Shown: positions 1 through 64,000 of the stretch, one piece after another
Layout of the letters: each line of letters opens with the position of its first letter
Numbering within the stretch: the first letter of the stretch is position 1
Origin: Actinomycetota bacterium
GTDB lineage: Bacteria > Actinomycetota > Actinomycetes > S36-B12 > UBA5976
Length of the DNA stretch: 64,000 nucleotides
Assembly (NCBI GenBank): GCA_947452765.1
Contig: CANGDR010000001.1
Location: 258,657 to 322,656 of the forward strand
Direction: 5' to 3'
Translations under genes and position numbers: made by a program
The notes under the pieces: model-generated
What the model was told of the DNA's origin: nothing
Databases searched by the model: none
What the model saw: only the letters and a program-made list of their open reading frames with translations

Positions 1-88
1 GACCCTAAGGCCCTCTAGTCCGTAACCTTATGAGGCTTAAGACTTAGGGTTTTCACCCGAAACAAGCATTAGTTCAAGGAGATACCTC
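1..88 (+). promoter_or_regulatory. Leader upstream of rplU with a stem-loop
   Basis: An 8-bp perfect inverted repeat, ACCCTAAG at 2-9 and CTTAGGGT at 43-50, is followed by TTTT at 50-53. The loop of about 33 bases could fold further (AAGGCCCTC facing GAGGCTT). It could be the terminator of an upstream gene or a 5' leader through which L21 expression is controlled; the window begins too close to decide. A Shine-Dalgarno AAGGAG lies at about 76-81, just before the GTG start at 89. Confidence 0.4.
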
Positions 89-676
89 GTGTACGCGATC
101 GTTCGTGCTGGTGGCCGCCAGGAGAAAGTTGCCGTTGGCGACCTAATTAGCGTTGACCGCGTTCAAGCCAAGCGTGGCGAAACAGTTGTACTTCCAACCG
201 TTTTGATCGTTGATGGCGACAAGGTCAACTCAGACGCTGCAGGCGTGACCGTTACTGCTGAAGTAATTGATCACAACCGTGGACCAAAAATCGAGATTCT
301 TCGTTACAAGAACAAAACCGGTTACCGTCGCCGTCAGGGTCACCGCGCTGACCTAACAGACGTACAGATCATTTCAATTGGTAGCGAGAAGATCGCTGCT
401 GCTGACAAAGCAACTGCAAAGGCAAAGCCAGTTGTTGCTAAGAAAGCTGCACCTGTTGCCAAGAAGGCAGAAGCCGCTCCAGTAGCAAAGGCACCTGCAG
501 CTGAAGTTGCTGAAAAGCCAGCTGCTAAGAAAGCTGCACCAGCCGCTAAGAAAGCTGCCGCACCTGCAAAGAAAGCTGCTCCAGCAAAGAAGGCTCCAGT
601 CGCTAAGAAAGCTGCCGCACCTGCAAAGAAAGCACCGGCTGCTAAAAAGGCTGCACCTAAGAAGACAGAGAAGTAG
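89..676 (+). CDS. rplU: 50S ribosomal protein L21 with long Lys/Ala/Pro-rich C-terminal tail
   Basis: L21 is a large-subunit protein that binds 23S rRNA. Residues 1 to about 102 are a complete L21 domain, including the conserved basic stretch [10 protein letters not shown] near residues 78-87. From about residue 103 to 195 the protein is an almost pure Ala/Lys/Pro tail of repeated PAKKA and AKKA units, like histone H1 C-termini. Ordinary bacterial L21 is about 100-105 aa, so the tail nearly doubles the length. The start is GTG at 89 with AAGGAG about 8 bases upstream. rpmA follows after 9 bases, the usual rplU-rpmA-obg order. The tail is in frame and low in complexity; its function is unknown and presumably involves RNA or nucleic-acid contact. 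Confidence 0.95.
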
Positions 677-685
677 GTATAAACC

Positions 686-940
686 ATGGCTCATAAAAAG
701 GGTGCTTCCAGTACCAGAAACGGTCGCGATTCAAATGCCCAGCGTTTGGGCGTAAAGCGTTTCGGCGGTCAACTAGTTAACGCAGGCGAAATCATCGTTC
801 GCCAGCGTGGCACACACTTCCACCCAGGCGACAATGTCGGCCGTGGTGGCGATGACACACTATTCGCACTTGCTCCAGGCGCCGTTCAGTTCGGTTCCCG
901 TCGCGGTCGTCGTGTTATCAACATTGTCCCGGCTGAATAA
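686..940 (+). CDS. rpmA: 50S ribosomal protein L27
   Basis: L27 sits near the peptidyl-transferase centre, its N-terminus reaching towards the tRNA acceptor ends. The 84-aa length is typical. The N-terminus [20 protein letters not shown] and the later motif [10 protein letters not shown] with [10 protein letters not shown] are diagnostic. It has the short, uncleaved type of N-terminus with no firmicute-like prepeptide. It follows rplU by 9 bases and is followed by a rho-independent terminator at 964-992, so rplU-rpmA is probably one transcript with obg read from its own start or by read-through. Confidence 0.97.
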
Positions 941-963
941 TTCCGCAAGAAACTTTTAGTAAG

Positions 964-992
964 GCGGGTCCTTTTGGGCCCGCTTTTCTTTT
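964..992 (+). terminator. Rho-independent terminator after rpmA
   Basis: An 8-bp stem GCGGGTCC (964-971) and GGGCCCGC (976-983), with one G-T pair and a TTTT loop, is followed by the T-rich run TTTTCTTTT from 984. It lies between rpmA and obg, about 16 bases before the obg start. Confidence 0.85.
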
Positions 993-1007
993 GGAAAGGA
1001 GAGAAAC

Positions 1008-2501
1008 ATGACATCGTTCGTCGATCAAGTAACTCTCCACGTCCAAGGCGGCAATGGCGGCCACGGTTGTGCGTCAGTTCATCGTGAAAAATTCAAACCT
1101 CTCGGTGGCCCTGACGGCGGCAATGGCGGTAAAGGTGGCGATGTAATTCTGTTCGTCGATCCATCAGTTACAACATTGCTGGATTATCACCGCAGCCCGC
1201 ATCGCAGCGCTAGCAACGGCAAGCCTGGCCAAGGCGATCACCGCAACGGTGCATTCGGCGATGATTTAGTACTTTCAGTTCCAGAAGGAACTGTCGTATC
1301 ACTGTCTGATGGCACGGTTCTTACTGACCTAATCGGCGCCGGCACTCAGTATGTAATCGCTCGTGGCGGCGCCGGGGGCCTTGGCAATGCTGCGCTGGCA
1401 TCGACTAAGCGCAAAGCACCAGGCTTTGCACTACTTGGTGAAAAAGGCATAACTCGCGACGTAATCCTGGAACTGAAGACGGTTGCCGATGTTGGGTTAG
1501 TTGGTTACCCAAGCGCTGGTAAGTCTTCGCTAATTGCTGCGATGTCAGCTGCTCGTCCGAAAATTGCGGACTACCCATTTACAACTTTGGAACCAAACCT
1601 TGGCGTGGTTCGCTCCGGTGAAATGGTTTTCACAATGGCGGATGTGCCAGGCTTAATTCCGGGCGCCAGCGAAGGTAAGGGACTAGGTCTGGAATTCCTA
1701 CGCCACATCGAACGCTGCGCTGCGCTGGTGCATGTACTAGATTGCGCAACGCTTGAGCCTAATCGTGACCCGTTAACTGATTTAGAGGTAATTGAAAATG
1801 AGCTAACCCAATACGGGGGACTTGAAGATCGACCTCGCGTTGTAGTGCTGAACAAAATTGATATTCCGGAAGGTCGCGAGTTAGCTGAATTTGTAAAACC
1901 CGATCTCGAAGAAAAGGGTTATCGAGTTTTCTTGGTATCGGCAGTTAGCCATGAAGGTCTGCGAGAACTTGGCTTTGCCTTGGCTGAGATAGTCAAAGAG
2001 TCACGTGCTGAAGTTATCCTGGCAGCCGAAAATCGTCCACGGGTAATCGTTAAACCTAAGTCAGTCGATGACACTGGGTTTACCGTAAAGGTTGAAAAGT
2101 CAGGCGCGGATAGTGTGCGCTACCGAGTACTTGGTGAACGCCCAGAGCGTTGGATCCATCAAACTGACTTTGCCAATGACGAAGCCGTTGGTTACCTAGC
2201 AGATCGCTTAGCTCGCGCTGGTATTGAAATTGAACTTTCGAAAGCTGGCGCAGTAGCTGGTGATGAAGTTGTCGTAGGTGACGGCCCAAGTGCGGTTGTA
2301 TTCGATTGGGCACCGACGATTGGGGATCTGCATCAAGGTCCACGCGGTACAGATACTCGACTGTACGACAAACGTCGCCTCTCAGCTGACGAGCGCTTAG
2401 CACTCCACCGAATTCGTCAATTCGGTACTGGTGAACCTGCAGAGGCGCCAATTGAGCCACTAATTTTCGAAGATTTTGAAGACGACGAACTCGAAGATTG
2501 A
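1008..2501 (+). CDS. obg: GTPase Obg/CgtA
   Basis: This is an essential GTPase that acts in late 50S assembly and growth control. The Gly-rich Obg fold occupies residues 1 to about 158 (many GGxGG turns). The G domain follows with P-loop GYPSAGKSS at 166-174, DVPGL at 212-216 and NKID at 282-285. A C-terminal OCT-type extension with an acidic end ([10 protein letters not shown]) completes 497 aa, typical of actinobacterial Obg. The ATG start at 1008 has GGAAAGGAG just upstream. It is the third gene of the conserved rplU-rpmA-obg set. The next gene on this strand would normally be proB; here a minus-strand oxidase ends 7 bases downstream. Confidence 0.96.
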
Positions 2502-2508
2502 TTTCTAG

Positions 2509-3621
2509 CTAAGAAGGCAAACGCCATTCGGGAGTTTTTTGATTCCCACCCATTGCTAGGTCCGCAGTCATTTTTCCAATTGTTGGAACAAATTTGAATC
2601 CATGGCCTGAACAAGGGGAGCACACCGTGATTGGACCCTTGCGATCGATGATGAAATGTTCATCAGGAGTGTTCGTGAATAAGCAAGTAGTTGCAACTGC
2701 AGAATCAACATCTAATCCAGGAAACCATTCGCGAACATAATCCTTCATACCTTCTAGGTATGGCTCACTAATGCTGAAGTCGCGATTATCAGGGTCGATT
2801 GCTTCGCGGTCACTCCAAGTTCCAATCTTGAAACCTTCACCTGGTGTGTAAAGTCCGTATGCGCTGGCTTCCAACGGTGAGCCACCGCGACCGTTTGCAC
2901 CGTGGTGTAAGAAGCTCGGCCAATATGTTTCATCAGCCAAGTTCGCACTCGGTTGGAAATGTGCAGGTTGTCCAGCATCAACGACAAGTTTGGGCAGTTT
3001 CACTAAGTGACCCACAAGTTTGTTAACCCATGCTCCAGCCGCAACTACAACGGATGGAGTACGGAAAGTTTCATTGGCAGTTTCGACAATTGCGTAGTCG
3101 CCATCCAGATCAACGGAAATGACTTTAGTTTCGAGTTTGACGTCAGCACCAAGAATTCTGGTTTGGTCTATCAGCGTGCTAACTGTCTTGTCGGAAAAGC
3201 ACCGACCACCTTCTGGGCTGTACAGTACGTGGGAATCAAAATTCATACCTGGCCAGCGGGCTTGCGCTTCATCTGGTGAAAATCGTTCATAGGACCTGTT
3301 GTGTCTATCTAGGCTTCGCGCGATGTCATCTATAGCTTCCTGGTAACCATGATCTAGTTGACCATTTTGTTCAAGCAGGTGTGATCCGGTTGCTTCTTCC
3401 ATTTCGCGCCAGTCAGGCAACGCCAAAGTAGCTAGGTCCGTATAAAGCGAACTGCGATAAGACAAGCGGAAAATTCTGGTGCCACCGTGTGAACTGCCAT
3501 TTTTATGCGCGGCACCAAACTGCTCGATAAGCGCAACTGAGCGGCCGCGTCTAGTCAATTCCCAGGCAGTTGCTGCTCCCATTGCACCAGCACCAATCAC
3601 TACGTGGTCGACTTGTTGCAT
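2509..3621 (-). CDS. FAD-dependent N-methyl amino acid oxidase (monomeric sarcosine oxidase / SolA family)
   Basis: This flavoprotein of the DAO fold probably oxidatively demethylates sarcosine or another N-methyl or secondary amino acid, releasing formaldehyde and H2O2. The Rossmann motif VIGAGAMGAATAWEL is at residues 7-21. The covalent-FAD cysteine is present at about Cys313 in CLFTNTPDEHFIID, the signature of the monomeric sarcosine oxidase and N-methyltryptophan oxidase family. The length of 370 aa is close to the family norm. It lies in reverse orientation between obg and nadD, where actinobacteria usually carry proBA. Its start (3621) is divergent from nadD with 59 bases between. The exact substrate is not decidable from sequence; a pipecolate/proline-type oxidase is the alternative. 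Confidence 0.8.
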   Translation of the reverse strand: MQQVDHVVIGAGAMGAATAWELTRRGRSVALIEQFGAAHKNGSSHGGTRIFRLSYRSSLYTDLATLALPDWREMEEATGSHLLEQNGQLDHGYQEAIDDIARSLDRHNRSYERFSPDEAQARWPGMNFDSHVLYSPEGGRCFSDKTVSTLIDQTRILGADVKLETKVISVDLDGDYAIVETANETFRTPSVVVAAGAWVNKLVGHLVKLPKLVVDAGQPAHFQPSANLADETYWPSFLHHGANGRGGSPLEASAYGLYTPGEGFKIGTWSDREAIDPDNRDFSISEPYLEGMKDYVREWFPGLDVDSAVATTCLFTNTPDEHFIIDRKGPITVCSPCSGHGFKFVPTIGKMTADLAMGGNQKTPEWRLPS

Positions 3622-3645
3622 GCTCTAGCCCCTTTTTCTATGCGA

Positions 3646-3673
3646 TTGGATCAACCCTATTCCCAAGTATTCT
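3646..3673 (+). promoter_or_regulatory. Probable nadD promoter giving a leaderless transcript
   Basis: A TTGGAT -35-like hexamer (3646-3651), a 16-base spacer and TATTCT (3668-3673) stand 7 bases before the ATG at 3681. That places the transcription start at or next to the start codon. The same TATTCTTAG string precedes leuS. Confidence 0.5.
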
Positions 3674-3680
3674 TAGAGGT

Positions 3681-4247
3681 ATGAAGGTTGGGATCTTGGG
3701 TGGGACATTCGATCCCATACACATCGGACACCTAATTGCTGCCTCAGAAGTTCATAGTGAACTCAAGCTGGACACCGTGGTTTTCTTGCCTGCTGGGCAA
3801 CCATGGCAAAAGCAGGATCGTGAAATTAGCGCTGCTGCTGATCGGTTAGCGATGGTAGCTGCGGCCGTGCATGACGATGATCGATTTACAGTCAGCGACA
3901 TGGAAGTAGTGCGCAGTGGCCCAACTTACGCCATAGATTCAGTGAAGCAGTGGCTGCTAGAGAACCCAACCGATCAAATTTATTGGGTTGTCGGATCTGA
4001 TGCCTTAGTTGGAATTACAACTTGGCATAAATGGGAAGAATTCACTTCCTTAGTAACTGTTGTTTCAGTAAATCGAAGCGGCCACACGGAACAGGTCCCG
4101 TTCGATCACATTTCTATCGCAATGCCGGAAGTTAGAATCTCAGCAACCGATCTGAGAGAGCGTTTTGCTACTGGCACAGACACCCGCTACTTGACTCCAG
4201 AAGCAGTTCGCCAAGTAGTACTGGAACTAGGATTGTACAAATCGTGA
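3681..4247 (+). CDS. nadD: Nicotinate-nucleotide adenylyltransferase
   Basis: The enzyme converts nicotinate mononucleotide and ATP to deamido-NAD, the penultimate step of NAD synthesis. The nucleotidyltransferase motif GGTFDPIHIGHL begins at residue 7. Later come VVGSDALVGITTWHKWEE and ISATDLRER, corresponding to the ISSTxIR motif. The start at ATG 3681 (188 aa) is preferred because the GGTFDP motif then sits at the usual distance from the N-terminus; the upstream in-frame extension to 3570 would overlap the divergent oxidase gene. The stop overlaps the GTG of the next gene (GTGA), indicating translational coupling with the LCP-like protein and rsfS. Confidence 0.93.
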   Translation: MKVGILGGTFDPIHIGHLIAASEVHSELKLDTVVFLPAGQPWQKQDREISAAADRLAMVAAAVHDDDRFTVSDMEVVRSGPTYAIDSVKQWLLENPTDQIYWVVGSDALVGITTWHKWEEFTSLVTVVSVNRSGHTEQVPFDHISIAMPEVRISATDLRERFATGTDTRYLTPEAVRQVVLELGLYKS

Positions 4248-5041
4248 ATCGAGTTCCAACTTTCCTCAAATGGCTCACGAGCGCTCTTTTGGGAATTAGC
4301 TTGTTGACGGGAGTATTGCTAATAAAGGGCCAAGGTCAGCCCAACCCGCTTCCGTCGCAAATAACCGCATCACCGTCACCAAGTAAAACCGCAGAGCCCA
4401 AGCCTGCCGAACTTAATTACTTATTCATTGCGCTAATTTCCGGCGATCAAAAAATTGTTTCAGCAATGATTTTACAAAAGTCAAGTGACAACAAAACTTT
4501 AAAGCTAATTAATATTGACCCAGAAACCCCAATCGTCATCAAAGGTAAGTTTGTTAAATTAAGCGATGCTGGTTTGGGTGGATCTTTTGACGGAGTGGAT
4601 AAGGCGCTATCGTCCTCGTTGTTTACGCCAATTGAAGGCTCCGTATATTTGCAGCGGTTAGCTCTAGCTGGTCTTGCTGACGCAGTCGGCGGAGTTACCG
4701 TCCAAGCAAATTCCAATTATCTGGTTAGCGAGCCAAATAGGCCGCCCCTTTTTGTGCCGCAGGGTTCAGTCTTAATCGCTGGAGAGCAAGCAGCTGGCTT
4801 TGCGATGGTGAAGGTGCCAAACGAAGCCACCGCCGATTTTATGGCGAGAACCGATCAAGTTATTCGAGCGGTATTTGAAGGCATGCCAGTTGATAAGCAG
4901 CGAGTAGAAGAAACACTTTCAGCGCTAGGTTCGTTGGCTAGATCCAACATTGCTACATCGAGTATTGCTCAAATGCTTGTTGTGCTTAAGGAAAACAACC
5001 TTTGGCCAAATGCGATTGTAACGAGCAAATTAATTAAATAG
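4244..5041 (+). CDS. Membrane-anchored LytR-CpsA-Psr-like protein
   Basis: A predicted envelope protein of 265 aa: one N-terminal membrane segment (about residues 9-27), a Pro/Ser-rich linker (about 30-52), then a degenerate LCP-type domain. Recognisable LCP features are the DAVGGVTVQ strand-turn near 147-155 and the preceding segment GSVYLQRLALAGLAD. The Arg/Asp pyrophosphate-binding residues of classical LCP ligases are not obvious. A LytR-type gene between nadD and rsfS is a common actinobacterial arrangement. GTG start at 4244 overlaps the nadD stop. Enzymatic function cannot be claimed; wall glycopolymer attachment or a structural role is possible. Confidence 0.6.
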   Translation: MNRVPTFLKWLTSALLGISLLTGVLLIKGQGQPNPLPSQITASPSPSKTAEPKPAELNYLFIALISGDQKIVSAMILQKSSDNKTLKLINIDPETPIVIKGKFVKLSDAGLGGSFDGVDKALSSSLFTPIEGSVYLQRLALAGLADAVGGVTVQANSNYLVSEPNRPPLFVPQGSVLIAGEQAAGFAMVKVPNEATADFMARTDQVIRAVFEGMPVDKQRVEETLSALGSLARSNIATSSIAQMLVVLKENNLWPNAIVTSKLIK

Positions 5042-5078
5042 GTATCCTTGATTAACCGATTAGAAAGCGTGAAACTGA

Positions 5079-5438
5079 GTGACTGCATCTGAACATGCAT
5101 TAAAGATTGCAAAGATTGCAGCGCAAGCAGCCTTCGAAAAGAAGGCCGAAGACATCGTGCTATTAGATGTCAGCGAACACCTGGTAATCACTGACATATT
5201 CCTAATTGCTACGGCTTCCAATGACCGTCAAGTTTCAGCCATATCTGATGCAATCGAAGAAGCGCTGGACAAGATTGATGTAGATCCAATCCGCAGAGAA
5301 GGTCAGCGTGAAGGTACTTGGGTGCTCTTGGACTACTTCGACATAGTTGTGCATATTCAGCAAACCGAAGAGCGAAGTCTTTATGACTTAGAGCGACTTT
5401 GGAGTGACTGTCCCGTTATTCAATTGGAACTTGTATGA
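5079..5438 (+). CDS. rsfS: Ribosomal silencing factor RsfS
   Basis: RsfS binds ribosomal protein L14 and blocks subunit joining under starvation. The 119-aa protein has the family core with VLLDVSEHLVITDIFLIATA near residues 22-41 and REGQREGTWVLLDYFDIVVHI near 76-96, where the DYFDIVVHI strand is diagnostic. Start GTG at 5079 is read with weak upstream purines (GAAAGCG). Its stop overlaps the next ATG (ATGA), so it is translationally coupled to the phosphatase gene. The order nadD, LCP-like, rsfS, phosphatase matches the mycobacterial neighbourhood. Confidence 0.93.
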   Translation: MTASEHALKIAKIAAQAAFEKKAEDIVLLDVSEHLVITDIFLIATASNDRQVSAISDAIEEALDKIDVDPIRREGQREGTWVLLDYFDIVVHIQQTEERSLYDLERLWSDCPVIQLELV

Positions 5439-6106
5439 GTTCTCGAATGAACAGTCGGCGCATCGTGCTGTGGCGCCATGGGCAGACTGAATGGAATGCC
5501 GAAAGTCGACATCAAGGGCAAACTGACATTCCATTGAACGAAGTTGGTCGCGAACAGGCTCGTCATGCAGCCCAGACTTTACTCGCGATGAAACCTACTC
5601 ATGTGATTGCAAGTGATCTGCAGCGTGCGTATGAGACTGGTAAAACCTTGGCAGACCTGGCAGGCATCAACCTTGCTGTTGATCCCGATTTACGAGAAAC
5701 TTTCGCGGGCACCTGGCAAGGATTAACTCGCAGCGAAATCATTGCAACCGACCCAGAAGATTACGCAGCTTGGGGTGGAGATTCAGATATTCGCCCTGGT
5801 GGCGGTGAAACCCGGTGGGAAGTATCCGAACGCGTCATCCGAGCCATCGAAAAAGGTTTAGCTAATGTGCCACCTGGTGGGACGCTTGTTGTGGCGTCTC
5901 ATGGTGGTGCGCTGCGTTCAGCTTTGGGCCGACTCCTTGGGTTAGCTCCGACGCAATGGACCATCCTTGGTGTGCTGGCGAATGCACAGTGGTCGGTGCT
6001 GAGTGAGCTCGATGAAAATATGCCAAAACTCCCAGAACTTAAATGGCGACTTCAGGAATACAACGCAGGTTCGATCCCTGAACCGGCAATTGGTGACGAT
6101 AAATAG
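5435..6106 (+). CDS. Histidine phosphatase family protein (GpgP-like)
   Basis: A phosphoglycerate-mutase-fold phosphatase of 223 aa. The catalytic RHGQTEWN motif (about residues 14-21) holds the phospho-acceptor histidine. The second histidine is in VVASHGGALR (about 152-161), and the acid is probably in LRETFAG. In mycobacteria the gene after rsfS is glucosyl-3-phosphoglycerate phosphatase (gpgP), so that role is plausible here. A generic phosphoglycerate phosphatase or alpha-ribazole phosphatase cannot be excluded. ATG overlaps the rsfS stop. It ends next to the repeat/tRNA-Ala region. Confidence 0.85.
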   Translation: MSSRMNSRRIVLWRHGQTEWNAESRHQGQTDIPLNEVGREQARHAAQTLLAMKPTHVIASDLQRAYETGKTLADLAGINLAVDPDLRETFAGTWQGLTRSEIIATDPEDYAAWGGDSDIRPGGGETRWEVSERVIRAIEKGLANVPPGGTLVVASHGGALRSALGRLLGLAPTQWTILGVLANAQWSVLSELDENMPKLPELKWRLQEYNAGSIPEPAIGDDK

Positions 6107-6108
6107 AG

Positions 6109-6184
6109 CCGAATCCGTGGGCTCACTTAACAAAACAAAAGACACCCGAAGGTGTCTCATGTTTTGTTGGTGGAGCTGAGGGGA
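6109..6184. repeat. 76-bp direct repeat, copy 1 (tRNA-Ala 3' end plus terminator)
   Basis: Bases 6109-6184 are identical to 6203-6278; the period is 94 bp with an 18-bp non-repeated spacer at 6185-6202. Read on the minus strand the unit carries the last 14 nt of tRNA-Ala (including the 3' acceptor strand) followed by the tRNA terminator. Copy 1 is detached from any tRNA body. Confidence 0.97.
6129..6168 (-). terminator. Duplicated tRNA-Ala terminator (outer copy)
   Basis: On the minus strand GACACC, loop TTCG and GGTGTC are followed by TTTTGTTTTGTT. Flanking AACAAAACA and TGTTTTGTT can extend the stem. It is an exact copy of the inner terminator at 6223-6262, and may also stop the opposing phosphatase transcript. 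Confidence 0.75.
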
Positions 6185-6202
6185 ACCGTCGCTACGCTCC
6201 TC

Positions 6203-6337
<135 letters not shown>

Positions 6338-6551
6338 GAACCTCGTCTATGTTATCGGAGTTTTATAGACCGAGGTAATTCGCGTTTCAGTCGGTCGAAA
6401 ACGTTCTACGCAAAAGGCCCTCCGCTACGTCCCCAGGTTGTTTTCGGTTTTCCAAGATCTAAAGATCGGAAAACCGTGGTCGACCGACTCTGGCTCCAGA
6501 GCTTTTGCTTTAGAAGTTTTCTACCAACTGATTACAAGTTCGTAATTCTGG
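6338..6551. other. Gene-free stretch with nested inverted repeats
   Basis: No convincing reading frame. A 10-bp perfect inverted repeat AGTCGGTCGA (6389-6398) and TCGACCGACT (6480-6489) encloses a second hairpin, CGGTTTTCC (6445-6453) with GGAAAACCG (6468-6476). That hairpin also has an inner GATC/GATC pairing. A further inverted pair relates 6397-6418 to 6501-6521 (GAAAAC, TTCTA and GCAAAAG blocks in the same order on opposite strands). CTCTGG..CCAGAG at 6488-6501 forms a small hairpin ahead of CTTTTGCTTT. It may be a structured RNA or a decayed miniature inverted-repeat element; the tRNA-Ala promoter must also lie here, reading leftwards. Confidence 0.6.
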
Positions 6552-7601
6552 TTACCAAATGTCGCCGAGGGTGTATCCAGTCTGGAATGGATCAGTTGGA
6601 TCTATTTCCCAAGTGGCGGTTCCAGTTACCCAAGCACTGCCACGAATCGTCGGAATCACAGCGTCGTACTGACCGATTTTTGTTGGATCACTAACGTGTC
6701 CGAAGAACTTGGTACCAAGAAAACTCATGTGGGAAAATTCTTCACCAAGCTCTAGCTCGCCACGGGTGTAAAGGCCAGACATGCGACCTGATGTGCCAGT
6801 GCCGCAAGGGGAGCGGTCCAGCATGCCTTTCCAAGTTTCTGGATCGGCACTTAAGTCATCGCCCGTTAGCACTGCTGAATTCCTTGCTTGCTTACCCGGC
6901 TCGCGTTCCCCGTTGTGCAGGATCACGATGCCAACTTTGTTGATACTCGGGTTATCCGGATGTTCAAACTCGAGCTGCTGGTTAACTGCGTATTTAATGG
7001 CAGCACCGGCGCGGGTTATAGCTTTTGCATTCTCAGGTTTAATTTCCAGCCCTACGTTTGCAATGTTGGTTTGGGCGAAGAATTGGCCGCCGAAAACTAA
7101 GTCAACTGGAATTGGGCCGTATTCGGGAACGTCCACAATCTTGTCGATGTAAACCGTGAAGGCAGGCACATTTCGGATCGATACGTCCAGAACTTTTCCA
7201 TCCTTACAACGAGCAAGCACTGAAATAGTTCCAACAGCGGTGTCAATGGTGACAGTCGTTTCAGGTTCAATCATCTTTACGATGCCTTTTTCTAGCGTGG
7301 CTGTCACAGCACACATAGTGTTACTGCCAGACATCGCAGTAAAGCCACCTTGCTCCAGCACAATAATGCCGAAGTCCGAGCCTGGATTTACTGGAGGCAG
7401 GATGAAAACACCACACAGAGCCGGATAACCGCGCGGTTCGTGCAGGAGGGCATGTCGGAACCAGTCCAAGTTTGCTTCACAGTAATCAAATCGCTCTTTC
7501 ATTGTCGCGCCTTTAACTAAGTGCGACATGTTGGTAATTACTCGGCCGCCTTCGCCTTCGGCGTGGGCATCGATCGTTTCAATAATCAGTTTCTCAGCCA
7601 T
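6552..7601 (-). CDS. Proline racemase superfamily enzyme, Ser/Cys type (hydroxyproline epimerase-like)
   Basis: 349 aa with the proline racemase fold. The first catalytic position, normally Cys in MCGH, is Ser91 in MSGSNTMC. The second is Cys266 in DRSPCGTGTSG. The N-terminal motif is DAHAEGEGGRVI, divergent from the usual DxHTxGEPxRVV. Known members of the superfamily are proline racemase and 4-hydroxyproline 2-epimerase (usually Cys/Cys or Ser/Cys) and trans-3-hydroxyproline dehydratase (Cys/Thr). An epimerase or racemase on a hydroxyproline-like imino acid is the best guess, but this subgroup is poorly assigned. It follows the DapA-family gene by 2 bases and is last in a four-gene operon. 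Confidence 0.75.
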   Translation of the reverse strand: MAEKLIIETIDAHAEGEGGRVITNMSHLVKGATMKERFDYCEANLDWFRHALLHEPRGYPALCGVFILPPVNPGSDFGIIVLEQGGFTAMSGSNTMCAVTATLEKGIVKMIEPETTVTIDTAVGTISVLARCKDGKVLDVSIRNVPAFTVYIDKIVDVPEYGPIPVDLVFGGQFFAQTNIANVGLEIKPENAKAITRAGAAIKYAVNQQLEFEHPDNPSINKVGIVILHNGEREPGKQARNSAVLTGDDLSADPETWKGMLDRSPCGTGTSGRMSGLYTRGELELGEEFSHMSFLGTKFFGHVSDPTKIGQYDAVIPTIRGSAWVTGTATWEIDPTDPFQTGYTLGDIW

Positions 7602-7603
7602 AG

Positions 7604-8500
7604 TTAAACCGTCTTTACGCCAGCAGCATTAAGCAGCTTGGTGAAGTGAGCTTTTTGTTCGCTTGATAGCGGCAAGCCAGGTGCTCGCACTGGACCAACA
7701 GGTGCGCCAATTAGTTCGCAGCCCGCCTTAATTCCAGCGTAGTAATTAACCGATTCTAGGAAGTCGCAAATTGGCCAGATCTTTTTCCAAAGTTCGCGCC
7801 CCGCGGCCAAATCATTCTTAACGGCAAGTGCGTCATAGAGAGCCACTGCTAGTTCAGGGATAACAGTGGCTGTTCCCCAAACGGAAGCTTCGGCGCCACT
7901 TGCCAAGCCAAAGAAAGTTAGAGTGTCCCAGCCATTAAAGGCCTTGATCTTGTCGGCGCGATTAACAAGTAAGTCGGCCATCGTTACCGCATCACCCGAA
8001 GTGTCCTTCAAGTAATTAACGCCTGGAATCTCACCCAAAGTGGCAATCTGTTCGGCATTTAGCGTCACACCGGTTGAACTTGGAATGTTGTAATACATGA
8101 TCGGAATCGAAATTGATTCAGCAACCGAGCGCATAAAGACCTGCAACTCAGCAAAGTTAGGTGCAGCGTAAAACGGTGGCAACAACATGACTCCGGTGGA
8201 GCCAGCCTTTTCTGCATGTTGGGCAAGCGAAATGGCTTCTTTAGTTGATGTAGAACCAACGCCGGCAAATACATGGCAACGTCCAGCAGCAGCCTCATTA
8301 ACAACTTCGAATACTCGACGGTATTCAGCCGGGGTCAAAGTCATGAATTCACCGGTAGTTCCAGTTGGGACCACACCATGAATTCCAGCCCCAACTAGGC
8401 GATCAATCTGGGCATGCATTGCAGGTTCATCCAGCGCGCTGCCATCAGCAGTAAACGGTGTCGTGATTGCTGCGAGGATTCCTCGGATTTCGGCGGCCAT
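7604..8500 (-). CDS. DapA/NAL-superfamily lyase or deaminase
   Basis: A TIM-barrel class I aldolase-fold enzyme, 298 aa. The substrate-binding motif GTTGEF lies at 47-52, the active-site Tyr at about 137 in YYNIPSSTG, and the Schiff-base lysine is Lys165 in NYLKDTSGD. The superfamily includes dihydrodipicolinate synthase, N-acetylneuraminate lyase, KDG aldolases and pyrroline-4-hydroxy-2-carboxylate deaminase of hydroxyproline catabolism. The location in an operon with a racemase-family gene, not with lysine genes, argues against dapA. Pyrroline-hydroxycarboxylate deaminase or a 2-keto-acid aldolase is more likely. It lies 2 bases from the racemase homologue. Confidence 0.8.
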   Translation of the reverse strand: MAAEIRGILAAITTPFTADGSALDEPAMHAQIDRLVGAGIHGVVPTGTTGEFMTLTPAEYRRVFEVVNEAAAGRCHVFAGVGSTSTKEAISLAQHAEKAGSTGVMLLPPFYAAPNFAELQVFMRSVAESISIPIMYYNIPSSTGVTLNAEQIATLGEIPGVNYLKDTSGDAVTMADLLVNRADKIKAFNGWDTLTFFGLASGAEASVWGTATVIPELAVALYDALAVKNDLAAGRELWKKIWPICDFLESVNYYAGIKAGCELIGAPVGPVRAPGLPLSSEQKAHFTKLLNAAGVKTV

Positions 8501-8532
8501 TTAGTTACTCTCTATCTCTTAAACAGTTTCTA

Positions 8533-8832
8533 TTAAACGATATCGTTTTCTACTACGAACATACGTTCGCGCGCAGATAAGTGGGCAAGGGAATCGGCTG
8601 CTACACCTTTTCCAATTTCGGTTGCATAAGCGGCCTCGAAATCTTCTTTGGAGTCAAACCAAAGTTCAGATACGCCGTCGTATGCGCTGCCATCATCGGC
8701 CAGGTTGAAAACAATCTTGCGTACACCGGGTAGATCAGCAGCTTTACTTGAGTGGTCAACTAACCACCACTGCTTGAATTCATCATGACTCATGGTTTCG
8801 CCACGCTTCAAAAGTATTATTGCTTTTAACAT
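8533..8832 (-). CDS. EthD-domain small protein
   Basis: 99 aa with a ferredoxin-like dimeric alpha-beta barrel typical of EthD (PF07110). Features are the N-terminal strand MLKAIILLKRGETMSHDEFKQ, the HSS motif in WLVDHSSKA and the strand SELWFDSKEDFEAA. Such proteins occur in catabolic operons, sometimes as small lyases, isomerases or hydrolases, but no specific reaction can be assigned. The start codon directly abuts the stop of the upstream DUF1185 gene. A 32-base gap separates it from the DapA-family gene. Confidence 0.75.
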   Translation of the reverse strand: MLKAIILLKRGETMSHDEFKQWWLVDHSSKAADLPGVRKIVFNLADDGSAYDGVSELWFDSKEDFEAAYATEIGKGVAADSLAHLSARERMFVVENDIV

Positions 8833-9393
8833 TTACTTCACCTTCGTTACGCGGGCATGCGGACGGCCACCGACGGAATAAACAATTGCGATAACCATTT
8901 CGTTGGCACGCGGGGCGTCACCAATAGCTAGCTCGGCCGAATCCATATCATCAAATTCCCAGCGATCATCTTTATTGCCAATTGGCATGGTGATTAACGC
9001 GCCAGGTGCGGCAACTTTCTTAGTGCCAGGAATTATGTCAGCGCCACCACCAATTGCCGCGCGAACCGAAGCGCCAAAGCGTGGGTGTAAAACTGCCGCA
9101 GTGTGTTCGAGTTCGCCGTCAGTGCCAACGATCGCGCCCTTGCCATAGCCACGAATATCAGCAGCACTTAGCCCTAAAGCTTCCAGCGCTTTAACAGCCC
9201 TTTCAGCAAGAACTGCAGTAACTTCGATACTCATCATTTCCAGTTCAGTTAAGTCACGAACTAGCGCCTTGCCGGCTAGGGGATTAGTTACCACTGCGGC
9301 CGCTATAACTTTGACGGTCGCTGGCGTAACAGCTTCGCCACTTTCCCGCAGGGTTTCTTGGGTGGATACAACAATTGAACGGATTTCAGCCAT
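8833..9393 (-). CDS. Amino acid synthesis family protein (DUF1185 / PF06684)
   Basis: About 186 aa, matching the PF06684 family in length and in Gly/Ala-rich motifs such as GYGKGAIVGTDGELEH and AAIGGGADIIPGTKK. Structures of this family show a chorismate-mutase-like trimeric fold, and an amino-acid metabolic role has been suggested but no reaction is established. First gene of the minus-strand operon. Two in-frame ATGs exist at 9399 and 9393; the second (MAEIRSIVV) is chosen because it begins just before the conserved strand. The 66-72-base gap to mmsA is a divergent promoter region. Confidence 0.7.
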   Translation of the reverse strand: MAEIRSIVVSTQETLRESGEAVTPATVKVIAAAVVTNPLAGKALVRDLTELEMMSIEVTAVLAERAVKALEALGLSAADIRGYGKGAIVGTDGELEHTAAVLHPRFGASVRAAIGGGADIIPGTKKVAAPGALITMPIGNKDDRWEFDDMDSAELAIGDAPRANEMVIAIVYSVGGRPHARVTKVK

Positions 9394-9464
9394 GGACATA
9401 ACCTACCTCGCAAACCCCGCACCCCACCCACTAGATTTGGGTATTACCGCAACAAGGAGAAGCA

Positions 9465-10958
9465 ATGAGCAACCACATCACGCACTGGATCGATGGCAAA
9501 GCCTGGACTGGTAAAGCAGCCCGAACCGGTGAGGTTTACAACCCGGCCACCGGTAAATTGTCGGGAACGGTCGACTTTGCCTCCACCGCTGATATGGATG
9601 CGGCTGTAGCCGTTGCTAAGCGAGCTGGCATTGAATGGGCAGCTACTTCGCTATCCAAGCGCGTAACAATTATGTTCGCCTTCCGTGAGATTTTGAATGC
9701 GCGCAAGGAAGAACTTGCTGCGATCATCACTGCTGAACACGGCAAGGTACTTTCCGATGCTCTTGGCGAAGTTATGCGCGGTCAAGAAGTTGTGGAATTT
9801 GCTTGCGGTATCCCACATCTTCTAAAGGGCGGATACTCCGAGAGCGTTTCAACTGGCGTTGATGTTTACAGCATCCGTCAACCATTAGGTGTTGTCGGCA
9901 TTATTTCGCCATTCAACTTCCCAGCCATGGTTCCAATGTGGTTCTTCCCAATCGCAATTGCCGCCGGTAACTCCGTAATTGTTAAGCCATCTGAAAAAGA
10001 TCCAAGTGCCCAGAACTTAATCGCACAAATGTGGAAAGACGCCGGACTTCCGGACGGCGTATTCAACGTTGTACATGGCGATAAGGAAGCGGTCGATCGC
10101 CTTCTTACTCATCCAGATATCAAGGCAGTTAGCTTCGTAGGTTCAACTCCGATTGCTAAGTACATCTACGAAACCGGTACCGCAAATGGCAAGCGCATTC
10201 AGGCGCTAGGTGGGGCAAAGAACCACATGGTCGTGCTGCCAGATGCAGACCTTGACCTAGCCGCTGACTCTGCAGTTAACGCAGGCTTTGGCTCTGCCGG
10301 CGAGCGTTGCATGGCAATCTCGGCACTTGTTGCAGTCGGCCCAATCGCCGATGACTTGATCTCGAAGATCGAAGATCGCATGGGCAAGATTGTGACTGGC
10401 GATGGAACTCGTGGCACTGATATGGGTCCACTTGTTACTGGCGTACACCGTGACAAGGTCAAGGGTTACATCGAAAAGGGTATTTCTGAAGGCGCCAAGG
10501 TTGTTGTTGATGGACGTGATGTGGTTCCGGATAGCGACGGTGAAGGTTACTTCATCGGGCCAACGCTGTTTGATAACGTCACCAAGGACATGACGATCTA
10601 TAAGGAAGAAATCTTCGGACCAGTCCTTTCGGTAGTTCGCGCTGATACCTACGATGAAGCCCTGAAATTGATCAACGATCATCCATACGGCAATGGAACA
10701 GCAATCTTCACTAACGATGGTGGCGCTGCTCGACGGTTCCAGAATGAAGTTGAAGTTGGCATGATCGGAATTAACGTGCCGATCCCTGTGCCAATGGCTT
10801 ACTTCTCATTCGGTGGCTGGAAAGCATCACTATTCGGCGATACTCATGCCCACGGAACTGAAGGCGTTCACTTCTTCACGCGTGGCAAGGTAGTCACCAG
10901 CCGTTGGTTGGATCCAAGCCATGGGGGATTGAACCTTGGCTTCCCAACAAACGGGTAG
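9465..10958 (+). CDS. mmsA: CoA-acylating (methyl)malonate-semialdehyde dehydrogenase
   Basis: Converts malonate or methylmalonate semialdehyde with CoA and NAD to acetyl- or propionyl-CoA and CO2. The 497-aa protein has the catalytic cysteine Cys282 in GSAGERCMA. It lacks the general-base Glu of ordinary aldehyde dehydrogenases (QALGGAKNH at 246-254), the hallmark of the CoA-dependent MmsA/IolA branch. The segment FACGIPHLLKGGYSESVSTG and the Arg in SIRQPLG are also MmsA-typical. ATG at 9465 has AAGGAGAAG upstream. It is divergent from the DUF1185-EthD-DapA-racemase operon, suggesting a shared pathway ending in a semialdehyde. Valine, inositol or beta-alanine breakdown are alternatives. Confidence 0.9.
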   Translation: MSNHITHWIDGKAWTGKAARTGEVYNPATGKLSGTVDFASTADMDAAVAVAKRAGIEWAATSLSKRVTIMFAFREILNARKEELAAIITAEHGKVLSDALGEVMRGQEVVEFACGIPHLLKGGYSESVSTGVDVYSIRQPLGVVGIISPFNFPAMVPMWFFPIAIAAGNSVIVKPSEKDPSAQNLIAQMWKDAGLPDGVFNVVHGDKEAVDRLLTHPDIKAVSFVGSTPIAKYIYETGTANGKRIQALGGAKNHMVVLPDADLDLAADSAVNAGFGSAGERCMAISALVAVGPIADDLISKIEDRMGKIVTGDGTRGTDMGPLVTGVHRDKVKGYIEKGISEGAKVVVDGRDVVPDSDGEGYFIGPTLFDNVTKDMTIYKEEIFGPVLSVVRADTYDEALKLINDHPYGNGTAIFTNDGGAARRFQNEVEVGMIGINVPIPVPMAYFSFGGWKASLFGDTHAHGTEGVHFFTRGKVVTSRWLDPSHGGLNLGFPTNG

Positions 10959-11859
10959 GCATCGCAAGCGATCTAACGGTCGCACTGCAGGAATTTTCGC
11001 TGTTGCCATTGGAACTATTCTTTGGGGCACAGTTGGTCCAGTCGTAAAACTTTTTCCAGAAGGAACGGCGTATCAGTATTCTCTGGTGCGAAATATAACT
11101 GGCACAACGGCGCTTTGGCTACTGGTCCTTGTTTCTAAAAATAAGCGACGATACACAAAGCAAGATGTGATTCCGATTCTGGTTGGTGGAACTGGGGCAG
11201 CAACGTTCTTTCCGCTTTATATTCGAGCTTTTGAGTTAACCGGAGTCGGCGTTGCAGCTGTTATTTCGATCGGACTTGCTCCAATTTTCGTAGGGCTAAT
11301 TGCATGGATCGCATTAAAGCAACCGCCTGGTAAGCAGTGGGTGATCGGTACTGCGATTGCAGTTGCTGGAGTGGTTGCACTTAATTGGCCAAGTGGAAGT
11401 AATACCGTTAGTTTGCTTGGCGTGCTATTCGCGCTGGCAGCAGCGTTTGGCTATTCACTGCAGGCAACGGGTATGGGCATAATTTCAACGCGTCATAGTC
11501 CGTATCAATCAGTTGCGCCAATGTTTACGATCGGAACAATTTTTCAAGCACCCCTGAGCTATGGTCGAGACTTCAGTTTTCTAAAAGATCCAATTCTGCT
11601 GGCTGGAGCGCTTTACGGCGGCATCATGACTGTTGCAGTAGCCTACGCATTCTTCACTTATGGCATCTCGCGCGTTGGTGCCGCTACTGCAGTGACTGTT
11701 GGTTTGATGGAGCCTTTGACTGCATCTATCTTGGGCGTAGCGCTTTTGGGTGAGACAGTTTCGGTTGTTGGGATTGTCGGTTCAGTTTTGATTCTGGTTG
11801 GACTAGTTGTCGTTAGTAGGCCACCAAAGACAAGCCCAAATATCTTGCTTGAGATTTAG
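10936..11859 (+). CDS. EamA/DMT-family transporter
   Basis: Inner-membrane protein of 307 aa with about ten hydrophobic segments in two EamA repeats (IFAVAIGTILWGTVGPVVKLF at the first, LLGVLFALAAAFGYSLQATG at the second). The family exports or imports amino acids and metabolites; the substrate is unknown. Start TTG at 10936, with GGGGGA about 10 bases upstream, overlaps the 3' end of mmsA by 23 bases, so the two are probably co-transcribed and functionally linked. It ends 3 bases before the convergent membrane protein of the hut operon. Confidence 0.75.
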   Translation: MASQQTGRHRKRSNGRTAGIFAVAIGTILWGTVGPVVKLFPEGTAYQYSLVRNITGTTALWLLVLVSKNKRRYTKQDVIPILVGGTGAATFFPLYIRAFELTGVGVAAVISIGLAPIFVGLIAWIALKQPPGKQWVIGTAIAVAGVVALNWPSGSNTVSLLGVLFALAAAFGYSLQATGMGIISTRHSPYQSVAPMFTIGTIFQAPLSYGRDFSFLKDPILLAGALYGGIMTVAVAYAFFTYGISRVGAATAVTVGLMEPLTASILGVALLGETVSVVGIVGSVLILVGLVVVSRPPKTSPNILLEI

Positions 11860-11862
11860 CTG

Positions 11863-12390
11863 CTATTTTTCCTTGACTGAGTCATCCCGCTTATCAACAA
11901 ATGATGCAATTAAGTAAAGTATGCCTGCACCCAAAACTGGAATCGTGATTTTTAACGTTGATCCGGCATTCGCATCGGTATTTGCCGTTGCCATCATGTT
12001 AAGTACCGATAGGCCAATCAAGATGACAGCCACGAAGCGAGTCCGACGCTGGTAACCGTAGATAGCAAGTGGAGCTGTCAAGGCAAACATCGCAGTTGTA
12101 ATAATCGGTCCATCGGAATTGAGAATCGTATTCCACCAACTTGGTGCTAACGCTTGCCAAATCAACAATCCAAGTACTGACATAGACCAAATCATTAAAA
12201 GTGGAAAAGCAATCATTGGTCGGCGCCAGGCGAGCCAGCAACCAATAACCATGGGAAACAACCAAGCCGCAGTAAATATAAAACTAAATAAATTACCGTG
12301 ATCTGAAATAGATTGATTTACGGTAATTAGGCCACCCAAAATAGCAAAGCCTAAAACTAAGTACAGAGCCAACTTACGTACATTTTCCAT
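11863..12390 (-). CDS. Uncharacterised small membrane protein at the end of the hut operon
   Basis: 175 aa with about five or six predicted membrane helices (for example LALYLVLGFAILGGLITV near the N-terminus and FPLLMIWSMSVLGLLIW in the middle) and a charged C-terminal tail DKRDDSVKEK. I do not recognise the family and no transporter signature is visible. It begins 4 bases after the hutH stop on the same strand, so it should be co-transcribed with hutU-hutI-hutH. A role in histidine utilisation is only inferred from position. Confidence 0.6.
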   Translation of the reverse strand: MENVRKLALYLVLGFAILGGLITVNQSISDHGNLFSFIFTAAWLFPMVIGCWLAWRRPMIAFPLLMIWSMSVLGLLIWQALAPSWWNTILNSDGPIITTAMFALTAPLAIYGYQRRTRFVAVILIGLSVLNMMATANTDANAGSTLKITIPVLGAGILYLIASFVDKRDDSVKEK

Positions 12391-12394
12391 GGTT

Positions 12395-13918
12395 TTACCT
12401 TACGAGTTTGGCCAGTGTGCCATTCGCAACGACATCAACTGCGGCTTGCATGTCGGGAGCTAAGAAGCGATCCGGACCAGGTCCTGGGCTGGTTTCACGC
12501 AATGTTGCCAACGCTTTGCCAGTAATAGGCGACGGTTTAAGTGGTGCCCGCAAGTCAATTGCGCGCGCAGCCGTCAGGTATTCAATACCAACAATTTTGG
12601 TTAGGTTTTCGATCGATTGCCGAAGTTTGCGTGCTGCGCTCCAGCCCATTGATACGTGATCTTCTTGCATCGCAGAACTTGGGATCGAATCCACGCTGGC
12701 AGGGGATGCTAGGCGCTTATTTTCTGAAACTAATGCAGCTTGGGTGTACTGCGCGATCATTAGTCCTGAGTCCACACCTGGATCATCAGCTAAAAATGGC
12801 GGTAAGCCATGTGAGCGTGCCTTATCAAGCATGCGATCTGTGCGTCGTTCGCAAATGGATCCAAGATCAGCTGCGGCGATTGCCAAGAAGTCCAACACGT
12901 ATCCAACTGGCGCTCCGTGGAAGTTTCCATTTGATGAGACTCGTCCATCAGCAAGCACAACCGGGTTATCAACTGCTGCAGCTAGTTCACGAGTAGCGAC
13001 CAAAGTTGCATGTGCGATGGTGTCTCGTACTGCGCCAGTAACCTGAGGCGCGCACCGCAACGAGTACGCATCCTGCACAACCGAGGTGTCATCTATATGT
13101 GATGCCACAATTGCACTGTCCATAAGGGCATGCAGCATGTTCGCGGCACTTAGTGCCTGACCCGGATGTGGCCGCAGCGGTTCATGCAATTCTGGAAGGT
13201 AAACCCGGTCAGTTCCAAGTAGCGCCTCAACACTCATGGCCGCAGTGACATCAACCGAATCACACAACATCGTTAAGTCATCGATTGCCATTATCAACAT
13301 GCCAAGCATTCCGTCAGTTCCGTTGATGAGCGCTAAACCTTCTTTTTCGCGAAGTTCAACTGGTTCGATTCCTGCTGCCTTTAATGCATCTGCGGCTGGG
13401 ATGATGCGACCGTCATCGGTCACAACTTCGCCTTCACCCATAAGAACAAGTGCGCAATGAGCTAGCGGCGCTAAGTCTCCGCTGCAACCAAGGGAGCCAA
13501 ATTCATAAACTGCGGGCGTAATTTTTGCATTCAGTAGCGCAGCCATAGTTTCAACCACGATCGGTCGAACTCCGGTATGCCCCGAGCAAAGGGTCTTTAG
13601 CCGAAGCACCATCAACGCGCGAGTAACTTCGCGTTCAACTAAGTTGCCAAGTCCAGCAGCATGTGAGCGGATGAGTGATTTCTGTAACTGGACGCGATAC
13701 TCGGGTGAAACATGACGATTAGCAAGGGCGCCAAATCCAGTTGAGATCCCATAAACCGGCTCGGCAGCAGATGCCAAAGCATCGACTCGACTTCTGGTGT
13801 GTGCAACTGCTTCGATAGTGGCAGGTGCAATCACTACCTTGGCATCGTGGCGGGCTACTGCGAGCACGTCATCAAATGTCATCCCAGTCGTTTTAATTAC
13901 AACCTCGGATTTAGCCAT
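12395..13918 (-). CDS. hutH: Histidine ammonia-lyase
   Basis: First step of histidine degradation: histidine to urocanate and ammonia, using the self-made MIO prosthetic group. 507 aa from the chosen start. The MIO tripeptide lies at 145-147 in [14 protein letters not shown] and is Cys-Ser-Gly rather than the textbook Ala-Ser-Gly, a variation I recall from actinobacterial enzymes. [10 protein letters not shown] near 58-67 is the other signature. The ATG at 13918 is preferred because AAGAGGAG stands 6-7 bases upstream and the codon overlaps the hutI stop (ATGGCTAA). An upstream in-frame start at 13936 would use the SD itself as coding sequence. Part of hutU-hutI-hutH. Confidence 0.95.
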
Positions 13919-15113
13919 GATTTCTCCTCTTGTCAACTTCGAAAACGGTTTTACCTGCGCGCCAAACCTGGCTTACAAGTGGAACGCCAGGGCGGTATGC
14001 CAAATGGATATAAGAAGGTGCATCCAGAGCGACCAAGTCAGCTCGCGCACCAACAGTTAGTCGACCCACATCATTACGGCGTAACGCTTGCGCGCCGCCA
14101 AGCGTTGCTGCAGATAGTGCTTCGGCCGGTGTTATTTTCATTTCCCGAACTGCCAACGCAATCATCAATGGCATGTTCGTGGTGTAGCTAGAACCAGGAT
14201 TGCAATCGGTCGATAGCGCTACCTTCGCGCCGGCATCAATTAGATCGCGACCGCGCGGGTAGCTTGATCTAGTTGAAAACTCCGCACCGGGAACTAAAGT
14301 CGCAACGGTATTGCTGGCAGCAAGAACAGAAATATCAGAATCTGTCAGGTGAGTGCAGTGATCAACTGATGCACAATCAAGTTCGACTGCAATTCCGATG
14401 GCATTTGTATTCTCTAGCTGATGCGCGTGAATTCGAGGCTGAAGGCCTTTTGCGATTCCGGCTTCCAAAATTCGCCGAGTTTGTTCAACCGTGAACGCAC
14501 CACGATCACAGAACACATCAATCCACTTTGCATGTGGCGCGCAAGCAGTAAGCATTTCGCCCACCACTAAATCGACGTATTCATCCGCGCGATCCGAAAA
14601 TTCTGGAGCAACGACATGTGCGCCAAGGAAAGTGACATCATCTGTGAATTCCTTAGCAACGCGAACAGATCTTTCTTCAGTTGCCACATCTAATCCGTAA
14701 CCAGATTTGATTTCAGTTGACGTTATTCCGCAGGAAACCATTTCTTGTTGTAGGCGTTGAATGTTATTGCGAAGTTTTTCATCCGTTGCATTTCTGGTAG
14801 CAGCCACCGTAGTTCGAATTCCACCGGCGGCGTAGGGCTGACCTGACATGCGGGCAGCGAACTCAGCGCTTCGTTCCCCGTCAAAAACCAAGTGGGTGTG
14901 ACTGTCTACAAATCCCGGGAAAACTGCAACACCGTGCATATCAATCGGATCAGAATTTGCCACAGACTTAACTTCACTTGCAGAACCAACCCAAGCAACT
15001 AAGCCATCCGCGATAACAACCGCAGCACTTTCTAAAATTCCTAACGGCCCTTCAGCGATGTTTGGGTCATTGGTGACCAATTCACCAATGTTTGTCAGGG
15101 CTAAATGGCTCAT
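13911..15113 (-). CDS. hutI: Imidazolonepropionase
   Basis: Third hut step: hydrolyses 4-imidazolone-5-propionate to N-formimidoyl-L-glutamate. A 400-aa amidohydrolase with metal ligands in [10 protein letters not shown] (about residues 69-78), IHAHQLEN (about 227-234) and the aspartate of [15 protein letters not shown] near 138 is also typical. It starts 4 bases after the hutU stop and its own stop overlaps the hutH start. The tight spacing indicates one polycistronic mRNA hutU-hutI-hutH. Confidence 0.95.
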
Positions 15114-15117
15114 GTGA

Positions 15118-16812
15118 TTAGAGTAAATCGCCGGCAGCGTTTGTCATTGCGTGATCGTGCTCCTGCATTGGAATGCGAACATTTTTAGCTTTCGCTACAT
15201 CTACTGCATCTTGGTATCCAGCATCCACGTGACGGATAACTCCCATACCGGGATCGTTGGTTAAAACACGTGCCAGCTTTTGAGCAGCAAGTGGTGTGCC
15301 GTCAGCAACCGAAACTTGTCCAGCATGAATCGAGCGTCCGATACCAACGCCACCACCGTGGTGAATGGAAACCCACGATGCACCTGAGGAAATGTTGATC
15401 ATTGCATTTAGCAGCGGCCAGTCCGCGATTGCATCCGAACCATCAAGCATGGCTTCGGATTCGCGGTAAGGGGAAGCAACTGAACCACAGTCCAAGTGAT
15501 CACGGCCGATAACAATTGGCGCACTAACTTCGCCACTTGCAACTAATTCATTGAAAGCCAAACCTGCCTTATCGCGTTCGCCATAACCTAACCAGCAAAT
15601 TCGAGCGGGCAGACCTTGGAATGCCACACGCTCTTGTGCCATGTTGATCCAGCGATGTAGGTGTTCATTGTCTGGGAACAAATCAAGCACTGCTTTATCG
15701 GTGCGCGCAATGTCCTTAGGATCACCCGAGAGGGCAGCCCAGCGAAATGGGCCTTTACCTTCACAGAACAGCGGACGAATGTAAGCGGGAATAAAACCTG
15801 GGAATTCAAAGGCGCGGTCGTAGCCACCTTTACGTGCTTCGTCGCGAATGCTGTTGCCGTAATCAAATACTTCGGCGCCTTTATCCATGAAACCAACCAT
15901 GGCTTCGACATGCTTAGCCATCGACTCTTGCGCGAGTTTGGTGAATTCATCAGGTTTCTTGTCTGCATATTCCCGAGCATCTGCAAAGTCCATGCCAGCC
16001 GGAATGTAGTAAAGCGGATCGTGCGCAGAGGTTTGGTCAGTGACGATGTCGATTGCAACATCCATAGCAAGAAGTTCCGGTAACACTTCAGCTGCGTTGC
16101 CTACCAAACCAACAGAAAGTGGTCGACGAGCAGCTTTCGCATCCAAGCAGCGACGGACTGCGTCATTGAGGTCAGTGGTAACTTCATCGAGGTAGCGAGT
16201 CTCAACACGTCGTTGGAGTCGAGTTTGATCAATGTCAATGATCAAACACACGCCATCATTCATAGTTACCGCAAGTGGTTGTGCGCCACCCATGCCACCG
16301 CAACCACCAGTAACAGTTAACGTGCCAGCCAGTGTGCCGCCGAATTTCTTAGCCGCAACTGCGGCGAAAGTTTCATATGTTCCTTGCAAGATTCCTTGGG
16401 TTCCGATGTAGATCCAAGAACCTGCCGTCATCTGGCCATACATGGTCAATCCCATGTTTTCTAGGCGCCGGAATTCTGGCCAAGTTGCCCAGTCACCGAC
16501 CAAGTTGGAGTTCGCAAGAATTACCCTGGGAGCCCATTCATGAGTTTGGAATACGCCAACCGGTTTACCGGACTGAACCAGCATGGTTTCGTCATTTTCC
16601 AAAGTGGTGAGGGTGCGCACGATGGCATCGAAGGATTCCCAGTTGCGAGCTGCTTTTCCAGTTCCGCCGTAGACCACAAGTTCATCAGGGTATTCGGCAA
16701 CTTCTGGGTCCAAGTTATTTTGCAGCATACGAAGTGCGGCTTCCTGCTGCCAACCCTTAGTTGTCAGTTGCGTACCGCGAGTAGCGCGAACTGGGCGTGG
16801 ACCTGAAGTCAT
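15118..16812 (-). CDS. hutU: Urocanate hydratase
   Basis: Second hut step: urocanate to 4-imidazolone-5-propionate, with tightly bound NAD. About 564 aa, the usual length. Landmarks are [13 protein letters not shown] near the N-terminus, the NAD-binding [11 protein letters not shown] (about 170-180) and the C-terminal HHGGGVGIG followed by HAGQ. Three in-frame ATGs exist at 16824, 16818 and 16812; the last is chosen because GAGGA lies 6 bases upstream. First gene of the minus-strand hut operon, behind a palindrome at 16821-16853. Confidence 0.96.
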
Positions 16813-16820
16813 GATCATCC

Positions 16821-16853
16821 TCATCTAGCGCCTGATTTCTAGGCACTAGATGA
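16821..16853. promoter_or_regulatory. Candidate hut operator palindrome
   Basis: Arms TCATCTAGCGCCT (16821-16833) and AGGCACTAGATGA (16841-16853) match at 12 of 13 positions around a 7-base spacer. It lies directly in front of hutU and inside the 112-bp divergent region shared with the ureohydrolase gene, so one regulator could control both arms. No regulator gene for it is seen in the window. Confidence 0.5.
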
Positions 16854-16924
16854 GGTTACTCCAGGCACTTCGCCAGATCTCGAGGATCCCGAAAGGCTAT
16901 GGTTGAGGCGTTGAAAGGGTATTT

Positions 16925-17833
16925 ATGACAAACCTGCATGTAGACGAACACTGGCCGCGGGCCGGACACTGGCTTTCGAGTGGATCAAGTGCTGAGCACA
17001 CCGGCATGACCGTAGTTGGTATCGGGGCGCACTTAACTTCGCTCACCCCTACTGGAGCCGACAAAACACCAGCGGCAATTCGTGAGGCTATGTATAAGTA
17101 CTCAACGTATTCCTGGGAACACGATTTAGATATTGCGTCAGTCTCGGTACGCGACGTTGGTGACATCCCTGATCCCGATTGGGAAGAAGGCGAAGCCCGG
17201 GTATTCGCAAAAATGGCAGAACTTCGTGGCAAACAAGATTTGTTAGTTGCTTTAGGCGGTGACAATGCGATTACTTACTCAGTAGGCAAAGGGCTCTGGG
17301 GTGACCAAATCGGTAAAGCCGGCCTCATCACTATTGATGCGCACCACGACATTCGCGAAGGCATCAGTAATGGTTCTCCAGTTCGGCGCCTAATAGCGGC
17401 CGGGCTGCAAGGCACTCACATCGCTCAAATTGGTATCAGTGATTATGCAAACTCTCCGGAATATGCAAAGCGAGCGAAAGAATACGGCATCACTGTTATC
17501 ACCCGGGGTGCAATGCGCACGAGGCCGCTGGAAGACATTATGGCTGAGGCAATTTATATTGCCGGTGCAAGTGGGGGACCGATCCATTACGATCTCGACG
17601 TTGATGTTTGCGACCGTGCGGTAACGCCAGCCTGCCCAGCAGCCACGCCTGGTGGGCTTTCGGCCGATGATGTCCGACATCTGACATTCCTAGCGACATC
17701 ACATTCCAACGTCACTAGCATGGACATAACTGAAATTGACGCCACGATTGACTCCAAGGACGAACGAACGATTCGACTTGGCGCATTGTGTGTATTAGAA
17801 GCTGCAGCTGGCGTAGCCAGTCGCTCGAACTAA
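16925..17833 (+). CDS. hutG: Arginase-family ureohydrolase, probable formimidoylglutamase
   Basis: 302 aa with the Mn-binding ureohydrolase fold. The metal motifs are GGDN at 111-114 (canonical GGDH, so the usual first His ligand is Asn114), DAHHD at 138-142, and DLDVDVCD at 223-230 containing Asp225 and Asp227. Position opposite hutU across a shared operator-like palindrome suggests the last hut step (formimidoylglutamate to glutamate plus formamide). The His-to-Asn change may alter metal binding or define this actinobacterial branch. Agmatinase or guanidinobutyrase activity linked to the downstream aldehyde dehydrogenase is the alternative. ATG at 16925 has GAAAGGG upstream. Confidence 0.65.
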   Translation: MTNLHVDEHWPRAGHWLSSGSSAEHTGMTVVGIGAHLTSLTPTGADKTPAAIREAMYKYSTYSWEHDLDIASVSVRDVGDIPDPDWEEGEARVFAKMAELRGKQDLLVALGGDNAITYSVGKGLWGDQIGKAGLITIDAHHDIREGISNGSPVRRLIAAGLQGTHIAQIGISDYANSPEYAKRAKEYGITVITRGAMRTRPLEDIMAEAIYIAGASGGPIHYDLDVDVCDRAVTPACPAATPGGLSADDVRHLTFLATSHSNVTSMDITEIDATIDSKDERTIRLGALCVLEAAAGVASRSN

Positions 17834-17842
17834 GGGAAGAAC

Positions 17843-19273
17843 ATGACAACGCTAAAGAACTTCATTAATGGCAAGTTCGTTGATCACGCCAGTAATGAAA
17901 CCATGTCATTTGAAAATCCAGCGATTGGTCAGGTCTATGGAACTGCCCCGCTTTCACGCGAAGCTGATGTTGATGCTGCGTTCAAGGCTGCAAGCAACGC
18001 TTTTGATGGTTGGAAGCGAACTGCGCCAGCCGATCGCTCTCTTGCGCTATTCCGCATCGCCGATGCAATGGAAGCCCGCGCTGACGAAATTATTGCTGCT
18101 GAAATCCAAAACACCGGTAAGCCACTTTGGTGGATGCGCGATGCTGAATTCCCACAATGCGTTGATCACACCCGGTTCCATGCCACTTTGGCTCGCAACT
18201 TGCCAGGTTGGTCCACAGGTGAGTACTTAACTGGTTATGACTCATCTGTTCGTCGCGAACCTGTTGGTGTTTGCGCTCAGGTTGCACCTTGGAACTACCC
18301 ACTTCTTATGGCCGTCTGGAAATTTGCGCCAGCACTTGCGATGGGTAACACTCTCGTTCTTAAGCCTTCCGATACAACACCTCACACCGCCGGCATCATG
18401 GCGGAAATTTTCGCTGAGCACTTACCACCAGGCGTGGCAAACATTATCTTCGGTGATCGCGACACTGGTCGCGCGATGGTTGCGCACAAGCGCCCTGACC
18501 TGATCTCAATCACCGGATCAGTTCGCGCAGGTATGGAAATCGCCGCGAACGCAGCTCCAGATTTGAAGCGAGTTCACTTAGAACTTGGTGGCAAAGCTCC
18601 AGTCATCGTTTATGACGATTGTGACCTGGAAAAGACCGTGCAGGGTGTTGCCGAGGCAAACCTTTACAACGCAGGTCAAGACTGCGCTGCTGGTACTCGC
18701 GTAATCGTGCAAGAAGGTATCGCTAAAGAATTCACTGCAGCCCTTGCCAGGAAGGTTGCTGAATTTAAATTCGGTGCACCTGACAATGATGATCACTTCT
18801 ATGGTTCATTAAATAGCCAGAATCAACTTGACCGCGTTCAAGGTTTTATCGATCGCCTTCCAAAGCATGCCGAAATTCTTACTGGCGGCAAGGCACAGCG
18901 CTTGAATGGTGGTTATTACTTCGAACCAACTTTGATTACTGGCCTAAAGCAAGATGACGAAATGATTCAGAACGAAGTATTCGCTTCGGTCCAGACGGTC
19001 CAGACCTTCAAAGACGAAGCCCAAGCAATTGAAATGGCAAATGATGTTGCTTACGGTTTGGCCGCTTCAATTTGGACTGAAAATCATGGTCGCGCGATTC
19101 GCACTTCACAGGATCTGGACTTTGGACAGGTTTGGATTAACTGCCACTTGGTTCAGGCTGCTGAAATGCCTAATGGTGGCTTCAAGCACTCCGGTCACGG
19201 TAACGACTTGTCGACCGAAGCCATTGAGGGCTACACCCGCGTAAAGCACGTAATGAGCTTGACCGGACGCTAA
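17843..19273 (+). CDS. Aldehyde dehydrogenase, 4-aminobutyraldehyde/betaine-aldehyde type
   Basis: NAD-dependent aldehyde dehydrogenase of 476 aa. Catalytic Cys281 is in NAGQDCAAGTR and general-base Glu247 in ELGGKAP. Aromatic-rich elements such as GKPLWWMRD and VAPWNYPLLMAVWK resemble gamma-aminobutyraldehyde dehydrogenases, which oxidise the product of putrescine deamination to GABA. The conserved EIFGPV motif is altered to EVFASV (378-383). It follows the ureohydrolase by 9 bases, consistent with a joint role in amine or guanidino-compound breakdown. Substrate remains inferred. Confidence 0.8.
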   Translation: MTTLKNFINGKFVDHASNETMSFENPAIGQVYGTAPLSREADVDAAFKAASNAFDGWKRTAPADRSLALFRIADAMEARADEIIAAEIQNTGKPLWWMRDAEFPQCVDHTRFHATLARNLPGWSTGEYLTGYDSSVRREPVGVCAQVAPWNYPLLMAVWKFAPALAMGNTLVLKPSDTTPHTAGIMAEIFAEHLPPGVANIIFGDRDTGRAMVAHKRPDLISITGSVRAGMEIAANAAPDLKRVHLELGGKAPVIVYDDCDLEKTVQGVAEANLYNAGQDCAAGTRVIVQEGIAKEFTAALARKVAEFKFGAPDNDDHFYGSLNSQNQLDRVQGFIDRLPKHAEILTGGKAQRLNGGYYFEPTLITGLKQDDEMIQNEVFASVQTVQTFKDEAQAIEMANDVAYGLAASIWTENHGRAIRTSQDLDFGQVWINCHLVQAAEMPNGGFKHSGHGNDLSTEAIEGYTRVKHVMSLTGR

Positions 19274-19285
19274 ATTCCGCACGGT

Positions 19286-19315
19286 AGGCTGGGGGACTTA
19301 AGAGTTTCCCAGCCT
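19286..19315. terminator. Hairpin between the aldehyde dehydrogenase and argF
   Basis: An 11-bp stem, AGGCTGGGGGA (19286-19296) with TTTCCCAGCCT (19305-19315), contains two G-T pairs and the 8-base loop CTTAAGAG. It lacks a T-run, so termination is possible but weak. It might instead act as an attenuator or mRNA-stability element. Confidence 0.45.
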
Positions 19316-19345
19316 TACCTATTACTAACCTTCCCCGGAGTAACC

Positions 19346-20344
19346 ATGGATCTGAAGAATCGCGATTTTCTAAAAGAAATCGACTTCACCAATGATGAGT
19401 TCCTGTACTTAATCGATCTTGCGATTGATCTGAAGGCACAAAAGAAGGAACGTCGCGAAATCCAGCACATGGTTGGTCGCAATATTGCGTTGATTTTTGA
19501 AAAGACATCCACTCGCACTCGGTGCGCATTCGAAGTTGCTGCATTCGATCAGGGTGCCCACACAACTTATCTAGATGGCTTGTCTTCCCAAGTAGGACAC
19601 AAAGAATCAATCGCAGATACTGCTCGAGTGCTATCTCGTTATTACGATGCCATTGAATATCGCGGCCAAACTCAAGCCCAAATTGAAGAGTTAGCTGAGT
19701 TTTCGGGAGTTCCGGTCTACAACGGATTGACCAACGAATGGCATCCAACTCAAATGTTGGCTGACTTCATGACCATGGTTGAACATTCTGGCAAACGCCC
19801 AAATGATATTTCGTTCACTTATGTCGGCGATGCTCGTTCAAACATGGGTAACTCACTTCTAGTAACTTCGGCACTCTTAGGCTCAGATATTCGAATTGCA
19901 TCGCCTAAGGCGTTATGGCCAGCGAAGGAAGTGCAAGAGATTGCGCAAGGCTTACTTGCTAAAAGTGGCGGCTCGATTCTGCTAACTGAAGATATGGACG
20001 AAGCACTTCCTGGTTCAGATTTCATTCACACTGATGTTTGGGTTTCCATGGGTGAGTCCGAAGAAGTTTGGAAAGAGCGTGTGGAATTGCTCGGCAGCTA
20101 CCAAGTAAATGATGTGGCACTCGCAAAGACCGGAAATGCGAATGCAAAATTTATGCATTGCTTACCTGGTTTCCATAATGAGCAAACTACGGTTGGGCGC
20201 GAAATCGCACATAAAACCGGAATGCATGACGGCCTTGAAGTCACACACGACGTATTTGAATCCGAAGCCAGCGTGGTATTTGATCAGGCTGAAAATCGAC
20301 TGCACACAATCAAGGCGATTATGGTCGCCACCATCGGAGATTAA
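19346..20344 (+). CDS. argF: Ornithine carbamoyltransferase
   Basis: Catalyses carbamoyl phosphate plus ornithine to citrulline, or the reverse in arginine catabolism. 332 aa. The carbamoyl-phosphate loop STRTRC is at 55-60, HPTQMLAD near 133-140 in the middle, and the ornithine-binding HCLPGFH at 271-277 (usually HCLPAFH). Length and the [14 protein letters not shown] segment resemble catabolic ArcB-type enzymes, and the neighbours here are catabolic rather than argBCDGH. The anabolic role cannot be excluded. ATG at 19346. The next gene begins immediately after the stop. Confidence 0.88.
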
Positions 20345-21415
20345 GTGAGCAAATTATTTTCCGAATTAACAGTCGGTGGAGTTACCTTCAAGAACCGTGC
20401 GTGGGTTAGTCCGATGTGTCAGTACTCGGCAGTCGAAGGCGTAATTCAAGATTGGCATGCCGTCCACTACGGAGCCTTCATCACAGGTGGTGCTGGCTTA
20501 GTCATGGTGGAAGCATCTGCAGTTCATCCTGCCGGTCGAATCACGCCTGCCGATTCTGGAATTTGGACCGATCAACAAGCCCAAGTCCTAGCTGAGATCC
20601 CACGCTTTGCACATCGCCAAGGCACAAAAGCTGGAATCCAGATCGCACATGCCGGACGTAAAGGATCCGCTAAAGCGCCCTGGGAAGGCGGTGCCCAAGT
20701 AACAGTTGCCGAAGGTGGCTGGGAATGCGTAGCACCATCAGCGATTGCCTTTGAAGGTTTCACCGCACCAACCGAACTTACCCTTGCCGACATTTCCCAA
20801 TTACGCGCTGATTTTGTTGCAGCCGCCGAGCGAGCCATCTCAGCGGATTTCGATGTGATTGAAATTCATGCGGCGCATGGCTATTTGTTACACGAATTTC
20901 TTTCGCCGATTTCAAATCAGCGAACTGATGAATATGGCGGATCGTTTGAAAATCGAATCAAGTTAGTTTGCCAAATTGCAAGCGAAGTCCGAATGGTCGT
21001 TCCACCTTCTCGCGCACTCTTTGTTCGGATTTCAGCAACCGACTGGATTGAAGGTGGCTGGGGGATAGATGATTCAGTTGCGCTTTCACGCGAACTTAAG
21101 GCTCGTGGCGTTGATTTAGTTGATTGTTCTTCTGGTGGAACTTCCACGGCCCAGAAGATTGAAATTGGCCCTGGCTATCAAGTGCAATTTGCTCGCCAGA
21201 TTCACCAGGAATCTGGAATCCTGACTAACGCCGTGGGCATGATTACAACGGGCGAACAAGCCGAAGCTATTTTGGAAGACGGCGAAGTTGCCGCAGTAAT
21301 GATTGGCCGATCCATGCTTGGAAATCCACGCTGGCCAATTCAAGCTGCAGCAGATCTAGGTGAAGAGATTCCTTGGCCAAATCAGTATGCGCGTGGCTTT
21401 ACGGCTCGCAGTTAA
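20345..21415 (+). CDS. NADH:flavin oxidoreductase, Old Yellow Enzyme family (YqjM-like)
   Basis: FMN-dependent ene-reductase of 356 aa. The redox-tuning Cys of the thermophilic-like OYE branch is in PMCQYS (about residues 23-28). The substrate/FMN histidine pair is in EIHAAHGYLLHEFLSP, and SNQRTDEYGGSFENR is the family signature. The physiological substrate is unknown. Start GTG at 20345 abuts the argF stop. The stop codon shares TTAA (21412-21415) with the convergent transporter. Confidence 0.88.
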   Translation: MSKLFSELTVGGVTFKNRAWVSPMCQYSAVEGVIQDWHAVHYGAFITGGAGLVMVEASAVHPAGRITPADSGIWTDQQAQVLAEIPRFAHRQGTKAGIQIAHAGRKGSAKAPWEGGAQVTVAEGGWECVAPSAIAFEGFTAPTELTLADISQLRADFVAAAERAISADFDVIEIHAAHGYLLHEFLSPISNQRTDEYGGSFENRIKLVCQIASEVRMVVPPSRALFVRISATDWIEGGWGIDDSVALSRELKARGVDLVDCSSGGTSTAQKIEIGPGYQVQFARQIHQESGILTNAVGMITTGEQAEAILEDGEVAAVMIGRSMLGNPRWPIQAAADLGEEIPWPNQYARGFTARS

Positions 21416-22299
21416 CTAACTTCGACATTTCGTCGCGTTGCCATAACTGATCCAATCAAAACCAACGGAAATCCAATCAAGATTCCAATTGTGATCGGCT
21501 CACTCAGAATGATGATGCCAAGGATAATTGCAACTGCTGGATTTATGTAAGTAATAACGGTTGTTCTGGTTGGGCCAACCTCATCGACTAACGCGAAAAG
21601 GGCCACGAATGCAATTGCCGAACATAACACTCCGAGTGCAATGACACTCAAGATCGCATTAGTTGTCACATGCGAAACGCCAGGTGCCCGCCACGAATCG
21701 CGAGCAACTTCGACAAGCACAATCGGCAGATAGATCAAGCCAGCGATAAACAGTGACCAGGCAATGACGCCGATACTCGAAACGTCACTAAGTAACTTGG
21801 TGATAATAATTGGGCCAAGGGCATACCCAGATGCAGCCAGAAAACAAAGCAAGATTGCCCAGTAGTTACTTGCGCTAACATCAAACCCAACGAGCATGCC
21901 AACGCCAATGAAACCTACGAACAGTCCAACAATACGTCGCACATCCCAGTCTGAGTCCAGTCCTAGCTGTCGCGAAATGACGGCATTGAGAAGTGGGACA
22001 GCAGCAATCAGCAGTCCGGTGAGTGAACTAGAGATTTGCTTCTCTGCGAAACCAAGCGAGCCAAACGGAATGCACATCTCGATAACTGCAAAAGCTAGGA
22101 TGCCTTTCCAATGGGTCCTTAGCGTGCGAGCTTGTCCTTGATGTATCGCAATCGGGAGTAGTAGCGCGGTAGCAATCAGCACTCGACAAAAAACCACAAC
22201 GGCAGGAGATAGGTCGGTGACTGCAATTCGAATAAACAGGTAAGGCGTGCCCCATATGATTCCTAGCGCGACAAATAGGATCCAACCGCGCTTAGACAC
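21412..22299 (-). CDS. EamA/DMT-family transporter
   Basis: About 295 aa with ten hydrophobic helices in two EamA domains ([20 protein letters not shown] in the first, [20 protein letters not shown] in the second). Substrate unknown. A start at GTG 22299 is preferred over an ATG at 22374: the longer form would overlap leuS and adds no helix. TAGAAT stands 7 bases upstream of the GTG, suggesting a leaderless message. It is divergent from leuS. Confidence 0.75.
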
Positions 22300-22345
22300 A
22301 ATGCCGATTCTAGACTCTGGCAGTTTCCCAGTATTCTTAGGGATC

Positions 22346-24823
22346 ATGAGCGAGCAGGCCATTCCAGATCCCAATTTCTATGACGTTCACGCGGTCCAGG
22401 AAAAATGGCTGCCAGTTTGGGATGAATTAGCCCCATTTCGCTCGGGTCGCCCTGAAGATGTGCGCCCAACCAAATACGTTCTGGACATGTTCCCTTACCC
22501 ATCGGGTGACTTACATATGGGACATGCTGAGGCCTACGCACTTGGCGATGTAATCGCGCGCTACTGGGTGCACAAGGGTTTCAACGTCATGCATCCAATT
22601 GGCTGGGATGCATTTGGATTACCTGCTGAAAACGCGGCAATCAAGCGAAACGAAAGTCCACAGATTTGGACTTATGAAAATATTGCAATCCAAAAAGCCT
22701 CCATGCGTCGATATGCCTGCTCATTTGACTGGGATCGCGTATTAAATACCTGTGACCCGGAGTACTACCAGTGGAACCAATGGTTCTTCTTGCAGATGTA
22801 CAACCGTGGCCTGGCTTACCGCAAGAACTCGAATGTTAATTGGTGTCCTTCCTGCCAGACCGTATTGGCCAACGAACAAGTCGTCGGCGGCGAATGTGAA
22901 CGCTGCGACTCTGTTGTAACAAAAAAGAAATTGAATCAGTGGTATTTCAAGATCACTGACTATGCAGATCGCTTACTTGATGACATGAAAGAACTTGAAG
23001 GCGAATGGCCCGAAAAAGTTCTGCTCATGCAGCGCAATTGGATTGGTCGATCCCAAGGCGCGGAAGTGTCCTTTGAAATTGAAGGACGCAACGAGCCCGT
23101 AGTTGTTTACACCACACGGCCCGATACATTATTTGGCGCAACGTTTTTCGTAGTTGCAGTTGATTCTGAACTTGCCTCCGAACTTGCAGCTGGAACTGAA
23201 AGTGAAGCAGCCTTTAAAACGTACTTAGAAGGCGTTAAGGCAACAAGTGAAATGGATCGGTTAGCAACTGATCGGCCAAAGACTGGCGTATTTCTAAATC
23301 GCTACGCCATTAATCCTGTGAATGGCGAGCGGTTACAAATTTGGGCTAGTGATTATGTATTGGCTGATTACGGTACCGGCGCAATTATGGCCGTTCCAGC
23401 TCACGATCAGCGCGACTTAGATTTTGCTAAAACTTTTGATTTGCCCGTGCGAGTTGTAGTCCAATCAGATACTGATCCAACTGTTACCGGTGAAGCAACG
23501 GCGGATGATGGACCACACATTAATTCGGGAAATCTTGATGGTCTTGGCAAAACTGAAGCAATCACGCAAATAATTTCTGAATTGAGCAGTAAGGGACTGG
23601 GTAAACCGGCAACTAACTATCGTTTGCGGGATTGGTTAATCTCTCGCCAACGTTTCTGGGGAACTCCAATTCCGATCATTCACTGTCCTTCTTGTGGGGA
23701 GGTTCCAGTTCCGATTGAGCAACTTCCCGTGCGTCTCCCAGATGCTGCCGGCCTGGATCTATCCCCAAAGGGAACCTCACCACTAGGTGCGGCTGATGAT
23801 TGGGCAAATGTGCCTTGTCCAAAGTGCGCCGGTCCGGCTCGTCGTGATGCTGACACCATGGACACCTTCGTAGATTCATCTTGGTACTACATGAGGTACT
23901 TAAATCCACAATTAGATACAGCTCCATTTGATCCAGCCGAAGCCAAGAAGTGGCTCCCGGTTGACCAATACGTTGGTGGCGTTACACATGCGATTCTGCA
24001 TCTGCTTTACAGTCGATTTTTTACCAAAGTCATGTATGACATGGGCATGGTGGACTTTGTGGAACCTTTCAAGCGCCTGCTAAACCAAGGCATGGTCCAG
24101 ATGGATGGCTCGGCAATGAGTAAGAGTCGTGGCAACTTGGTAAAGCTAAGCGATGAACTATCCGAACATGGCGTGGATGCCATCAGGTTGGCTTTGGTTT
24201 TCTCTGGACCACCTGAAGATGATGTTGACTGGGCAGACGTTTCGCCGAGTGGCGCTAAAAAGTTCTTGGCCCGGGCTTATCGACTAGCAGGCGACGTCTC
24301 AAGTAAGCCCGGCGCTGATGTAGCAACTGGCGACTTAAGTTTGCGTAAGGCAACGCATAAAGCGTTAAACGATACCCAGCTTGCGGTTGAAACTTACCGA
24401 TTCAACGTTGCAGTTGCTCGAACGATGGAATTGGTAAACGTAACTCGCAAAGCGATTGACTCTGGTTGTGGACCAGCAGATCCGGCAGTTCGCGAAGCAA
24501 CTGAAGCCGTAGCAATTATGCTTTCCCTAGTTTCGCCGTACACAGCAGAAGAAATGTGGGATCGACTTGGCCACAAGCCATCAGTTGCGTTAGCACCTTG
24601 GCCAGAAGTGGATCCGAAATTGCTAGTTGAGGATGAAGTTCAATGTGTAGTGCAAGTTAACGGCAAGATCAAGGAACGTTTGAGTATTTCGCCAAACATA
24701 ACTGAAGCGGAACTTCGCGAACTTGCCATGAGCCAGGCCTCAGTAGTGGCTGCGATTGCTGGACAGAACATAAAAGTTGTTGTGGTGCGTCCACCAAAAC
24801 TGGTCAACATAGTTCTGGCTTAG
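22346..24823 (+). CDS. leuS: Leucyl-tRNA synthetase
   Basis: Class Ia aminoacyl-tRNA synthetase, 825 aa from ATG 22346. The HIGH-type motif HMGH is at 57-60 after PYPSGDL. An editing CP1 domain contains [14 protein letters not shown]. Zinc-type CPSCQ..CERC and a [10 protein letters not shown] segment are present. The KMSKS loop is AMSKSRGN, with Ala in the first position. TATTCT at 22332-22337, 8 bases before the ATG, is a probable -10 for a near-leaderless transcript. Confidence 0.97.
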
Positions 24824-24825
24824 CA

Positions 24826-25662
24826 GTGTCAGTCGGGATCGTCACGGACTCAACGGCATACCTGCCAGAATCTGTTGCGCAACGACTAGGCATCGAAGTA
24901 GTTCCAGTTCAGGTAATAAGTGGTGGCATGGCCTTTGACGAGGTTGGCGGAATTTCAGTAGACGAAGTCTCGGCAGCCCTGCGCGCCAACAAGCAAGTAA
25001 CCACTTCGCGGCCATCGCCTGAGAGATTTATTGAGACTTACCAAAAATTACAGGCTGCGGGATGTGATTCGATTGTCAGCACACATTTATCAAGCGGCCT
25101 CTCGGGAACTTATGAATCAGCGCTACTAGCGAGCAAACGAATGAATATCGAAGTACAAGTCATTGACTCCTATGCAATAGCCATGATGCTTGGTTTTGCT
25201 GTCGAAAGTGGAGCAGCGGTCGCCCAAGCAGGTGGATCTATTGCAGATGTCGTGACAACTATTAAGAGACGCTGCGCTGCCGGTTCGATAACTTTCTATG
25301 TCGACTCATTGGAGTTCCTAGAGCGTGGTGGTCGAATTTCTCCCCTGAAATCAAGAGTTGGATCTGCGCTGTCAGTTAAGCCGCTTTTGCATATGACCAA
25401 TGGCAAAGTTGAACAGAAAGAATTGGTGCGCACGAGCGCCAAAGCACTCGAGCGTCTCGTTGAAATCGCAAGTTCAGCGGCTCGAATCCCATCAGATATT
25501 GCAGTGCATCACGTAGCTGCTGAAATCCGAGCCAACCAAGTAGCCCAAGAACTGTGTGAGATTTTGGGAATTCCAGAGATAACAGTCACTCAAGCTGGCG
25601 CAGTCGTTGGAGCGCATGTCGGCCCTGGGGCAATTGCTGTTGTAGTTAGTCCACAGGTCTAA
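24826..25662 (+). CDS. DegV-family fatty-acid-binding protein
   Basis: 278 aa. The N-terminal GIVTDSTAYLP, TSRPSPERF (about 63-71) and SSGLSGTYESA (about 88-98) are DegV signatures that line the fatty-acid head-group pocket. In firmicutes such FakB proteins present fatty acids to a FakA kinase; no fakA is seen here, so the partner is unknown. GTG start at 24826, 2 bases after the leuS stop, suggests co-transcription with leuS. Confidence 0.88.
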   Translation: MSVGIVTDSTAYLPESVAQRLGIEVVPVQVISGGMAFDEVGGISVDEVSAALRANKQVTTSRPSPERFIETYQKLQAAGCDSIVSTHLSSGLSGTYESALLASKRMNIEVQVIDSYAIAMMLGFAVESGAAVAQAGGSIADVVTTIKRRCAAGSITFYVDSLEFLERGGRISPLKSRVGSALSVKPLLHMTNGKVEQKELVRTSAKALERLVEIASSAARIPSDIAVHHVAAEIRANQVAQELCEILGIPEITVTQAGAVVGAHVGPGAIAVVVSPQV

Positions 25663-25721
25663 CTTTTAAACAGTGCCTCACAAGTTGAGAAAAAGTGTCG
25701 TTTGGTTTCTAACCTCATCGG

Positions 25722-26402
25722 ATGCGCGCGTTTCAAAATACTCGAATCATAACTACAAACGTTGCTCAAGACCGACTGCGATCTATCATCGGGGAGCGAA
25801 CCAGAAATGTAGCAACTGAGATGCCGAATCCGGTGCTATTTGAACCGCCACCCAGTGCCCTGGCACCAATTGCAAAAATGCTTGCAGGTGCGGTAGCAGT
25901 CATCGCTATCTTCATATGGCTAAATCGGCCGCAAAACATTTCACCACCGACGGTTGTTGCTTCTGGCATGCCGATTAGCTCGAGTGCGACAAATCAACCA
26001 ACTCCAACTGGAAAAATAGTTGTAGATGTTGAAGGAAATGTCGTGCAGCCAGGTCTCCAGACTTTGCCAGCAAGCAGCAGGGTCGCTGATGCCATTACAG
26101 CGGCAGGAGGATTAAGCGGACCTGATTCAGCCGGATCAATAAATCTGGCACAACGAATTACCGATGGCGAATTAATCATGGTTGGCGCGACCTCGGCAAC
26201 GCCAAAGGAGACCAAAATAAATTTGAATACGGCCACCGCTACCGAACTTGATTCATTGCCTGGGGTTGGACCAGTCATGGCTGGACGGATTGTTGCGTGG
26301 CGAGATACCCATCAGCAGTTCCATGCAATTGAAGAGTTGCAAGAGGTGCCAGGGATAGGTCCAAAGGTTTTCGAAAACCTAAAAGACCTTGTTCGCATAT
26401 AG
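25722..26402 (+). CDS. comEA: Competence protein ComEA
   Basis: Periplasmic DNA receptor anchored by one membrane helix (about residues 52-66). Next comes a Ser/Thr/Pro linker, an SLBB domain (about 99-155, beginning GKIVVDVEGNVVQPG), then a C-terminal helix-hairpin-helix DNA-binding region (NTATATELDSLPGVGPVMA and PGIGPKVFENL). ATG at 25722 follows TAACCT (25710-25715) by 6 bases, pointing to a leaderless transcript. An upstream N-terminal region of about 50 aa lies before the helix. It is followed directly by comEC. Confidence 0.9.
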   Translation: MRAFQNTRIITTNVAQDRLRSIIGERTRNVATEMPNPVLFEPPPSALAPIAKMLAGAVAVIAIFIWLNRPQNISPPTVVASGMPISSSATNQPTPTGKIVVDVEGNVVQPGLQTLPASSRVADAITAAGGLSGPDSAGSINLAQRITDGELIMVGATSATPKETKINLNTATATELDSLPGVGPVMAGRIVAWRDTHQQFHAIEELQEVPGIGPKVFENLKDLVRI

Positions 26403-28763
26403 GTGGACCTCCGACTTGCCTGGCTTGCGATTAGCGTTTGGCTTTCAGTCGCGATTTCACTTGCGATTGAATCCCGCTTCAATCCAATTTGGGTTACAGT
26501 TTGGATTTGCGTGGTTGCGCTTGGAGTTACTGCAACGAAGAGTCAATTACAGTCATCAAAATATGACCTAAAGACAATCACACGCTTTGTTCTGCTCGGC
26601 GTAGTGGTAGGCGTGATACTTGCTACGTTACGCGTGCTCCCTTTAATAACTGGACCAATTCATGAATCGAGTCAGCAGGGTGCAATCGTTAAAGGCACTG
26701 GAGTCATCAGTTCCGATCCAGTAGTCACTCCCAAGAAGAATGCATTGGATTGGAGCGCAACCCAATTAGTTCGATTCACGCTGCAGGTGAATCAAATTGA
26801 CGTGCACGGGAAAGTTTCAAAAGTACGAATGCCAGTAATGGTATTTTCTTCGCAATCGGAGATAGTTAACGAATCCAAAAGGCTAATCCCAGGAGAAAAA
26901 GTAGCTTTCACTGGGAAATTAAGCACCTCGTTGCCTGGCAGAGCAATCGCCGCAAATTTAACGCTCACCGAACCATTGAAATTATCAACCGGTCCGCCTA
27001 AATATCAGTGGCTAGCCGCCCAGTTACGAAATGGACTACATCGATCGCTAGCAGGAACTAGCCCAGCAGCCCAGGGTCTGGTCCCAGGTCTGGCGTTAGG
27101 AGACAGTTCGGCTTTAACCCCTGAGTTGGCTTCCGATATGAAGTCAGCCGGATTGACTCATTTGATTGCTGTCTCCGGCGCGAATGTGACACTTCTCGTT
27201 GTGGTAGTGATGGCAATACTCGGACGAACACGAGTGGCCCGGAATAACCGATATCTCATTGTCCTCATGGCTCTTGCTGCATTCGTTGTTATCGTGCGAC
27301 CACAACCAAGCGTGCTTCGTGCCGCTGTAATGGGGTTGGTCGCCCTATTTGCAGGCTATGTACGTTCACCGAAATCCCCATTACCTGCATTATGTCTAGC
27401 GATTGTGTCACTTGTTGTGATCGACCCTTGGATGGCAGTGTCTTATGGCTTCGCACTCTCAGTCGGTGCAACGTTTGGTTTACTCCTTTGGTCTAAGCGG
27501 ATATTTCGCTACTTTGATTCGCACATTTCTAACCGAGTACCACTCTGGGTAGTTGAGACTTTGGTAGTCACGATGTGCGCACAAGCAGCGGTATTCCCGC
27601 TCATGGTTGCGTTGGGTTCCAGACTGTCGTTGGCAACAATTCCCGCCAACATGATCGCAGTCCCACTTGCTGGCCCAACTATGTTGATCGGTGTGTTAGC
27701 AGCCGTAGTTGCTCCGATCTCACTTCCAGCTGCGCATCTGATTGCCGTCTTTGCTACGTTTCCAGCAAACTTGATAGCCAAAACCGCTCACGTAGCTGCT
27801 CAAATTAGTTGGCTAACCATTCCGTGGCCACATGGTTTGGTTGGAGTAACACTTTCAGCATTGCTTGTCACGAGTGGAGTGCAAATCGCTGTGAGATGGT
27901 CATCCCTAAGCACTACAAAGCGATCCACACTTGCCACAATCGGAATTTTTATATTTGCATTGCTCTGGATCGCACCAACAATTTCGCTCAACAACTGGCC
28001 CAACCCAGATTGGGTTATGGTTTCCTGTGATGTCGGGCAGGGTGATGCGGCTGTCATTAAAGTTGGGCCACACTCAGGCGTCGTAATTGACGTTGGTGGT
28101 GATCCGAATTTAGCGGACCGATGCCTTAAGCGTCTTCAGATAACCACAGTGCCCGTTTTGTTACTCACGCACTTTCATGCCGATCACGTCGGTGGCCTTG
28201 AAGGCGTGCTACGAAATCGAAATATTGGACAAATTCGGGTTAGCCCACTTGCAGATCCTCCAGCAACTACAAAATTTGTGACTGAAACTTTGAGGCGCAT
28301 GCACCTAGCTGCTTCCGTAATGACTTTTCCGGAGGAATTCCAAATCGGATCGGTGGACTTTAAGTGCATTTGGCCAAGCCGATTGATTCTAGGAGAGGGT
28401 AGCGATCCAAATAATGCCAGCGTTGCCGTACTGGTCACGACACATGGCAAAACTATTTTTATGACGGGGGATATTGAGCCAGCCGTACAAAACGCGATTA
28501 TGCAGGAATTGGGATCAATCCAGGTCGATGTAATCAAAGTCCCGCATCACGGTTCTCGCAATCAGTCCGCCCCGTTTGTATCTTGGGTTCACGCTCCCAT
28601 TGCCCTGATCTCGGTTGGCGCACATAATGATTACGGGCATCCGGCAAGGGAAACTATTGCGCTTTATGAAATGACTGGGAGCAAGGTTTTCCGCACGGAC
28701 ACTCAAGGTGACCTCGCAATAATTGTTTCTGGGGCGAATCTACGGGTGGCAACTCAAAGGTAG
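26403..28763 (+). CDS. comEC: DNA uptake channel ComEC/Rec2
   Basis: 786-aa polytopic membrane protein for single-stranded DNA import. N-terminal helices and an OB-like DUF4131 region (to about residue 200) come first. The competence core follows, with HLIAVSGANVTLL near 255-267 and VRPQPSVLRAAVMG near 298-311. A C-terminal metallo-beta-lactamase domain (from about 535) carries THFHADHVGG, VPHHGSRN and GHPA. GTG start at 26403 directly follows the comEA stop. Complete, so DNA uptake at the inner membrane could be functional; pilus genes are not in the window. Confidence 0.92.
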   Translation: MDLRLAWLAISVWLSVAISLAIESRFNPIWVTVWICVVALGVTATKSQLQSSKYDLKTITRFVLLGVVVGVILATLRVLPLITGPIHESSQQGAIVKGTGVISSDPVVTPKKNALDWSATQLVRFTLQVNQIDVHGKVSKVRMPVMVFSSQSEIVNESKRLIPGEKVAFTGKLSTSLPGRAIAANLTLTEPLKLSTGPPKYQWLAAQLRNGLHRSLAGTSPAAQGLVPGLALGDSSALTPELASDMKSAGLTHLIAVSGANVTLLVVVVMAILGRTRVARNNRYLIVLMALAAFVVIVRPQPSVLRAAVMGLVALFAGYVRSPKSPLPALCLAIVSLVVIDPWMAVSYGFALSVGATFGLLLWSKRIFRYFDSHISNRVPLWVVETLVVTMCAQAAVFPLMVALGSRLSLATIPANMIAVPLAGPTMLIGVLAAVVAPISLPAAHLIAVFATFPANLIAKTAHVAAQISWLTIPWPHGLVGVTLSALLVTSGVQIAVRWSSLSTTKRSTLATIGIFIFALLWIAPTISLNNWPNPDWVMVSCDVGQGDAAVIKVGPHSGVVIDVGGDPNLADRCLKRLQITTVPVLLLTHFHADHVGGLEGVLRNRNIGQIRVSPLADPPATTKFVTETLRRMHLAASVMTFPEEFQIGSVDFKCIWPSRLILGEGSDPNNASVAVLVTTHGKTIFMTGDIEPAVQNAIMQELGSIQVDVIKVPHHGSRNQSAPFVSWVHAPIALISVGAHNDYGHPARETIALYEMTGSKVFRTDTQGDLAIIVSGANLRVATQR

Positions 28764-28789
28764 TCAGACCGACATGACATATTAGGCAA

Positions 28790-29803
28790 ATGGCCCGGAA
28801 ATCTGCGACCGAAGAAGCTCACATGATTCTTGCCGTTGGCAAAGAGCAAGTTCTTGTCCAACGGGTAATCGAAGGTGTTGTCGCTTCTGCTCGCAAGGTA
28901 GATCCGCAAATGGTACGACAGGACATAACTGCTTCAGATGAATTTGCATCCGGTGAACTTGCAAATGCGCTATCACCTTCGCTATTTGGCGAATTAACAG
29001 TTTTAGTTGTCCAAGGAATCGACGAGGCAACCGAGGACGTGGCCGCAATTTTATTGAACGCAGTTGGTGATGTTCCGGAACATGTTCGACTTGTAGTGAC
29101 ACATCCGGGTGGCGTTAAAGGAAAGAAGTTATTAGAGGCAATTCGCAAGTCAGGTGCACTCGAAGCGAGTTGTAGCGAACTAAAAGGAAAAGACTTAGAA
29201 GCAGCTCTCGTAGCAGAATTCCGAAAACATGATCGGAAAGCCACTTCTGCTGCAATAAATCAACTGCAAATTTCAGTCGGCAACGGACTCGGTGAATTGC
29301 TCGCAGCAGTTTCTCAGTTGTGTGCTGATGTCGAGGGCGACCTAATTGACGAAGTTGCAGTCTCGAAATACTACGAAGGTGTAGCGGGAATCATGGGCTG
29401 GGATTTAAGTGACTCGATGTGGGCTGCCAAACCCGTCGAATTGCTCGAGAAATTTCGCTGGGCAATTGCAAACGATGCAAATTCTGCAGTACCTTCAGTT
29501 TCCGCCATTAGCAGTGGGTTACGCGCTTTGATTAAGTATGCGAGTGCACCTACGAACTTGAGTGAAAATGAACTAGCACCGCTTGTTGGCGTACCACCAT
29601 GGAAATTGCGAATCCTACGCACCCAGAAACAAAAGTGGCATCCGGACCAATTGGCCGTTGCGGCACGTTTACTGGCGCTTGCTGATCGTTCAAGTAAAGG
29701 CACTGTCTATGACGTTGCAATACCTGGTGGTCGAAGTCTGGATCCTGCTCAAGTTCAATATCATATTGAAAAAGAGCTAATGGCTATTCGCCCGATTCAG
29801 TAA
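28790..29803 (+). CDS. holA: DNA polymerase III delta subunit
   Basis: Clamp-loader subunit that opens the beta clamp, 337 aa. The N-terminal domain fits HolA (SPSLFGELTVLVVQGIDEA near residues 63-81; VTHPGGVKGKKLLEAIRKS near 103-121), and the C-terminal helical domain ends with DVAIPGGRSLDPAQVQYHIEK-like packing. Position after comEA-comEC and before rpsT is the standard bacterial order. It ends before the bidirectional terminator shared with rpsT. Confidence 0.88.
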   Translation: MARKSATEEAHMILAVGKEQVLVQRVIEGVVASARKVDPQMVRQDITASDEFASGELANALSPSLFGELTVLVVQGIDEATEDVAAILLNAVGDVPEHVRLVVTHPGGVKGKKLLEAIRKSGALEASCSELKGKDLEAALVAEFRKHDRKATSAAINQLQISVGNGLGELLAAVSQLCADVEGDLIDEVAVSKYYEGVAGIMGWDLSDSMWAAKPVELLEKFRWAIANDANSAVPSVSAISSGLRALIKYASAPTNLSENELAPLVGVPPWKLRILRTQKQKWHPDQLAVAARLLALADRSSKGTVYDVAIPGGRSLDPAQVQYHIEKELMAIRPIQ

Positions 29804-29832
29804 TAAAAATTCAATCCTGATATAGGACAAAT

Positions 29833-29863
29833 AAAAACCGCTCACCAAGGTGAGCGGTTTTTT
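29833..29863. terminator. Bidirectional terminator between holA and rpsT
   Basis: A 9-bp perfect stem CCGCTCACC (29838-29846) and GGTGAGCGG (29849-29857) is flanked by AAAAA on the left and TTTTTT on the right, so it can work on both strands. Confidence 0.93.
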
Positions 29864-29875
29864 AAGTTTTACTAT

Positions 29876-30136
29876 TTACTTTTTAACCAAAGTTGAAGCT
29901 AAAGCTGACTTGCGGTTAGCAGCCTGATTCTTGTGGATTACACCCTTAGAGGCTGCCTTATCTAGCGCGCGGGATGCATCGCGAAGCGCAACAGTTGCCT
30001 TGGCGTCGTCACCAGCAGCAACAGCTTCACGGAAGCGACGAACTTTTGTCTTTAGAGCGCTACGGACTGCCTTGTTACGATCTTGGGCAGCAGCGTTCTG
30101 CAAAATACGCTTCTTCTGGGACTTGATATTGGCCAC
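29876..30136 (-). CDS. rpsT: 30S ribosomal protein S20
   Basis: Primary 16S rRNA-binding protein of the small subunit, 86 aa as expected. The basic N-terminus [21 protein letters not shown]-type sequence and the C-terminal [15 protein letters not shown] are diagnostic. Convergent with holA across a strong bidirectional terminator and divergent from lepA. The AGAAGAGG sequence just upstream of the ATG serves as SD. Confidence 0.97.
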
Positions 30137-30239
30137 GATTTGCCTCTTCTATAAGGTCTGTAAGGGTTGTTCGAACCCCTAGATTACCTGTGAAGTGCCC
30201 ATTTGCTCAAATTGCGCATAAGTGTGGGATTATGAGCGA

Positions 30240-32096
30240 ATGTCAAAGGCACCGAATCCTCCAGTACCGGGAGCCACAGACCCGAAAATTATCCGTAATT
30301 TCTGCATTATTGCCCATATCGACCATGGTAAATCAACCTTGGCAGATCGCATGCTGCAGATCACTGGAATCGTGGATCCTCGCAACATGCGAGCTCAATA
30401 CTTAGATCGAATGGACATTGAACGCGAGCGTGGCATCACTATTAAGAGCCAAGCAGTTCGCCTTCCGTTCGTTGCAGATGACGATAAAACCTATGTATTG
30501 AATTTAATTGATACCCCAGGACACGTTGACTTTACTTATGAAGTCAGTCGAAGTTTGGCTGCGTGTGAAGGTGCCATTCTTTTGGTGGACGCAGCACAAG
30601 GAATCGAAGCGCAAACTTTAGCAAACCTTTATCTAGCATTAGAAAATAATCTGACCATAATTCCAGTACTTAACAAGATTGATCTACCAGCTGCGCAACC
30701 TGAAAAATATGCGGCTGAACTCGCGCACATTATCGGTTGCAAGCCTGAAGACGTATTCAAGGTAAGCGCAAAGACTGGCGCTGGTGTTGAGGAACTCCTG
30801 AATGAAGTTGTTAAGCAGATCCCACATCCAATTGGAAATGCAGATGCCCCCGCTCGCGCATTGATTTTCGATTCGGTTTACGACACCTATCGCGGTGTAG
30901 TTACCTACGTTCGAGTTATTGATGGTCGAATCCCAACTCGTGATCGCATCAAGATGATGAGCACCAATGAGACACACGAAACTTTAGAAGTTGGAGTTAT
31001 TTCGCCGGATCCAGTTCCTTCCAAAGCTATTGGTGTTGGCGAAGTTGGTTACCTAATTACTGGAGTTAAGGATGTTCGCCAGTCCCGAGTCGGAGATACC
31101 GTTACTTTGCTCGCTAATCCTGCTAAAGAATCGCTTGGTGGATATCGCGATCCAATTCCTATGGTGTTCTCAGGCTTGTATCCACTTGATGGCTCAGACT
31201 TCCCTGAATTGCGTGAAGCACTGGATAAGTTGAAATTAAATGATGCCGCTCTGGTTTATGAACCGGAATCATCGGTCGCACTTGGCTTTGGTTTTCGTTG
31301 TGGCTTCCTTGGCCTACTTCATTTAGAAATTGTCCGCGAACGACTTGAGCGCGAATTCAATCTTGATCTAATTTCTACCGCACCAAACGTGGTCTACCGC
31401 GTGGTGATGGACGATGGTAAAGAGCACATCGTGACAAACCCAAGTGAATTCCCAGGTGGAAAAATCTCGGAAGTTTATGAGCCAGTAGTACGTTCTACGA
31501 TCTTGACCCCAAATGAGTTTGTGGGTTCGATTATGGAACTATGCCAAACTCGTCGTGGCAACTTACTTGGTATGGATTACTTATCGGAAGACCGAGTAGA
31601 AATGCGTTACACGCTCCCGTTAGCGGAAATTGTGTTTGACTTTTTCGATCAACTTAAATCCAAGACTCGTGGGTATGCATCGCTTGATTACGAACCAACA
31701 GGAGAGCAATCTGCTGACCTGGTTAAAGTCGATATTTTGTTACATGGTGATCCGGTTGATGCCTTCAGTGCAATCGTTCACCGAGACAAGGCCTATAACT
31801 ACGGAATTGCGATGGCGGCAAAGTTAAAGGAACTGATTCCGCGCCAACAGTTTGAAGTGCCAATCCAGGCTGCCATTGGAGCCCGCATTATTGCGCGCGA
31901 AACAATTCGTGCGATTCGCAAAGATGTTTTAGCTAAGTGCTACGGCGGCGACATATCGCGTAAGCGTAAACTTTTGGAAAAGCAAAAAGAAGGTAAGAAG
32001 CGCATGAAGATGGTGGGCCGTGTTGAAGTTCCGCAGGAAGCCTTCATTGCAGCGCTATCTACTGATGACACTGGCGCAAAGCCGAAAGCTAAATAG
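30240..32096 (+). CDS. lepA: Elongation factor 4 (LepA)
   Basis: Ribosome-dependent translational GTPase, 618 aa from ATG 30240. G motifs are AHIDHGKST (P-loop, about residues 28-36), DTPGHVD (about 94-100) and NKIDLP (about 148-153). The LepA-specific C-terminal domain ends in [21 protein letters not shown] 18 bases upstream is in frame, but the ATG gives the usual N-terminal length and a typical MSK start. Divergent from rpsT and followed by the MOSC gene after 8 bases. Confidence 0.96.
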
Positions 32097-32104
32097 GGAC
32101 GCAC

Positions 32105-32740
32105 ATGAAGGCTCAAATAATTTCTCTTAATGTTGTTAATGCAGTCATTCCGGATGTCGGTGGATCTGTGGGCATTACCGCAATTGATAAGCGTGCAGTA
32201 TCTGATGCGCGAGAAGTAACGACTGCAGGTATTGCTGGGGATCAAAGGTCGGATATTCCAAACCATGGCATGCCAGAGCAGGCTGTTTATGCCTACGCTC
32301 GCGAAGACTACGAGTGGTGGGAAGCCGAATTAGGGATGCCACTTAGCGCAGGTAAGTTCGGAGAAAACTTAACGACAGTCGGTATCGATGTCACGAATGC
32401 TGTGATCGGCCAGACTTGGCGAATTGGTGGCACCTTGCTTCAAGTAACTGGACCGCGGATTCCTTGTGGAACTTTTGGTCGCTGGATGAATATCGATAAA
32501 TGGGTTAAGCGCTTCATGGCTGAAGGTATGCCCGGAACTTACTTTCAAGTATTGGAAAGCGGCAAGATTGCTACGGGCGATGAGATTGAAATTATTGCGA
32601 CACCTGATCACGGCGTAACGGTGAGTGATGTGTATCAATTGGTCGCAGGCGACCGTGATGCTGATCGGTTACAGCGCGTATTGAATTGCCCAGATCTCCC
32701 GGAAGAAATGCACACCAGAGTTTCGGGTTACGTCAAATAA
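32105..32740 (+). CDS. MOSC-domain protein (YiiM-like)
   Basis: 211 aa with a beta-rich MOSC domain: GIAGDQRSDIPNHGMPEQAVYAY near residues 41-63, GENLTTVGIDV near 86-96 and the conserved Cys in IPCGTFGRWM near 117-126. MOSC proteins bind molybdenum cofactor or deliver sulfur, and YiiM-type members reduce N-hydroxylated compounds. The link to molybdenum enzymes (a molybdenum hydroxylase operon begins near 63000) is only suggestive. It lies between lepA and hemW with 8- and 3-base spacers, so probably the same transcript. Confidence 0.85.
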   Translation: MKAQIISLNVVNAVIPDVGGSVGITAIDKRAVSDAREVTTAGIAGDQRSDIPNHGMPEQAVYAYAREDYEWWEAELGMPLSAGKFGENLTTVGIDVTNAVIGQTWRIGGTLLQVTGPRIPCGTFGRWMNIDKWVKRFMAEGMPGTYFQVLESGKIATGDEIEIIATPDHGVTVSDVYQLVAGDRDADRLQRVLNCPDLPEEMHTRVSGYVK

Positions 32741-32743
32741 CTC

Positions 32744-33892
32744 ATGCGAACTTTAAGTGCGTATATTCACATTCCATTCTGTGCTTCGCGCTGTGGTTAC
32801 TGTGATTTCAATACCTACACAGCAGAAGAGTTAAAACGTGATGGAACTTCAATAACTGCTGTGACATATCCAGATCGGGTTATTGCAGAAATTGACTTGA
32901 CTCGAAGCCAAATGGCATCCGACACCAGAGAAATCTCAACGGTATTTTTTGGTGGCGGCACGCCAACCATGATTGCTGCAACGGAATTGGTTCGAATCCT
33001 GCAAGCGCTCGACTTGGCTTACGGCTTGGCTCCCGATGTAGAAGTAACTACTGAAGCAAATCCGGACTCGGTTACTGCCGAAGATTTAAAGGTATTGCGA
33101 AAAGGCGGCTTTACTCGAATCTCATTCGGCCATCAAAGTAGCGCAGCTCATGTGCTGAAAGTTTTGGAGCGAACCCACACTCCAGGCAGAACTTGGGACG
33201 CGGTGCGAGAAGCGCGAGCTGCCGGATTTGAACATGTAAGTGTTGATTTGATTTATGGCACGCCAGGCGAAACCGAAGAGGATTTGATAGCCACTTTGCG
33301 AGACGTCGCTGCTGCCGACGTGGATCACGTCAGCGCGTATTCGTTAATTGTTGAACCTGGCACTCGACTAGCTGGTCAAGTCGCGCGTGGTGGCGTGCCT
33401 GCTCCTAGTGATGATGTCGCAGCTGATCGCTATGCAATCATCGACGAAAAACTATCTGAGCTCGGAATGACTTGGTATGAAGTTAGTAATTGGGCAAAGC
33501 CTGACGGCGAGTGCCGCCACAATGTCGCATACTGGCGAAATCAAGATTGGCTTGGAATTGGACCAGGCGCGCATGCGCATATCAATGGCGTGAGATCTTG
33601 GAATCAGAAACATCCGGCAACTTGGGCAAACCAAGTTGATAGTGGCTTAGCTCCGATCGCTGACAGCGAAAAACTGACTTTGGAAGAAATAGCACATGAA
33701 AACATCATGTTGCGGCTTCGACTGCGGGAAGGTCTTCCCATCTCTGAGCTAAGCGATGATGCAGTTGCGCAAGCCAAACTAGCCGTTGCTGAAGGTTTGC
33801 TTGAGCCTGAAAAATTCAACCAAGGGATTGCAATTCTTACCTTTCAGGGCAGGCTTTTAGCCGACGGCTTAGTCGCGCGGCTCTGGGCGTAA
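32744..33892 (+). CDS. hemW: Radical SAM protein HemW
   Basis: 382 aa. A [4Fe-4S] cluster site CASRCGYCDFN (Cys at about 13, 17 and 20) follows the AYIHIPF start. FFGGGTPT near 69-76 and RISFGHQS near 125-132 follow. HemW is a heme chaperone related to oxygen-independent coproporphyrinogen oxidase HemN; it keeps the HemW-type CxxxCxxC and the lepA-hemW-hrcA-dnaJ order of Gram-positive bacteria. ATG at 32744. Confidence 0.92.
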   Translation: MRTLSAYIHIPFCASRCGYCDFNTYTAEELKRDGTSITAVTYPDRVIAEIDLTRSQMASDTREISTVFFGGGTPTMIAATELVRILQALDLAYGLAPDVEVTTEANPDSVTAEDLKVLRKGGFTRISFGHQSSAAHVLKVLERTHTPGRTWDAVREARAAGFEHVSVDLIYGTPGETEEDLIATLRDVAAADVDHVSAYSLIVEPGTRLAGQVARGGVPAPSDDVAADRYAIIDEKLSELGMTWYEVSNWAKPDGECRHNVAYWRNQDWLGIGPGAHAHINGVRSWNQKHPATWANQVDSGLAPIADSEKLTLEEIAHENIMLRLRLREGLPISELSDDAVAQAKLAVAEGLLEPEKFNQGIAILTFQGRLLADGLVARLWA

Positions 33893-33902
33893 TCCCAGTA
33901 AA

Positions 33903-33929
33903 CTGGCACTCGTAGGTTGTGAGTGCTAG
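33903..33929. promoter_or_regulatory. CIRCE operator of hrcA-dnaJ
   Basis: CTGGCACTC (33903-33911), exactly 9 spacer bases, then GAGTGCTAG (33921-33929). This matches the CIRCE consensus TTAGCACTC-N9-GAGTGCTAA at 7 of 9 positions in the left arm and 8 of 9 in the right. It ends 8 bases before the hrcA ATG, so HrcA binding would autoregulate the operon. Confidence 0.9.
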
Positions 33930-33937
33930 GAGAGTCG

Positions 33938-34954
33938 ATGGAAGACCGAAAGTTAGCGGTTTTGCGTGCCATCGTCGAAGACTATGTCGAGACTCACGAA
34001 CCAGTCGGATCAAAAGCATTAGCTGATCGCCATTCGCTTGGCGTTTCTTCGGCCACTATCCGCAATGACATGTCGGCCCTTGAAGAAGAGGGTTACATCG
34101 CCGCGCCTCACACAAGTGCTGGCCGAATTCCTACCGACAAGGGTTATCGACTTTTTGTCGATAAGTTGAATTCGGTTAAACCAATGTCAACTGCCGAAAA
34201 GAACGCAATTCATTCATTTTTAGATCAAGCAGTCGACTTAGACGATGTTATGAGCCGAACGGTGCGGCTGCTTTCGCAACTTACTAAGCAAGTTGCTTTG
34301 GTGCAGTACCCATCGCTAGGCCGAAGTTCGGTACGACATGTGGAACTGGTACATACTGACGGCAATCGACTACTACTGATCCTGATTGCTGATACGGGCC
34401 GAATTGAACAACGCAACATTGAATTGCCAACCATTCCTGCAGATGAACTTTTGCACGATCTGAGAACTCGACTTAACGTTGCGTTGGACGGCCAGTTGTT
34501 CACCGATGTACCGGATCGATTGGCTGGATTATTAGACCTATTTCCTTCGAATACGCGTCCGGTAGTGAGCACGGTTGTATCGACGATTTTAGAAGCTGTA
34601 ATTTCACAAAATGAAGAACGCGTAGTTATTGGCGGCACCTCAAATCTGGCTCGTGTTGGCGAAGACTTTACTCAAACTGTTGGCCCAGTCCTAGAGGCAC
34701 TGGAAGAGCACGTAGTTCTACTTAGGCTGTTTGGCGAAGCATCCACGCCGGACTCACTAACAGTTCGAATTGGACATGAAAATTCAGTAGAAGAATTCCA
34801 ACGCGCATCAGTAGTCACAGTCGGTTACGGATCTGGTGACCAAGCCCTAGCGACGATGGGCGTCCTTGGGCCAACACGGATGGACTACGCCGGATCGATG
34901 GGAGCAGTGCGAGCTGTGGCCCGCTATGTCGGTCAGATTTTGAAGGAACAATAG
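33938..34954 (+). CDS. hrcA: Heat-inducible transcription repressor HrcA
   Basis: CIRCE-binding repressor, 338 aa from ATG 33938. The winged helix-turn-helix is N-terminal ([18 protein letters not shown] and [18 protein letters not shown], residues about 14-56), followed by [17 protein letters not shown] and the HrcA C-terminal domain. The chosen ATG has AGGAGAG 5 bases upstream; a GTG at 33923 would lie inside the CIRCE arm. Followed after 2 bases by dnaJ. Confidence 0.95.
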
Positions 34955-34956
34955 TT

Positions 34957-36069
34957 ATGGCCGATTACTATTCAGTGCTCGGCGTAAGTCGAGATGCAAC
35001 GCCCGAAGAAATCAAACGGGCATATCGCAAACTTGCGCGTGAACTTCATCCTGATGTGAACCCCGATGCTGGCGAAAAGTTTAAAGATGTAACAGCAGCC
35101 TACGAAGTCCTTTCGGATCCCCAGAAACGAGAGATGTTCGATCTTGGTGGCGATCCATTTTCGCAAGGTGGCGGATTTAATTCAGCCGCTGGTTTTGGTT
35201 TTGGTGACATCGTGGATGCATTCTTTGGTGGTGGCGGACAACGTGGACCTCGACCTAGAAAGCGTCGGGGTCAAGATGCGTTGATTAGATTGCAGGTGAC
35301 GCTCGAAGAAGCTGCATTCGGCGTAACTAGGGAATTTACGGTTGATACCGCAGTCACCTGTAGTACCTGTCACGGCGAAGGAACTTCATCTGGCGCCGCG
35401 ATTATCAATTGCTCGATGTGTCAAGGTCGAGGCGAAGTTCAATCGGTTCAGAAATCCTTCTTAGGTCAAGTCATGACATCTCGTCAGTGTCCACAATGTC
35501 AAGGTTTTGGAACTTTAAACCCGCACCCTTGCGCCGAATGTACTGGTGATGGACGGGTACGTACGCGTAGCAATATTTCTGTAACCATTCCACCCGGCGT
35601 CGAAGGTGGCACTCGAATCCAGATGACTGGTCAGGGTGAAGTTGGCCCCGGCGGTGGACCAGCTGGTGATTTATATGTTGAATTGATCGAAATTCCACAT
35701 GCCATTTTCCAGCGCAGGGGAGATCAATTGCATGCAACTATGTCACTGCCAATGACTGCTGCCGCTTTAGGATCAACTCTTGAACTTGAAACGTTAGATG
35801 GCATGGCTCCGATTCACATCAAGCCAGGTACGCAGTCTGGGGCCACCGTAACTCTAAAGGGCTCAGGAATGCCAAGACTGCGCTCTTCCGGTCGTGGCGA
35901 TTTAGTTGTGCACTTAGATATTCAAACTCCTACAGCCATGACATCTGAACAAGAAGAGCTAGTTCGTAAATTGGCAGAGCTGCGCGGCGAAGAAAAACCA
36001 TTAGCTCAGTTCCATGAACAATCCTCCAGTTTGTTTGGCAAGTTAAAGGATGCGTTCACAACAAGATGA
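34957..36069 (+). CDS. dnaJ: Chaperone DnaJ (second, HrcA-linked type)
   Basis: Hsp40 co-chaperone, 370 aa. J domain with HPD at 31-33, a Gly/Phe-rich linker (about 65-95), and four zinc-finger repeats [24 protein letters not shown] and CAECTGDG (about 135-205). A C-terminal peptide-binding domain follows. Adjacent to hrcA and under the CIRCE element, as in the actinobacterial dnaJ2 arrangement. Its stop overlaps the ATG of rsmE. Confidence 0.96.
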
Positions 36070-36800
36070 CAGCAGCAATGTTCCTGGTTAACCCAGGAGA
36101 AATAACTTCGGCAACCAAAACATTCACTCTTGATGGAGACGAGGGTCGGCATGCGGCAACTGTAAAGCGGATGCGGGCCGGCGAGGTAATCCACTTGAGC
36201 GACGGGAAAGGTATTCGTGCTGTTGCTACCGTAGCTGTAGTTCACAAAAACAAAATTGATTTAGTAATCAATGAAGTGACATTCGAAGCAGCTCCAGAGC
36301 CACGCTTTGTCGTAGTGCAAGCACTCGCAAAAGGTGAGCGCGCAGAGCTAGCCGTCGAGATGTTAACCGAAGTTGGTGCAGATGCAATTATCCCTTGGCA
36401 GGCCGAACACTCAATAGGAAAGTGGGATTCGATCGAAAAGGGTTTAGATAAGTGGCGCAGAACTGCTCGGGAATCCTCAAAGCAGTCTCGACGTTCTTGG
36501 ATTCCAGAAATTTCTCAATTGCAAACTACCGATCAAGTTTGCCAATTGGCTATCACGGCCGAAAGCGTATTTGTATTACATGAAAGTGCAGACCAAGCAT
36601 TAGCTGCATGTGCAATCAGGGAACAAGGAACGATTATGTTAATTGTTGGTCCAGAAGGTGGAATATCTCCCGATGAATTGGCGCAATTCACGCAGGCTGG
36701 TGCCCGAGTTGTACACATGGGCGCGAGCGTAATGCGCACGTCTACCGCTGGCGCGATTGCCGTAGGTGGCCTCTTGATGCGAAGCCAGCGCTGGTCTTAA
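36066..36800 (+). CDS. rsmE: 16S rRNA m3U1498 methyltransferase RsmE
   Basis: SPOUT-class SAM methyltransferase, 244 aa. The N-terminal PUA-like part contains [15 protein letters not shown] (about 24-38). The C-terminal knot has [17 protein letters not shown] near 194-210 and [15 protein letters not shown]-like [15 protein letters not shown] near 218-232, the RsmE signature. The start overlaps the dnaJ stop (ATGA), giving the typical dnaJ-rsmE pair. Confidence 0.94.
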
Positions 36801-36808
36801 GGTAAATC

Positions 36809-37150
36809 ATGACTGATTGTCTATTTTGCAAAATTGCAACTGGCGCCATTCCTTCCGAGTTCTTGGTTGAAACTGAGCACGTCGTGGCATTTCGAGATAT
36901 CGATCCACAGGCTCCGACACATGTCCTGGTAATTCCGCGTGCGCACTTTCAGGATGTGGCCGCGCTAACTAGAGATGATCCAGCCCTGGCCGGAGAAGTA
37001 TTGGCTGTTGCCGCGCAGGTTGCAAAAATTGAAGGCCTTTCTGAAGGGCATCGAATTGTGACGAATACTGGCATAAATGGTGGGCAATCGGTAGCTCATG
37101 TGCATTTTCATGTGCTTGGTGGCCGCGGCTTAACTTGGCCGCCGGGTTAA
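36809..37150 (+). CDS. HIT-family nucleotide-binding protein (HinT-like)
   Basis: 113 aa with the histidine triad HVHFHVLGGR (about 96-105) and N-terminal CLFCKIATGAIPSE, typical of HinT-type purine phosphoramidases. The second DCLFCKI Cys pair is common in the family. Lies between rsmE and phoH in the usual actinobacterial order. No exact physiological substrate can be given. Confidence 0.92.
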   Translation: MTDCLFCKIATGAIPSEFLVETEHVVAFRDIDPQAPTHVLVIPRAHFQDVAALTRDDPALAGEVLAVAAQVAKIEGLSEGHRIVTNTGINGGQSVAHVHFHVLGGRGLTWPPG

Positions 37151-37176
37151 AGCAAAACTGCCCTAGAATTAAGGAA

Positions 37177-38181
37177 ATGACAGTTACTGCCCAGCCATCC
37201 CACAGTGTTGTGGTGATACCTACATCGACTCCTATGGTGTCCGTTATTGGGCCGCGCGATGAGTTCATCAGGGTTATCGAAAAGTCATTCCCAGATTGTG
37301 TGATCTTGGTAAGAGGTAATGAAATCACAATTGATGGACCAAAGCCGAGTGTCTTGCTAGTTGAAACGCTTTTGTCCGAAATGCTTATTGTGCTTCGCAC
37401 CGGACAAGCACTTACCAAGGAATCAGTAGAGCGTTCTATCGGAATGCTGCACTCAGATGTCAAGCCCGCTGATGTGCTGACAGCCAACATCTTGTCGAGT
37501 CGCGGAAAAACAATTCGGGCAAAAACTTTGAATCAAAAGAATTACGTAGATGCAATCGACGCTCACACTGTGGTGTTTGGTATTGGACCTGCCGGTACTG
37601 GCAAAACTTACCTTGCAGTTGCCAAGGCAATCCAAGCACTTCAAAGCAAACAAGTAACTCGGATTATCTTGACTAGACCTGCAGTTGAAGCCGGAGAGAA
37701 GCTCGGTTTCTTGCCAGGAACTTTGAGCGAAAAGATCGACCCTTATCTGCGTCCGCTGTATGACGCTTTGCATGACATGTTGGATCCAGATTCAATTCCA
37801 AGATTAATGACCAGCGGAACTATTGAGGTAGCACCGCTTGCGTACATGCGTGGCCGCACGCTAAATGATGCATTAATAATTCTTGATGAAGCCCAAAATA
37901 CTTCAGCTGAGCAAATGAAAATGTTTTTGACTCGACTCGGATTTGGCTCGACGATGGTAATCACTGGCGACGTGACCCAAGTAGATCTTCCGAATGGCAC
38001 AGCCAGTGGATTGCGTGCTGTGCGCGAAATTTTAGCTGATGTAGAAGATGTGAAATTTTGCGAACTAACTTCGACTGACGTAGTTCGACATAAACTTGTC
38101 GGACAAATCGTGGATGCATATGGTCGCTACGAAGAGGCTAAGGCGCAGACTGAGAACAAGTCAGATCGCAGGAAGTCTTAA
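37177..38181 (+). CDS. phoH: PhoH-family ATPase (YbeZ)
   Basis: 334 aa. Walker A GPAGTGKTYLA and Walker B ILDEAQN define a PhoH-like P-loop ATPase thought to work with YbeY in rRNA processing. The N-terminus before the ATPase has a KH-like region. ATG at 37177 with TAAGGAA upstream is chosen over an in-frame start at 37135, which would overlap the HIT gene. ybeY follows after 2 bases. Confidence 0.93.
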   Translation: MTVTAQPSHSVVVIPTSTPMVSVIGPRDEFIRVIEKSFPDCVILVRGNEITIDGPKPSVLLVETLLSEMLIVLRTGQALTKESVERSIGMLHSDVKPADVLTANILSSRGKTIRAKTLNQKNYVDAIDAHTVVFGIGPAGTGKTYLAVAKAIQALQSKQVTRIILTRPAVEAGEKLGFLPGTLSEKIDPYLRPLYDALHDMLDPDSIPRLMTSGTIEVAPLAYMRGRTLNDALIILDEAQNTSAEQMKMFLTRLGFGSTMVITGDVTQVDLPNGTASGLRAVREILADVEDVKFCELTSTDVVRHKLVGQIVDAYGRYEEAKAQTENKSDRRKS

Positions 38182-38183
38182 GT

Positions 38184-38651
38184 ATGTCTATCGACGTTAA
38201 TAACGAATCCAATTTCTTGGTCAGTGAAGTTGAAATTTCAAGCCAAGCGCAATTCATGTTAAAGCGACTTCACATTAATCCATCTTCAGAACTTTCAATC
38301 TTGCTTGTAGATGAAGTCGCGATGGCAAATTTGCATGAGAAATTTATGAATGAATCGGGTCCAACAGACGTACTTAGTTTCCCGATGGATGAATTGCGTG
38401 AGGGCACCGCAGAGCACCTTTCGGAAGGCATGCTTGGTGATGTTGTCTTGTGCCCAGCCGTTGCTGCTCGCCAGGGTGAAACCGCTGGACACTCAATGGA
38501 CATCGAACTTCGACTGCTTCTCACGCATGGAATTTTGCATCTACTTGGACATGATCATGCCGAACCTGAAGAACATAAATTGATGTTTGGATTGCAAGCA
38601 CAACTATTGGCGGAATGGGAAGGCGAGCGAAATAGCCGTGACTTCACATGA
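38184..38651 (+). CDS. ybeY: Endoribonuclease YbeY
   Basis: Metal-dependent endonuclease for 16S rRNA 3'-end maturation and ribosome quality control, 155 aa. The zinc motif HGILHLLGHDH places ligands at His115, His119 and His125. DVLSFPMDE near 62-70 is also conserved. It overlaps the following CNNM gene by 4 bases (ATGA). Confidence 0.95.
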   Translation: MSIDVNNESNFLVSEVEISSQAQFMLKRLHINPSSELSILLVDEVAMANLHEKFMNESGPTDVLSFPMDELREGTAEHLSEGMLGDVVLCPAVAARQGETAGHSMDIELRLLLTHGILHLLGHDHAEPEEHKLMFGLQAQLLAEWEGERNSRDFT

Positions 38652-39943
38652 GTTCTAACACCACACTGCTTTTAATTGCCGGTGCCTTAGTACTGTCGTC
38701 CGCAGTTTTTGTTGCTGCTGAAACCGCTTTATCTCGGGTAAGTAAATCTGCAATTGAATCTCTTCGCAAGGATGGGAATCGCAAAGCTGCAAAACTCGTG
38801 GTGATGCTTGACGATCGAGCAAAGTACGTAAATTCACTGATGTTTGCGCACCTTTCTCTAACCACAATGTCAGTGGTTCTGGTTACAACAGCAACCCTCT
38901 CCTTGGCCGCTGACGGAGCATACGCATTGCTGCTGGCTTCGCTAATCATGGTGCTGGTCAGCTTTATTGTGCTCGGAGTCGCACCGCAGACCATAGGTCG
39001 GCAAAAATCTGAATCAATTGCCTTAGCCACTTCTGGACTAACCAGGTTTGTAACTTTGTTTTTTGGTCCCTTAACTCGACTATTCATATTGGTGGGTAAT
39101 GCAATTACTCCGGGCAAGGGATATCGCGAAGGTCCATTTTCTACCCAAGCAGAACTTCGCGAGCTCGTTGATATGGCTGGTGCTGACTCCGTAATTGAGG
39201 ATGAAGAGCGGCAAATGATTCACTCCGTTTTCGAGCTCGGTGACACGATTGCTCGTGAAGTTATGGTTCCCCGCACTGAAATGGTGTGGATTGAAAAACA
39301 CAAAACGCTGCGCCAGGCAATGTCATTAGGTATTCGTTCTGGATACTCGAGAATTCCAGTCGTAGGTGAGGGAATTGATGACATCGTTGGTGTTATCTAT
39401 GTAAAGGATATTGCTCGCAGAACTTTTGAATTTCACGACGCTGAAACTTCGGAGCATGTTTCAGATTTAATGCGACCTGCCTTTATGGTTCCGGACAGTC
39501 GCAGTGTTGACGAGTTACTTCGTGACATGCAAAGTGCTCGCACCCACTTAGCCGTCTTAGTTGACGAGTATGGCGGCACCGCTGGATTGGTAACAATCGA
39601 AGATGTTATCGAAGAAATTGTTGGCGAGATTTCAGATGAGCACGATATTCAGGGACCTGAAATTGAAGCACTACCAAGTGGTGAATTTCGAGTCAGCTCT
39701 AGAATCCAGGTTGATGATTTAGCAGATCTAATAAAAACTGAAATTGAAGCCGATGGAGTAGATACCGTCGGGGGCTTGATGGCGAAACTACTGGGCATTG
39801 TTCCAATTCCAGGTGCAAGTGTTGAAATCGGCGACTGGAAGTTGACGGCTGAATCAACTGCAGGCCGACGGCATCGAATTGACACAGTGCTTGTGTCAAG
39901 GGATTCATTTGTCGATTCGGAAAGTGAATCAGAAAATGAGTGA
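38648..39943 (+). CDS. CNNM/CorC-family membrane transporter with CBS pair
   Basis: 431 aa. A DUF21/CNNM transmembrane domain (about residues 1-140, several hydrophobic helices including LLIAGALVLSSAVFVAAETAL) is followed by a tandem CBS domain (about 210-330, with VMVPRTEMVWIE and LVDEYGGTAGLVTIEDVIEEIVG). A C-terminal CorC/HlyC domain (RRHRIDTV end) follows. These proteins are linked to Mg/Co efflux; the old hemolysin name is not informative. Coupled by overlap to both ybeY and the CDA-like gene. Confidence 0.88.
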   Translation: MSSNTTLLLIAGALVLSSAVFVAAETALSRVSKSAIESLRKDGNRKAAKLVVMLDDRAKYVNSLMFAHLSLTTMSVVLVTTATLSLAADGAYALLLASLIMVLVSFIVLGVAPQTIGRQKSESIALATSGLTRFVTLFFGPLTRLFILVGNAITPGKGYREGPFSTQAELRELVDMAGADSVIEDEERQMIHSVFELGDTIAREVMVPRTEMVWIEKHKTLRQAMSLGIRSGYSRIPVVGEGIDDIVGVIYVKDIARRTFEFHDAETSEHVSDLMRPAFMVPDSRSVDELLRDMQSARTHLAVLVDEYGGTAGLVTIEDVIEEIVGEISDEHDIQGPEIEALPSGEFRVSSRIQVDDLADLIKTEIEADGVDTVGGLMAKLLGIVPIPGASVEIGDWKLTAESTAGRRHRIDTVLVSRDSFVDSESESENE

Positions 39944-40277
39944 GTGGACTCCAGAAGATGACAAGTTGGTTACCCTAGCCAAAGGCGCCCGAAGTCGAGT
40001 TCAGGCAACCGAAGGTGTTGCAGTTCGCGACACTACTGGTCGAACATATGTAAGCGCCAATGTAGACCGAGGAATTCTGAAACTCTCCGCAGTTGAACTG
40101 GCGGTCGGTCAAGCAGTTGCTTCAGGCGCCACGGGAATTGAGGCAGTAGTAATTTCTTCTGACGCCTTACAAATCCCAGCGCGCGAAATCCAAATCGTCC
40201 GAGAAATTGGTGGCCAAGGCGTATTTGTTCACTTACTTGGGGCCACTGGCGACATAATCGATTCGCAGCTCACATGA
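39936..40277 (+). CDS. Cytidine-deaminase-like protein lacking catalytic motifs
   Basis: 113 aa, alignable in length and strand order with small cytidine deaminases (TGRTYVSANVDRGILKLSAVELAVGQAV in place of the catalytic HAE/CAE helix). However, neither the CAE glutamate motif nor PCxxC is present, so zinc catalysis is not expected. A gene of this kind sits between the CNNM gene and era in many actinobacteria. Start ATG 39936 overlaps the CNNM stop. Function unknown, possibly structural or regulatory. Confidence 0.7.
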   Translation: MSEWTPEDDKLVTLAKGARSRVQATEGVAVRDTTGRTYVSANVDRGILKLSAVELAVGQAVASGATGIEAVVISSDALQIPAREIQIVREIGGQGVFVHLLGATGDIIDSQLT

Positions 40278-40297
40278 CCTGCTCCAAGTCGCAAGTT

Positions 40298-40322
40298 CGA
40301 TACTCAGTAATTCTGAGTATCG
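40298..40322. promoter_or_regulatory. Perfect inverted repeat upstream of era
   Basis: 10-bp arms CGATACTCAG (40298-40307) and CTGAGTATCG (40313-40322) with loop TAATT. It begins 21 bases after the CDA-like stop and ends 42 bases before the era ATG. No T-run follows, so it is an operator, attenuator or RNA stability element rather than a standard terminator. Confidence 0.6.
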
Positions 40323-40364
40323 TGGAATCAAGTGGTGCTCGTAGCGATAACTGGGAGAGCTCAA

Positions 40365-41273
40365 ATGCGTAGTGGCTTTGCCTGCATTGTCGGTCGACCA
40401 AACGTCGGCAAATCAACTCTTACTAATGCCATGGTTGGGGAGAAGATTGCGATCACTTCGGATCGTCCACAAACTACTCGTCATACAATTCGCGGCATAG
40501 TCACGAGGGATGTGGGCCAACTTGTTCTGGTTGACACCCCTGGCGTACATCGTCCGCGCACTTTATTGGGCGAACGCTTGAATGCACTGGTTGCCGACAC
40601 CTGGTCTCAAGTTGATGTAGTTGTTATGTGCTTCCCGGCCAACGAAGCCATCGGCCCCGGAGATCGATTTATTGCAGAACAGATTGCCGCAATTCCACGT
40701 GTCAAGAAAGTGGCAGTTGTTACGAAAACAGACACAGCGGATAAGCAAAAAATTGGAGAACAGTTACTTGCAGTTGCAAATCTAGGAACTGAACTAGGTA
40801 TTGATTGGTCTCACCTCGTTCCAGTCTCAGCCATTAAAGATGATCAAGTCGTTTTGCTTGGTGAATTGTTGATGGAACTTTTACCTGAGGGGCAAGTGCT
40901 TTACCCTGATGGCGAGTTAACTGACGAGCCAGAGCTTATTATGATCGCTGAACTGATCCGCGAAGCTGCTCTAGCTGGAGTGCACGACGAACTACCCCAT
41001 TCAATTGCAGTGGTAATCGAAGATATGGCACTTCGTCCAGATCGCACCGTCGATAAGCCACTAATGGATATTTATGCGCATATCTTCGTAGAGCGAGAAA
41101 GCCAAAAGCACATTGTGATTGGCAAAGGTGGTACCCGATTAAGAGAAGTCGGCACTGAAGCAAGAATTGCGATTAGCAAAATGCTTGGAGTGCCCGTTTA
41201 TTTGGATATCCGCGTAAAGATTGCAAAGGATTGGCAACGCGACCCAAAGCAGCTCGCTCGTCTTGGTTTTTAA
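40365..41273 (+). CDS. era: GTPase Era
   Basis: GTPase that binds 16S rRNA 3' end during 30S assembly, 302 aa from ATG 40365. The P-loop GRPNVGKS is at about 10-17, DTPGVHRP about 58-65 and TKTD for the usual NKxD (about 126). The C-terminal KH domain contains HIVIGKGGTRLREVG. The upstream GTG (40332) is less likely, since GGGAGAG lies 7 bases before the ATG. Shares TTAA stop overlap with the convergent transporter. Confidence 0.95.
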   Translation: MRSGFACIVGRPNVGKSTLTNAMVGEKIAITSDRPQTTRHTIRGIVTRDVGQLVLVDTPGVHRPRTLLGERLNALVADTWSQVDVVVMCFPANEAIGPGDRFIAEQIAAIPRVKKVAVVTKTDTADKQKIGEQLLAVANLGTELGIDWSHLVPVSAIKDDQVVLLGELLMELLPEGQVLYPDGELTDEPELIMIAELIREAALAGVHDELPHSIAVVIEDMALRPDRTVDKPLMDIYAHIFVERESQKHIVIGKGGTRLREVGTEARIAISKMLGVPVYLDIRVKIAKDWQRDPKQLARLGF

Positions 41274-42394
41274 AAATCACGGGTGGGTTTTCCACCTTGG
41301 GATTCTAGATCGTGAAGTTCTGGGATCAATTCATACCGCATGCCATAGTTATTAAATATAGAAACTAGAGCTGCTGCAAGAGGTATCGAGACGATGGCAC
41401 CGATTGCTCCAAAAAGATTTGCAAAAATAATTACTGAACCAAATGCGATTGCTGGATGGATGTCCATCGTGATTTTACTCAGCCTTGGCGATAGTAAATA
41501 ATTTTCAAACTGTTGATACACAGTTGCGAAAATTGCAATAAAAAGTGCGTCGATTGGATTCGTAAACGCAGCAAATAAAACTGGAATTAGAATTCCTAGG
41601 TAGGTTCCAACGGTAGGTATAAATTGGCTGGTAATTCCGGTTATCAAACCAAGCGGCAACCAGTACGGCAATCCAATGGCTGCAAAAAATAGGGAGTGCG
41701 CAGTAGCCGACGCTAATGCCATTATGACTTTAGAGACTACGAATCCGCCAGTCTTGCGAACCGTTATATCCCAAATGGTTACCAAAACATGCTGACCAGC
41801 TGGTTGCATCCATGACCCAACCACGCGTTTCAAGCGAGGTCCGTCAGCTGAGAGGTAGAACGCAAAGAGCGAGAAAGTTAAAAGTTGGAACACACCTCCA
41901 ACGACGCTTGATAACACACCAAATATTCCGCCGGCAACGTGTGTGGCCCACTGCGTTACTTGGGATTGATTTATGTTCAATTGATTAATTATTGTGGCTG
42001 GATCTAAGTTTTGCTTGAAAGTGGAATTTACCCAACTGGTTAGATCCGTAACTATGGTTGGCAAATCTGAAATAAGACTTGATGCCTGCGAAAATAAGAT
42101 CCCGCCAAACAAACCTAGGAACGCAACGCCAGAAATCAGAACTCCGAAAAGTACCAATCCGGTAGCTGCACCTCTACGCCAGCCGCGCTTTGCCAGAGCT
42201 GCTACTGGCGGTTCCATTGCAATCGCGAATAGCAAAGCTATTGAAAGCAGGAGAATAAAACTGCGGTTCTTTTCCAAAATCCAAAGAAATAGCATCGCGG
42301 CAAAGACAAATAACGCAATCGTCCGTAAGGCCCATTTCACTGACTTCTTGTCGAAGCGGAGAACTGAAACTGAATCATTCGCGGGTGAGCTCAT
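41270..42394 (-). CDS. AI-2E family membrane transporter
   Basis: 374 aa with eight or so membrane helices in the PF01594 layout: an N-terminal helix pair (FAAMLFLWILEKNRSFILLLSIALL), a long soluble loop, then a C-terminal helix bundle with LPYWLPLGLITGITSQFIPTVG. The family includes AI-2 exporters (TqsA) and Na/H antiporters; the substrate is unknown. TAACCT stands 6 bases upstream of the ATG, implying a leaderless mRNA. Divergent from recO. Confidence 0.85.
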   Translation of the reverse strand: MSSPANDSVSVLRFDKKSVKWALRTIALFVFAAMLFLWILEKNRSFILLLSIALLFAIAMEPPVAALAKRGWRRGAATGLVLFGVLISGVAFLGLFGGILFSQASSLISDLPTIVTDLTSWVNSTFKQNLDPATIINQLNINQSQVTQWATHVAGGIFGVLSSVVGGVFQLLTFSLFAFYLSADGPRLKRVVGSWMQPAGQHVLVTIWDITVRKTGGFVVSKVIMALASATAHSLFFAAIGLPYWLPLGLITGITSQFIPTVGTYLGILIPVLFAAFTNPIDALFIAIFATVYQQFENYLLSPRLSKITMDIHPAIAFGSVIIFANLFGAIGAIVSIPLAAALVSIFNNYGMRYELIPELHDLESQGGKPTRDF

Positions 42395-42447
42395 AAATTG
42401 AGGTTACCTGATCAGGAATTGGCAAGGTGGCGTGACACCATAGGGGT

Positions 42448-43185
42448 ATGCCCAGTTATCGCGCCGAAGCCATAGTTTTGCGCACGCATAAGTTGGGTGA
42501 GGCTGATCGAATAATCACACTTCTAACACGAGATCGTGGCAAAGTGCGGGCTGTTGCCAAAGGGGTACGTCGGACAAAAAGCAAGTTTGGGGCTCGGCTA
42601 GAACCATTTAGTCGAGTGGATCTTTTGGTCTTTGAAGGAAAGAGCTTGGACATAATTACCCAAGCTGAATCATTGAATGCTTATGGCCAGGATTTGGCTC
42701 TGGATTATTCGTTGTGGACAGCCGGGCAAACCATGCTGGAGACTGCGGATCGCTTAAGTCCCGAGGAGTCGATCTCAGCAGAAGCTCAGTATTTATTATT
42801 AGTTGGCGCATTACGCACTTTGGTTAGCGGCGAACATGTGCCCTCGCTTGTTCTGGATGCTTATCTACTTCGTTCGCTGGCTATGGCGGGTTATGCGCCT
42901 ACTTTGGATGCCTGTGTAATCTGCGGTTCGGCTGGCGCCCAACCCTTCTTCCATATTTCAACTGGAGGAGCACTTTGTGTTGAACACCGAGTGCCGGGAA
43001 GTGTTGCGCCACGAGAAGAGTCATTTAATTTGATGCGGGCATTGCTGGCTGGAGATTGGGAATCTGCTGATGGTTCGGAACAAAAGGAGCGAACTGAAGT
43101 GTCAGGTTTAGTAGCTGCATATGTGCAGTGGCATTTGGAGCGCGGACTGCGTTCGTTGCCGCTAGTTGACCGACAAAGTAAATGA
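42448..43185 (+). CDS. recO: DNA repair protein RecO
   Basis: RecF-pathway mediator, 245 aa. An N-terminal OB fold (AEAIVLRTHKLGEADRIITLLTR-type start, then KVRAVAKGVRRTKSKFGARLEPF) is followed by a helical domain. The zinc-site cysteines are partly visible as CVICG (about residues 151-155) and LCVEH. ATG 42448 follows GGGGT closely. The order era, recO, uppS is the conserved actinobacterial arrangement. Confidence 0.93.
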   Translation: MPSYRAEAIVLRTHKLGEADRIITLLTRDRGKVRAVAKGVRRTKSKFGARLEPFSRVDLLVFEGKSLDIITQAESLNAYGQDLALDYSLWTAGQTMLETADRLSPEESISAEAQYLLLVGALRTLVSGEHVPSLVLDAYLLRSLAMAGYAPTLDACVICGSAGAQPFFHISTGGALCVEHRVPGSVAPREESFNLMRALLAGDWESADGSEQKERTEVSGLVAAYVQWHLERGLRSLPLVDRQSK

Positions 43186-43203
43186 TCGTGGCAGACTTTA
43201 ACC

Positions 43204-43983
43204 ATGTTGCTGAAACCGCCTGAACATTCCTCTGGAATTAAACCGCCTAGCATTCAGGCTGAACTAATTCCAAATCACATTGCAATCGTGATGGATGGAA
43301 ATGGCCGCTGGGCAAATGAGCGCGGGTTACCGAGAACTGCCGGACATGAAGCTGGGGAAGCTAGCTTGATGGATTGTATTTACGGATCACTTGAACTTGG
43401 CGTTGGCTGGCTGTCAGCTTATGCATTCTCTACCGAAAATTGGCGCAGATCTCCGGAGGAAGTTCGATTCTTAATGAACTTTAACCGGGATGTGATTCGT
43501 CGTCGCCGTGATGAAATGAATGACATGGGGGTACGAATTCGTTGGGCCGGAAGGCGCCCAAAGTTGTGGCGTTCGGTTATCGAGGAATTAGAAGCATGCG
43601 AAAAGTTAACTGCAAAAAATTCAAAACTCACTGTAACAATGTGCGTAAATTACGGTGGGCGTGCTGAAATAACTGACGCAGTCAGCGCGATCGCAAAGCA
43701 AGTAGCTGAAGGCAAAATTGACCCAAACAAAATATCTGAAAAGACTATAAAAAGGTATTTGGATGAACCGGATATGCCTGATGTTGATCTCTTCGTTCGA
43801 TCAAGCGGGGAGCAACGATTAAGTAACTTCTTACTCTGGCAAAGTGCATATTCTGAATTTGTTTTCTTACCCACACTTTGGCCAGATTTTGATCGACGTC
43901 ATTTGTGGCACGCCTGTGAAATATACGCATCTCGAGATCGTCGTTACGGGGGAGCAGAACCTAATCCACTGCCAAAGAATTAA
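43204..43983 (+). CDS. uppS: Isoprenyl transferase (undecaprenyl-diphosphate-synthase family)
   Basis: Cis-prenyltransferase making the polyprenyl carrier for wall synthesis, 259 aa. The catalytic Asp31 is in [10 protein letters not shown] with preceding [16 protein letters not shown] (about 79-88) and the C-terminal [15 protein letters not shown] are diagnostic. Actinobacteria often have two such enzymes with different chain lengths, so decaprenyl synthesis is possible. The stop overlaps the convergent ZIP gene as TTAA. Confidence 0.95.
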
Positions 43984-44714
43984 GCGAAATTTACAATAAC
44001 GAACATTAGTACCACGCCAGCCACGGTGCTCAATAAAGTTAAGCGCGACGGATGTGTGCTGTGAGCTTCTGGCAAAATATGTGATGTCGAAAGATAAATT
44101 AGCATTCCAGCAAACAGCGCTAGATAGCTCCCAAGAAATATGTTGCTAATTACAACATACGAGCCAACTGCAGCTCCGCTAACTCGCGCCAAGCCATCAA
44201 TACCCAAAAGATAGGCAGAAGTTTTCTTCCAGTTGCCAGAGTTAATCAATAGTGCGACTGTATTTAATCCGTCAGTAAATGCATGGCCAACAACGGCGAT
44301 CGCAACTGCCACACCAAGTGCATTGGAAACTTGAAACGAAAGACCTATGGCAACGCCATCAAGAAAAACATGCACAACCATTGCACTAGCACCAATTAGT
44401 CCAGCGGTGAGGCTATGCGCATGTTCATGGTCATGTTCGTAGTCAGACTCTGCAGGCTCGTGCGCGCCAGAAAGATCTTCTAGGATGTGTAGCGCCAAAA
44501 ATCCAATTACCAAAAACACCATCACACTTGGAACGTTTCCAAGGGTATTTGGATTGAGTTTGATTACACTTGGAATTAGATCAAATGCAGCAAGTCCGAG
44601 TAGTAACCCACCGGATAGCCCAAGTACTAAGTGCATTTTGTCACGCGATCGAAGCGCCAAAGTGCCACCAAGTGCGGTCGCGATTACCGTTAGGAACGCG
44701 ATCAAAATTGCCAT
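43980..44714 (-). CDS. ZIP-family metal transporter
   Basis: Eight-helix ZIP transporter, about 244 aa. A His-rich cytoplasmic loop HDHEHAHS precedes the metal-site helix with [14 protein letters not shown], and the next helix carries [14 protein letters not shown] 44714 is preferred over an in-frame TTG at 44738. TACGCT lies 6 bases upstream, so the message may be leaderless. Probably imports Zn or another divalent metal. Confidence 0.85.
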
Positions 44715-44757
44715 GTTCTTAGCGTACCTAATGCCCAAGCCGTGCTTGACTTAGTTC

Positions 44758-45081
44758 ATGAGCGGCAACCAGAGTAAACCTCAAGAACCTGTAATAACGC
44801 ATTCGGTAGCGCGAAAGGCAATCACTCAAGCTAGTACGCCACTTTTGCTTCGAATCCACTTGCTGCCGAAATTCGTAGTCCCAGTTCTTATCGCGGGATT
44901 TATGGTTTTAGCCCTGTTCACCAGCGGTTTGATCGGGGGCATTGCGCTCACTTTTGTTTCAATCTTTATTGGTTGGCTGATGTATCTGTCTTGGCCCTTG
45001 CTGGATAGCCGGTCCCGAGTATTACGATTTTTGGTTCTTTGCATTTTGATATCTGCAACTGCAGTTAAGTATGTTTCCTAA
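44758..45081 (+). CDS. Small conserved-looking membrane protein
   Basis: 107 aa: a polar N-terminus (about 40 residues), then three hydrophobic helices (FVVPVLIAGFMVLALFTSG, GIALTFVSIFIGWLMYLSW and FLVLCILISATAV). It resembles the small DUF6703-type actinobacterial membrane proteins, but I cannot confirm the family. It is followed after 3 bases by the ABM-like gene, forming a small block in front of glyS. Function unknown. Confidence 0.6.
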   Translation: MSGNQSKPQEPVITHSVARKAITQASTPLLLRIHLLPKFVVPVLIAGFMVLALFTSGLIGGIALTFVSIFIGWLMYLSWPLLDSRSRVLRFLVLCILISATAVKYVS

Positions 45082-45084
45082 TTC

Positions 45085-45423
45085 ATGATTGGAACTTTTC
45101 ACTCCCTTTGGAAATTTGAAGTTTTGGAAGTTGCGATTTGGAGTGCTCGGGCTCAAGACGCGTTGCAGGTATTGCAACTGCAACCTGGATTTCTGCGGGC
45201 CAGCATTATGCATAGTGCTGATGAGACTCGCCTTTATTTAGTCCAAACCGATTGGCAAGATGTTGGATCCTATCGGCGCGCACTCGGTTCAGTGGAAGCA
45301 AAACTTGGAGTTTGGCCATTTCTTGCTGACATGCAAGATGAGGCAACTGCATTTGAGAAATTATTGGAAATGAATGTGAATGAAGTAACCAGATTTGAAA
45401 CTAGTGTTAACGATGGCTCTTGA
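45085..45423 (+). CDS. Antibiotic-biosynthesis-monooxygenase-fold protein
   Basis: 112 aa with a dimeric alpha-beta barrel pattern: QPGFLRASIMHSADETRLYLVQTDWQD in the middle, then a helix SYRRALGSVEAK. This matches ABM-type heme-degrading or regulatory small proteins in layout, without a decisive motif. It overlaps the following PRTase gene by 11 bases. Context (membrane protein, ABM-like, PRTase, glyS) is the only functional clue. Confidence 0.65.
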   Translation: MIGTFHSLWKFEVLEVAIWSARAQDALQVLQLQPGFLRASIMHSADETRLYLVQTDWQDVGSYRRALGSVEAKLGVWPFLADMQDEATAFEKLLEMNVNEVTRFETSVNDGS

Positions 45424-45847
45424 GTTTGTAGATCGAGCGGATGCGGGGCGCCAGATATTAGAAAAATTTCGTCATAAATTATCTGAGTTGGACTTACTCG
45501 TAGTTGTGTTGCCAGCAGCTCAAGAAATTGCTTTCGCATTCGCGAGCGAAGTTACTTTGCCAATGCGAGATCTTGTAATTGCCCGTGATCTAACCGGTGT
45601 CGTAATACCCAGGCTAGATAATGTCACGGGTCTACGCGTTGGTGTTATTGACGACGGTGTGGAAACTGGAACTACTGCCATGGCTATTGGAGCGATGCTC
45701 AAGGCAGGCGGCGCCGACAAGGCCACGCTTCTGGTACCGATCTGCCCACAGCCAGTCACGGTCCTGCTAGTTCGGGTTTATGACGAAGTTTGTGCTGTGG
45801 AGCAGCCATTGGTGCCACATGCTTTGTCATGGCATTACGAAAAATAG
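45413..45847 (+). CDS. Phosphoribosyltransferase-like protein
   Basis: 144 aa from ATG 45413. The PRPP-binding loop VGVIDDGVETGTTAMA (about 74-89) is a clear type I PRTase signature. The N-terminal EFVDRADAGRQILEKF resembles the ComF/PRTase proteins that lead with FxDRxxAG. The hood region is short, so the base substrate cannot be named. A start further upstream would lie deeper in the preceding gene. Confidence 0.75.
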   Translation: MALEFVDRADAGRQILEKFRHKLSELDLLVVVLPAAQEIAFAFASEVTLPMRDLVIARDLTGVVIPRLDNVTGLRVGVIDDGVETGTTAMAIGAMLKAGGADKATLLVPICPQPVTVLLVRVYDEVCAVEQPLVPHALSWHYEK

Positions 45848-45926
45848 CACAACACCAGAAGTATCAGTTTGGTCAGATAGACTTAGATTTCACGTTCACC
45901 GGCAACCAGTCGGATGACCTAAACGG

Positions 45927-47315
45927 ATGTTGAGTTACATGGATCGCGTAGACGCTGTAGTTAATTTGTCCAAGCGCCGGGGATTTGTTTTCCCAAGCAG
46001 TGAAATTTATGGTGGGTCCCGATCCGCCTGGGATTATGGCCCGCTTGGAGTTGAGCTCAAAGAGAACGTCCGTCGCCAATGGTGGAAAGCCGTTGTACAA
46101 GGGCGTGAAGATGTCGTTGGGCTAGATTCTGCCGTAATTTTGGCACCACAGGTTTGGGCAGCCTCTGGACATTTGTCTACATTCACTGATCCGCTGACCG
46201 AATGCACTGCATGTCACAAACGATTTCGTGAAGATCACTTACTTGAGGAATTTGAAGAGCGCAAAGGTCGCGCTCCAGAGGGTGGCTTAGCAGGAGTGCC
46301 GTGCCCAAACTGTGGCACCAAAGGTGAATTTACCGAACCAAAAATGTTCAACGGGATGATGTCGACAAATCTCGGTCCTACGGTTGACGAAAATTCGTTG
46401 CATTACCTCCGTCCAGAAACAGCGCAAGGCATCTTTACAAATTATGCAAATGTTGCAGCTTCGTCCCGCAAAAAGCCACCGTTTGGAATTGGCCAGACTG
46501 GTAAATCATTTCGTAACGAAATCACACCGGGAAACTTTATTTTCCGCACCCGTGAATTTGAGCAAATGGAAATGGAATTCTTCGTGCCACCTGGTACCGA
46601 CGAAGAGTGGCACGAGTATTGGTTGCAAGAGCGCTGGAACTGGTATATCGACTTGGGTCTTTCTGAGGAAAATCTGCGCAAGTTCGAACATCCTCAAGAA
46701 AAACTTTCGCACTACTCAAAGCGCACAACTGATATCGAATATCGTTTCCAGTTTGGTGGTAGTGAGTTTGCTGAGCTCGAAGGCATTGCAAACCGCACTG
46801 ACTTCGACCTTAAGGCCCACATGGAAGCTTCGGGTAAGGACCTTTCGTTCTTTGACCAGGAATCTGGCGAAAAGTATGTGCCATATGTAATTGAACCGGC
46901 TGCTGGCCTAACGCGCGCGGTTCTAGCATTCATGCTCGAGGCATACGCCGAAGATGAAGCGCCAAATACTAAGGGAGGGGTTGATAAGCGAGTTGTTATG
47001 CGCTTTGACAAACGCTTAGCTCCAGTCAAAGCGGCAATCCTGCCACTATCGCGTAATGCGGACTTGAGCCCGAAAGCTCGGGATTTAGCAACTGAATTAC
47101 GCAAGAACTGGAACATCGAATTTGACGATGCTGGTGCAATTGGCAGGCGCTATCGCCGCCAAGATGAAATCGGCACCCCATATTGCATTACGGTCGACTT
47201 TGAAACGCTGGAAGATAATGCAGTAACAGTGCGCGACCGTGACTCTATGGAACAAGAGCGTGTGAGCCTTGATGCAATTGTTGGCTGGCTAGGCGCTCGA
47301 CTTACCGGCTGCTGA
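45927..47315 (+). CDS. glyS: Glycyl-tRNA synthetase (dimeric, class II)
   Basis: 462 aa alpha2-type GlyRS. N-terminal [17 protein letters not shown], the motif 2 region with [25 protein letters not shown]-like sequence, and zinc-like CTACHKRF and CPNCGTKG are visible. Motif 3 lies in the [16 protein letters not shown] region. Two ATGs (45927 and 45939) are possible with no strong SD; the first is reported. Its stop overlaps the dus start (TGATG). Confidence 0.95.
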
Positions 47316-48481
47316 TGTTTGCCGATCTGTTAGCCACAAATCCAGTCATCGAGCTTGCGCCGATGGCTGGTGTGACTAACCGTGCATTTCGGCGGGTTTG
47401 CCGCGAGGCATCCGAGTCAATTCGTCGCGAAATTGGGCAAACAGATGATGACGGAACGATTTATGTTGCTGAAATGACAACTTCGCAGGCGCTACTAATG
47501 CGACATCCAGAAACTATTGATCTGGTGACGTTTGACGCCGACGAACGAGTGCGCAGCGCCCAACTTTACGGAGTAGATCCAAAAATCGTTGGTGATGCAG
47601 TTCGAATGTTGGTCGATGAAGATATGGCGGATCACATCGACTTAAACTTTGGCTGCCCAGTCCCAAAAGTCACTCGCAAAGGTGGGGGGAGTGCGCTGCC
47701 TTGGAAGCGGGATCTATTTTCAGACATCGTTAATTCAGCAGTAACGAATGCCCAAGGGAAAGTACCTGTAACCGTGAAAATGCGGGTGGGTATTGATGAT
47801 GATCACATAACTTATTTGGATGCCGGACGAATTGCAGCGGATGCCGGTGTGACTTGGGTTGCGCTCCATGGTCGTACTGCAGCTCAGTATTACGGAGGGA
47901 AAGCGGATTGGAACACAATTGCTCGCCTGGTTGAGCACATACCTAATACTCCGGTTTTGGGTAACGGCGATATTTGGTCAGCTGCCGATGCCCAGCGGAT
48001 GCTTAATGAAACCGGTGCCCGGGGTGTAGTCATTGGCCGAGGTTGTTTAGGTAGGCCATGGTTATTTGGTCAAATTCGGGCTTCTTTCGCAGGGGAAATA
48101 GTTCCTGCCGAGCCACAAGTTGGAGTCATTCTAGATTTAATGAAGCGCCACGCAAAGTTGCTAACCGAAATGCACGGCAACGAATTCAAGGGGTGCCAAG
48201 AAATGCGCAAGCACATGGCTTGGTACTTAAAAGGCGTAGTTGCCGGTACGCAAACGCGCGGCGCATTGGCATTAATTTCAAACTTGGCCGAGCTCGATGA
48301 ATTACTGGAAACCATTGAGCGAGACCAGTACTTAGAAGATGCAATTGCAAAATCCCCACGTGGCCGAACCACACCCGATAAGCGAGTAAACCTGCCAGAT
48401 GGATGGCTAAATTCCCAGTTCATGTCAGTGCGTGAGCAAGAAACGGTTCGTGAGGCTGAACTAAGCGTGAGTGGTGGGTAA
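47315..48481 (+). CDS. dusB: tRNA-dihydrouridine synthase (DusB-like)
   Basis: FMN enzyme reducing uridine to dihydrouridine in tRNA D-loops, 388 aa. LAPMAGVTNRAFRR (about 16-29), DLNFGCPVPKVTRKGGGSAL (about 109-128) with the active-site Cys, and the phosphate loop GRGCLGRPWLF are conserved. Overlaps glyS at its start by 1 base. The following gene starts directly after its stop, forming glyS-dus-dgt-dnaG. Confidence 0.94.
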   Translation: MFADLLATNPVIELAPMAGVTNRAFRRVCREASESIRREIGQTDDDGTIYVAEMTTSQALLMRHPETIDLVTFDADERVRSAQLYGVDPKIVGDAVRMLVDEDMADHIDLNFGCPVPKVTRKGGGSALPWKRDLFSDIVNSAVTNAQGKVPVTVKMRVGIDDDHITYLDAGRIAADAGVTWVALHGRTAAQYYGGKADWNTIARLVEHIPNTPVLGNGDIWSAADAQRMLNETGARGVVIGRGCLGRPWLFGQIRASFAGEIVPAEPQVGVILDLMKRHAKLLTEMHGNEFKGCQEMRKHMAWYLKGVVAGTQTRGALALISNLAELDELLETIERDQYLEDAIAKSPRGRTTPDKRVNLPDGWLNSQFMSVREQETVREAELSVSGG

Positions 48482-49720
48482 GTGTTAGGCAGTTACACAC
48501 AAAGCGATACTCAGCGTTGGATTAACGAACCAAACAAGAGCGTCGAACGAACCGAATTCGCGCGCGATCGTGCTCGAGTTATGCATAGTTCGGCGCTGCG
48601 TCGCCTCGGTGTAAAAACACAAGTTATGGAAGCGGGTCAGCAAGACTTCCCGCGAACTCGACTCACACACTCACTTGAAGTTGCCCAGGTGGGGCGCGAA
48701 CTTGGCGCAGCGCTTGGTTGCGATCCAGATTTAGTAGATACTGCGTGCTTGTCACACGATCTTGGACACCCACCATTTGGCCACAATGGCGAAACGGCAC
48801 TGAACGAACTCGCAGGTGATATTGGTGGATTTGAAGGTAACGCACAATCTTTTAGATTGCTAACGCGCTTAGAACCAAAAGCAATTAGCCCGTTAGCTGG
48901 ACCAAGACCCGGTGAAACTATCGGATTGAATTTAACTCGTGCTTCTCTGGATGCAGCCTCGAAGTATCCCTGGCTAAAACGTGAAGGGCAAACTAAGTTT
49001 GGCGTTTATGACGATGATGCTGACGTATTCGATTGGGTTAGAGCCGGACGTCTGGATGATCAATCCTGCTTCGAAGCCCAAGTAATGGATTGGTCAGACG
49101 ATGTTTCTTATTGCGTCCATGACATCGAAGATGCAATTTATGGTGGCCATGTAGATATTTCCATCTTGGAATCACCAAGTGGTCGAAGCGAAATTGTTGA
49201 AGTTGCACGCACCTGGTACGGCACGAATTTTGAAGCACAGGGTCTAGACGAAGCACTGGTTAGGGTTGGGAATTTACCTAGTTGGCCGGGATCATTCGAT
49301 GGAACTTTGAAATCTTTAAGTGCTCTTAAAAATTTGACCAGTACTTTAATTGGGCGATTTTGCGTTTCTGCGCAACAGGCTACGCAATCTCAGTATGGGA
49401 CCGATCCGCTGACTCGTTATGACGCAAATTTGATTGTTCCCGAGCTATCCCGTTATGAAGTGACTGCATTAAAAGCACTTGCAGCCAGGTTTGTAATGAA
49501 CCGCCAAGGTGCAGATGTTGTCTACAGCCGCCAACGTCAACAAATCAGCGAGTTAGTCGCTGTTATTTCAGCGGCGCCTGAACAGCACCTCGATCGCTTT
49601 CACAAAGATTTATGGCTAAATGCCCATTCTGACTCTGCTAAATCCCGCGTGGTCATTGACCAAGTTGCCGCCCTTACGGACGTCAGCCTTGTGCAATGGC
49701 ACACCATTACCTGCACGTAA
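48482..49720 (+). CDS. dgt: Deoxyguanosinetriphosphate triphosphohydrolase-like protein
   Basis: HD-domain dNTP triphosphohydrolase, 412 aa. HD metal motifs: the His of RLTHSLEVAQVG (about 59-70), and HD in SHDLGHPPFGHNGE (about 93-106). RDRARVMHSSALRRLGVKTQV is family-typical. Start GTG 48482. In actinobacteria dgt precedes dnaG as here. Nucleotide preference unknown. Confidence 0.94.
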   Translation: MLGSYTQSDTQRWINEPNKSVERTEFARDRARVMHSSALRRLGVKTQVMEAGQQDFPRTRLTHSLEVAQVGRELGAALGCDPDLVDTACLSHDLGHPPFGHNGETALNELAGDIGGFEGNAQSFRLLTRLEPKAISPLAGPRPGETIGLNLTRASLDAASKYPWLKREGQTKFGVYDDDADVFDWVRAGRLDDQSCFEAQVMDWSDDVSYCVHDIEDAIYGGHVDISILESPSGRSEIVEVARTWYGTNFEAQGLDEALVRVGNLPSWPGSFDGTLKSLSALKNLTSTLIGRFCVSAQQATQSQYGTDPLTRYDANLIVPELSRYEVTALKALAARFVMNRQGADVVYSRQRQQISELVAVISAAPEQHLDRFHKDLWLNAHSDSAKSRVVIDQVAALTDVSLVQWHTITCT

Positions 49721-49729
49721 CATTGCACT

Positions 49730-51562
49730 GTGGCTGGCAAAATTCGCGAAGAGGACGTTAGTACCGTTCGCGAGCGTGCCCGGATTGATGAAATTGTCCG
49801 CGAGACAGTAACGCTTAAAGCAGCAGGTGGCGGTAGCTATAAGGGCCTTTGTCCTTTTCATGACGAACGTACCCCTTCATTTCATGTAACGCCCAGCAAG
49901 GGTTTGTATCACTGCTTCTCTTGTGGAGAAGGCGGCGATGTAATTACGTTTGTGCGCAAGATTGATGCGCTTTCCTTTACCGAGGCTGTTGAAAAACTTG
50001 CTGGTAAGTACGGCATCACATTGCGCTACGAAGAAGGCAGCGGAACTTCAACTAGCAATCAAGGCCAGCGGGCCAGGCTGGTTGAAGCGCACAAGGTCGC
50101 TGCAAATTTTTATAAGGCGCAATTGCAAACTCCGGCCGCGCAACATGCCCGAACGTTCTTAACTGAGCGCGGATTTGATCCAGCTTCGTGGGAGCTTTTT
50201 GGTGTTGGTTATTCTCCTGCAGGTTGGGATGCACTTCGCAACGAACTTCGTTCCAAGGGATTTACCGAAGATGAAATGCTAACTTCTGGTCTTGCAGTTT
50301 CGGGTCAACGCGGTGCTTATGATCGCTTTCGGGATCGAGTCATGTGGCCAATTCGAGATTCCAGCGGCGACACAATCGGCTTTGGCGCTCGAAAGCTGAG
50401 CGAATCCGATCAGGGCCCAAAGTATTTAAATACTCCAGAAACTCCGATATATCGCAAGTCTCAAGTTTTGTATGGCATTGATTTAGCTCGCCGTGAAATG
50501 GCTAAAGCGCAACAAGCCGTGGTCGTTGAGGGTTACACGGATGTTATGGCCTGCCACCTCGCTGGCATTACTACCGCAGTCGCTACCTGTGGAACTGCAT
50601 TTGGCCCTGAACACGTGAAAGTTTTGCGTCGAATTTTGATGGATGACGATACCAAGCATGCCGAAGTCATCTACACCTTTGACGGTGACGCAGCTGGGCG
50701 AAAAGCTGCCTTGAAGGCATTCGGGGAAGATCAGAAATTTGTGGCAGCTACTTTTGTGGCTATTGAACCGCATGGTTTAGATCCTTGCGACTTGCGTTTG
50801 GCACACGGTGACGAAGGTTTAAAGAATTTAATTGCAAATAAAATCCCATTATTTGAGTTTGTACTGAAGTCAACAGTTGATGATTTTGATTTGGAAACCG
50901 CAGAAGGACGGGTAGCTGGGCTAAGGGCTGCGGCGCCAATTCTTGCTGGCATTAAAGATGCCGTGCTTCGCGCTGAATACATCCGAACAGTTTCCGGTTG
51001 GCTCGGTATGGATGAGTCTTCGCTTCGAAAAGAGGTCACATCTGGAAATCGCAGTGCGCCGGTAGAACCAACTCGAGCCCAGACCGCCGCATCCTCACAG
51101 GCTGCAAATGTCGAGCGCGAAGCTCTTAAATGCGTTCTGCAAACCCCTCACTTAGTTGGTACTTGGTTTGAATCATTAGAAGAGAGCGTGTTTACTGTTC
51201 CAGCTGCGGCCCAGGTATTTATGGCTTGTGTGGCGGCTGGCAATCCACTCGAGTTTGCTTCTGCCCAAGCGTGGATCACCGCTGTTTTGGAAAAAGCACC
51301 TGATGACGAAATTCGTTCACATGTTCGCGCCATGGCAGTAGCACCCCTTCCTAATGACAATCCAGATGAGCGCTATGTTCAGGCAGTACTTGCAAGGATT
51401 CTTGAAATGGATGCCGCCCGTAGAGTTAATGAAATTAAGTCTGGCTTGAGCAGGGCTGAAGATTCTGGCGATGCGGACGAACAATCGCGGCTGCTTGCAG
51501 AATTACTAGGTCTCGAGAAATATCGCCGGGACATGCGCACTTTTGCAGTTGGCGATTCTTAG
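49730..51562 (+). CDS. dnaG: DNA primase
   Basis: 610-aa primase with all domains: CHC2 zinc finger (Cys41, His44, Cys62, Cys65), catalytic core with RFRDRVMWPIRD and GFGARKL, TOPRIM glutamate in VVVEGYTDVMACH (about 261-273) and FDGDAAGRKA, and a C-terminal DnaB-binding part. GTG start at 49730. The stop overlaps the next start codon by 1 base. Confidence 0.97.
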   Translation: MAGKIREEDVSTVRERARIDEIVRETVTLKAAGGGSYKGLCPFHDERTPSFHVTPSKGLYHCFSCGEGGDVITFVRKIDALSFTEAVEKLAGKYGITLRYEEGSGTSTSNQGQRARLVEAHKVAANFYKAQLQTPAAQHARTFLTERGFDPASWELFGVGYSPAGWDALRNELRSKGFTEDEMLTSGLAVSGQRGAYDRFRDRVMWPIRDSSGDTIGFGARKLSESDQGPKYLNTPETPIYRKSQVLYGIDLARREMAKAQQAVVVEGYTDVMACHLAGITTAVATCGTAFGPEHVKVLRRILMDDDTKHAEVIYTFDGDAAGRKAALKAFGEDQKFVAATFVAIEPHGLDPCDLRLAHGDEGLKNLIANKIPLFEFVLKSTVDDFDLETAEGRVAGLRAAAPILAGIKDAVLRAEYIRTVSGWLGMDESSLRKEVTSGNRSAPVEPTRAQTAASSQAANVEREALKCVLQTPHLVGTWFESLEESVFTVPAAAQVFMACVAAGNPLEFASAQAWITAVLEKAPDDEIRSHVRAMAVAPLPNDNPDERYVQAVLARILEMDAARRVNEIKSGLSRAEDSGDADEQSRLLAELLGLEKYRRDMRTFAVGDS

Positions 51563-52056
51563 TGGCTATTTTCACTCGCCCCGAAAAGTTACCCAGTGAG
51601 ATAAAAATTGCAGTTCCACATGGCGAAAAACTCATGGCCTGGGCACGGCATAGCAACGGGTTCCTTGGAGTTACTAACCATTCCTTGATTGTCGCCAGCA
51701 GTGATGGAGTTCAAATTCGGCCCTGGGGTTTGGCGCTCCAAGCCAAGTGGAATGAGCCGACACTTACTTTAATTCTGCAAGATTCATTAGATTCGGCGCC
51801 AATTACCTTGTCTTGGGTTCTCACTGATTCAGGTCAAGTGCCTCAGGCTGTTCACGATCGGGTCACAAGTGCTGTGCTGGTTGATCAAGCTCACGAAGTA
51901 CCAGATGTTGGGCGGGTCCGTTTCGTAGCCCGTCGCCACCGGGACAGCGTCACTTGGACTTCAATAGCCGACAATTACGACGCAGCGCATAGCTCAATGG
52001 GTGCCACAAACGTCAACAATATTTTGATCCAATTGCAGGCTTCGTTTGGCATCTAG
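51562..52056 (+). CDS. Uncharacterised protein coupled to dnaG
   Basis: 164 aa, no membrane helix or signal peptide, beta-rich, no recognised motif (ends NVNNILIQLQASFGI; contains GRVRFVARRHRDSVTW). GTG start overlaps the dnaG stop by 1 base, so it is translationally coupled. Conserved hypothetical genes in this position are known in actinobacteria, but no function is known to me. Confidence 0.7.
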   Translation: MAIFTRPEKLPSEIKIAVPHGEKLMAWARHSNGFLGVTNHSLIVASSDGVQIRPWGLALQAKWNEPTLTLILQDSLDSAPITLSWVLTDSGQVPQAVHDRVTSAVLVDQAHEVPDVGRVRFVARRHRDSVTWTSIADNYDAAHSSMGATNVNNILIQLQASFGI

Positions 52057-52102
52057 GTCGTTTCGCCACAGCGACTCGGTTTTGTTAGTATTAGCGAGTT
52101 AA

Positions 52103-52175
52103 TCCCCTGTAGCTCAATTGGCAGAGCACTCGACTGTTAATCGAGTGGTTATTGGTTCGAGTCCAATCGGGGGAG
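52103..52175 (+). tRNA. tRNA-Asn (anticodon GTT)
   Basis: A 73-nt cloverleaf. The acceptor TCCCCTG pairs with CGGGGGA with discriminator G, and the D-arm is GCTC..GAGC. The anticodon stem CTCGA/TCGAG has loop CTGTTAA (anticodon GTT), and the T-arm is ATTGG TTCGAGT CCAAT. No CCA encoded. TAGTAT at 52086-52091, 11 bases upstream, is a possible -10. Confidence 0.97.
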
Positions 52176-52200
52176 CAGGAAATTTTAATTACAATTGATT

Positions 52201-53052
52201 ATGCGCAAAAGCATATTTCTTATGACACTCCTAATCAGTTTCAGTGCCGTTATAAACCCAGCCAATGCGGCAACCTCAAAGGTAGGAAACTACAAATCCT
52301 GTAGTTATCCAAAATCTAAACCAGCGCCATACAAGGCAAACGCCAAATCCTGGAAAGCTCAGGGTTTCGGCACTGTCATACGGGGGATCGACATTTCGAT
52401 GTGGCAGCATTCCAATAATTTGCCCATTGATTTTGCCAAACTCAAGACTGATCAAAATCTAACTTTTGTAATCATTAAAGGATCCGATGGTGGAACTCGA
52501 GGAAATGGCAATGCAAAGAAATGGTTTGCCTCGGATCGCATAGCGGCGAAAGCTCAAGGCCTTGTCGTTGGCGCATACCACTACGCCTTACCAGGTAATT
52601 TGAATGCAAACACAATCAAGGATGCAAAGTTGCAGGCAGCTCGCGCCGTTACTCAAGCTGGTGGTGCAAAAGTTGGTGACCTACCGCTTACTTTGGATTT
52701 AGAAGAACTGCCTTGTGGCTGGACTATCAACCGGTTGGCTAGATGGACGAGAGCATTCTTGGCAGAAACGGAACGGTTAACTGGCCGTACTCCGATGATT
52801 TATGCAAACGGCACATTTATTCAGAGGTTAGAAGATGCCGGTGCAAGTGACCTTTCGCGCTACCCGCTTTGGCTTGCAAAGTGGGGTCCCAAACTAGGAC
52901 CAGTTCCAGTTGAAAAGCGTATTTGGAACGGCAAGTGGAAGGTCTGGCAATTTACGGCAGATGGAAAACTTGTTGGTGTACCGTCAGGAAGTACCGATCT
53001 AGATGTTTTTAATGGAACTCTCGAAGAGTTCAACGCCTTTGCAAATCACTAA
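52201..53052 (+). CDS. Secreted GH25 lysozyme-like muramidase
   Basis: 283 aa from ATG 52201. A clear signal peptide (MRKSIFLMTLLISFSAVINP, cleavage near AANA/ATS at about 22) is followed by a GH25 domain. That domain has RGIDISMWQH (about 60-69) and the catalytic DxE in LTLDLEELP (about 163-171). It cuts peptidoglycan glycan strands in wall turnover, division or competition. It sits 25 bases after tRNA-Asn, a location often used by acquired genes, though base use does not look foreign by eye. A TTG at 52195 is a less likely start. Confidence 0.85.
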   Translation: MRKSIFLMTLLISFSAVINPANAATSKVGNYKSCSYPKSKPAPYKANAKSWKAQGFGTVIRGIDISMWQHSNNLPIDFAKLKTDQNLTFVIIKGSDGGTRGNGNAKKWFASDRIAAKAQGLVVGAYHYALPGNLNANTIKDAKLQAARAVTQAGGAKVGDLPLTLDLEELPCGWTINRLARWTRAFLAETERLTGRTPMIYANGTFIQRLEDAGASDLSRYPLWLAKWGPKLGPVPVEKRIWNGKWKVWQFTADGKLVGVPSGSTDLDVFNGTLEEFNAFANH

Positions 53053-53747
53053 GCGAAAGCTGTTTCAAGCGCAACTTCAACCATCGCACGGAAGCCGGTT
53101 TCTCGTTCTTCCGAGGAAGTTTTTTCGTGCGTCCGGATCATGTCGCTAACTGTGCAGATCGCAAGTGCGCGTCGACCATACTTTGCCGCGATCGTGTAAA
53201 GCGCACTTGCTTCCATCTCAACACCAAGAACACCGTGAGCTTCGAGGATGTCTAGCGCATTGCTGTCGTCATAAAACAAGTCCATAGAAGCAATTCCGCC
53301 AACGTGATAGTTCACACCGTGGGTCTTTGCTGCTGCAACTGCCGCTTGCAGTAAGTCGTAGTTTGCGATCGGCGCAAAGTCCAAACCGCCGGTGGCTCGA
53401 CGATTAGTTCCAGAATCTGTAGACGCAGCCATCCCAATAATTACGTCACGAAGCTGGGTTTTTCCGAGGCCACCACAGGTTCCAATGCGAATCGCAGTTT
53501 GAACATCAAAGTCTTTGAAAAGTTCGGTTACATAAATAGAAATCGAAGGAATACCCATTCCAGTGCCTTGAACTGAAACTCGATTGCCCTTGTACGTGCC
53601 GGTATAACCCAACATATTTCGAACCGAGTTGTACTGGACTGCACCTTCCAACATATTTTCGGCAACCCACTTGGCACGAAGTGGATCTCCTGGAAGCAAA
53701 ATGGTTTCGGCGATATCGCCCTTGTTGGCACCAATATGTACAGTCAT
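53049..53747 (-). CDS. deoD: Purine nucleoside phosphorylase (DeoD type)
   Basis: Phosphorolysis of purine (deoxy)nucleosides to base and ribose-1-phosphate, 232 aa. ILLPGDPLRAKWVAE (about 17-31), RIGTCGGL (about 87-94), GVEMEASALY and the catalytic Ser-Asp of CTVSDMIRT (about 198-206) match the hexameric DeoD branch. Convergent with the lysozyme through a CTAA stop overlap. TAGATT 6 bases before the ATG suggests a leaderless mRNA. Divergent from the amidohydrolase. Confidence 0.93.
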   Translation of the reverse strand: MTVHIGANKGDIAETILLPGDPLRAKWVAENMLEGAVQYNSVRNMLGYTGTYKGNRVSVQGTGMGIPSISIYVTELFKDFDVQTAIRIGTCGGLGKTQLRDVIIGMAASTDSGTNRRATGGLDFAPIANYDLLQAAVAAAKTHGVNYHVGGIASMDLFYDDSNALDILEAHGVLGVEMEASALYTIAAKYGRRALAICTVSDMIRTHEKTSSEERETGFRAMVEVALETAFA

Positions 53748-53810
53748 GTCTCTAATCTACTTGAGGCTTCTAATAGTGTGGCAATAGATCCTCGATTTAG
53801 GAGCACTGCC

Positions 53811-55409
53811 TTGGCCGCCAACTTTGCAATTTTTAACGCATCAATTAATACTCAGGATGAGAAAAATCCAACCGCGAGCGCTATTGCCTGGTCGGGGGAT
53901 CGAATCATTTCGATTGGTGATGATGCGGTAGTTCGCGATGCAATTGATGCCAAGACTGAAGTCGTTGATGCACATGGCGCGGCAGTTACACCTGGCATCG
54001 TTGATGGCCACCAACATCTATTTAGTGGTGCCGAATTTGCCCAGGGCTTAGATCTCGATCGCGTCTCTAGTCTTGCGCAATTACGAGACAAAGTTGCCGC
54101 AGAACGAAAGCGAATCGGGCCCGGCAAATGGTTACTGGGATTCGCACTGGAATACGCAGCAATCGAAGGCAAGTACCACCACTCACTTCTTGACGAAGCT
54201 GCTGGCGATGGACCGATGTTTCTTTACACGCTCGACGTGCACACCGGAATGGTTAATAGCGAAGCAATGCGGATTGCCGGCCTAACTGGCCCAATGAATG
54301 TTGCGGATAACTCAGTAGTCGTTGTCGATGATGACGATAAGCCAACTGGTGAATTACTGGAAATGGCAGCGATGCAAATTGTGTTGTCCCATGTACCGGT
54401 TGCAAGTAAAAGCGAGCGCTTAGATTGGTACGCCGAAGCAATCCGTCGCCAGAATTCACTTGGTATCACCGAAGTTCACCTAATGGATGGCGATCTCGAA
54501 ACCATCAACATCATGCGCGAACTTGAAGAGCGAAGTGATTTAAATTTAAGAATTTTGCAGCATCACTTTATTTACCCCTACACACCGATTGAAGAAGTAG
54601 AAGCCATGATGCAAACCCACAATTTAAGTGGAAAACGTTGGCAGGCGGATGGCGTTAAGTTCATGCTCGATGGCGTGATCGATACTGGAACTGCATGGCT
54701 GGAACACCCAGATTCACAGGGCCAAGGAACTGAGCCGATGTGGCCAGAGTTATCGCTTTATCACCAGCGAGCTAGGCAATTTCACGATGCTGGATTTCGG
54801 ATCGCAACTCATGCCATCGGCGATCGCGCAGTGCGCGAAGTCCTAGATGTGTACGAAGCGTTGCCTGGCGGTTCCGCAGGCCGTCATCGCATCGAACATA
54901 TTGAAACTTCGCCGGATGCAACAATTGCGCGATTTGCTCCGTTGAAAGTAACTGCCTCAATGCAGCCCGTACACATGCGGTGGTTGGAATTTGATTTGAG
55001 CGATCCGTGGTCGCAACGTCTTGATTCGACACAATGCGGGCACGGCTGGCGATCCGGGGACATCATGAGTACCGGAGCACTCGTAGTTCTTGGTTCAGAT
55101 TGGCCAGTTGCGCCATTTGATCCGCGGATGGGATTCTTTGCAGCCCAAAAGCGTCGCGCCCACGACGTTGACTATGACGGACCAGTTGGTACCACTCGCG
55201 CTTTGACCGGAGCCGAAACGTTATCTGGTTATACCCGCAACGCTGCGCTCGCAGTTGGCGCGCAAGAAGAGCGCGGGATGTTAAGGCCAGGCATGAAAGC
55301 TGACTTAGTTATGTGGCAGGAAGATCCATCGAAAGTAAATCCAAACGATGTAATTGACCTTCCGGTATTACGCACTGTCGTTGGGGGAGAAACCGTCTTT
55401 CAGGCGTAG
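53811..55409 (+). CDS. YtcJ-like amidohydrolase
   Basis: 532 aa from TTG 53811, chosen because AGGAG lies 7 bases upstream and residues before it look unlike a protein start. Metal-site motifs are DGHQHLF (HxH, near residue 65), THAIGDRA and RIEHIE, and LGSDWPV near 433. The family is metal-dependent amidohydrolases of mostly unknown substrate; deoD next door hints at nucleobase or amide scavenging, weakly. The 3' end overlaps the convergent GNAT gene by 42 bases. Confidence 0.82.
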   Translation: MAANFAIFNASINTQDEKNPTASAIAWSGDRIISIGDDAVVRDAIDAKTEVVDAHGAAVTPGIVDGHQHLFSGAEFAQGLDLDRVSSLAQLRDKVAAERKRIGPGKWLLGFALEYAAIEGKYHHSLLDEAAGDGPMFLYTLDVHTGMVNSEAMRIAGLTGPMNVADNSVVVVDDDDKPTGELLEMAAMQIVLSHVPVASKSERLDWYAEAIRRQNSLGITEVHLMDGDLETINIMRELEERSDLNLRILQHHFIYPYTPIEEVEAMMQTHNLSGKRWQADGVKFMLDGVIDTGTAWLEHPDSQGQGTEPMWPELSLYHQRARQFHDAGFRIATHAIGDRAVREVLDVYEALPGGSAGRHRIEHIETSPDATIARFAPLKVTASMQPVHMRWLEFDLSDPWSQRLDSTQCGHGWRSGDIMSTGALVVLGSDWPVAPFDPRMGFFAAQKRRAHDVDYDGPVGTTRALTGAETLSGYTRNAALAVGAQEERGMLRPGMKADLVMWQEDPSKVNPNDVIDLPVLRTVVGGETVFQA

Positions 55410-55955
55410 ACGAAATTCGGCAACCGACATTTCATAAATTTCTTCAGGTCCGTCTTCTTCGTCAATTTGCTGTCCTACGTGCTCAAAACCAAGAGAGTTA
55501 ATAATCGACATTGACGGGCCGTTAGTTGCGCTCACTGTGTAACGAAGTGTTGTGACTCCTGGCTGATTGATTACCCAAGCCCACATCCCCAGCAAGGCCT
55601 CTTTACCAAACCCTTGGTTGCGGCATGGTTCGGAAATTCCAAAACCGATTTCAACCATGCCAACCTCATCTGGTGGGGCATGAAAACTGATTGATCCAAC
55701 AATTTCTTTAGATTCGCGTAAGACAATCCAGCGCACGAACCAGTTGTTTGTTGTTGGATCTGCTTTAACTTGCGGCACGCGCCAACGCAACGGGCCAGAA
55801 TGTTCATGCGTCAATTCGTTGTGCGGATTAGTGAAGCCTCGATCCGTTAACAAGGTGGGATTGTCCGGATCTTCATGCAGCATTATCAATTCCGGAATCG
55901 GAATCAGATGCAGGTCCAAGCGCGAGGTTTGAATTAACTCGGTTGAATTACTCAT
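55368..55955 (-). CDS. GNAT acetyltransferase
   Basis: 195 aa of the RimJ/RimL type: TSRLDLHLIP at residues 10-19, VGMVEIGFGISEPCRNQGFGKEALLGM with the acetyl-CoA pyrophosphate loop in CRNQGFGKEA, and a C-terminal SINSLGFEHVG near 149-159. Target unknown; small molecule or ribosomal-protein N-terminus are both possible. Overlaps the amidohydrolase end antisense by 42 bases. Confidence 0.85.
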   Translation of the reverse strand: MSNSTELIQTSRLDLHLIPIPELIMLHEDPDNPTLLTDRGFTNPHNELTHEHSGPLRWRVPQVKADPTTNNWFVRWIVLRESKEIVGSISFHAPPDEVGMVEIGFGISEPCRNQGFGKEALLGMWAWVINQPGVTTLRYTVSATNGPSMSIINSLGFEHVGQQIDEEDGPEEIYEMSVAEFRLRLKDGFSPNDSA

Positions 55956-55961
55956 ATCTAT

Positions 55962-56540
55962 TTAGTCCCCAATTGCACGAATAATGCGAATCCAAACTAG
56001 GTAACAGCCAGTCAACATACATGCGCCGGCAATTTCGAGTTCGGGGCGAATGGGAACGTAACCTTTTTCGGCGGTTACAAGTGCAACGACTCCAATATTG
56101 TTAATCAAGGAAAATGAAATCCAAGTTGCCCACCACAACCTGGTGTCGCGCGCAGAAACCGGATCATCAGACTTAATCGATTTTGCTTTTAATAAATCAT
56201 CGATTAAAAACTTTGGAAACCAAAGGGAAACGACCGGAACTAGCCAGCCCCACAGTGTCCACGGTCGCTTTAACCGAATCGCAGTTGGGTTTTCCGATGC
56301 GACTTGATCATAAATTCCTTGTAGCCACTTGCTGGTGAAAATCCAGGAGCCAATCATGGTGATTGGAACAATCACCGAAAGGTTGTTGTAGGTTGTGACA
56401 ATTTTGGCAGCCTCTACGCCCGCGGCTAACTGTTGTCGATAACTTGTGGCACTAGGGATTGACGAAAGGGCCAGGATCCAAACGGCTGCCAACATAGACG
56501 AGCTTGCAGCGATGACTTGCTGACCCTTGATTGTGCGCAT
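55962..56540 (-). CDS. DUF4328-like membrane protein
   Basis: 192 aa with about four membrane helices and the segment RPWTLWGWLVPVVSLWFPKFLIDDL in the middle that fits DUF4328 proteins. Function unknown. It lies 6 bases upstream of the GNAT gene in the same direction, so the two may be co-transcribed. AGGAAA just before the ATG serves as SD. Confidence 0.65.
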   Translation of the reverse strand: MRTIKGQQVIAASSSMLAAVWILALSSIPSATSYRQQLAAGVEAAKIVTTYNNLSVIVPITMIGSWIFTSKWLQGIYDQVASENPTAIRLKRPWTLWGWLVPVVSLWFPKFLIDDLLKAKSIKSDDPVSARDTRLWWATWISFSLINNIGVVALVTAEKGYVPIRPELEIAGACMLTGCYLVWIRIIRAIGD

Positions 56541-56613
56541 TTTCCTATTCTGCCTTACGTCTCGTTGTGGCCGAGGAATACACTTCTATTACCCCAATCT
56601 TGAGAGGCCAATC

Positions 56614-56982
56614 ATGACTGAACGTATCGAACCAACCATCACCGTCCTTGGTGGCAGCACAATTCCTGTTCCAGAAGCCGTAGCTAAGCCGAACAGTATT
56701 GATGGCCAAATGGAGTCTGTCTTGATGGCTTGGATTTCGCCAGATGAAGCTATTGAAACTGGAATCTGGGAATGTTCGCCAGGCACGTTCATCGTGCACC
56801 GCGATGGCTACGACGAAATCGCACAAATTCTTTCCGGATCAGCAACGATTACCGGCGAAGACGGAACAGTTGTTGAACTAAAAGTTGATTCCACCATCGT
56901 CACCCCAGAAGGCTGGCGTGGAACTTGGGTCGTTCACGAGCCAATCCGCAAGCAGTTCGTAATCCGTCGTTTCAATAAGTAA
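56614..56982 (+). CDS. Cupin-domain protein
   Basis: 122 aa single-domain cupin (Cupin_3/DUF861-like): WECSPGTFIVHRDGYDEIAQILSG in the first motif and SATITGEDG then TPEGWRGTW in the second. ATG 56614 with GAGAGG upstream is chosen. It precedes the ureohydrolase by 18 bases and is likely co-transcribed. Related cupins act in ureidoglycine or amine metabolism, but no reaction can be stated. Confidence 0.75.
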   Translation: MTERIEPTITVLGGSTIPVPEAVAKPNSIDGQMESVLMAWISPDEAIETGIWECSPGTFIVHRDGYDEIAQILSGSATITGEDGTVVELKVDSTIVTPEGWRGTWVVHEPIRKQFVIRRFNK

Positions 56983-57000
56983 CCCAGACAGGCAGCTGAC

Positions 57001-57963
57001 ATGAATCCTGAAGACATCGTTGGTCCAGTTGATGGAACTAAAGTTCCGCGGTTTGCAGGGGAGTCGACGTTTGCTCGGTTACCTCGAATAGACCAGGTAT
57101 CCGATTACGACGTTGCAGTTCTAGGTGCACCGTTTGATAGCGGAGTTTCATATCGGCCCGGTGCACGCTTTGGTCCGATGGGTATTCGCCAGGCATCGCG
57201 TCACTTACGTCCGGCTTACCACCCCGATCTTGAGATCGCGCCGTTTCGTACCATCCAAGCCGTTGATGCTGGCGATGTTCCTTGCAACCCGTTTGATATT
57301 GATTCAGCCCTGAAGCAAATCAATGAGGTATCAAGTGAATTAGTTAGTGATCGACACAAGTTGGTAACGCTTGGTGGCGACCACACGGTAACACTGGGCA
57401 TCTTGCGTTCCATGGCTAAGGTTCATGGACCAATTGCCATGATCCACTTCGATTCCCATTTGGATACTTGGGATAGCTACTTCGGCGCCGATCGCACACA
57501 TGGCACATTTATGCGCCGCGCATTCGAAGAAGGTTTACTTCTGGAAGACAAGTCACTGCACGTTGGTATTCGCGGTCCGATCTATGACAACGAAGATCTC
57601 GTCAACGACAAGAAGTTCGGTTTCTCCACAGTTCGCGCCGCCGATTTCGATCGCATGGGCGTAGACGAAGTGGTCGCGTTGGCACGTAAGCGCGTGGGCG
57701 ATGCTCCGATGTATTTGTCTATTGATATAGATGTGCTTGATCCAGCATTTGCGCCAGGCACCGGAACCCCTGAAATGGGTGGCTTCACCTCCCGCGAACT
57801 ACTGAACTTAGTTCGTGGCATGCCACGTGAACAGATGATTGGTGCCGACATTGTGGAAGTTGCTCCGGCATATGACCACGCTGAAATCACTTCACTTGCC
57901 GCTGCGACTCTTGCCTACGAAATCATGTCGCTAATGGCTCTTAACGTCAGTAAGGGAGTCTGA
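57001..57963 (+). CDS. Agmatinase / guanidino-acid ureohydrolase
   Basis: 320 aa Mn-dependent ureohydrolase. All metal motifs are present: GGDH at 125-128, DSHLD at 151-155, and SIDIDVLDP with Asp242 and Asp244. The HFDSHLDTWDSYFG segment is like guanidinobutyrase/guanidinopropionase and related agmatinases. It releases urea from a guanidino compound. Between a cupin gene and a class II aldolase gene (1-base gap), an unusual partnership that suggests a specific guanidino substrate. Confidence 0.85.
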   Translation: MNPEDIVGPVDGTKVPRFAGESTFARLPRIDQVSDYDVAVLGAPFDSGVSYRPGARFGPMGIRQASRHLRPAYHPDLEIAPFRTIQAVDAGDVPCNPFDIDSALKQINEVSSELVSDRHKLVTLGGDHTVTLGILRSMAKVHGPIAMIHFDSHLDTWDSYFGADRTHGTFMRRAFEEGLLLEDKSLHVGIRGPIYDNEDLVNDKKFGFSTVRAADFDRMGVDEVVALARKRVGDAPMYLSIDIDVLDPAFAPGTGTPEMGGFTSRELLNLVRGMPREQMIGADIVEVAPAYDHAEITSLAAATLAYEIMSLMALNVSKGV

Positions 57964-57964
57964 A

Positions 57965-58744
57965 GTGTCACTTCATTCACCGGATGACATGTTGAAAGTC
58001 GACCCAGATCCAATTCGCCAAGCGCGCATTGATTTAGCAGCTGCCCATCGTTTGGCAGTTATGTATGGCTTCCACGAAGGCATCGACAACCACTTCACAT
58101 TATTAGTACCGGGTTATGAAGATCGCTTCTTCTTAGCTCCATTTGGGTTGCATTGGTCGGAAGTTCAAGCCAGCGACTTCATGATCGTTGACTTAGACGG
58201 CACGGTTTATGAAGGTGATGGACTGGTCGAAGAAACAGCATTCTTTATTCATGCACCGATGCATGGCTCAGCTCGCAAACTGCGGGCAGTTCTGCATACC
58301 CACATGCCTTATGCCACGGCACTAGCCATGTTGGATGAACCAGATCTAGTTATGGCGAGCCAGAATGCGCTGGGATATCGCGATGATGTTTTTTATGACT
58401 GTGATTACAACGGACTTGCCCTTGATCGATCCGAAGGTGAACGCATGACTCGCGCACTAGGGGATAAGTCAATCCTGTTATTGCGCAACCACGGCATTGT
58501 TACGACTGGATCAAATGTGGCCGAGGCTTTCCATCACTTGTACTTCTTCGAGCGAACTGCTGAAGTTCAGGTGCTAGCTCAATCAACAGGTCAGATGATT
58601 CGCGAAGTTCCAAAAGATATCGTTGACATGACTGTCGAGCAGTTCAAGGATTCAACACATCTCAACGGTTACAGTCGAATTGATCTGCATTTTGCCGCGC
58701 TTAAGCGCATGCTAGATCGCAGCCAGCCAGACTACGCGGCCTAA
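57965..58744 (+). CDS. Class II aldolase/adducin-family protein
   Basis: 259 aa with the zinc-site HTH in AVLHTHMPYA (about 109-118) and the third His in LLRNHGIVTTG (about 174-184). SWSEVQ-type APFGLHWSEVQASD near 58-71 is also typical. Members are fuculose- or ribulose-phosphate aldolases or decarboxylases. GTG start 57965 directly follows the ureohydrolase stop, so a common pathway is likely. The stop overlaps the convergent cupin as CTAA. Confidence 0.82.
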   Translation: MSLHSPDDMLKVDPDPIRQARIDLAAAHRLAVMYGFHEGIDNHFTLLVPGYEDRFFLAPFGLHWSEVQASDFMIVDLDGTVYEGDGLVEETAFFIHAPMHGSARKLRAVLHTHMPYATALAMLDEPDLVMASQNALGYRDDVFYDCDYNGLALDRSEGERMTRALGDKSILLLRNHGIVTTGSNVAEAFHHLYFFERTAEVQVLAQSTGQMIREVPKDIVDMTVEQFKDSTHLNGYSRIDLHFAALKRMLDRSQPDYAA

Positions 58745-59124
58745 AACTTGTAAATCACATCTGCAAAATGTGGTGTGGCAAATAAGTAAAGAATTCGAAG
58801 CGGCTCATCGTCGTAATTGTTGATTTGATGTAGCGCATCGCCCGGGATGTAAACCATAGTGTCTGGGGTCACGTCGTATATCGTGCCTTCGATCGTGACT
58901 TTACCTTTTCCACTTAATACGTAGTAAGTCTCTGGCTGTAGGTGGCGATGAGCTTCTAGGGCTTCATCCTTAAAGACTCGAGCAACGCCAAGAACCATGT
59001 CAGTTTCTTCGTCATCATTAACGCCTTGCAGGGCTTTCCAAGTGACTTTGCCGCGGGCTGCAACTTGTTCGTCAGGCCAGCCAGCCCAATCCATGTCGTC
59101 TAAGTGGCGAACTATTGGTTCCAC
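58741..59124 (-). CDS. Cupin-domain protein
   Basis: About 127 aa from GTG 59124, chosen because AGGAG stands 5 bases upstream; a GTG 6 bases earlier would overlap that SD. A cupin fold with HRHLQPETYYVLSGKGKVTIEG and PGDALHQINN. Small-molecule binding or metal enzyme; function not assignable. Convergent with the aldolase through a 4-base stop overlap. Confidence 0.72.
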   Translation of the reverse strand: MEPIVRHLDDMDWAGWPDEQVAARGKVTWKALQGVNDDEETDMVLGVARVFKDEALEAHRHLQPETYYVLSGKGKVTIEGTIYDVTPDTMVYIPGDALHQINNYDDEPLRILYLFATPHFADVIYKF

Positions 59125-59163
59125 AGTCACTCCTATTTGTTTAGATGATTTTAGGCTTACGAA

Positions 59164-59622
59164 CTATCGGATGTGTCGGAATATCAGATGTGTTTGGGCA
59201 TTTCTAACATTTTGATCGCTAGTTAGCAGCTTCTGAATAAATTCCCTTAAAGCTTCGGAGCTTGAGACGGCTACATGGACAAGTAAATCTTCACTTCCAG
59301 ATACATGGAATATCTGAACCACATTTCCGGCGGTACTGATCTTTTCGATTAATGCCGAAGTTGTTTCTTCATCTTGTCGCCGCAGAGATAGGAAAACTAT
59401 GGCTTGCACCCCAAGCCCAATGGCGTTGTAGTCCACGTCGATAGTGAATCTGCGAATAATGCCCCGCTGAACTAAATTGCGAACGCGCATCAAGGTCGTA
59501 GATGCAGCTAACCCAACACCACTAGCCAAGCTGGCGTTTGAAATTGCGGAGTCACTATCGAGTTGGTTGAGCAGTTCAACATCAACCTGGTCAAGAACCG
59601 AATTATTTTTGGAAATAAGCAT
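59164..59622 (-). CDS. Lrp/AsnC-family transcriptional regulator
   Basis: 152 aa from ATG 59622 (GGGAGCTAG upstream); an in-frame start at 59742 would add 40 residues that run into the divergent gene. N-terminal HTH (LDSDSAISNASLASGVGLAASTTLMRVRNL region, about 18-47, written here as its extent) and a C-terminal RAM/AsnC ligand domain with VHVAVSSSEALREFIQ. It probably senses an amino acid and controls the divergent PLP-enzyme gene and itself through the palindromes at 59666-59711. Confidence 0.88.
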   Translation of the reverse strand: MLISKNNSVLDQVDVELLNQLDSDSAISNASLASGVGLAASTTLMRVRNLVQRGIIRRFTIDVDYNAIGLGVQAIVFLSLRRQDEETTSALIEKISTAGNVVQIFHVSGSEDLLVHVAVSSSEALREFIQKLLTSDQNVRNAQTHLIFRHIR

Positions 59623-59665
59623 TTCTAGCTCCCGATATTCGAATTTAATTACAGATTCTCTGCTA

Positions 59666-59711
59666 TTTCCGAATGTTATTCGAAAATTGAGCAATCTAAC
59701 GAATAGATTGC
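59666..59711. promoter_or_regulatory. Candidate operators between the Lrp gene and the PLP-enzyme gene
   Basis: TTTCCGAAT (59666-59674), GTT, ATTCGAAAA (59678-59686) forms a palindrome matching at 8 of 9. A second, perfect one has arms GCAATCT (59691-59697) and AGATTGC (59705-59711) around AACGAAT. A further TATTCGAA half-site is at 59636-59643. The spacing and dyad form suit an Lrp/AsnC protein. Confidence 0.55.
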
Positions 59712-59723
59712 AAAAATCAGGCC

Positions 59724-60932
59724 ATGGATTCAAATACTTCATTTCAAACCCTTGCGGTGCATGCTGGCCGGGAGGACCTGACTGAACTAGGCGTTCATGC
59801 CTTACCTATTGATCTTTCAACCACTGCGCCGCTCGTTGATATTGACTCTGGCGGCCAGGCCTACGAAGTCATGGCAACTGGCGGCGTATATAAGGGTCAA
59901 TCCAGCACGGTTTACCGAAGGCTCTGGAACACCACAGTTGGTCGATTCGAAAGCGCCATGGCACAACTTGAGACGCAGCGCATCGCCCAAACTGGCGGCG
60001 ATGCTGAAGCGTTCCAAGCAGTTGCTTACGCAACTGGAATGGCCGCAATTAGCGCAGTGTTTCTATCTCGCGTTAAAGCCGGTAAAGATCATGTGGTTGC
60101 AGTTCGTCCGCTCTACGGCGGTACTGATCACTTATTGGCCAGCGAGTTATTCGGGGCGAAAGTTAGTTTCGTTGAAGCGGACCAAATTGCATCGGCAGTT
60201 AATGGCAGCACAGGACTTGTTGTGGTTGAAACACCAGCTAACCCAACTTTGCAATTGCTAGATATCGGGGACATAGTTTCGCAAGCCGGCGGTGTTCCGG
60301 TAATGGTTGACAACACTTTTGCCACCCCAGTCCTGCAGCAGCCGTTAGAACTTGGCGTAACTTTCGTAGTGCACAGCGCAACTAAATACATCGGGGGACA
60401 TGGCGATGCCATGGGTGGCGTTGTAATCACCACCGAAGAACACGCAATTGAGCTGCGACAAATTCGCGCAATTACTGGCGGACTACTCGACCCGCAATCC
60501 GCATTTCTGTTACATCGAGGTTTACCAACCTTGCCGCTTCGTGTTCTAGCTGCGCAAGCGACCGCAATCGAATTAGTTAAGTGGCTAGGCACCCAATCCA
60601 AAATCAGCAAAGTTTATTTCCCAGGATTAAATGGCAGTGATCCAAATGGTTTGCTTGGCACGCAAATGCTGGGCCCAGGAGCCATGATCGCAATCGATAT
60701 GGCAGGTGGTTTCGCGGCGGCCCAAGACCTTTGTCGGAATCTGTCGATGGTGACCCACGCAGTTTCTCTTGGAAGTACTGACACTTTGATCCAGCACCCG
60801 GCTGGCCTAACCCATCGCCCGGTAGCAAGTGAAGCCAAGCCAGGGCAAGGAATCCTGCGAATTTCGGTTGGGCTGGAAGATACTCAGGATTTGATCGCCG
60901 ACTTTGAAAATGCCTTAAGCAAAACCACCTAA
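59724..60932 (+). CDS. Cys/Met-metabolism PLP enzyme (cystathionine gamma-synthase/lyase type)
   Basis: 402 aa, fold-type I PLP enzyme. The Schiff-base lysine is Lys221 in SATKYIGGHGDAMGG, and VYRRLWNTTVGRFE near 63-76 holds the phosphate-binding Tyr/Arg. At the position where methionine gamma-lyases have Cys the motif is YGGTDH (131-136), so a cystathionine gamma-synthase/lyase or a cysteine/homocysteine lyase is more likely than MGL. Divergent from the Lrp regulator, with operator-like palindromes in between. Confidence 0.85.
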   Translation: MDSNTSFQTLAVHAGREDLTELGVHALPIDLSTTAPLVDIDSGGQAYEVMATGGVYKGQSSTVYRRLWNTTVGRFESAMAQLETQRIAQTGGDAEAFQAVAYATGMAAISAVFLSRVKAGKDHVVAVRPLYGGTDHLLASELFGAKVSFVEADQIASAVNGSTGLVVVETPANPTLQLLDIGDIVSQAGGVPVMVDNTFATPVLQQPLELGVTFVVHSATKYIGGHGDAMGGVVITTEEHAIELRQIRAITGGLLDPQSAFLLHRGLPTLPLRVLAAQATAIELVKWLGTQSKISKVYFPGLNGSDPNGLLGTQMLGPGAMIAIDMAGGFAAAQDLCRNLSMVTHAVSLGSTDTLIQHPAGLTHRPVASEAKPGQGILRISVGLEDTQDLIADFENALSKTT

Positions 60933-60935
60933 CTC

Positions 60936-60992
60936 TTGCGCCTTGCCAAACCTAGGCGTATAGTGGCATTAGTTGAACATTCAACTAATGCC
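60936..60992 (+). promoter_or_regulatory. Pirin promoter with perfect palindromic operator
   Basis: TTGCGC (60936-60941), 17 spacer bases and TATAGT (60959-60964) form a good promoter. Immediately after it lies a perfect palindrome with 13-bp arms, GGCATTAGTTGAA (60965-60977) and TTCAACTAATGCC (60980-60992), split by CA. A repressor bound there would cover the transcription start. The core AGTTGAA-TTCAACT resembles MarR-type operators. No MarR gene is in the window. Confidence 0.75.
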
Positions 60993-61004
60993 TGAGGAGG
61001 CAAA

Positions 61005-61970
61005 ATGCCTGCAGTAACCGCCGACACCATGACATTGCCGCGCCTATTCATGGCACCGGATGCGACATCGCGCCGCGTAAAGATGATTACTAGCGCACCA
61101 CAGGCATTCGAAGGCGAAGGCTTTCCAGTTCGCCGCGCATTCGCAGGAATTCCAACGGCCGATCTTGATCCGTTTATTCACATGGATCAAATGGGCGAAG
61201 TCGAATACCTACCAGGTGAACCAAAGGGAACTCCTTGGCATCCGCACCGCGGCTTTGAAACTTTCACCTACTTAATGGATGGCGAATTTCTGCACCAGGA
61301 TTCACATGGTGGTGGCGGAACCATCCGCGAAGGTGGCACGCAATATATGACTGCCGGCGATGGCATCTTGCATATTGAAACTCCACCCGAAGATTTAGTT
61401 ATGTCTGGTGGGATCTTCCACGGCGTCCAGCTTTGGATCAACTTGCCAAAAGCCAAGAAGCGCATTGAACCTGCCTACCAAGACTTGCAAGGACCTGATT
61501 CCACCATGGTCTCGACTGCCGACGGTGGCGCATTGATTCGAGTGCTAGCTGGCAGTGTGGATGGTCATTCTGGACCAGGTATTTCACACACTCCAATTAC
61601 GATTACCCACGTTTCGATTGCACCTGGCGCTCGCGCAGATATTCCATGGCGCAAAGATTTCAACGCGCTGGCTTACGTGCTCAATGGTTCCGGAACTGTT
61701 GGCCCAGCTGGACATCCAATTAAGACTGGGCAAATGGCAGTGCTAATCGATGGCGACTTTGTAACTTTGCAGGCTGACCAAGTTCAGGAATCCCGAAATC
61801 AAAACTTAGATGTTTTCTTGATTGGTGGCGTGGCATTGCACGAACAGGTTTTCCAATACGGTCCATTTGTGATGAGCACTAAAGAAGAAGTGATTCAAGC
61901 CATGGAGGATTACCAGGCTGGTCGCTTCGGGCACATCCCAGTTGACGCCATAATGCCGCATCGCGCTTAA
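61005..61970 (+). CDS. Pirin-family protein
   Basis: 321 aa bicupin. N-terminal metal histidines are in PWHPHRGFETFTYL (about residues 71-84) and HIETPPED. The RAFAGIPTADLDPFIHMDQ start is typical. Pirins bind Fe and some act as quercetinases or redox-linked regulators. GAGGAGG lies 6 bases before the ATG. The strong palindromic operator just upstream suggests control by a stress or redox-responsive repressor. Confidence 0.88.
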   Translation: MPAVTADTMTLPRLFMAPDATSRRVKMITSAPQAFEGEGFPVRRAFAGIPTADLDPFIHMDQMGEVEYLPGEPKGTPWHPHRGFETFTYLMDGEFLHQDSHGGGGTIREGGTQYMTAGDGILHIETPPEDLVMSGGIFHGVQLWINLPKAKKRIEPAYQDLQGPDSTMVSTADGGALIRVLAGSVDGHSGPGISHTPITITHVSIAPGARADIPWRKDFNALAYVLNGSGTVGPAGHPIKTGQMAVLIDGDFVTLQADQVQESRNQNLDVFLIGGVALHEQVFQYGPFVMSTKEEVIQAMEDYQAGRFGHIPVDAIMPHRA

Positions 61971-62020
61971 CTTCGATTCCTGAATGAGCCAAGTGGTTAC
62001 CCCAGACTTATACTTACGAC

Positions 62021-62914
62021 ATGTTTGACATTGCCTTAAGCGTTAATGCGTGCGTCCGTTCGAAGACCCGCGCCGACATTGCTTGGATGGTTTCCCCAGC
62101 CAATGGAGTAAACGCAATCGCGCTCACACCTGGCGGCGGTCGAATTGGAACCATGTTCGATGGTGCATTTGATGGCGTGATGGTTGATTTTGTAAACCGC
62201 AAACTTCCAACCGGGCGACTACTGACCGTTCCGATCAATGACTTTGAATCGACGATCTCTGGATTACCTGCTGGCACTGAGGCAAAATTCCTCGTGGTCC
62301 CTGCCGATCATTTTGACCCAGACACCTGGCCAGCTCTAATCGATCGAGTTCCCGTCGCGGTGGTTATTCACCTATCTGATGACGAAGTCACTCGAATTGA
62401 TGTATTTGACGAGTCCTCTATTAATACTGCCGATCCTGAAGCCGCCGAAATGTTTGCTAAAGGCACGTCCGCAGTCGCAGTTCACTCGGACCGCGTGATT
62501 ACTGTGCTTTTTCCAATCACGCGCCTAGTCGTTGCGGGCCAAGGCCCGATTGCTGATGCCATCGCCAACCTGGGGCAAACCCTAGGTTGGAACGTTTCAG
62601 TCGTAAACCGCAACGACCTGGCAATTGGCTTACTCGCCTCACTTTCCTCGCTGGATGTGGCAATCATCATGGGCCACGAGGTCGAAATGTCCAGCCGCAA
62701 CCTCGGCGGCGCCCTAGATGGCGAAGCTGGCTACATCGGAGCCCTTGGATCTACGAAAATGCAACAGGATCGGGCCGATTGGCTTGCTTACCAAGAGGTA
62801 ACAGATCTTTCTAGAGTCCATGGCCCAGCCGGAATCGACATCGGTGCTAGCACGCCGGCCGAGATAGCGATCTCCGTATTGGCCCAAGCAGTTCAGGTAC
62901 TCAAGAATAAGTAG
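62021..62914 (+). CDS. XdhC/CoxI-family molybdenum hydroxylase accessory protein
   Basis: 297 aa. The N-terminal XdhC domain is divergent, but the C-terminal Rossmann domain is clear: RLVVAGQGPIADAIANLG (about 167-184), GYIGALGSTKMQQDR and HGPAGIDIGASTPAEIA. XdhC proteins bind Mo cofactor, mature and insert it into xanthine-dehydrogenase/CODH-type enzymes. Such an operon begins about 150 bases downstream. TATACT (62009-62014), 6 bases before the ATG, suggests a leaderless mRNA. Confidence 0.85.
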   Translation: MFDIALSVNACVRSKTRADIAWMVSPANGVNAIALTPGGGRIGTMFDGAFDGVMVDFVNRKLPTGRLLTVPINDFESTISGLPAGTEAKFLVVPADHFDPDTWPALIDRVPVAVVIHLSDDEVTRIDVFDESSINTADPEAAEMFAKGTSAVAVHSDRVITVLFPITRLVVAGQGPIADAIANLGQTLGWNVSVVNRNDLAIGLLASLSSLDVAIIMGHEVEMSSRNLGGALDGEAGYIGALGSTKMQQDRADWLAYQEVTDLSRVHGPAGIDIGASTPAEIAISVLAQAVQVLKNK

Positions 62915-62995
62915 TGCCCCCTATCGGCTTGTGAAAACATGCACAAAGTGGTCAAAATCCTTACAAATTCTTATTGCAACAAATTGGCAATTCCC

Positions 62996-63025
62996 TTGGC
63001 GCATTTCCTTATGCGGTGCTAGGTT
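62996..63025 (+). promoter_or_regulatory. Possible promoter of the molybdenum hydroxylase operon
   Basis: TTGGCG (62996-63001), 18 spacer bases, TAGGTT (63020-63025). The ATG of the 75-aa gene follows at 63061, so a short leader with GGGGACTAAAG is expected. The rest of the 146-base gap shows no reading frame or strong repeat. Confidence 0.4.
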
Positions 63026-63060
63026 CGTTCCACTAGTACGCAATTGATAGGGGACTAAAG

Positions 63061-63288
63061 ATGGCGGTTGAATCCACAGGACATGAGCGCGGTAACCCTC
63101 GCTTCTATGCGCTGATCGAGAATTCACCTAAGACAGGCAAGAGTCCAACAATTTGGGCTTGGCCACAGATCACCGAATTTCTGAAAGTTTCAGGCCAACC
63201 TGTTCAGGGACCATGGCCACCAAATCAAGAACGCCGTCCTGACCCTGATGCAAGCGACATGCCTGTTGCTGTGCGCGATAACAAGTAA
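63061..63288 (+). CDS. 75-aa uncharacterised protein at the head of the hydroxylase operon
   Basis: 75 aa, no membrane segment, rich in Pro and charged residues (WPPNQERRPDPDASDMP). It contains IWAWPQITEFLKVSGQPVQG. No family recognised. GGGGACTAAAG precedes the ATG, and the FAD-subunit gene starts 9 bases after the stop. Its place in front of a molybdenum hydroxylase subunit suggests a small accessory or structural subunit, by position only. Confidence 0.65.
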   Translation: MAVESTGHERGNPRFYALIENSPKTGKSPTIWAWPQITEFLKVSGQPVQGPWPPNQERRPDPDASDMPVAVRDNK

Positions 63289-63297
63289 AGGAAGACT

Positions 63298-64000
63298 ATG
63301 TATCCCTCACGTTTTGGATATGAAGCTCCAAAGACCGTCGAAGAAGCAATTGCGATTCTTGACGCTCATGGTGGAGAAGCAAAAATTTTAGCTGGTGGCC
63401 AAAGCTTGGTTCCGATGATGAAGCTTCGCTTCGCTTCACCGGAAATGTTGGTTGACCTAAATACCATCGCCGGTCTTGACTTTCACCGCGTGGATGCTGA
63501 TGGCAGCATCCACATTGGCGCACTTTGCCGTCACGAAGATCTAGAAAAGTCTGAAGTAATCAAGAAGAGCCAGCCAACAATTGCTGCCGCGGCATCTTTG
63601 GTTGCTGACCCAATTGTTCGTGCTCGTGGAACTTTTGTCGGCTCGGTATGCCACGCAGATCCTCAGGGTGACTGGGCCGCTGCATTGACTGCATTGGGCG
63701 GCCATATTGTTGCTCAAGGTCCAAAGGGTACGCGCGACATTGCAATGAAGGACTTTGTGATTGGGCCATTCCAAAACACTTTGGCATTCAACGAGATCGC
63801 AATCGAAGCTGTCATTCCTGCACCAAAGGGTATTGCTCGTGGCGGTTACTTAAAGCTCGAACGTCGTGTGGGTGATTTCGCAACTGCCTCTGTTGCGGTT
63901 TCGCTCGATATGGTTGGCGACACTGTTGCACGCGCAGGCATTGCACTTGCCGGTGTTGGTGGCCGCACGATCGATGCCACTGCAGCCGCTTCCGTTCTTA
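63298..64000 (+). CDS. Molybdenum hydroxylase FAD-binding subunit (CoxM/XdhB-like), partial
   Basis: Starts at ATG 63298 with AAAGGAAG upstream and runs off the window after 234 codons. The FAD-binding PCMH/CoxM domain has ILAGGQSLVPMMKLR (about 31-45) and RARGTFVGSVCHADPQGD (about 102-119). It carries electrons from the Mo/Fe-S subunits to acceptors in xanthine dehydrogenase, aerobic CODH or aldehyde/heteroaromatic hydroxylases. The HADPQGDW motif differs slightly from form I CODH HADPAAE, so true CO oxidation should not be assumed. Confidence 0.88.
   Translation, partial: MYPSRFGYEAPKTVEEAIAILDAHGGEAKILAGGQSLVPMMKLRFASPEMLVDLNTIAGLDFHRVDADGSIHIGALCRHEDLEKSEVIKKSQPTIAAAASLVADPIVRARGTFVGSVCHADPQGDWAAALTALGGHIVAQGPKGTRDIAMKDFVIGPFQNTLAFNEIAIEAVIPAPKGIARGGYLKLERRVGDFATASVAVSLDMVGDTVARAGIALAGVGGRTIDATAAASVL

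Follow-up and report, generated by a model that had tools for sequence, protein, structure and literature searches.

The closest solved relatives of the regulator discussed here are two MarR proteins of Streptomyces coelicolor, AbsC (SCO5405, PDB 3zmd) and SCO3205 (PDB 3zpl). According to the main text of the 2013 study of SCO3205, this protein recognises the consensus TTnAAnnnTCAA, and its binding has been tested by SPR at the operators of the extradiol dioxygenase gene sco3204 (O3204), its own gene (O3205), the YceI-like gene sco5533 (O5533) and the malonic-semialdehyde-reductase-like gene sco5049 (O5049) (PMC3737563). It binds its own two sites with KD values of 1.3 and 2.4 nM and leaves footprints of 24 bp; 13 residues contact DNA through their side chains, and Arg72, Ser73 and His77 read the bases (PMC3737563). 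In the same main text AbsC is described as implicated in zinc-dependent antibiotic production, SCO3205 is assigned no function, and no clear theme is seen among its targets (PMC3737563).

Here we describe a perfect dyad upstream of a pirin gene in a draft actinobacterial genome (1.6 Mb, 46 contigs), which is very probably the operator of an AbsC/SCO3205-type MarR protein, P0001, encoded elsewhere in that genome. This reading draws on sequence comparison of several kinds: the site itself, its conservation, its recurrence at other genes, the homology of the regulator and the agreement with the published consensus and targets. A MarR operator is an ordinary element; what is new is its placement, which makes pirin a probable conserved target of AbsC/SCO3205-type regulators. 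In the literature searched, pirin was not found as a target of this group: the word is absent from the main text of PMC3737563, and the supplementary target lists of that study, which lay outside the search, may include it. Unlike in the SCO3205 system as that main text presents it, the best site here is a perfect dyad at pirin.

The dyad and the promoter of pirin

The window, that is, the whole stretch of 64,000 nucleotides that was analysed, contains on its plus strand a gene for a bicupin pirin of 321 amino acids (61005..61970; Pfam Pirin and Pirin_C, PF02678 and PF05726), preceded by a ribosome-binding site GAGGAGG (60994..61000, plus strand) read from the sequence. Its putative promoter, also read in the sequence and on the same strand, consists of a -35 element TTGCGC (60936..60941) and a -10 element TATAGT (60959..60964) separated by 17 bp. 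TATAGT directly abuts the proposed operator (60965..60992, no strand assigned), in which an inverted-repeat search finds a left arm GGCATTAGTTGAA (60965-60977) and a right arm TTCAACTAATGCC (60980-60992) complementary at 13/13 positions around the centre CA; the ATG (61005) lies 12 bp 3' of it. The initial annotation had described TTGCGC-N17-TATAGT followed by a perfect 13-bp-arm palindrome whose centre is 2 bases long, and it is exact in each of these details. Comparison of sites delimits a conserved core TTAGTTGAACATTCAACTAA (60969..60988), in which the dyad satisfies the consensus TTnAAnnnTCAA as TTGAACATTCAA on both strands; the 12-mer alone is not rare, with 2 matches on one strand of the window and 4 on the other. 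A copy of the site with 3 mismatches at 8744-8763, within a 99-residue reading frame (8533-8832), is probably due to chance.

The close named relatives of this pirin are actinobacterial MAGs, several of them labelled Candidatus Nanopelagicales. Within the genus, pirin was detected in 20/23 genomes (E 1e-40), and the core TAGTTGAA-NN-TTCAACTA lies upstream of it, with at most 2 mismatches in 18 bp, in all 18 genomes examined, whose flanking sequences differ; G030, where the contig begins within the gene, and G037, where the gene is divided over contigs, were left out, and the pirin of G023, G025 and G032, which are among the 18, is just 52-53% identical, so that it may not be strictly orthologous. 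A simple sigma-70 scan of 60700-61100 returned no promoter, because TTGCGC agrees with TTGACA at just 3/6 positions, and the assignment of the putative pirin promoter rests on conservation across the genus: TTGC and TA...T, the latter 5-6 bp 5' of the core, keep their 17-bp spacing in 14/14 promoters tested (G020, G023, G025 and G032 left out).

Among 80 named pirin loci, 78 were scanned, the other two having no gene start, and 42 of them have the core, with up to 4 mismatches, no further than 90 bp from the start. The -10 element lies just 5' of the dyad at 11 of these, L032-L042, the closest of the named relatives, which overlap the 14 genus promoters by position and identity. It lies inside the right dyad half at 9/42 (TAAACT in 8, TAAAGT in 1), and neither layout was recognised at the remaining 22. 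One operator thus accompanies two promoter layouts of the same gene. At four Gordonia loci (L075, L084, L104, L105) a MarR gene follows pirin, and at three of them, L104 being the exception, a different dyad, TTGCTCA-N4-TGAGCAA, stands upstream of pirin; hence pirin seems to have been placed under other operators too.

P0001 as the candidate regulator

At 59164-60932 of the window, a gene for an AsnC/Lrp-type regulator overlaps head to head with a gene for a PLP enzyme of Cys/Met metabolism. This regulator (59164-59742) was considered as the cognate one and rejected, since it belongs to the wrong family and its divergent partner is the PLP-enzyme gene (59724-60932) rather than pirin. The initial annotation had noted that no cognate regulator is adjacent to the dyad, and a candidate is indeed encoded elsewhere, on another contig than pirin. 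P0001 (C19:11534-11983) is a protein of 150 residues with a MarR winged-helix domain (PF12802, 50.5 bits; PF01047, 42.4 bits; both above the cut-off). Its best solved relative is AbsC (3zmd, E 2.1e-39, residues 2-147 of 150), followed by SCO3205 (3zpl, E 4.8e-33, residues 3-147), the next one reaching 1.2e-10; it shares 73/145 residues (50%) with AbsC and 62/145 (43%) with SCO3205.

The likeness extends to the recognition helix. Nine DNA-contact residues of SCO3205 were compared (Arg60, Met61, Thr62, Arg72, Ser73, Arg74, Ser76, His77 and Arg81), which cover part of the 13 side-chain contacts described for that protein, and 8/9 are identical in P0001; Thr62 is replaced by Ser, as in AbsC. The counterparts of the base-reading residues are Arg69, Ser70 and His74. 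P0001 also has the Trp/His salicylate pocket in common with AbsC, and both residues, Trp13 and His116, are invariant in 61/61 aligned rows. Cys90 is kept in 58/61 rows, which leaves room for a redox route of release.

A site at the gene of the regulator itself is a further feature shared with SCO3205. A search for a MarR gene preceded by the same site, as suggested in the initial annotation, led to P0001, with TTAGTTCAAGTTTCAAGCAA located 18 bp upstream of its ATG. This site is weak, having 3 mismatches and no perfect dyad with 6-bp arms. It is found at 16/21 genus orthologues and is missing from 5/21, and in more distant relatives the own site of the MarR gene is often degenerate or unrecognised.

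The distribution of the dyad can be compared with that of P0001 relatives, with the proviso that the genomes in both the genus and the co-occurrence counts are related and not independent. Across the family (43 genomes), pirin occurs in 30 (E 1e-40) and relatives of P0001 in 29 (E 1e-10). Ten genomes of other genera have pirin; the dyad (at most 4 mismatches in the 20-mer) is present in seven (G011, G012, G014, G015, G017, G018, G019), and the three that lack it (G004, G005, G007) all belong to genus g2, in which 0/7 genomes have a P0001 match. Against a strict correspondence, the dyad is present in G012, G017 and G018, as well as at the named loci L054 and L098, where no P0001 match passes the cut-off; incomplete assemblies may be the cause in some cases. 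In G015 and G019 the dyad coexists with a P0001 relative of just 38%. A sample of 50 of the 80 named loci was hand-chosen to cover dyad and non-dyad cases. At the limits given above (up to 4 mismatches, no more than 90 bp away), the dyad stands at pirin in 18/19 genomes whose P0001 relative is close (E 1e-40 or better), 8/24 with weaker relatives and 2/7 with none, and shuffled upstream regions reach the dyad criterion in 2/2500 cases. In L051, the one of the 19 without the dyad at pirin, a nitroreductase gene is the immediate 5' neighbour of pirin and is preceded by a tandem pair of sites. Hoyosella rhizosphaerae and Actinocrispum wychmicini are examples of named species that combine a pirin dyad with a relative of P0001. 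L058 and L059 of this sample seem identical to G015 and G014 (same MarR scores) and had thus been counted before as family genomes.

As a general rule, transcription starts about 7 bp after the -10 element, which at pirin would be within the dyad. A P0001 dimer would bind the 20-28 bp site on this predicted start, right behind the -10 element, and once bound would block the polymerase and stop initiation of pirin transcription. In the alternative layout, with the -10 element in the dyad, the dimer would cover that element and the spacer, which likewise fits repression. Full repression, as the initial annotation had proposed, is plausible from the position of the dyad. Release would follow when an aromatic or phenolic compound occupies the Trp/His pocket as effector, and through its weaker site P0001 would also repress its own gene.

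Further sites and alternative readings

Beyond pirin, the initial annotation had implied a regulon, and second sites do exist in the same genome: a pattern search finds 11 places within 3 mismatches of TTAGTTGAANNTTCAACTAA, the pirin site included, and 0 for the reversed control. Four of the 11 lie directly 5' of genes, namely those for pirin, P0001 (C19), a YceI protein (C27) and a LigB dioxygenase (C7). Of the others, one falls in the 3' end of yidD, ahead of yidC (C15), one close to a WhiB-like gene (C9) and five within other open reading frames (C1 twice, C13, C16 and C21), not all of which are necessarily genes. The sites of pirin, P0001, YceI, LigB and yidC all match TTnAAnnnTCAA. The assignment of the core to the MarR type in the initial annotation agrees with the published consensus of SCO3205 and with its target set as given in the main text of that study, since an extradiol dioxygenase and a YceI-like protein are targets there and LigB and YceI genes carry the site in this genome. 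Unlike in SCO3205, the gene of the regulator is on a different contig from the dioxygenase gene.

When the 23 genus genomes were searched with the 18-mer, allowing up to 2 mismatches, they gave 115 matches versus 39 for the control, with 2 to 7 per genome versus 0 to 5 and one genome, G022, below its control; as the control count is high, single matches prove little, and a constant gene at a constant distance carries the weight. Among the matches listed, YceI genes follow the site in 11 loci, that of the own genome counted, and 7 of these loci have it twice, 21 bp apart; LigB genes follow it in 8 loci besides that of the own genome, and a DoxX gene and a gene for a luciferase-like monooxygenase in a single locus apiece. 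These numbers are not frequencies because the loci were selected by the presence of the site. Nitroreductase is encoded in 4/23 genus genomes (E 1e-25), with the site upstream in 4/4, and a search of the own genome at the same threshold found none; judged by annotation, the genus enzyme may be the counterpart of sco5049.

Three additional genes were observed near sites. The yidD dyad, TAATTGAA-NN-TTCAACTA (L021:3889-3908, equal to C15:11388-11407 of the own genome), lies in the 3' end of the gene, 25 bp before yidC. In a comparison of 25 loci, of which 3 were left out (pieces of G012 and G006), it is present in 10/10 genus genomes among those listed, and by-eye inspection of 13 genomes of other genera revealed none. 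In G039 its halves are swapped and the encoded amino acids altered with the dyad kept, which favours an operator over a coding constraint. A dyad with 2 mismatches is found directly upstream of a moaC-like gene in seven loci (L198:3299, L202:2956, L210:2927, L213:2781, L216:1733, L231:969 and L233:578), the identity being supported by Pfam MoaC for the L198 protein, the one checked; yceI is about 1 kb away in 5/7. Three genomes have half-conserved sites in the vicinity of a WhiB-like gene (L024:4148, L225:2057 and L232:2070), and two of these loci adjoin a diacylglycerol-kinase-like gene, both names coming from sequence reading.

It could be argued that a different MarR protein is the main ligand of the pirin site, above all an AbsC-like paralogue of about 165 residues encoded on C7, which is 32% identical to P0001. 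Upstream of its gene (L031) there is a perfect dyad with 10-bp arms, AAATGGTTGA-N4-TCAACCATTT, with equal half-site spacing, and the resemblance of its TGGTTGA-N4-TCAACCA to the pirin site makes cross-binding possible. However, this dyad lacks TTnAAnnnTCAA, which the pirin, P0001, YceI and LigB sites all have, and a second P0001-like match (E 1e-10) exists in just 5/23 genus genomes (G000, G021, G028, G038 and G039), as against the pirin dyad in 18/18; we therefore regard this assignment as unlikely. The third MarR gene of the genome (C1) has no perfect dyad with 6-bp arms within 200 bp upstream, a criterion by which P0001, whose site is imperfect, would be missed as well.

The other readings dispense with a DNA-binding protein or with any function. 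A perfect inverted repeat 12 bp from the pirin start codon might act as RNA, forming a 5' UTR hairpin that controls mRNA stability or translation. This is very improbable, since the conserved promoter would set the start inside the left arm, leaving the RNA without part of it, since the dyad is not fully transcribed at the 9/42 named loci whose -10 element lies in its right half, and since the half-site sequence itself, beyond its capacity to pair, recurs at unrelated genes. A chance or purely structural origin of the palindrome, with no regulatory role, might be suggested by the own-genome matches inside open reading frames (6/11, yidD included), which do count against the set as a whole; at the pirin site this reading is hardly credible, as 0.005 dyads of this class (arms of at least 13, centre 0-4) are expected per 64 kb and the site is kept in all 18 genus genomes in spite of varying flanks, a conservation that contradicts it. 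A first-order Markov simulation of 20 sequences of 64 kb produced none, and the window holds just one other dyad of the class, which has perfect 14-bp arms (AAAAACCGCTCACC/GGTGAGCGGTTTTT, 29833-29862) and is terminator-like.

A possible theme for the regulon

With P0001 as the preferred regulator of pirin, it seems to control a small conserved gene set tied to aromatic or quinone chemistry. In addition to pirin and its own gene, P0001 would repress the genes for YceI and the LigB-type ring-cleaving dioxygenase, and in relatives those for nitroreductase and other proteins. Pirin is a quercetinase-like cupin and YceI a binder of isoprenoids and quinones. The gene set (pirin, dioxygenase, YceI and nitroreductase, with the single DoxX and luciferase-like monooxygenase loci) suggests a function in the handling of aromatics or quinones, and, taken with the conserved pocket, an aromatic or quinone signal. 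The redox or phenolic-stress regulator that the initial annotation had implied is consistent with this gene content and with the conserved salicylate pocket. A similar gene content, including dioxygenases, nitroreductases and DoxX, characterises the quinone-sensing MhqR/YodB MarR regulons of Firmicutes, whose operator sequence differs from the site described here.

Tentatively, and with more doubt than attaches to the pirin operator, P0001 might govern an aromatics and quinone stress regulon of small-genome aquatic actinobacteria that comprises pirin, YceI, LigB, nitroreductase, DoxX and, via an operator in the 3' end of yidD, yidC. If this were true, the uncharacterised SCO3205 group would gain a physiological theme and, through the insertase gene yidC, a tie to membrane protein insertion.
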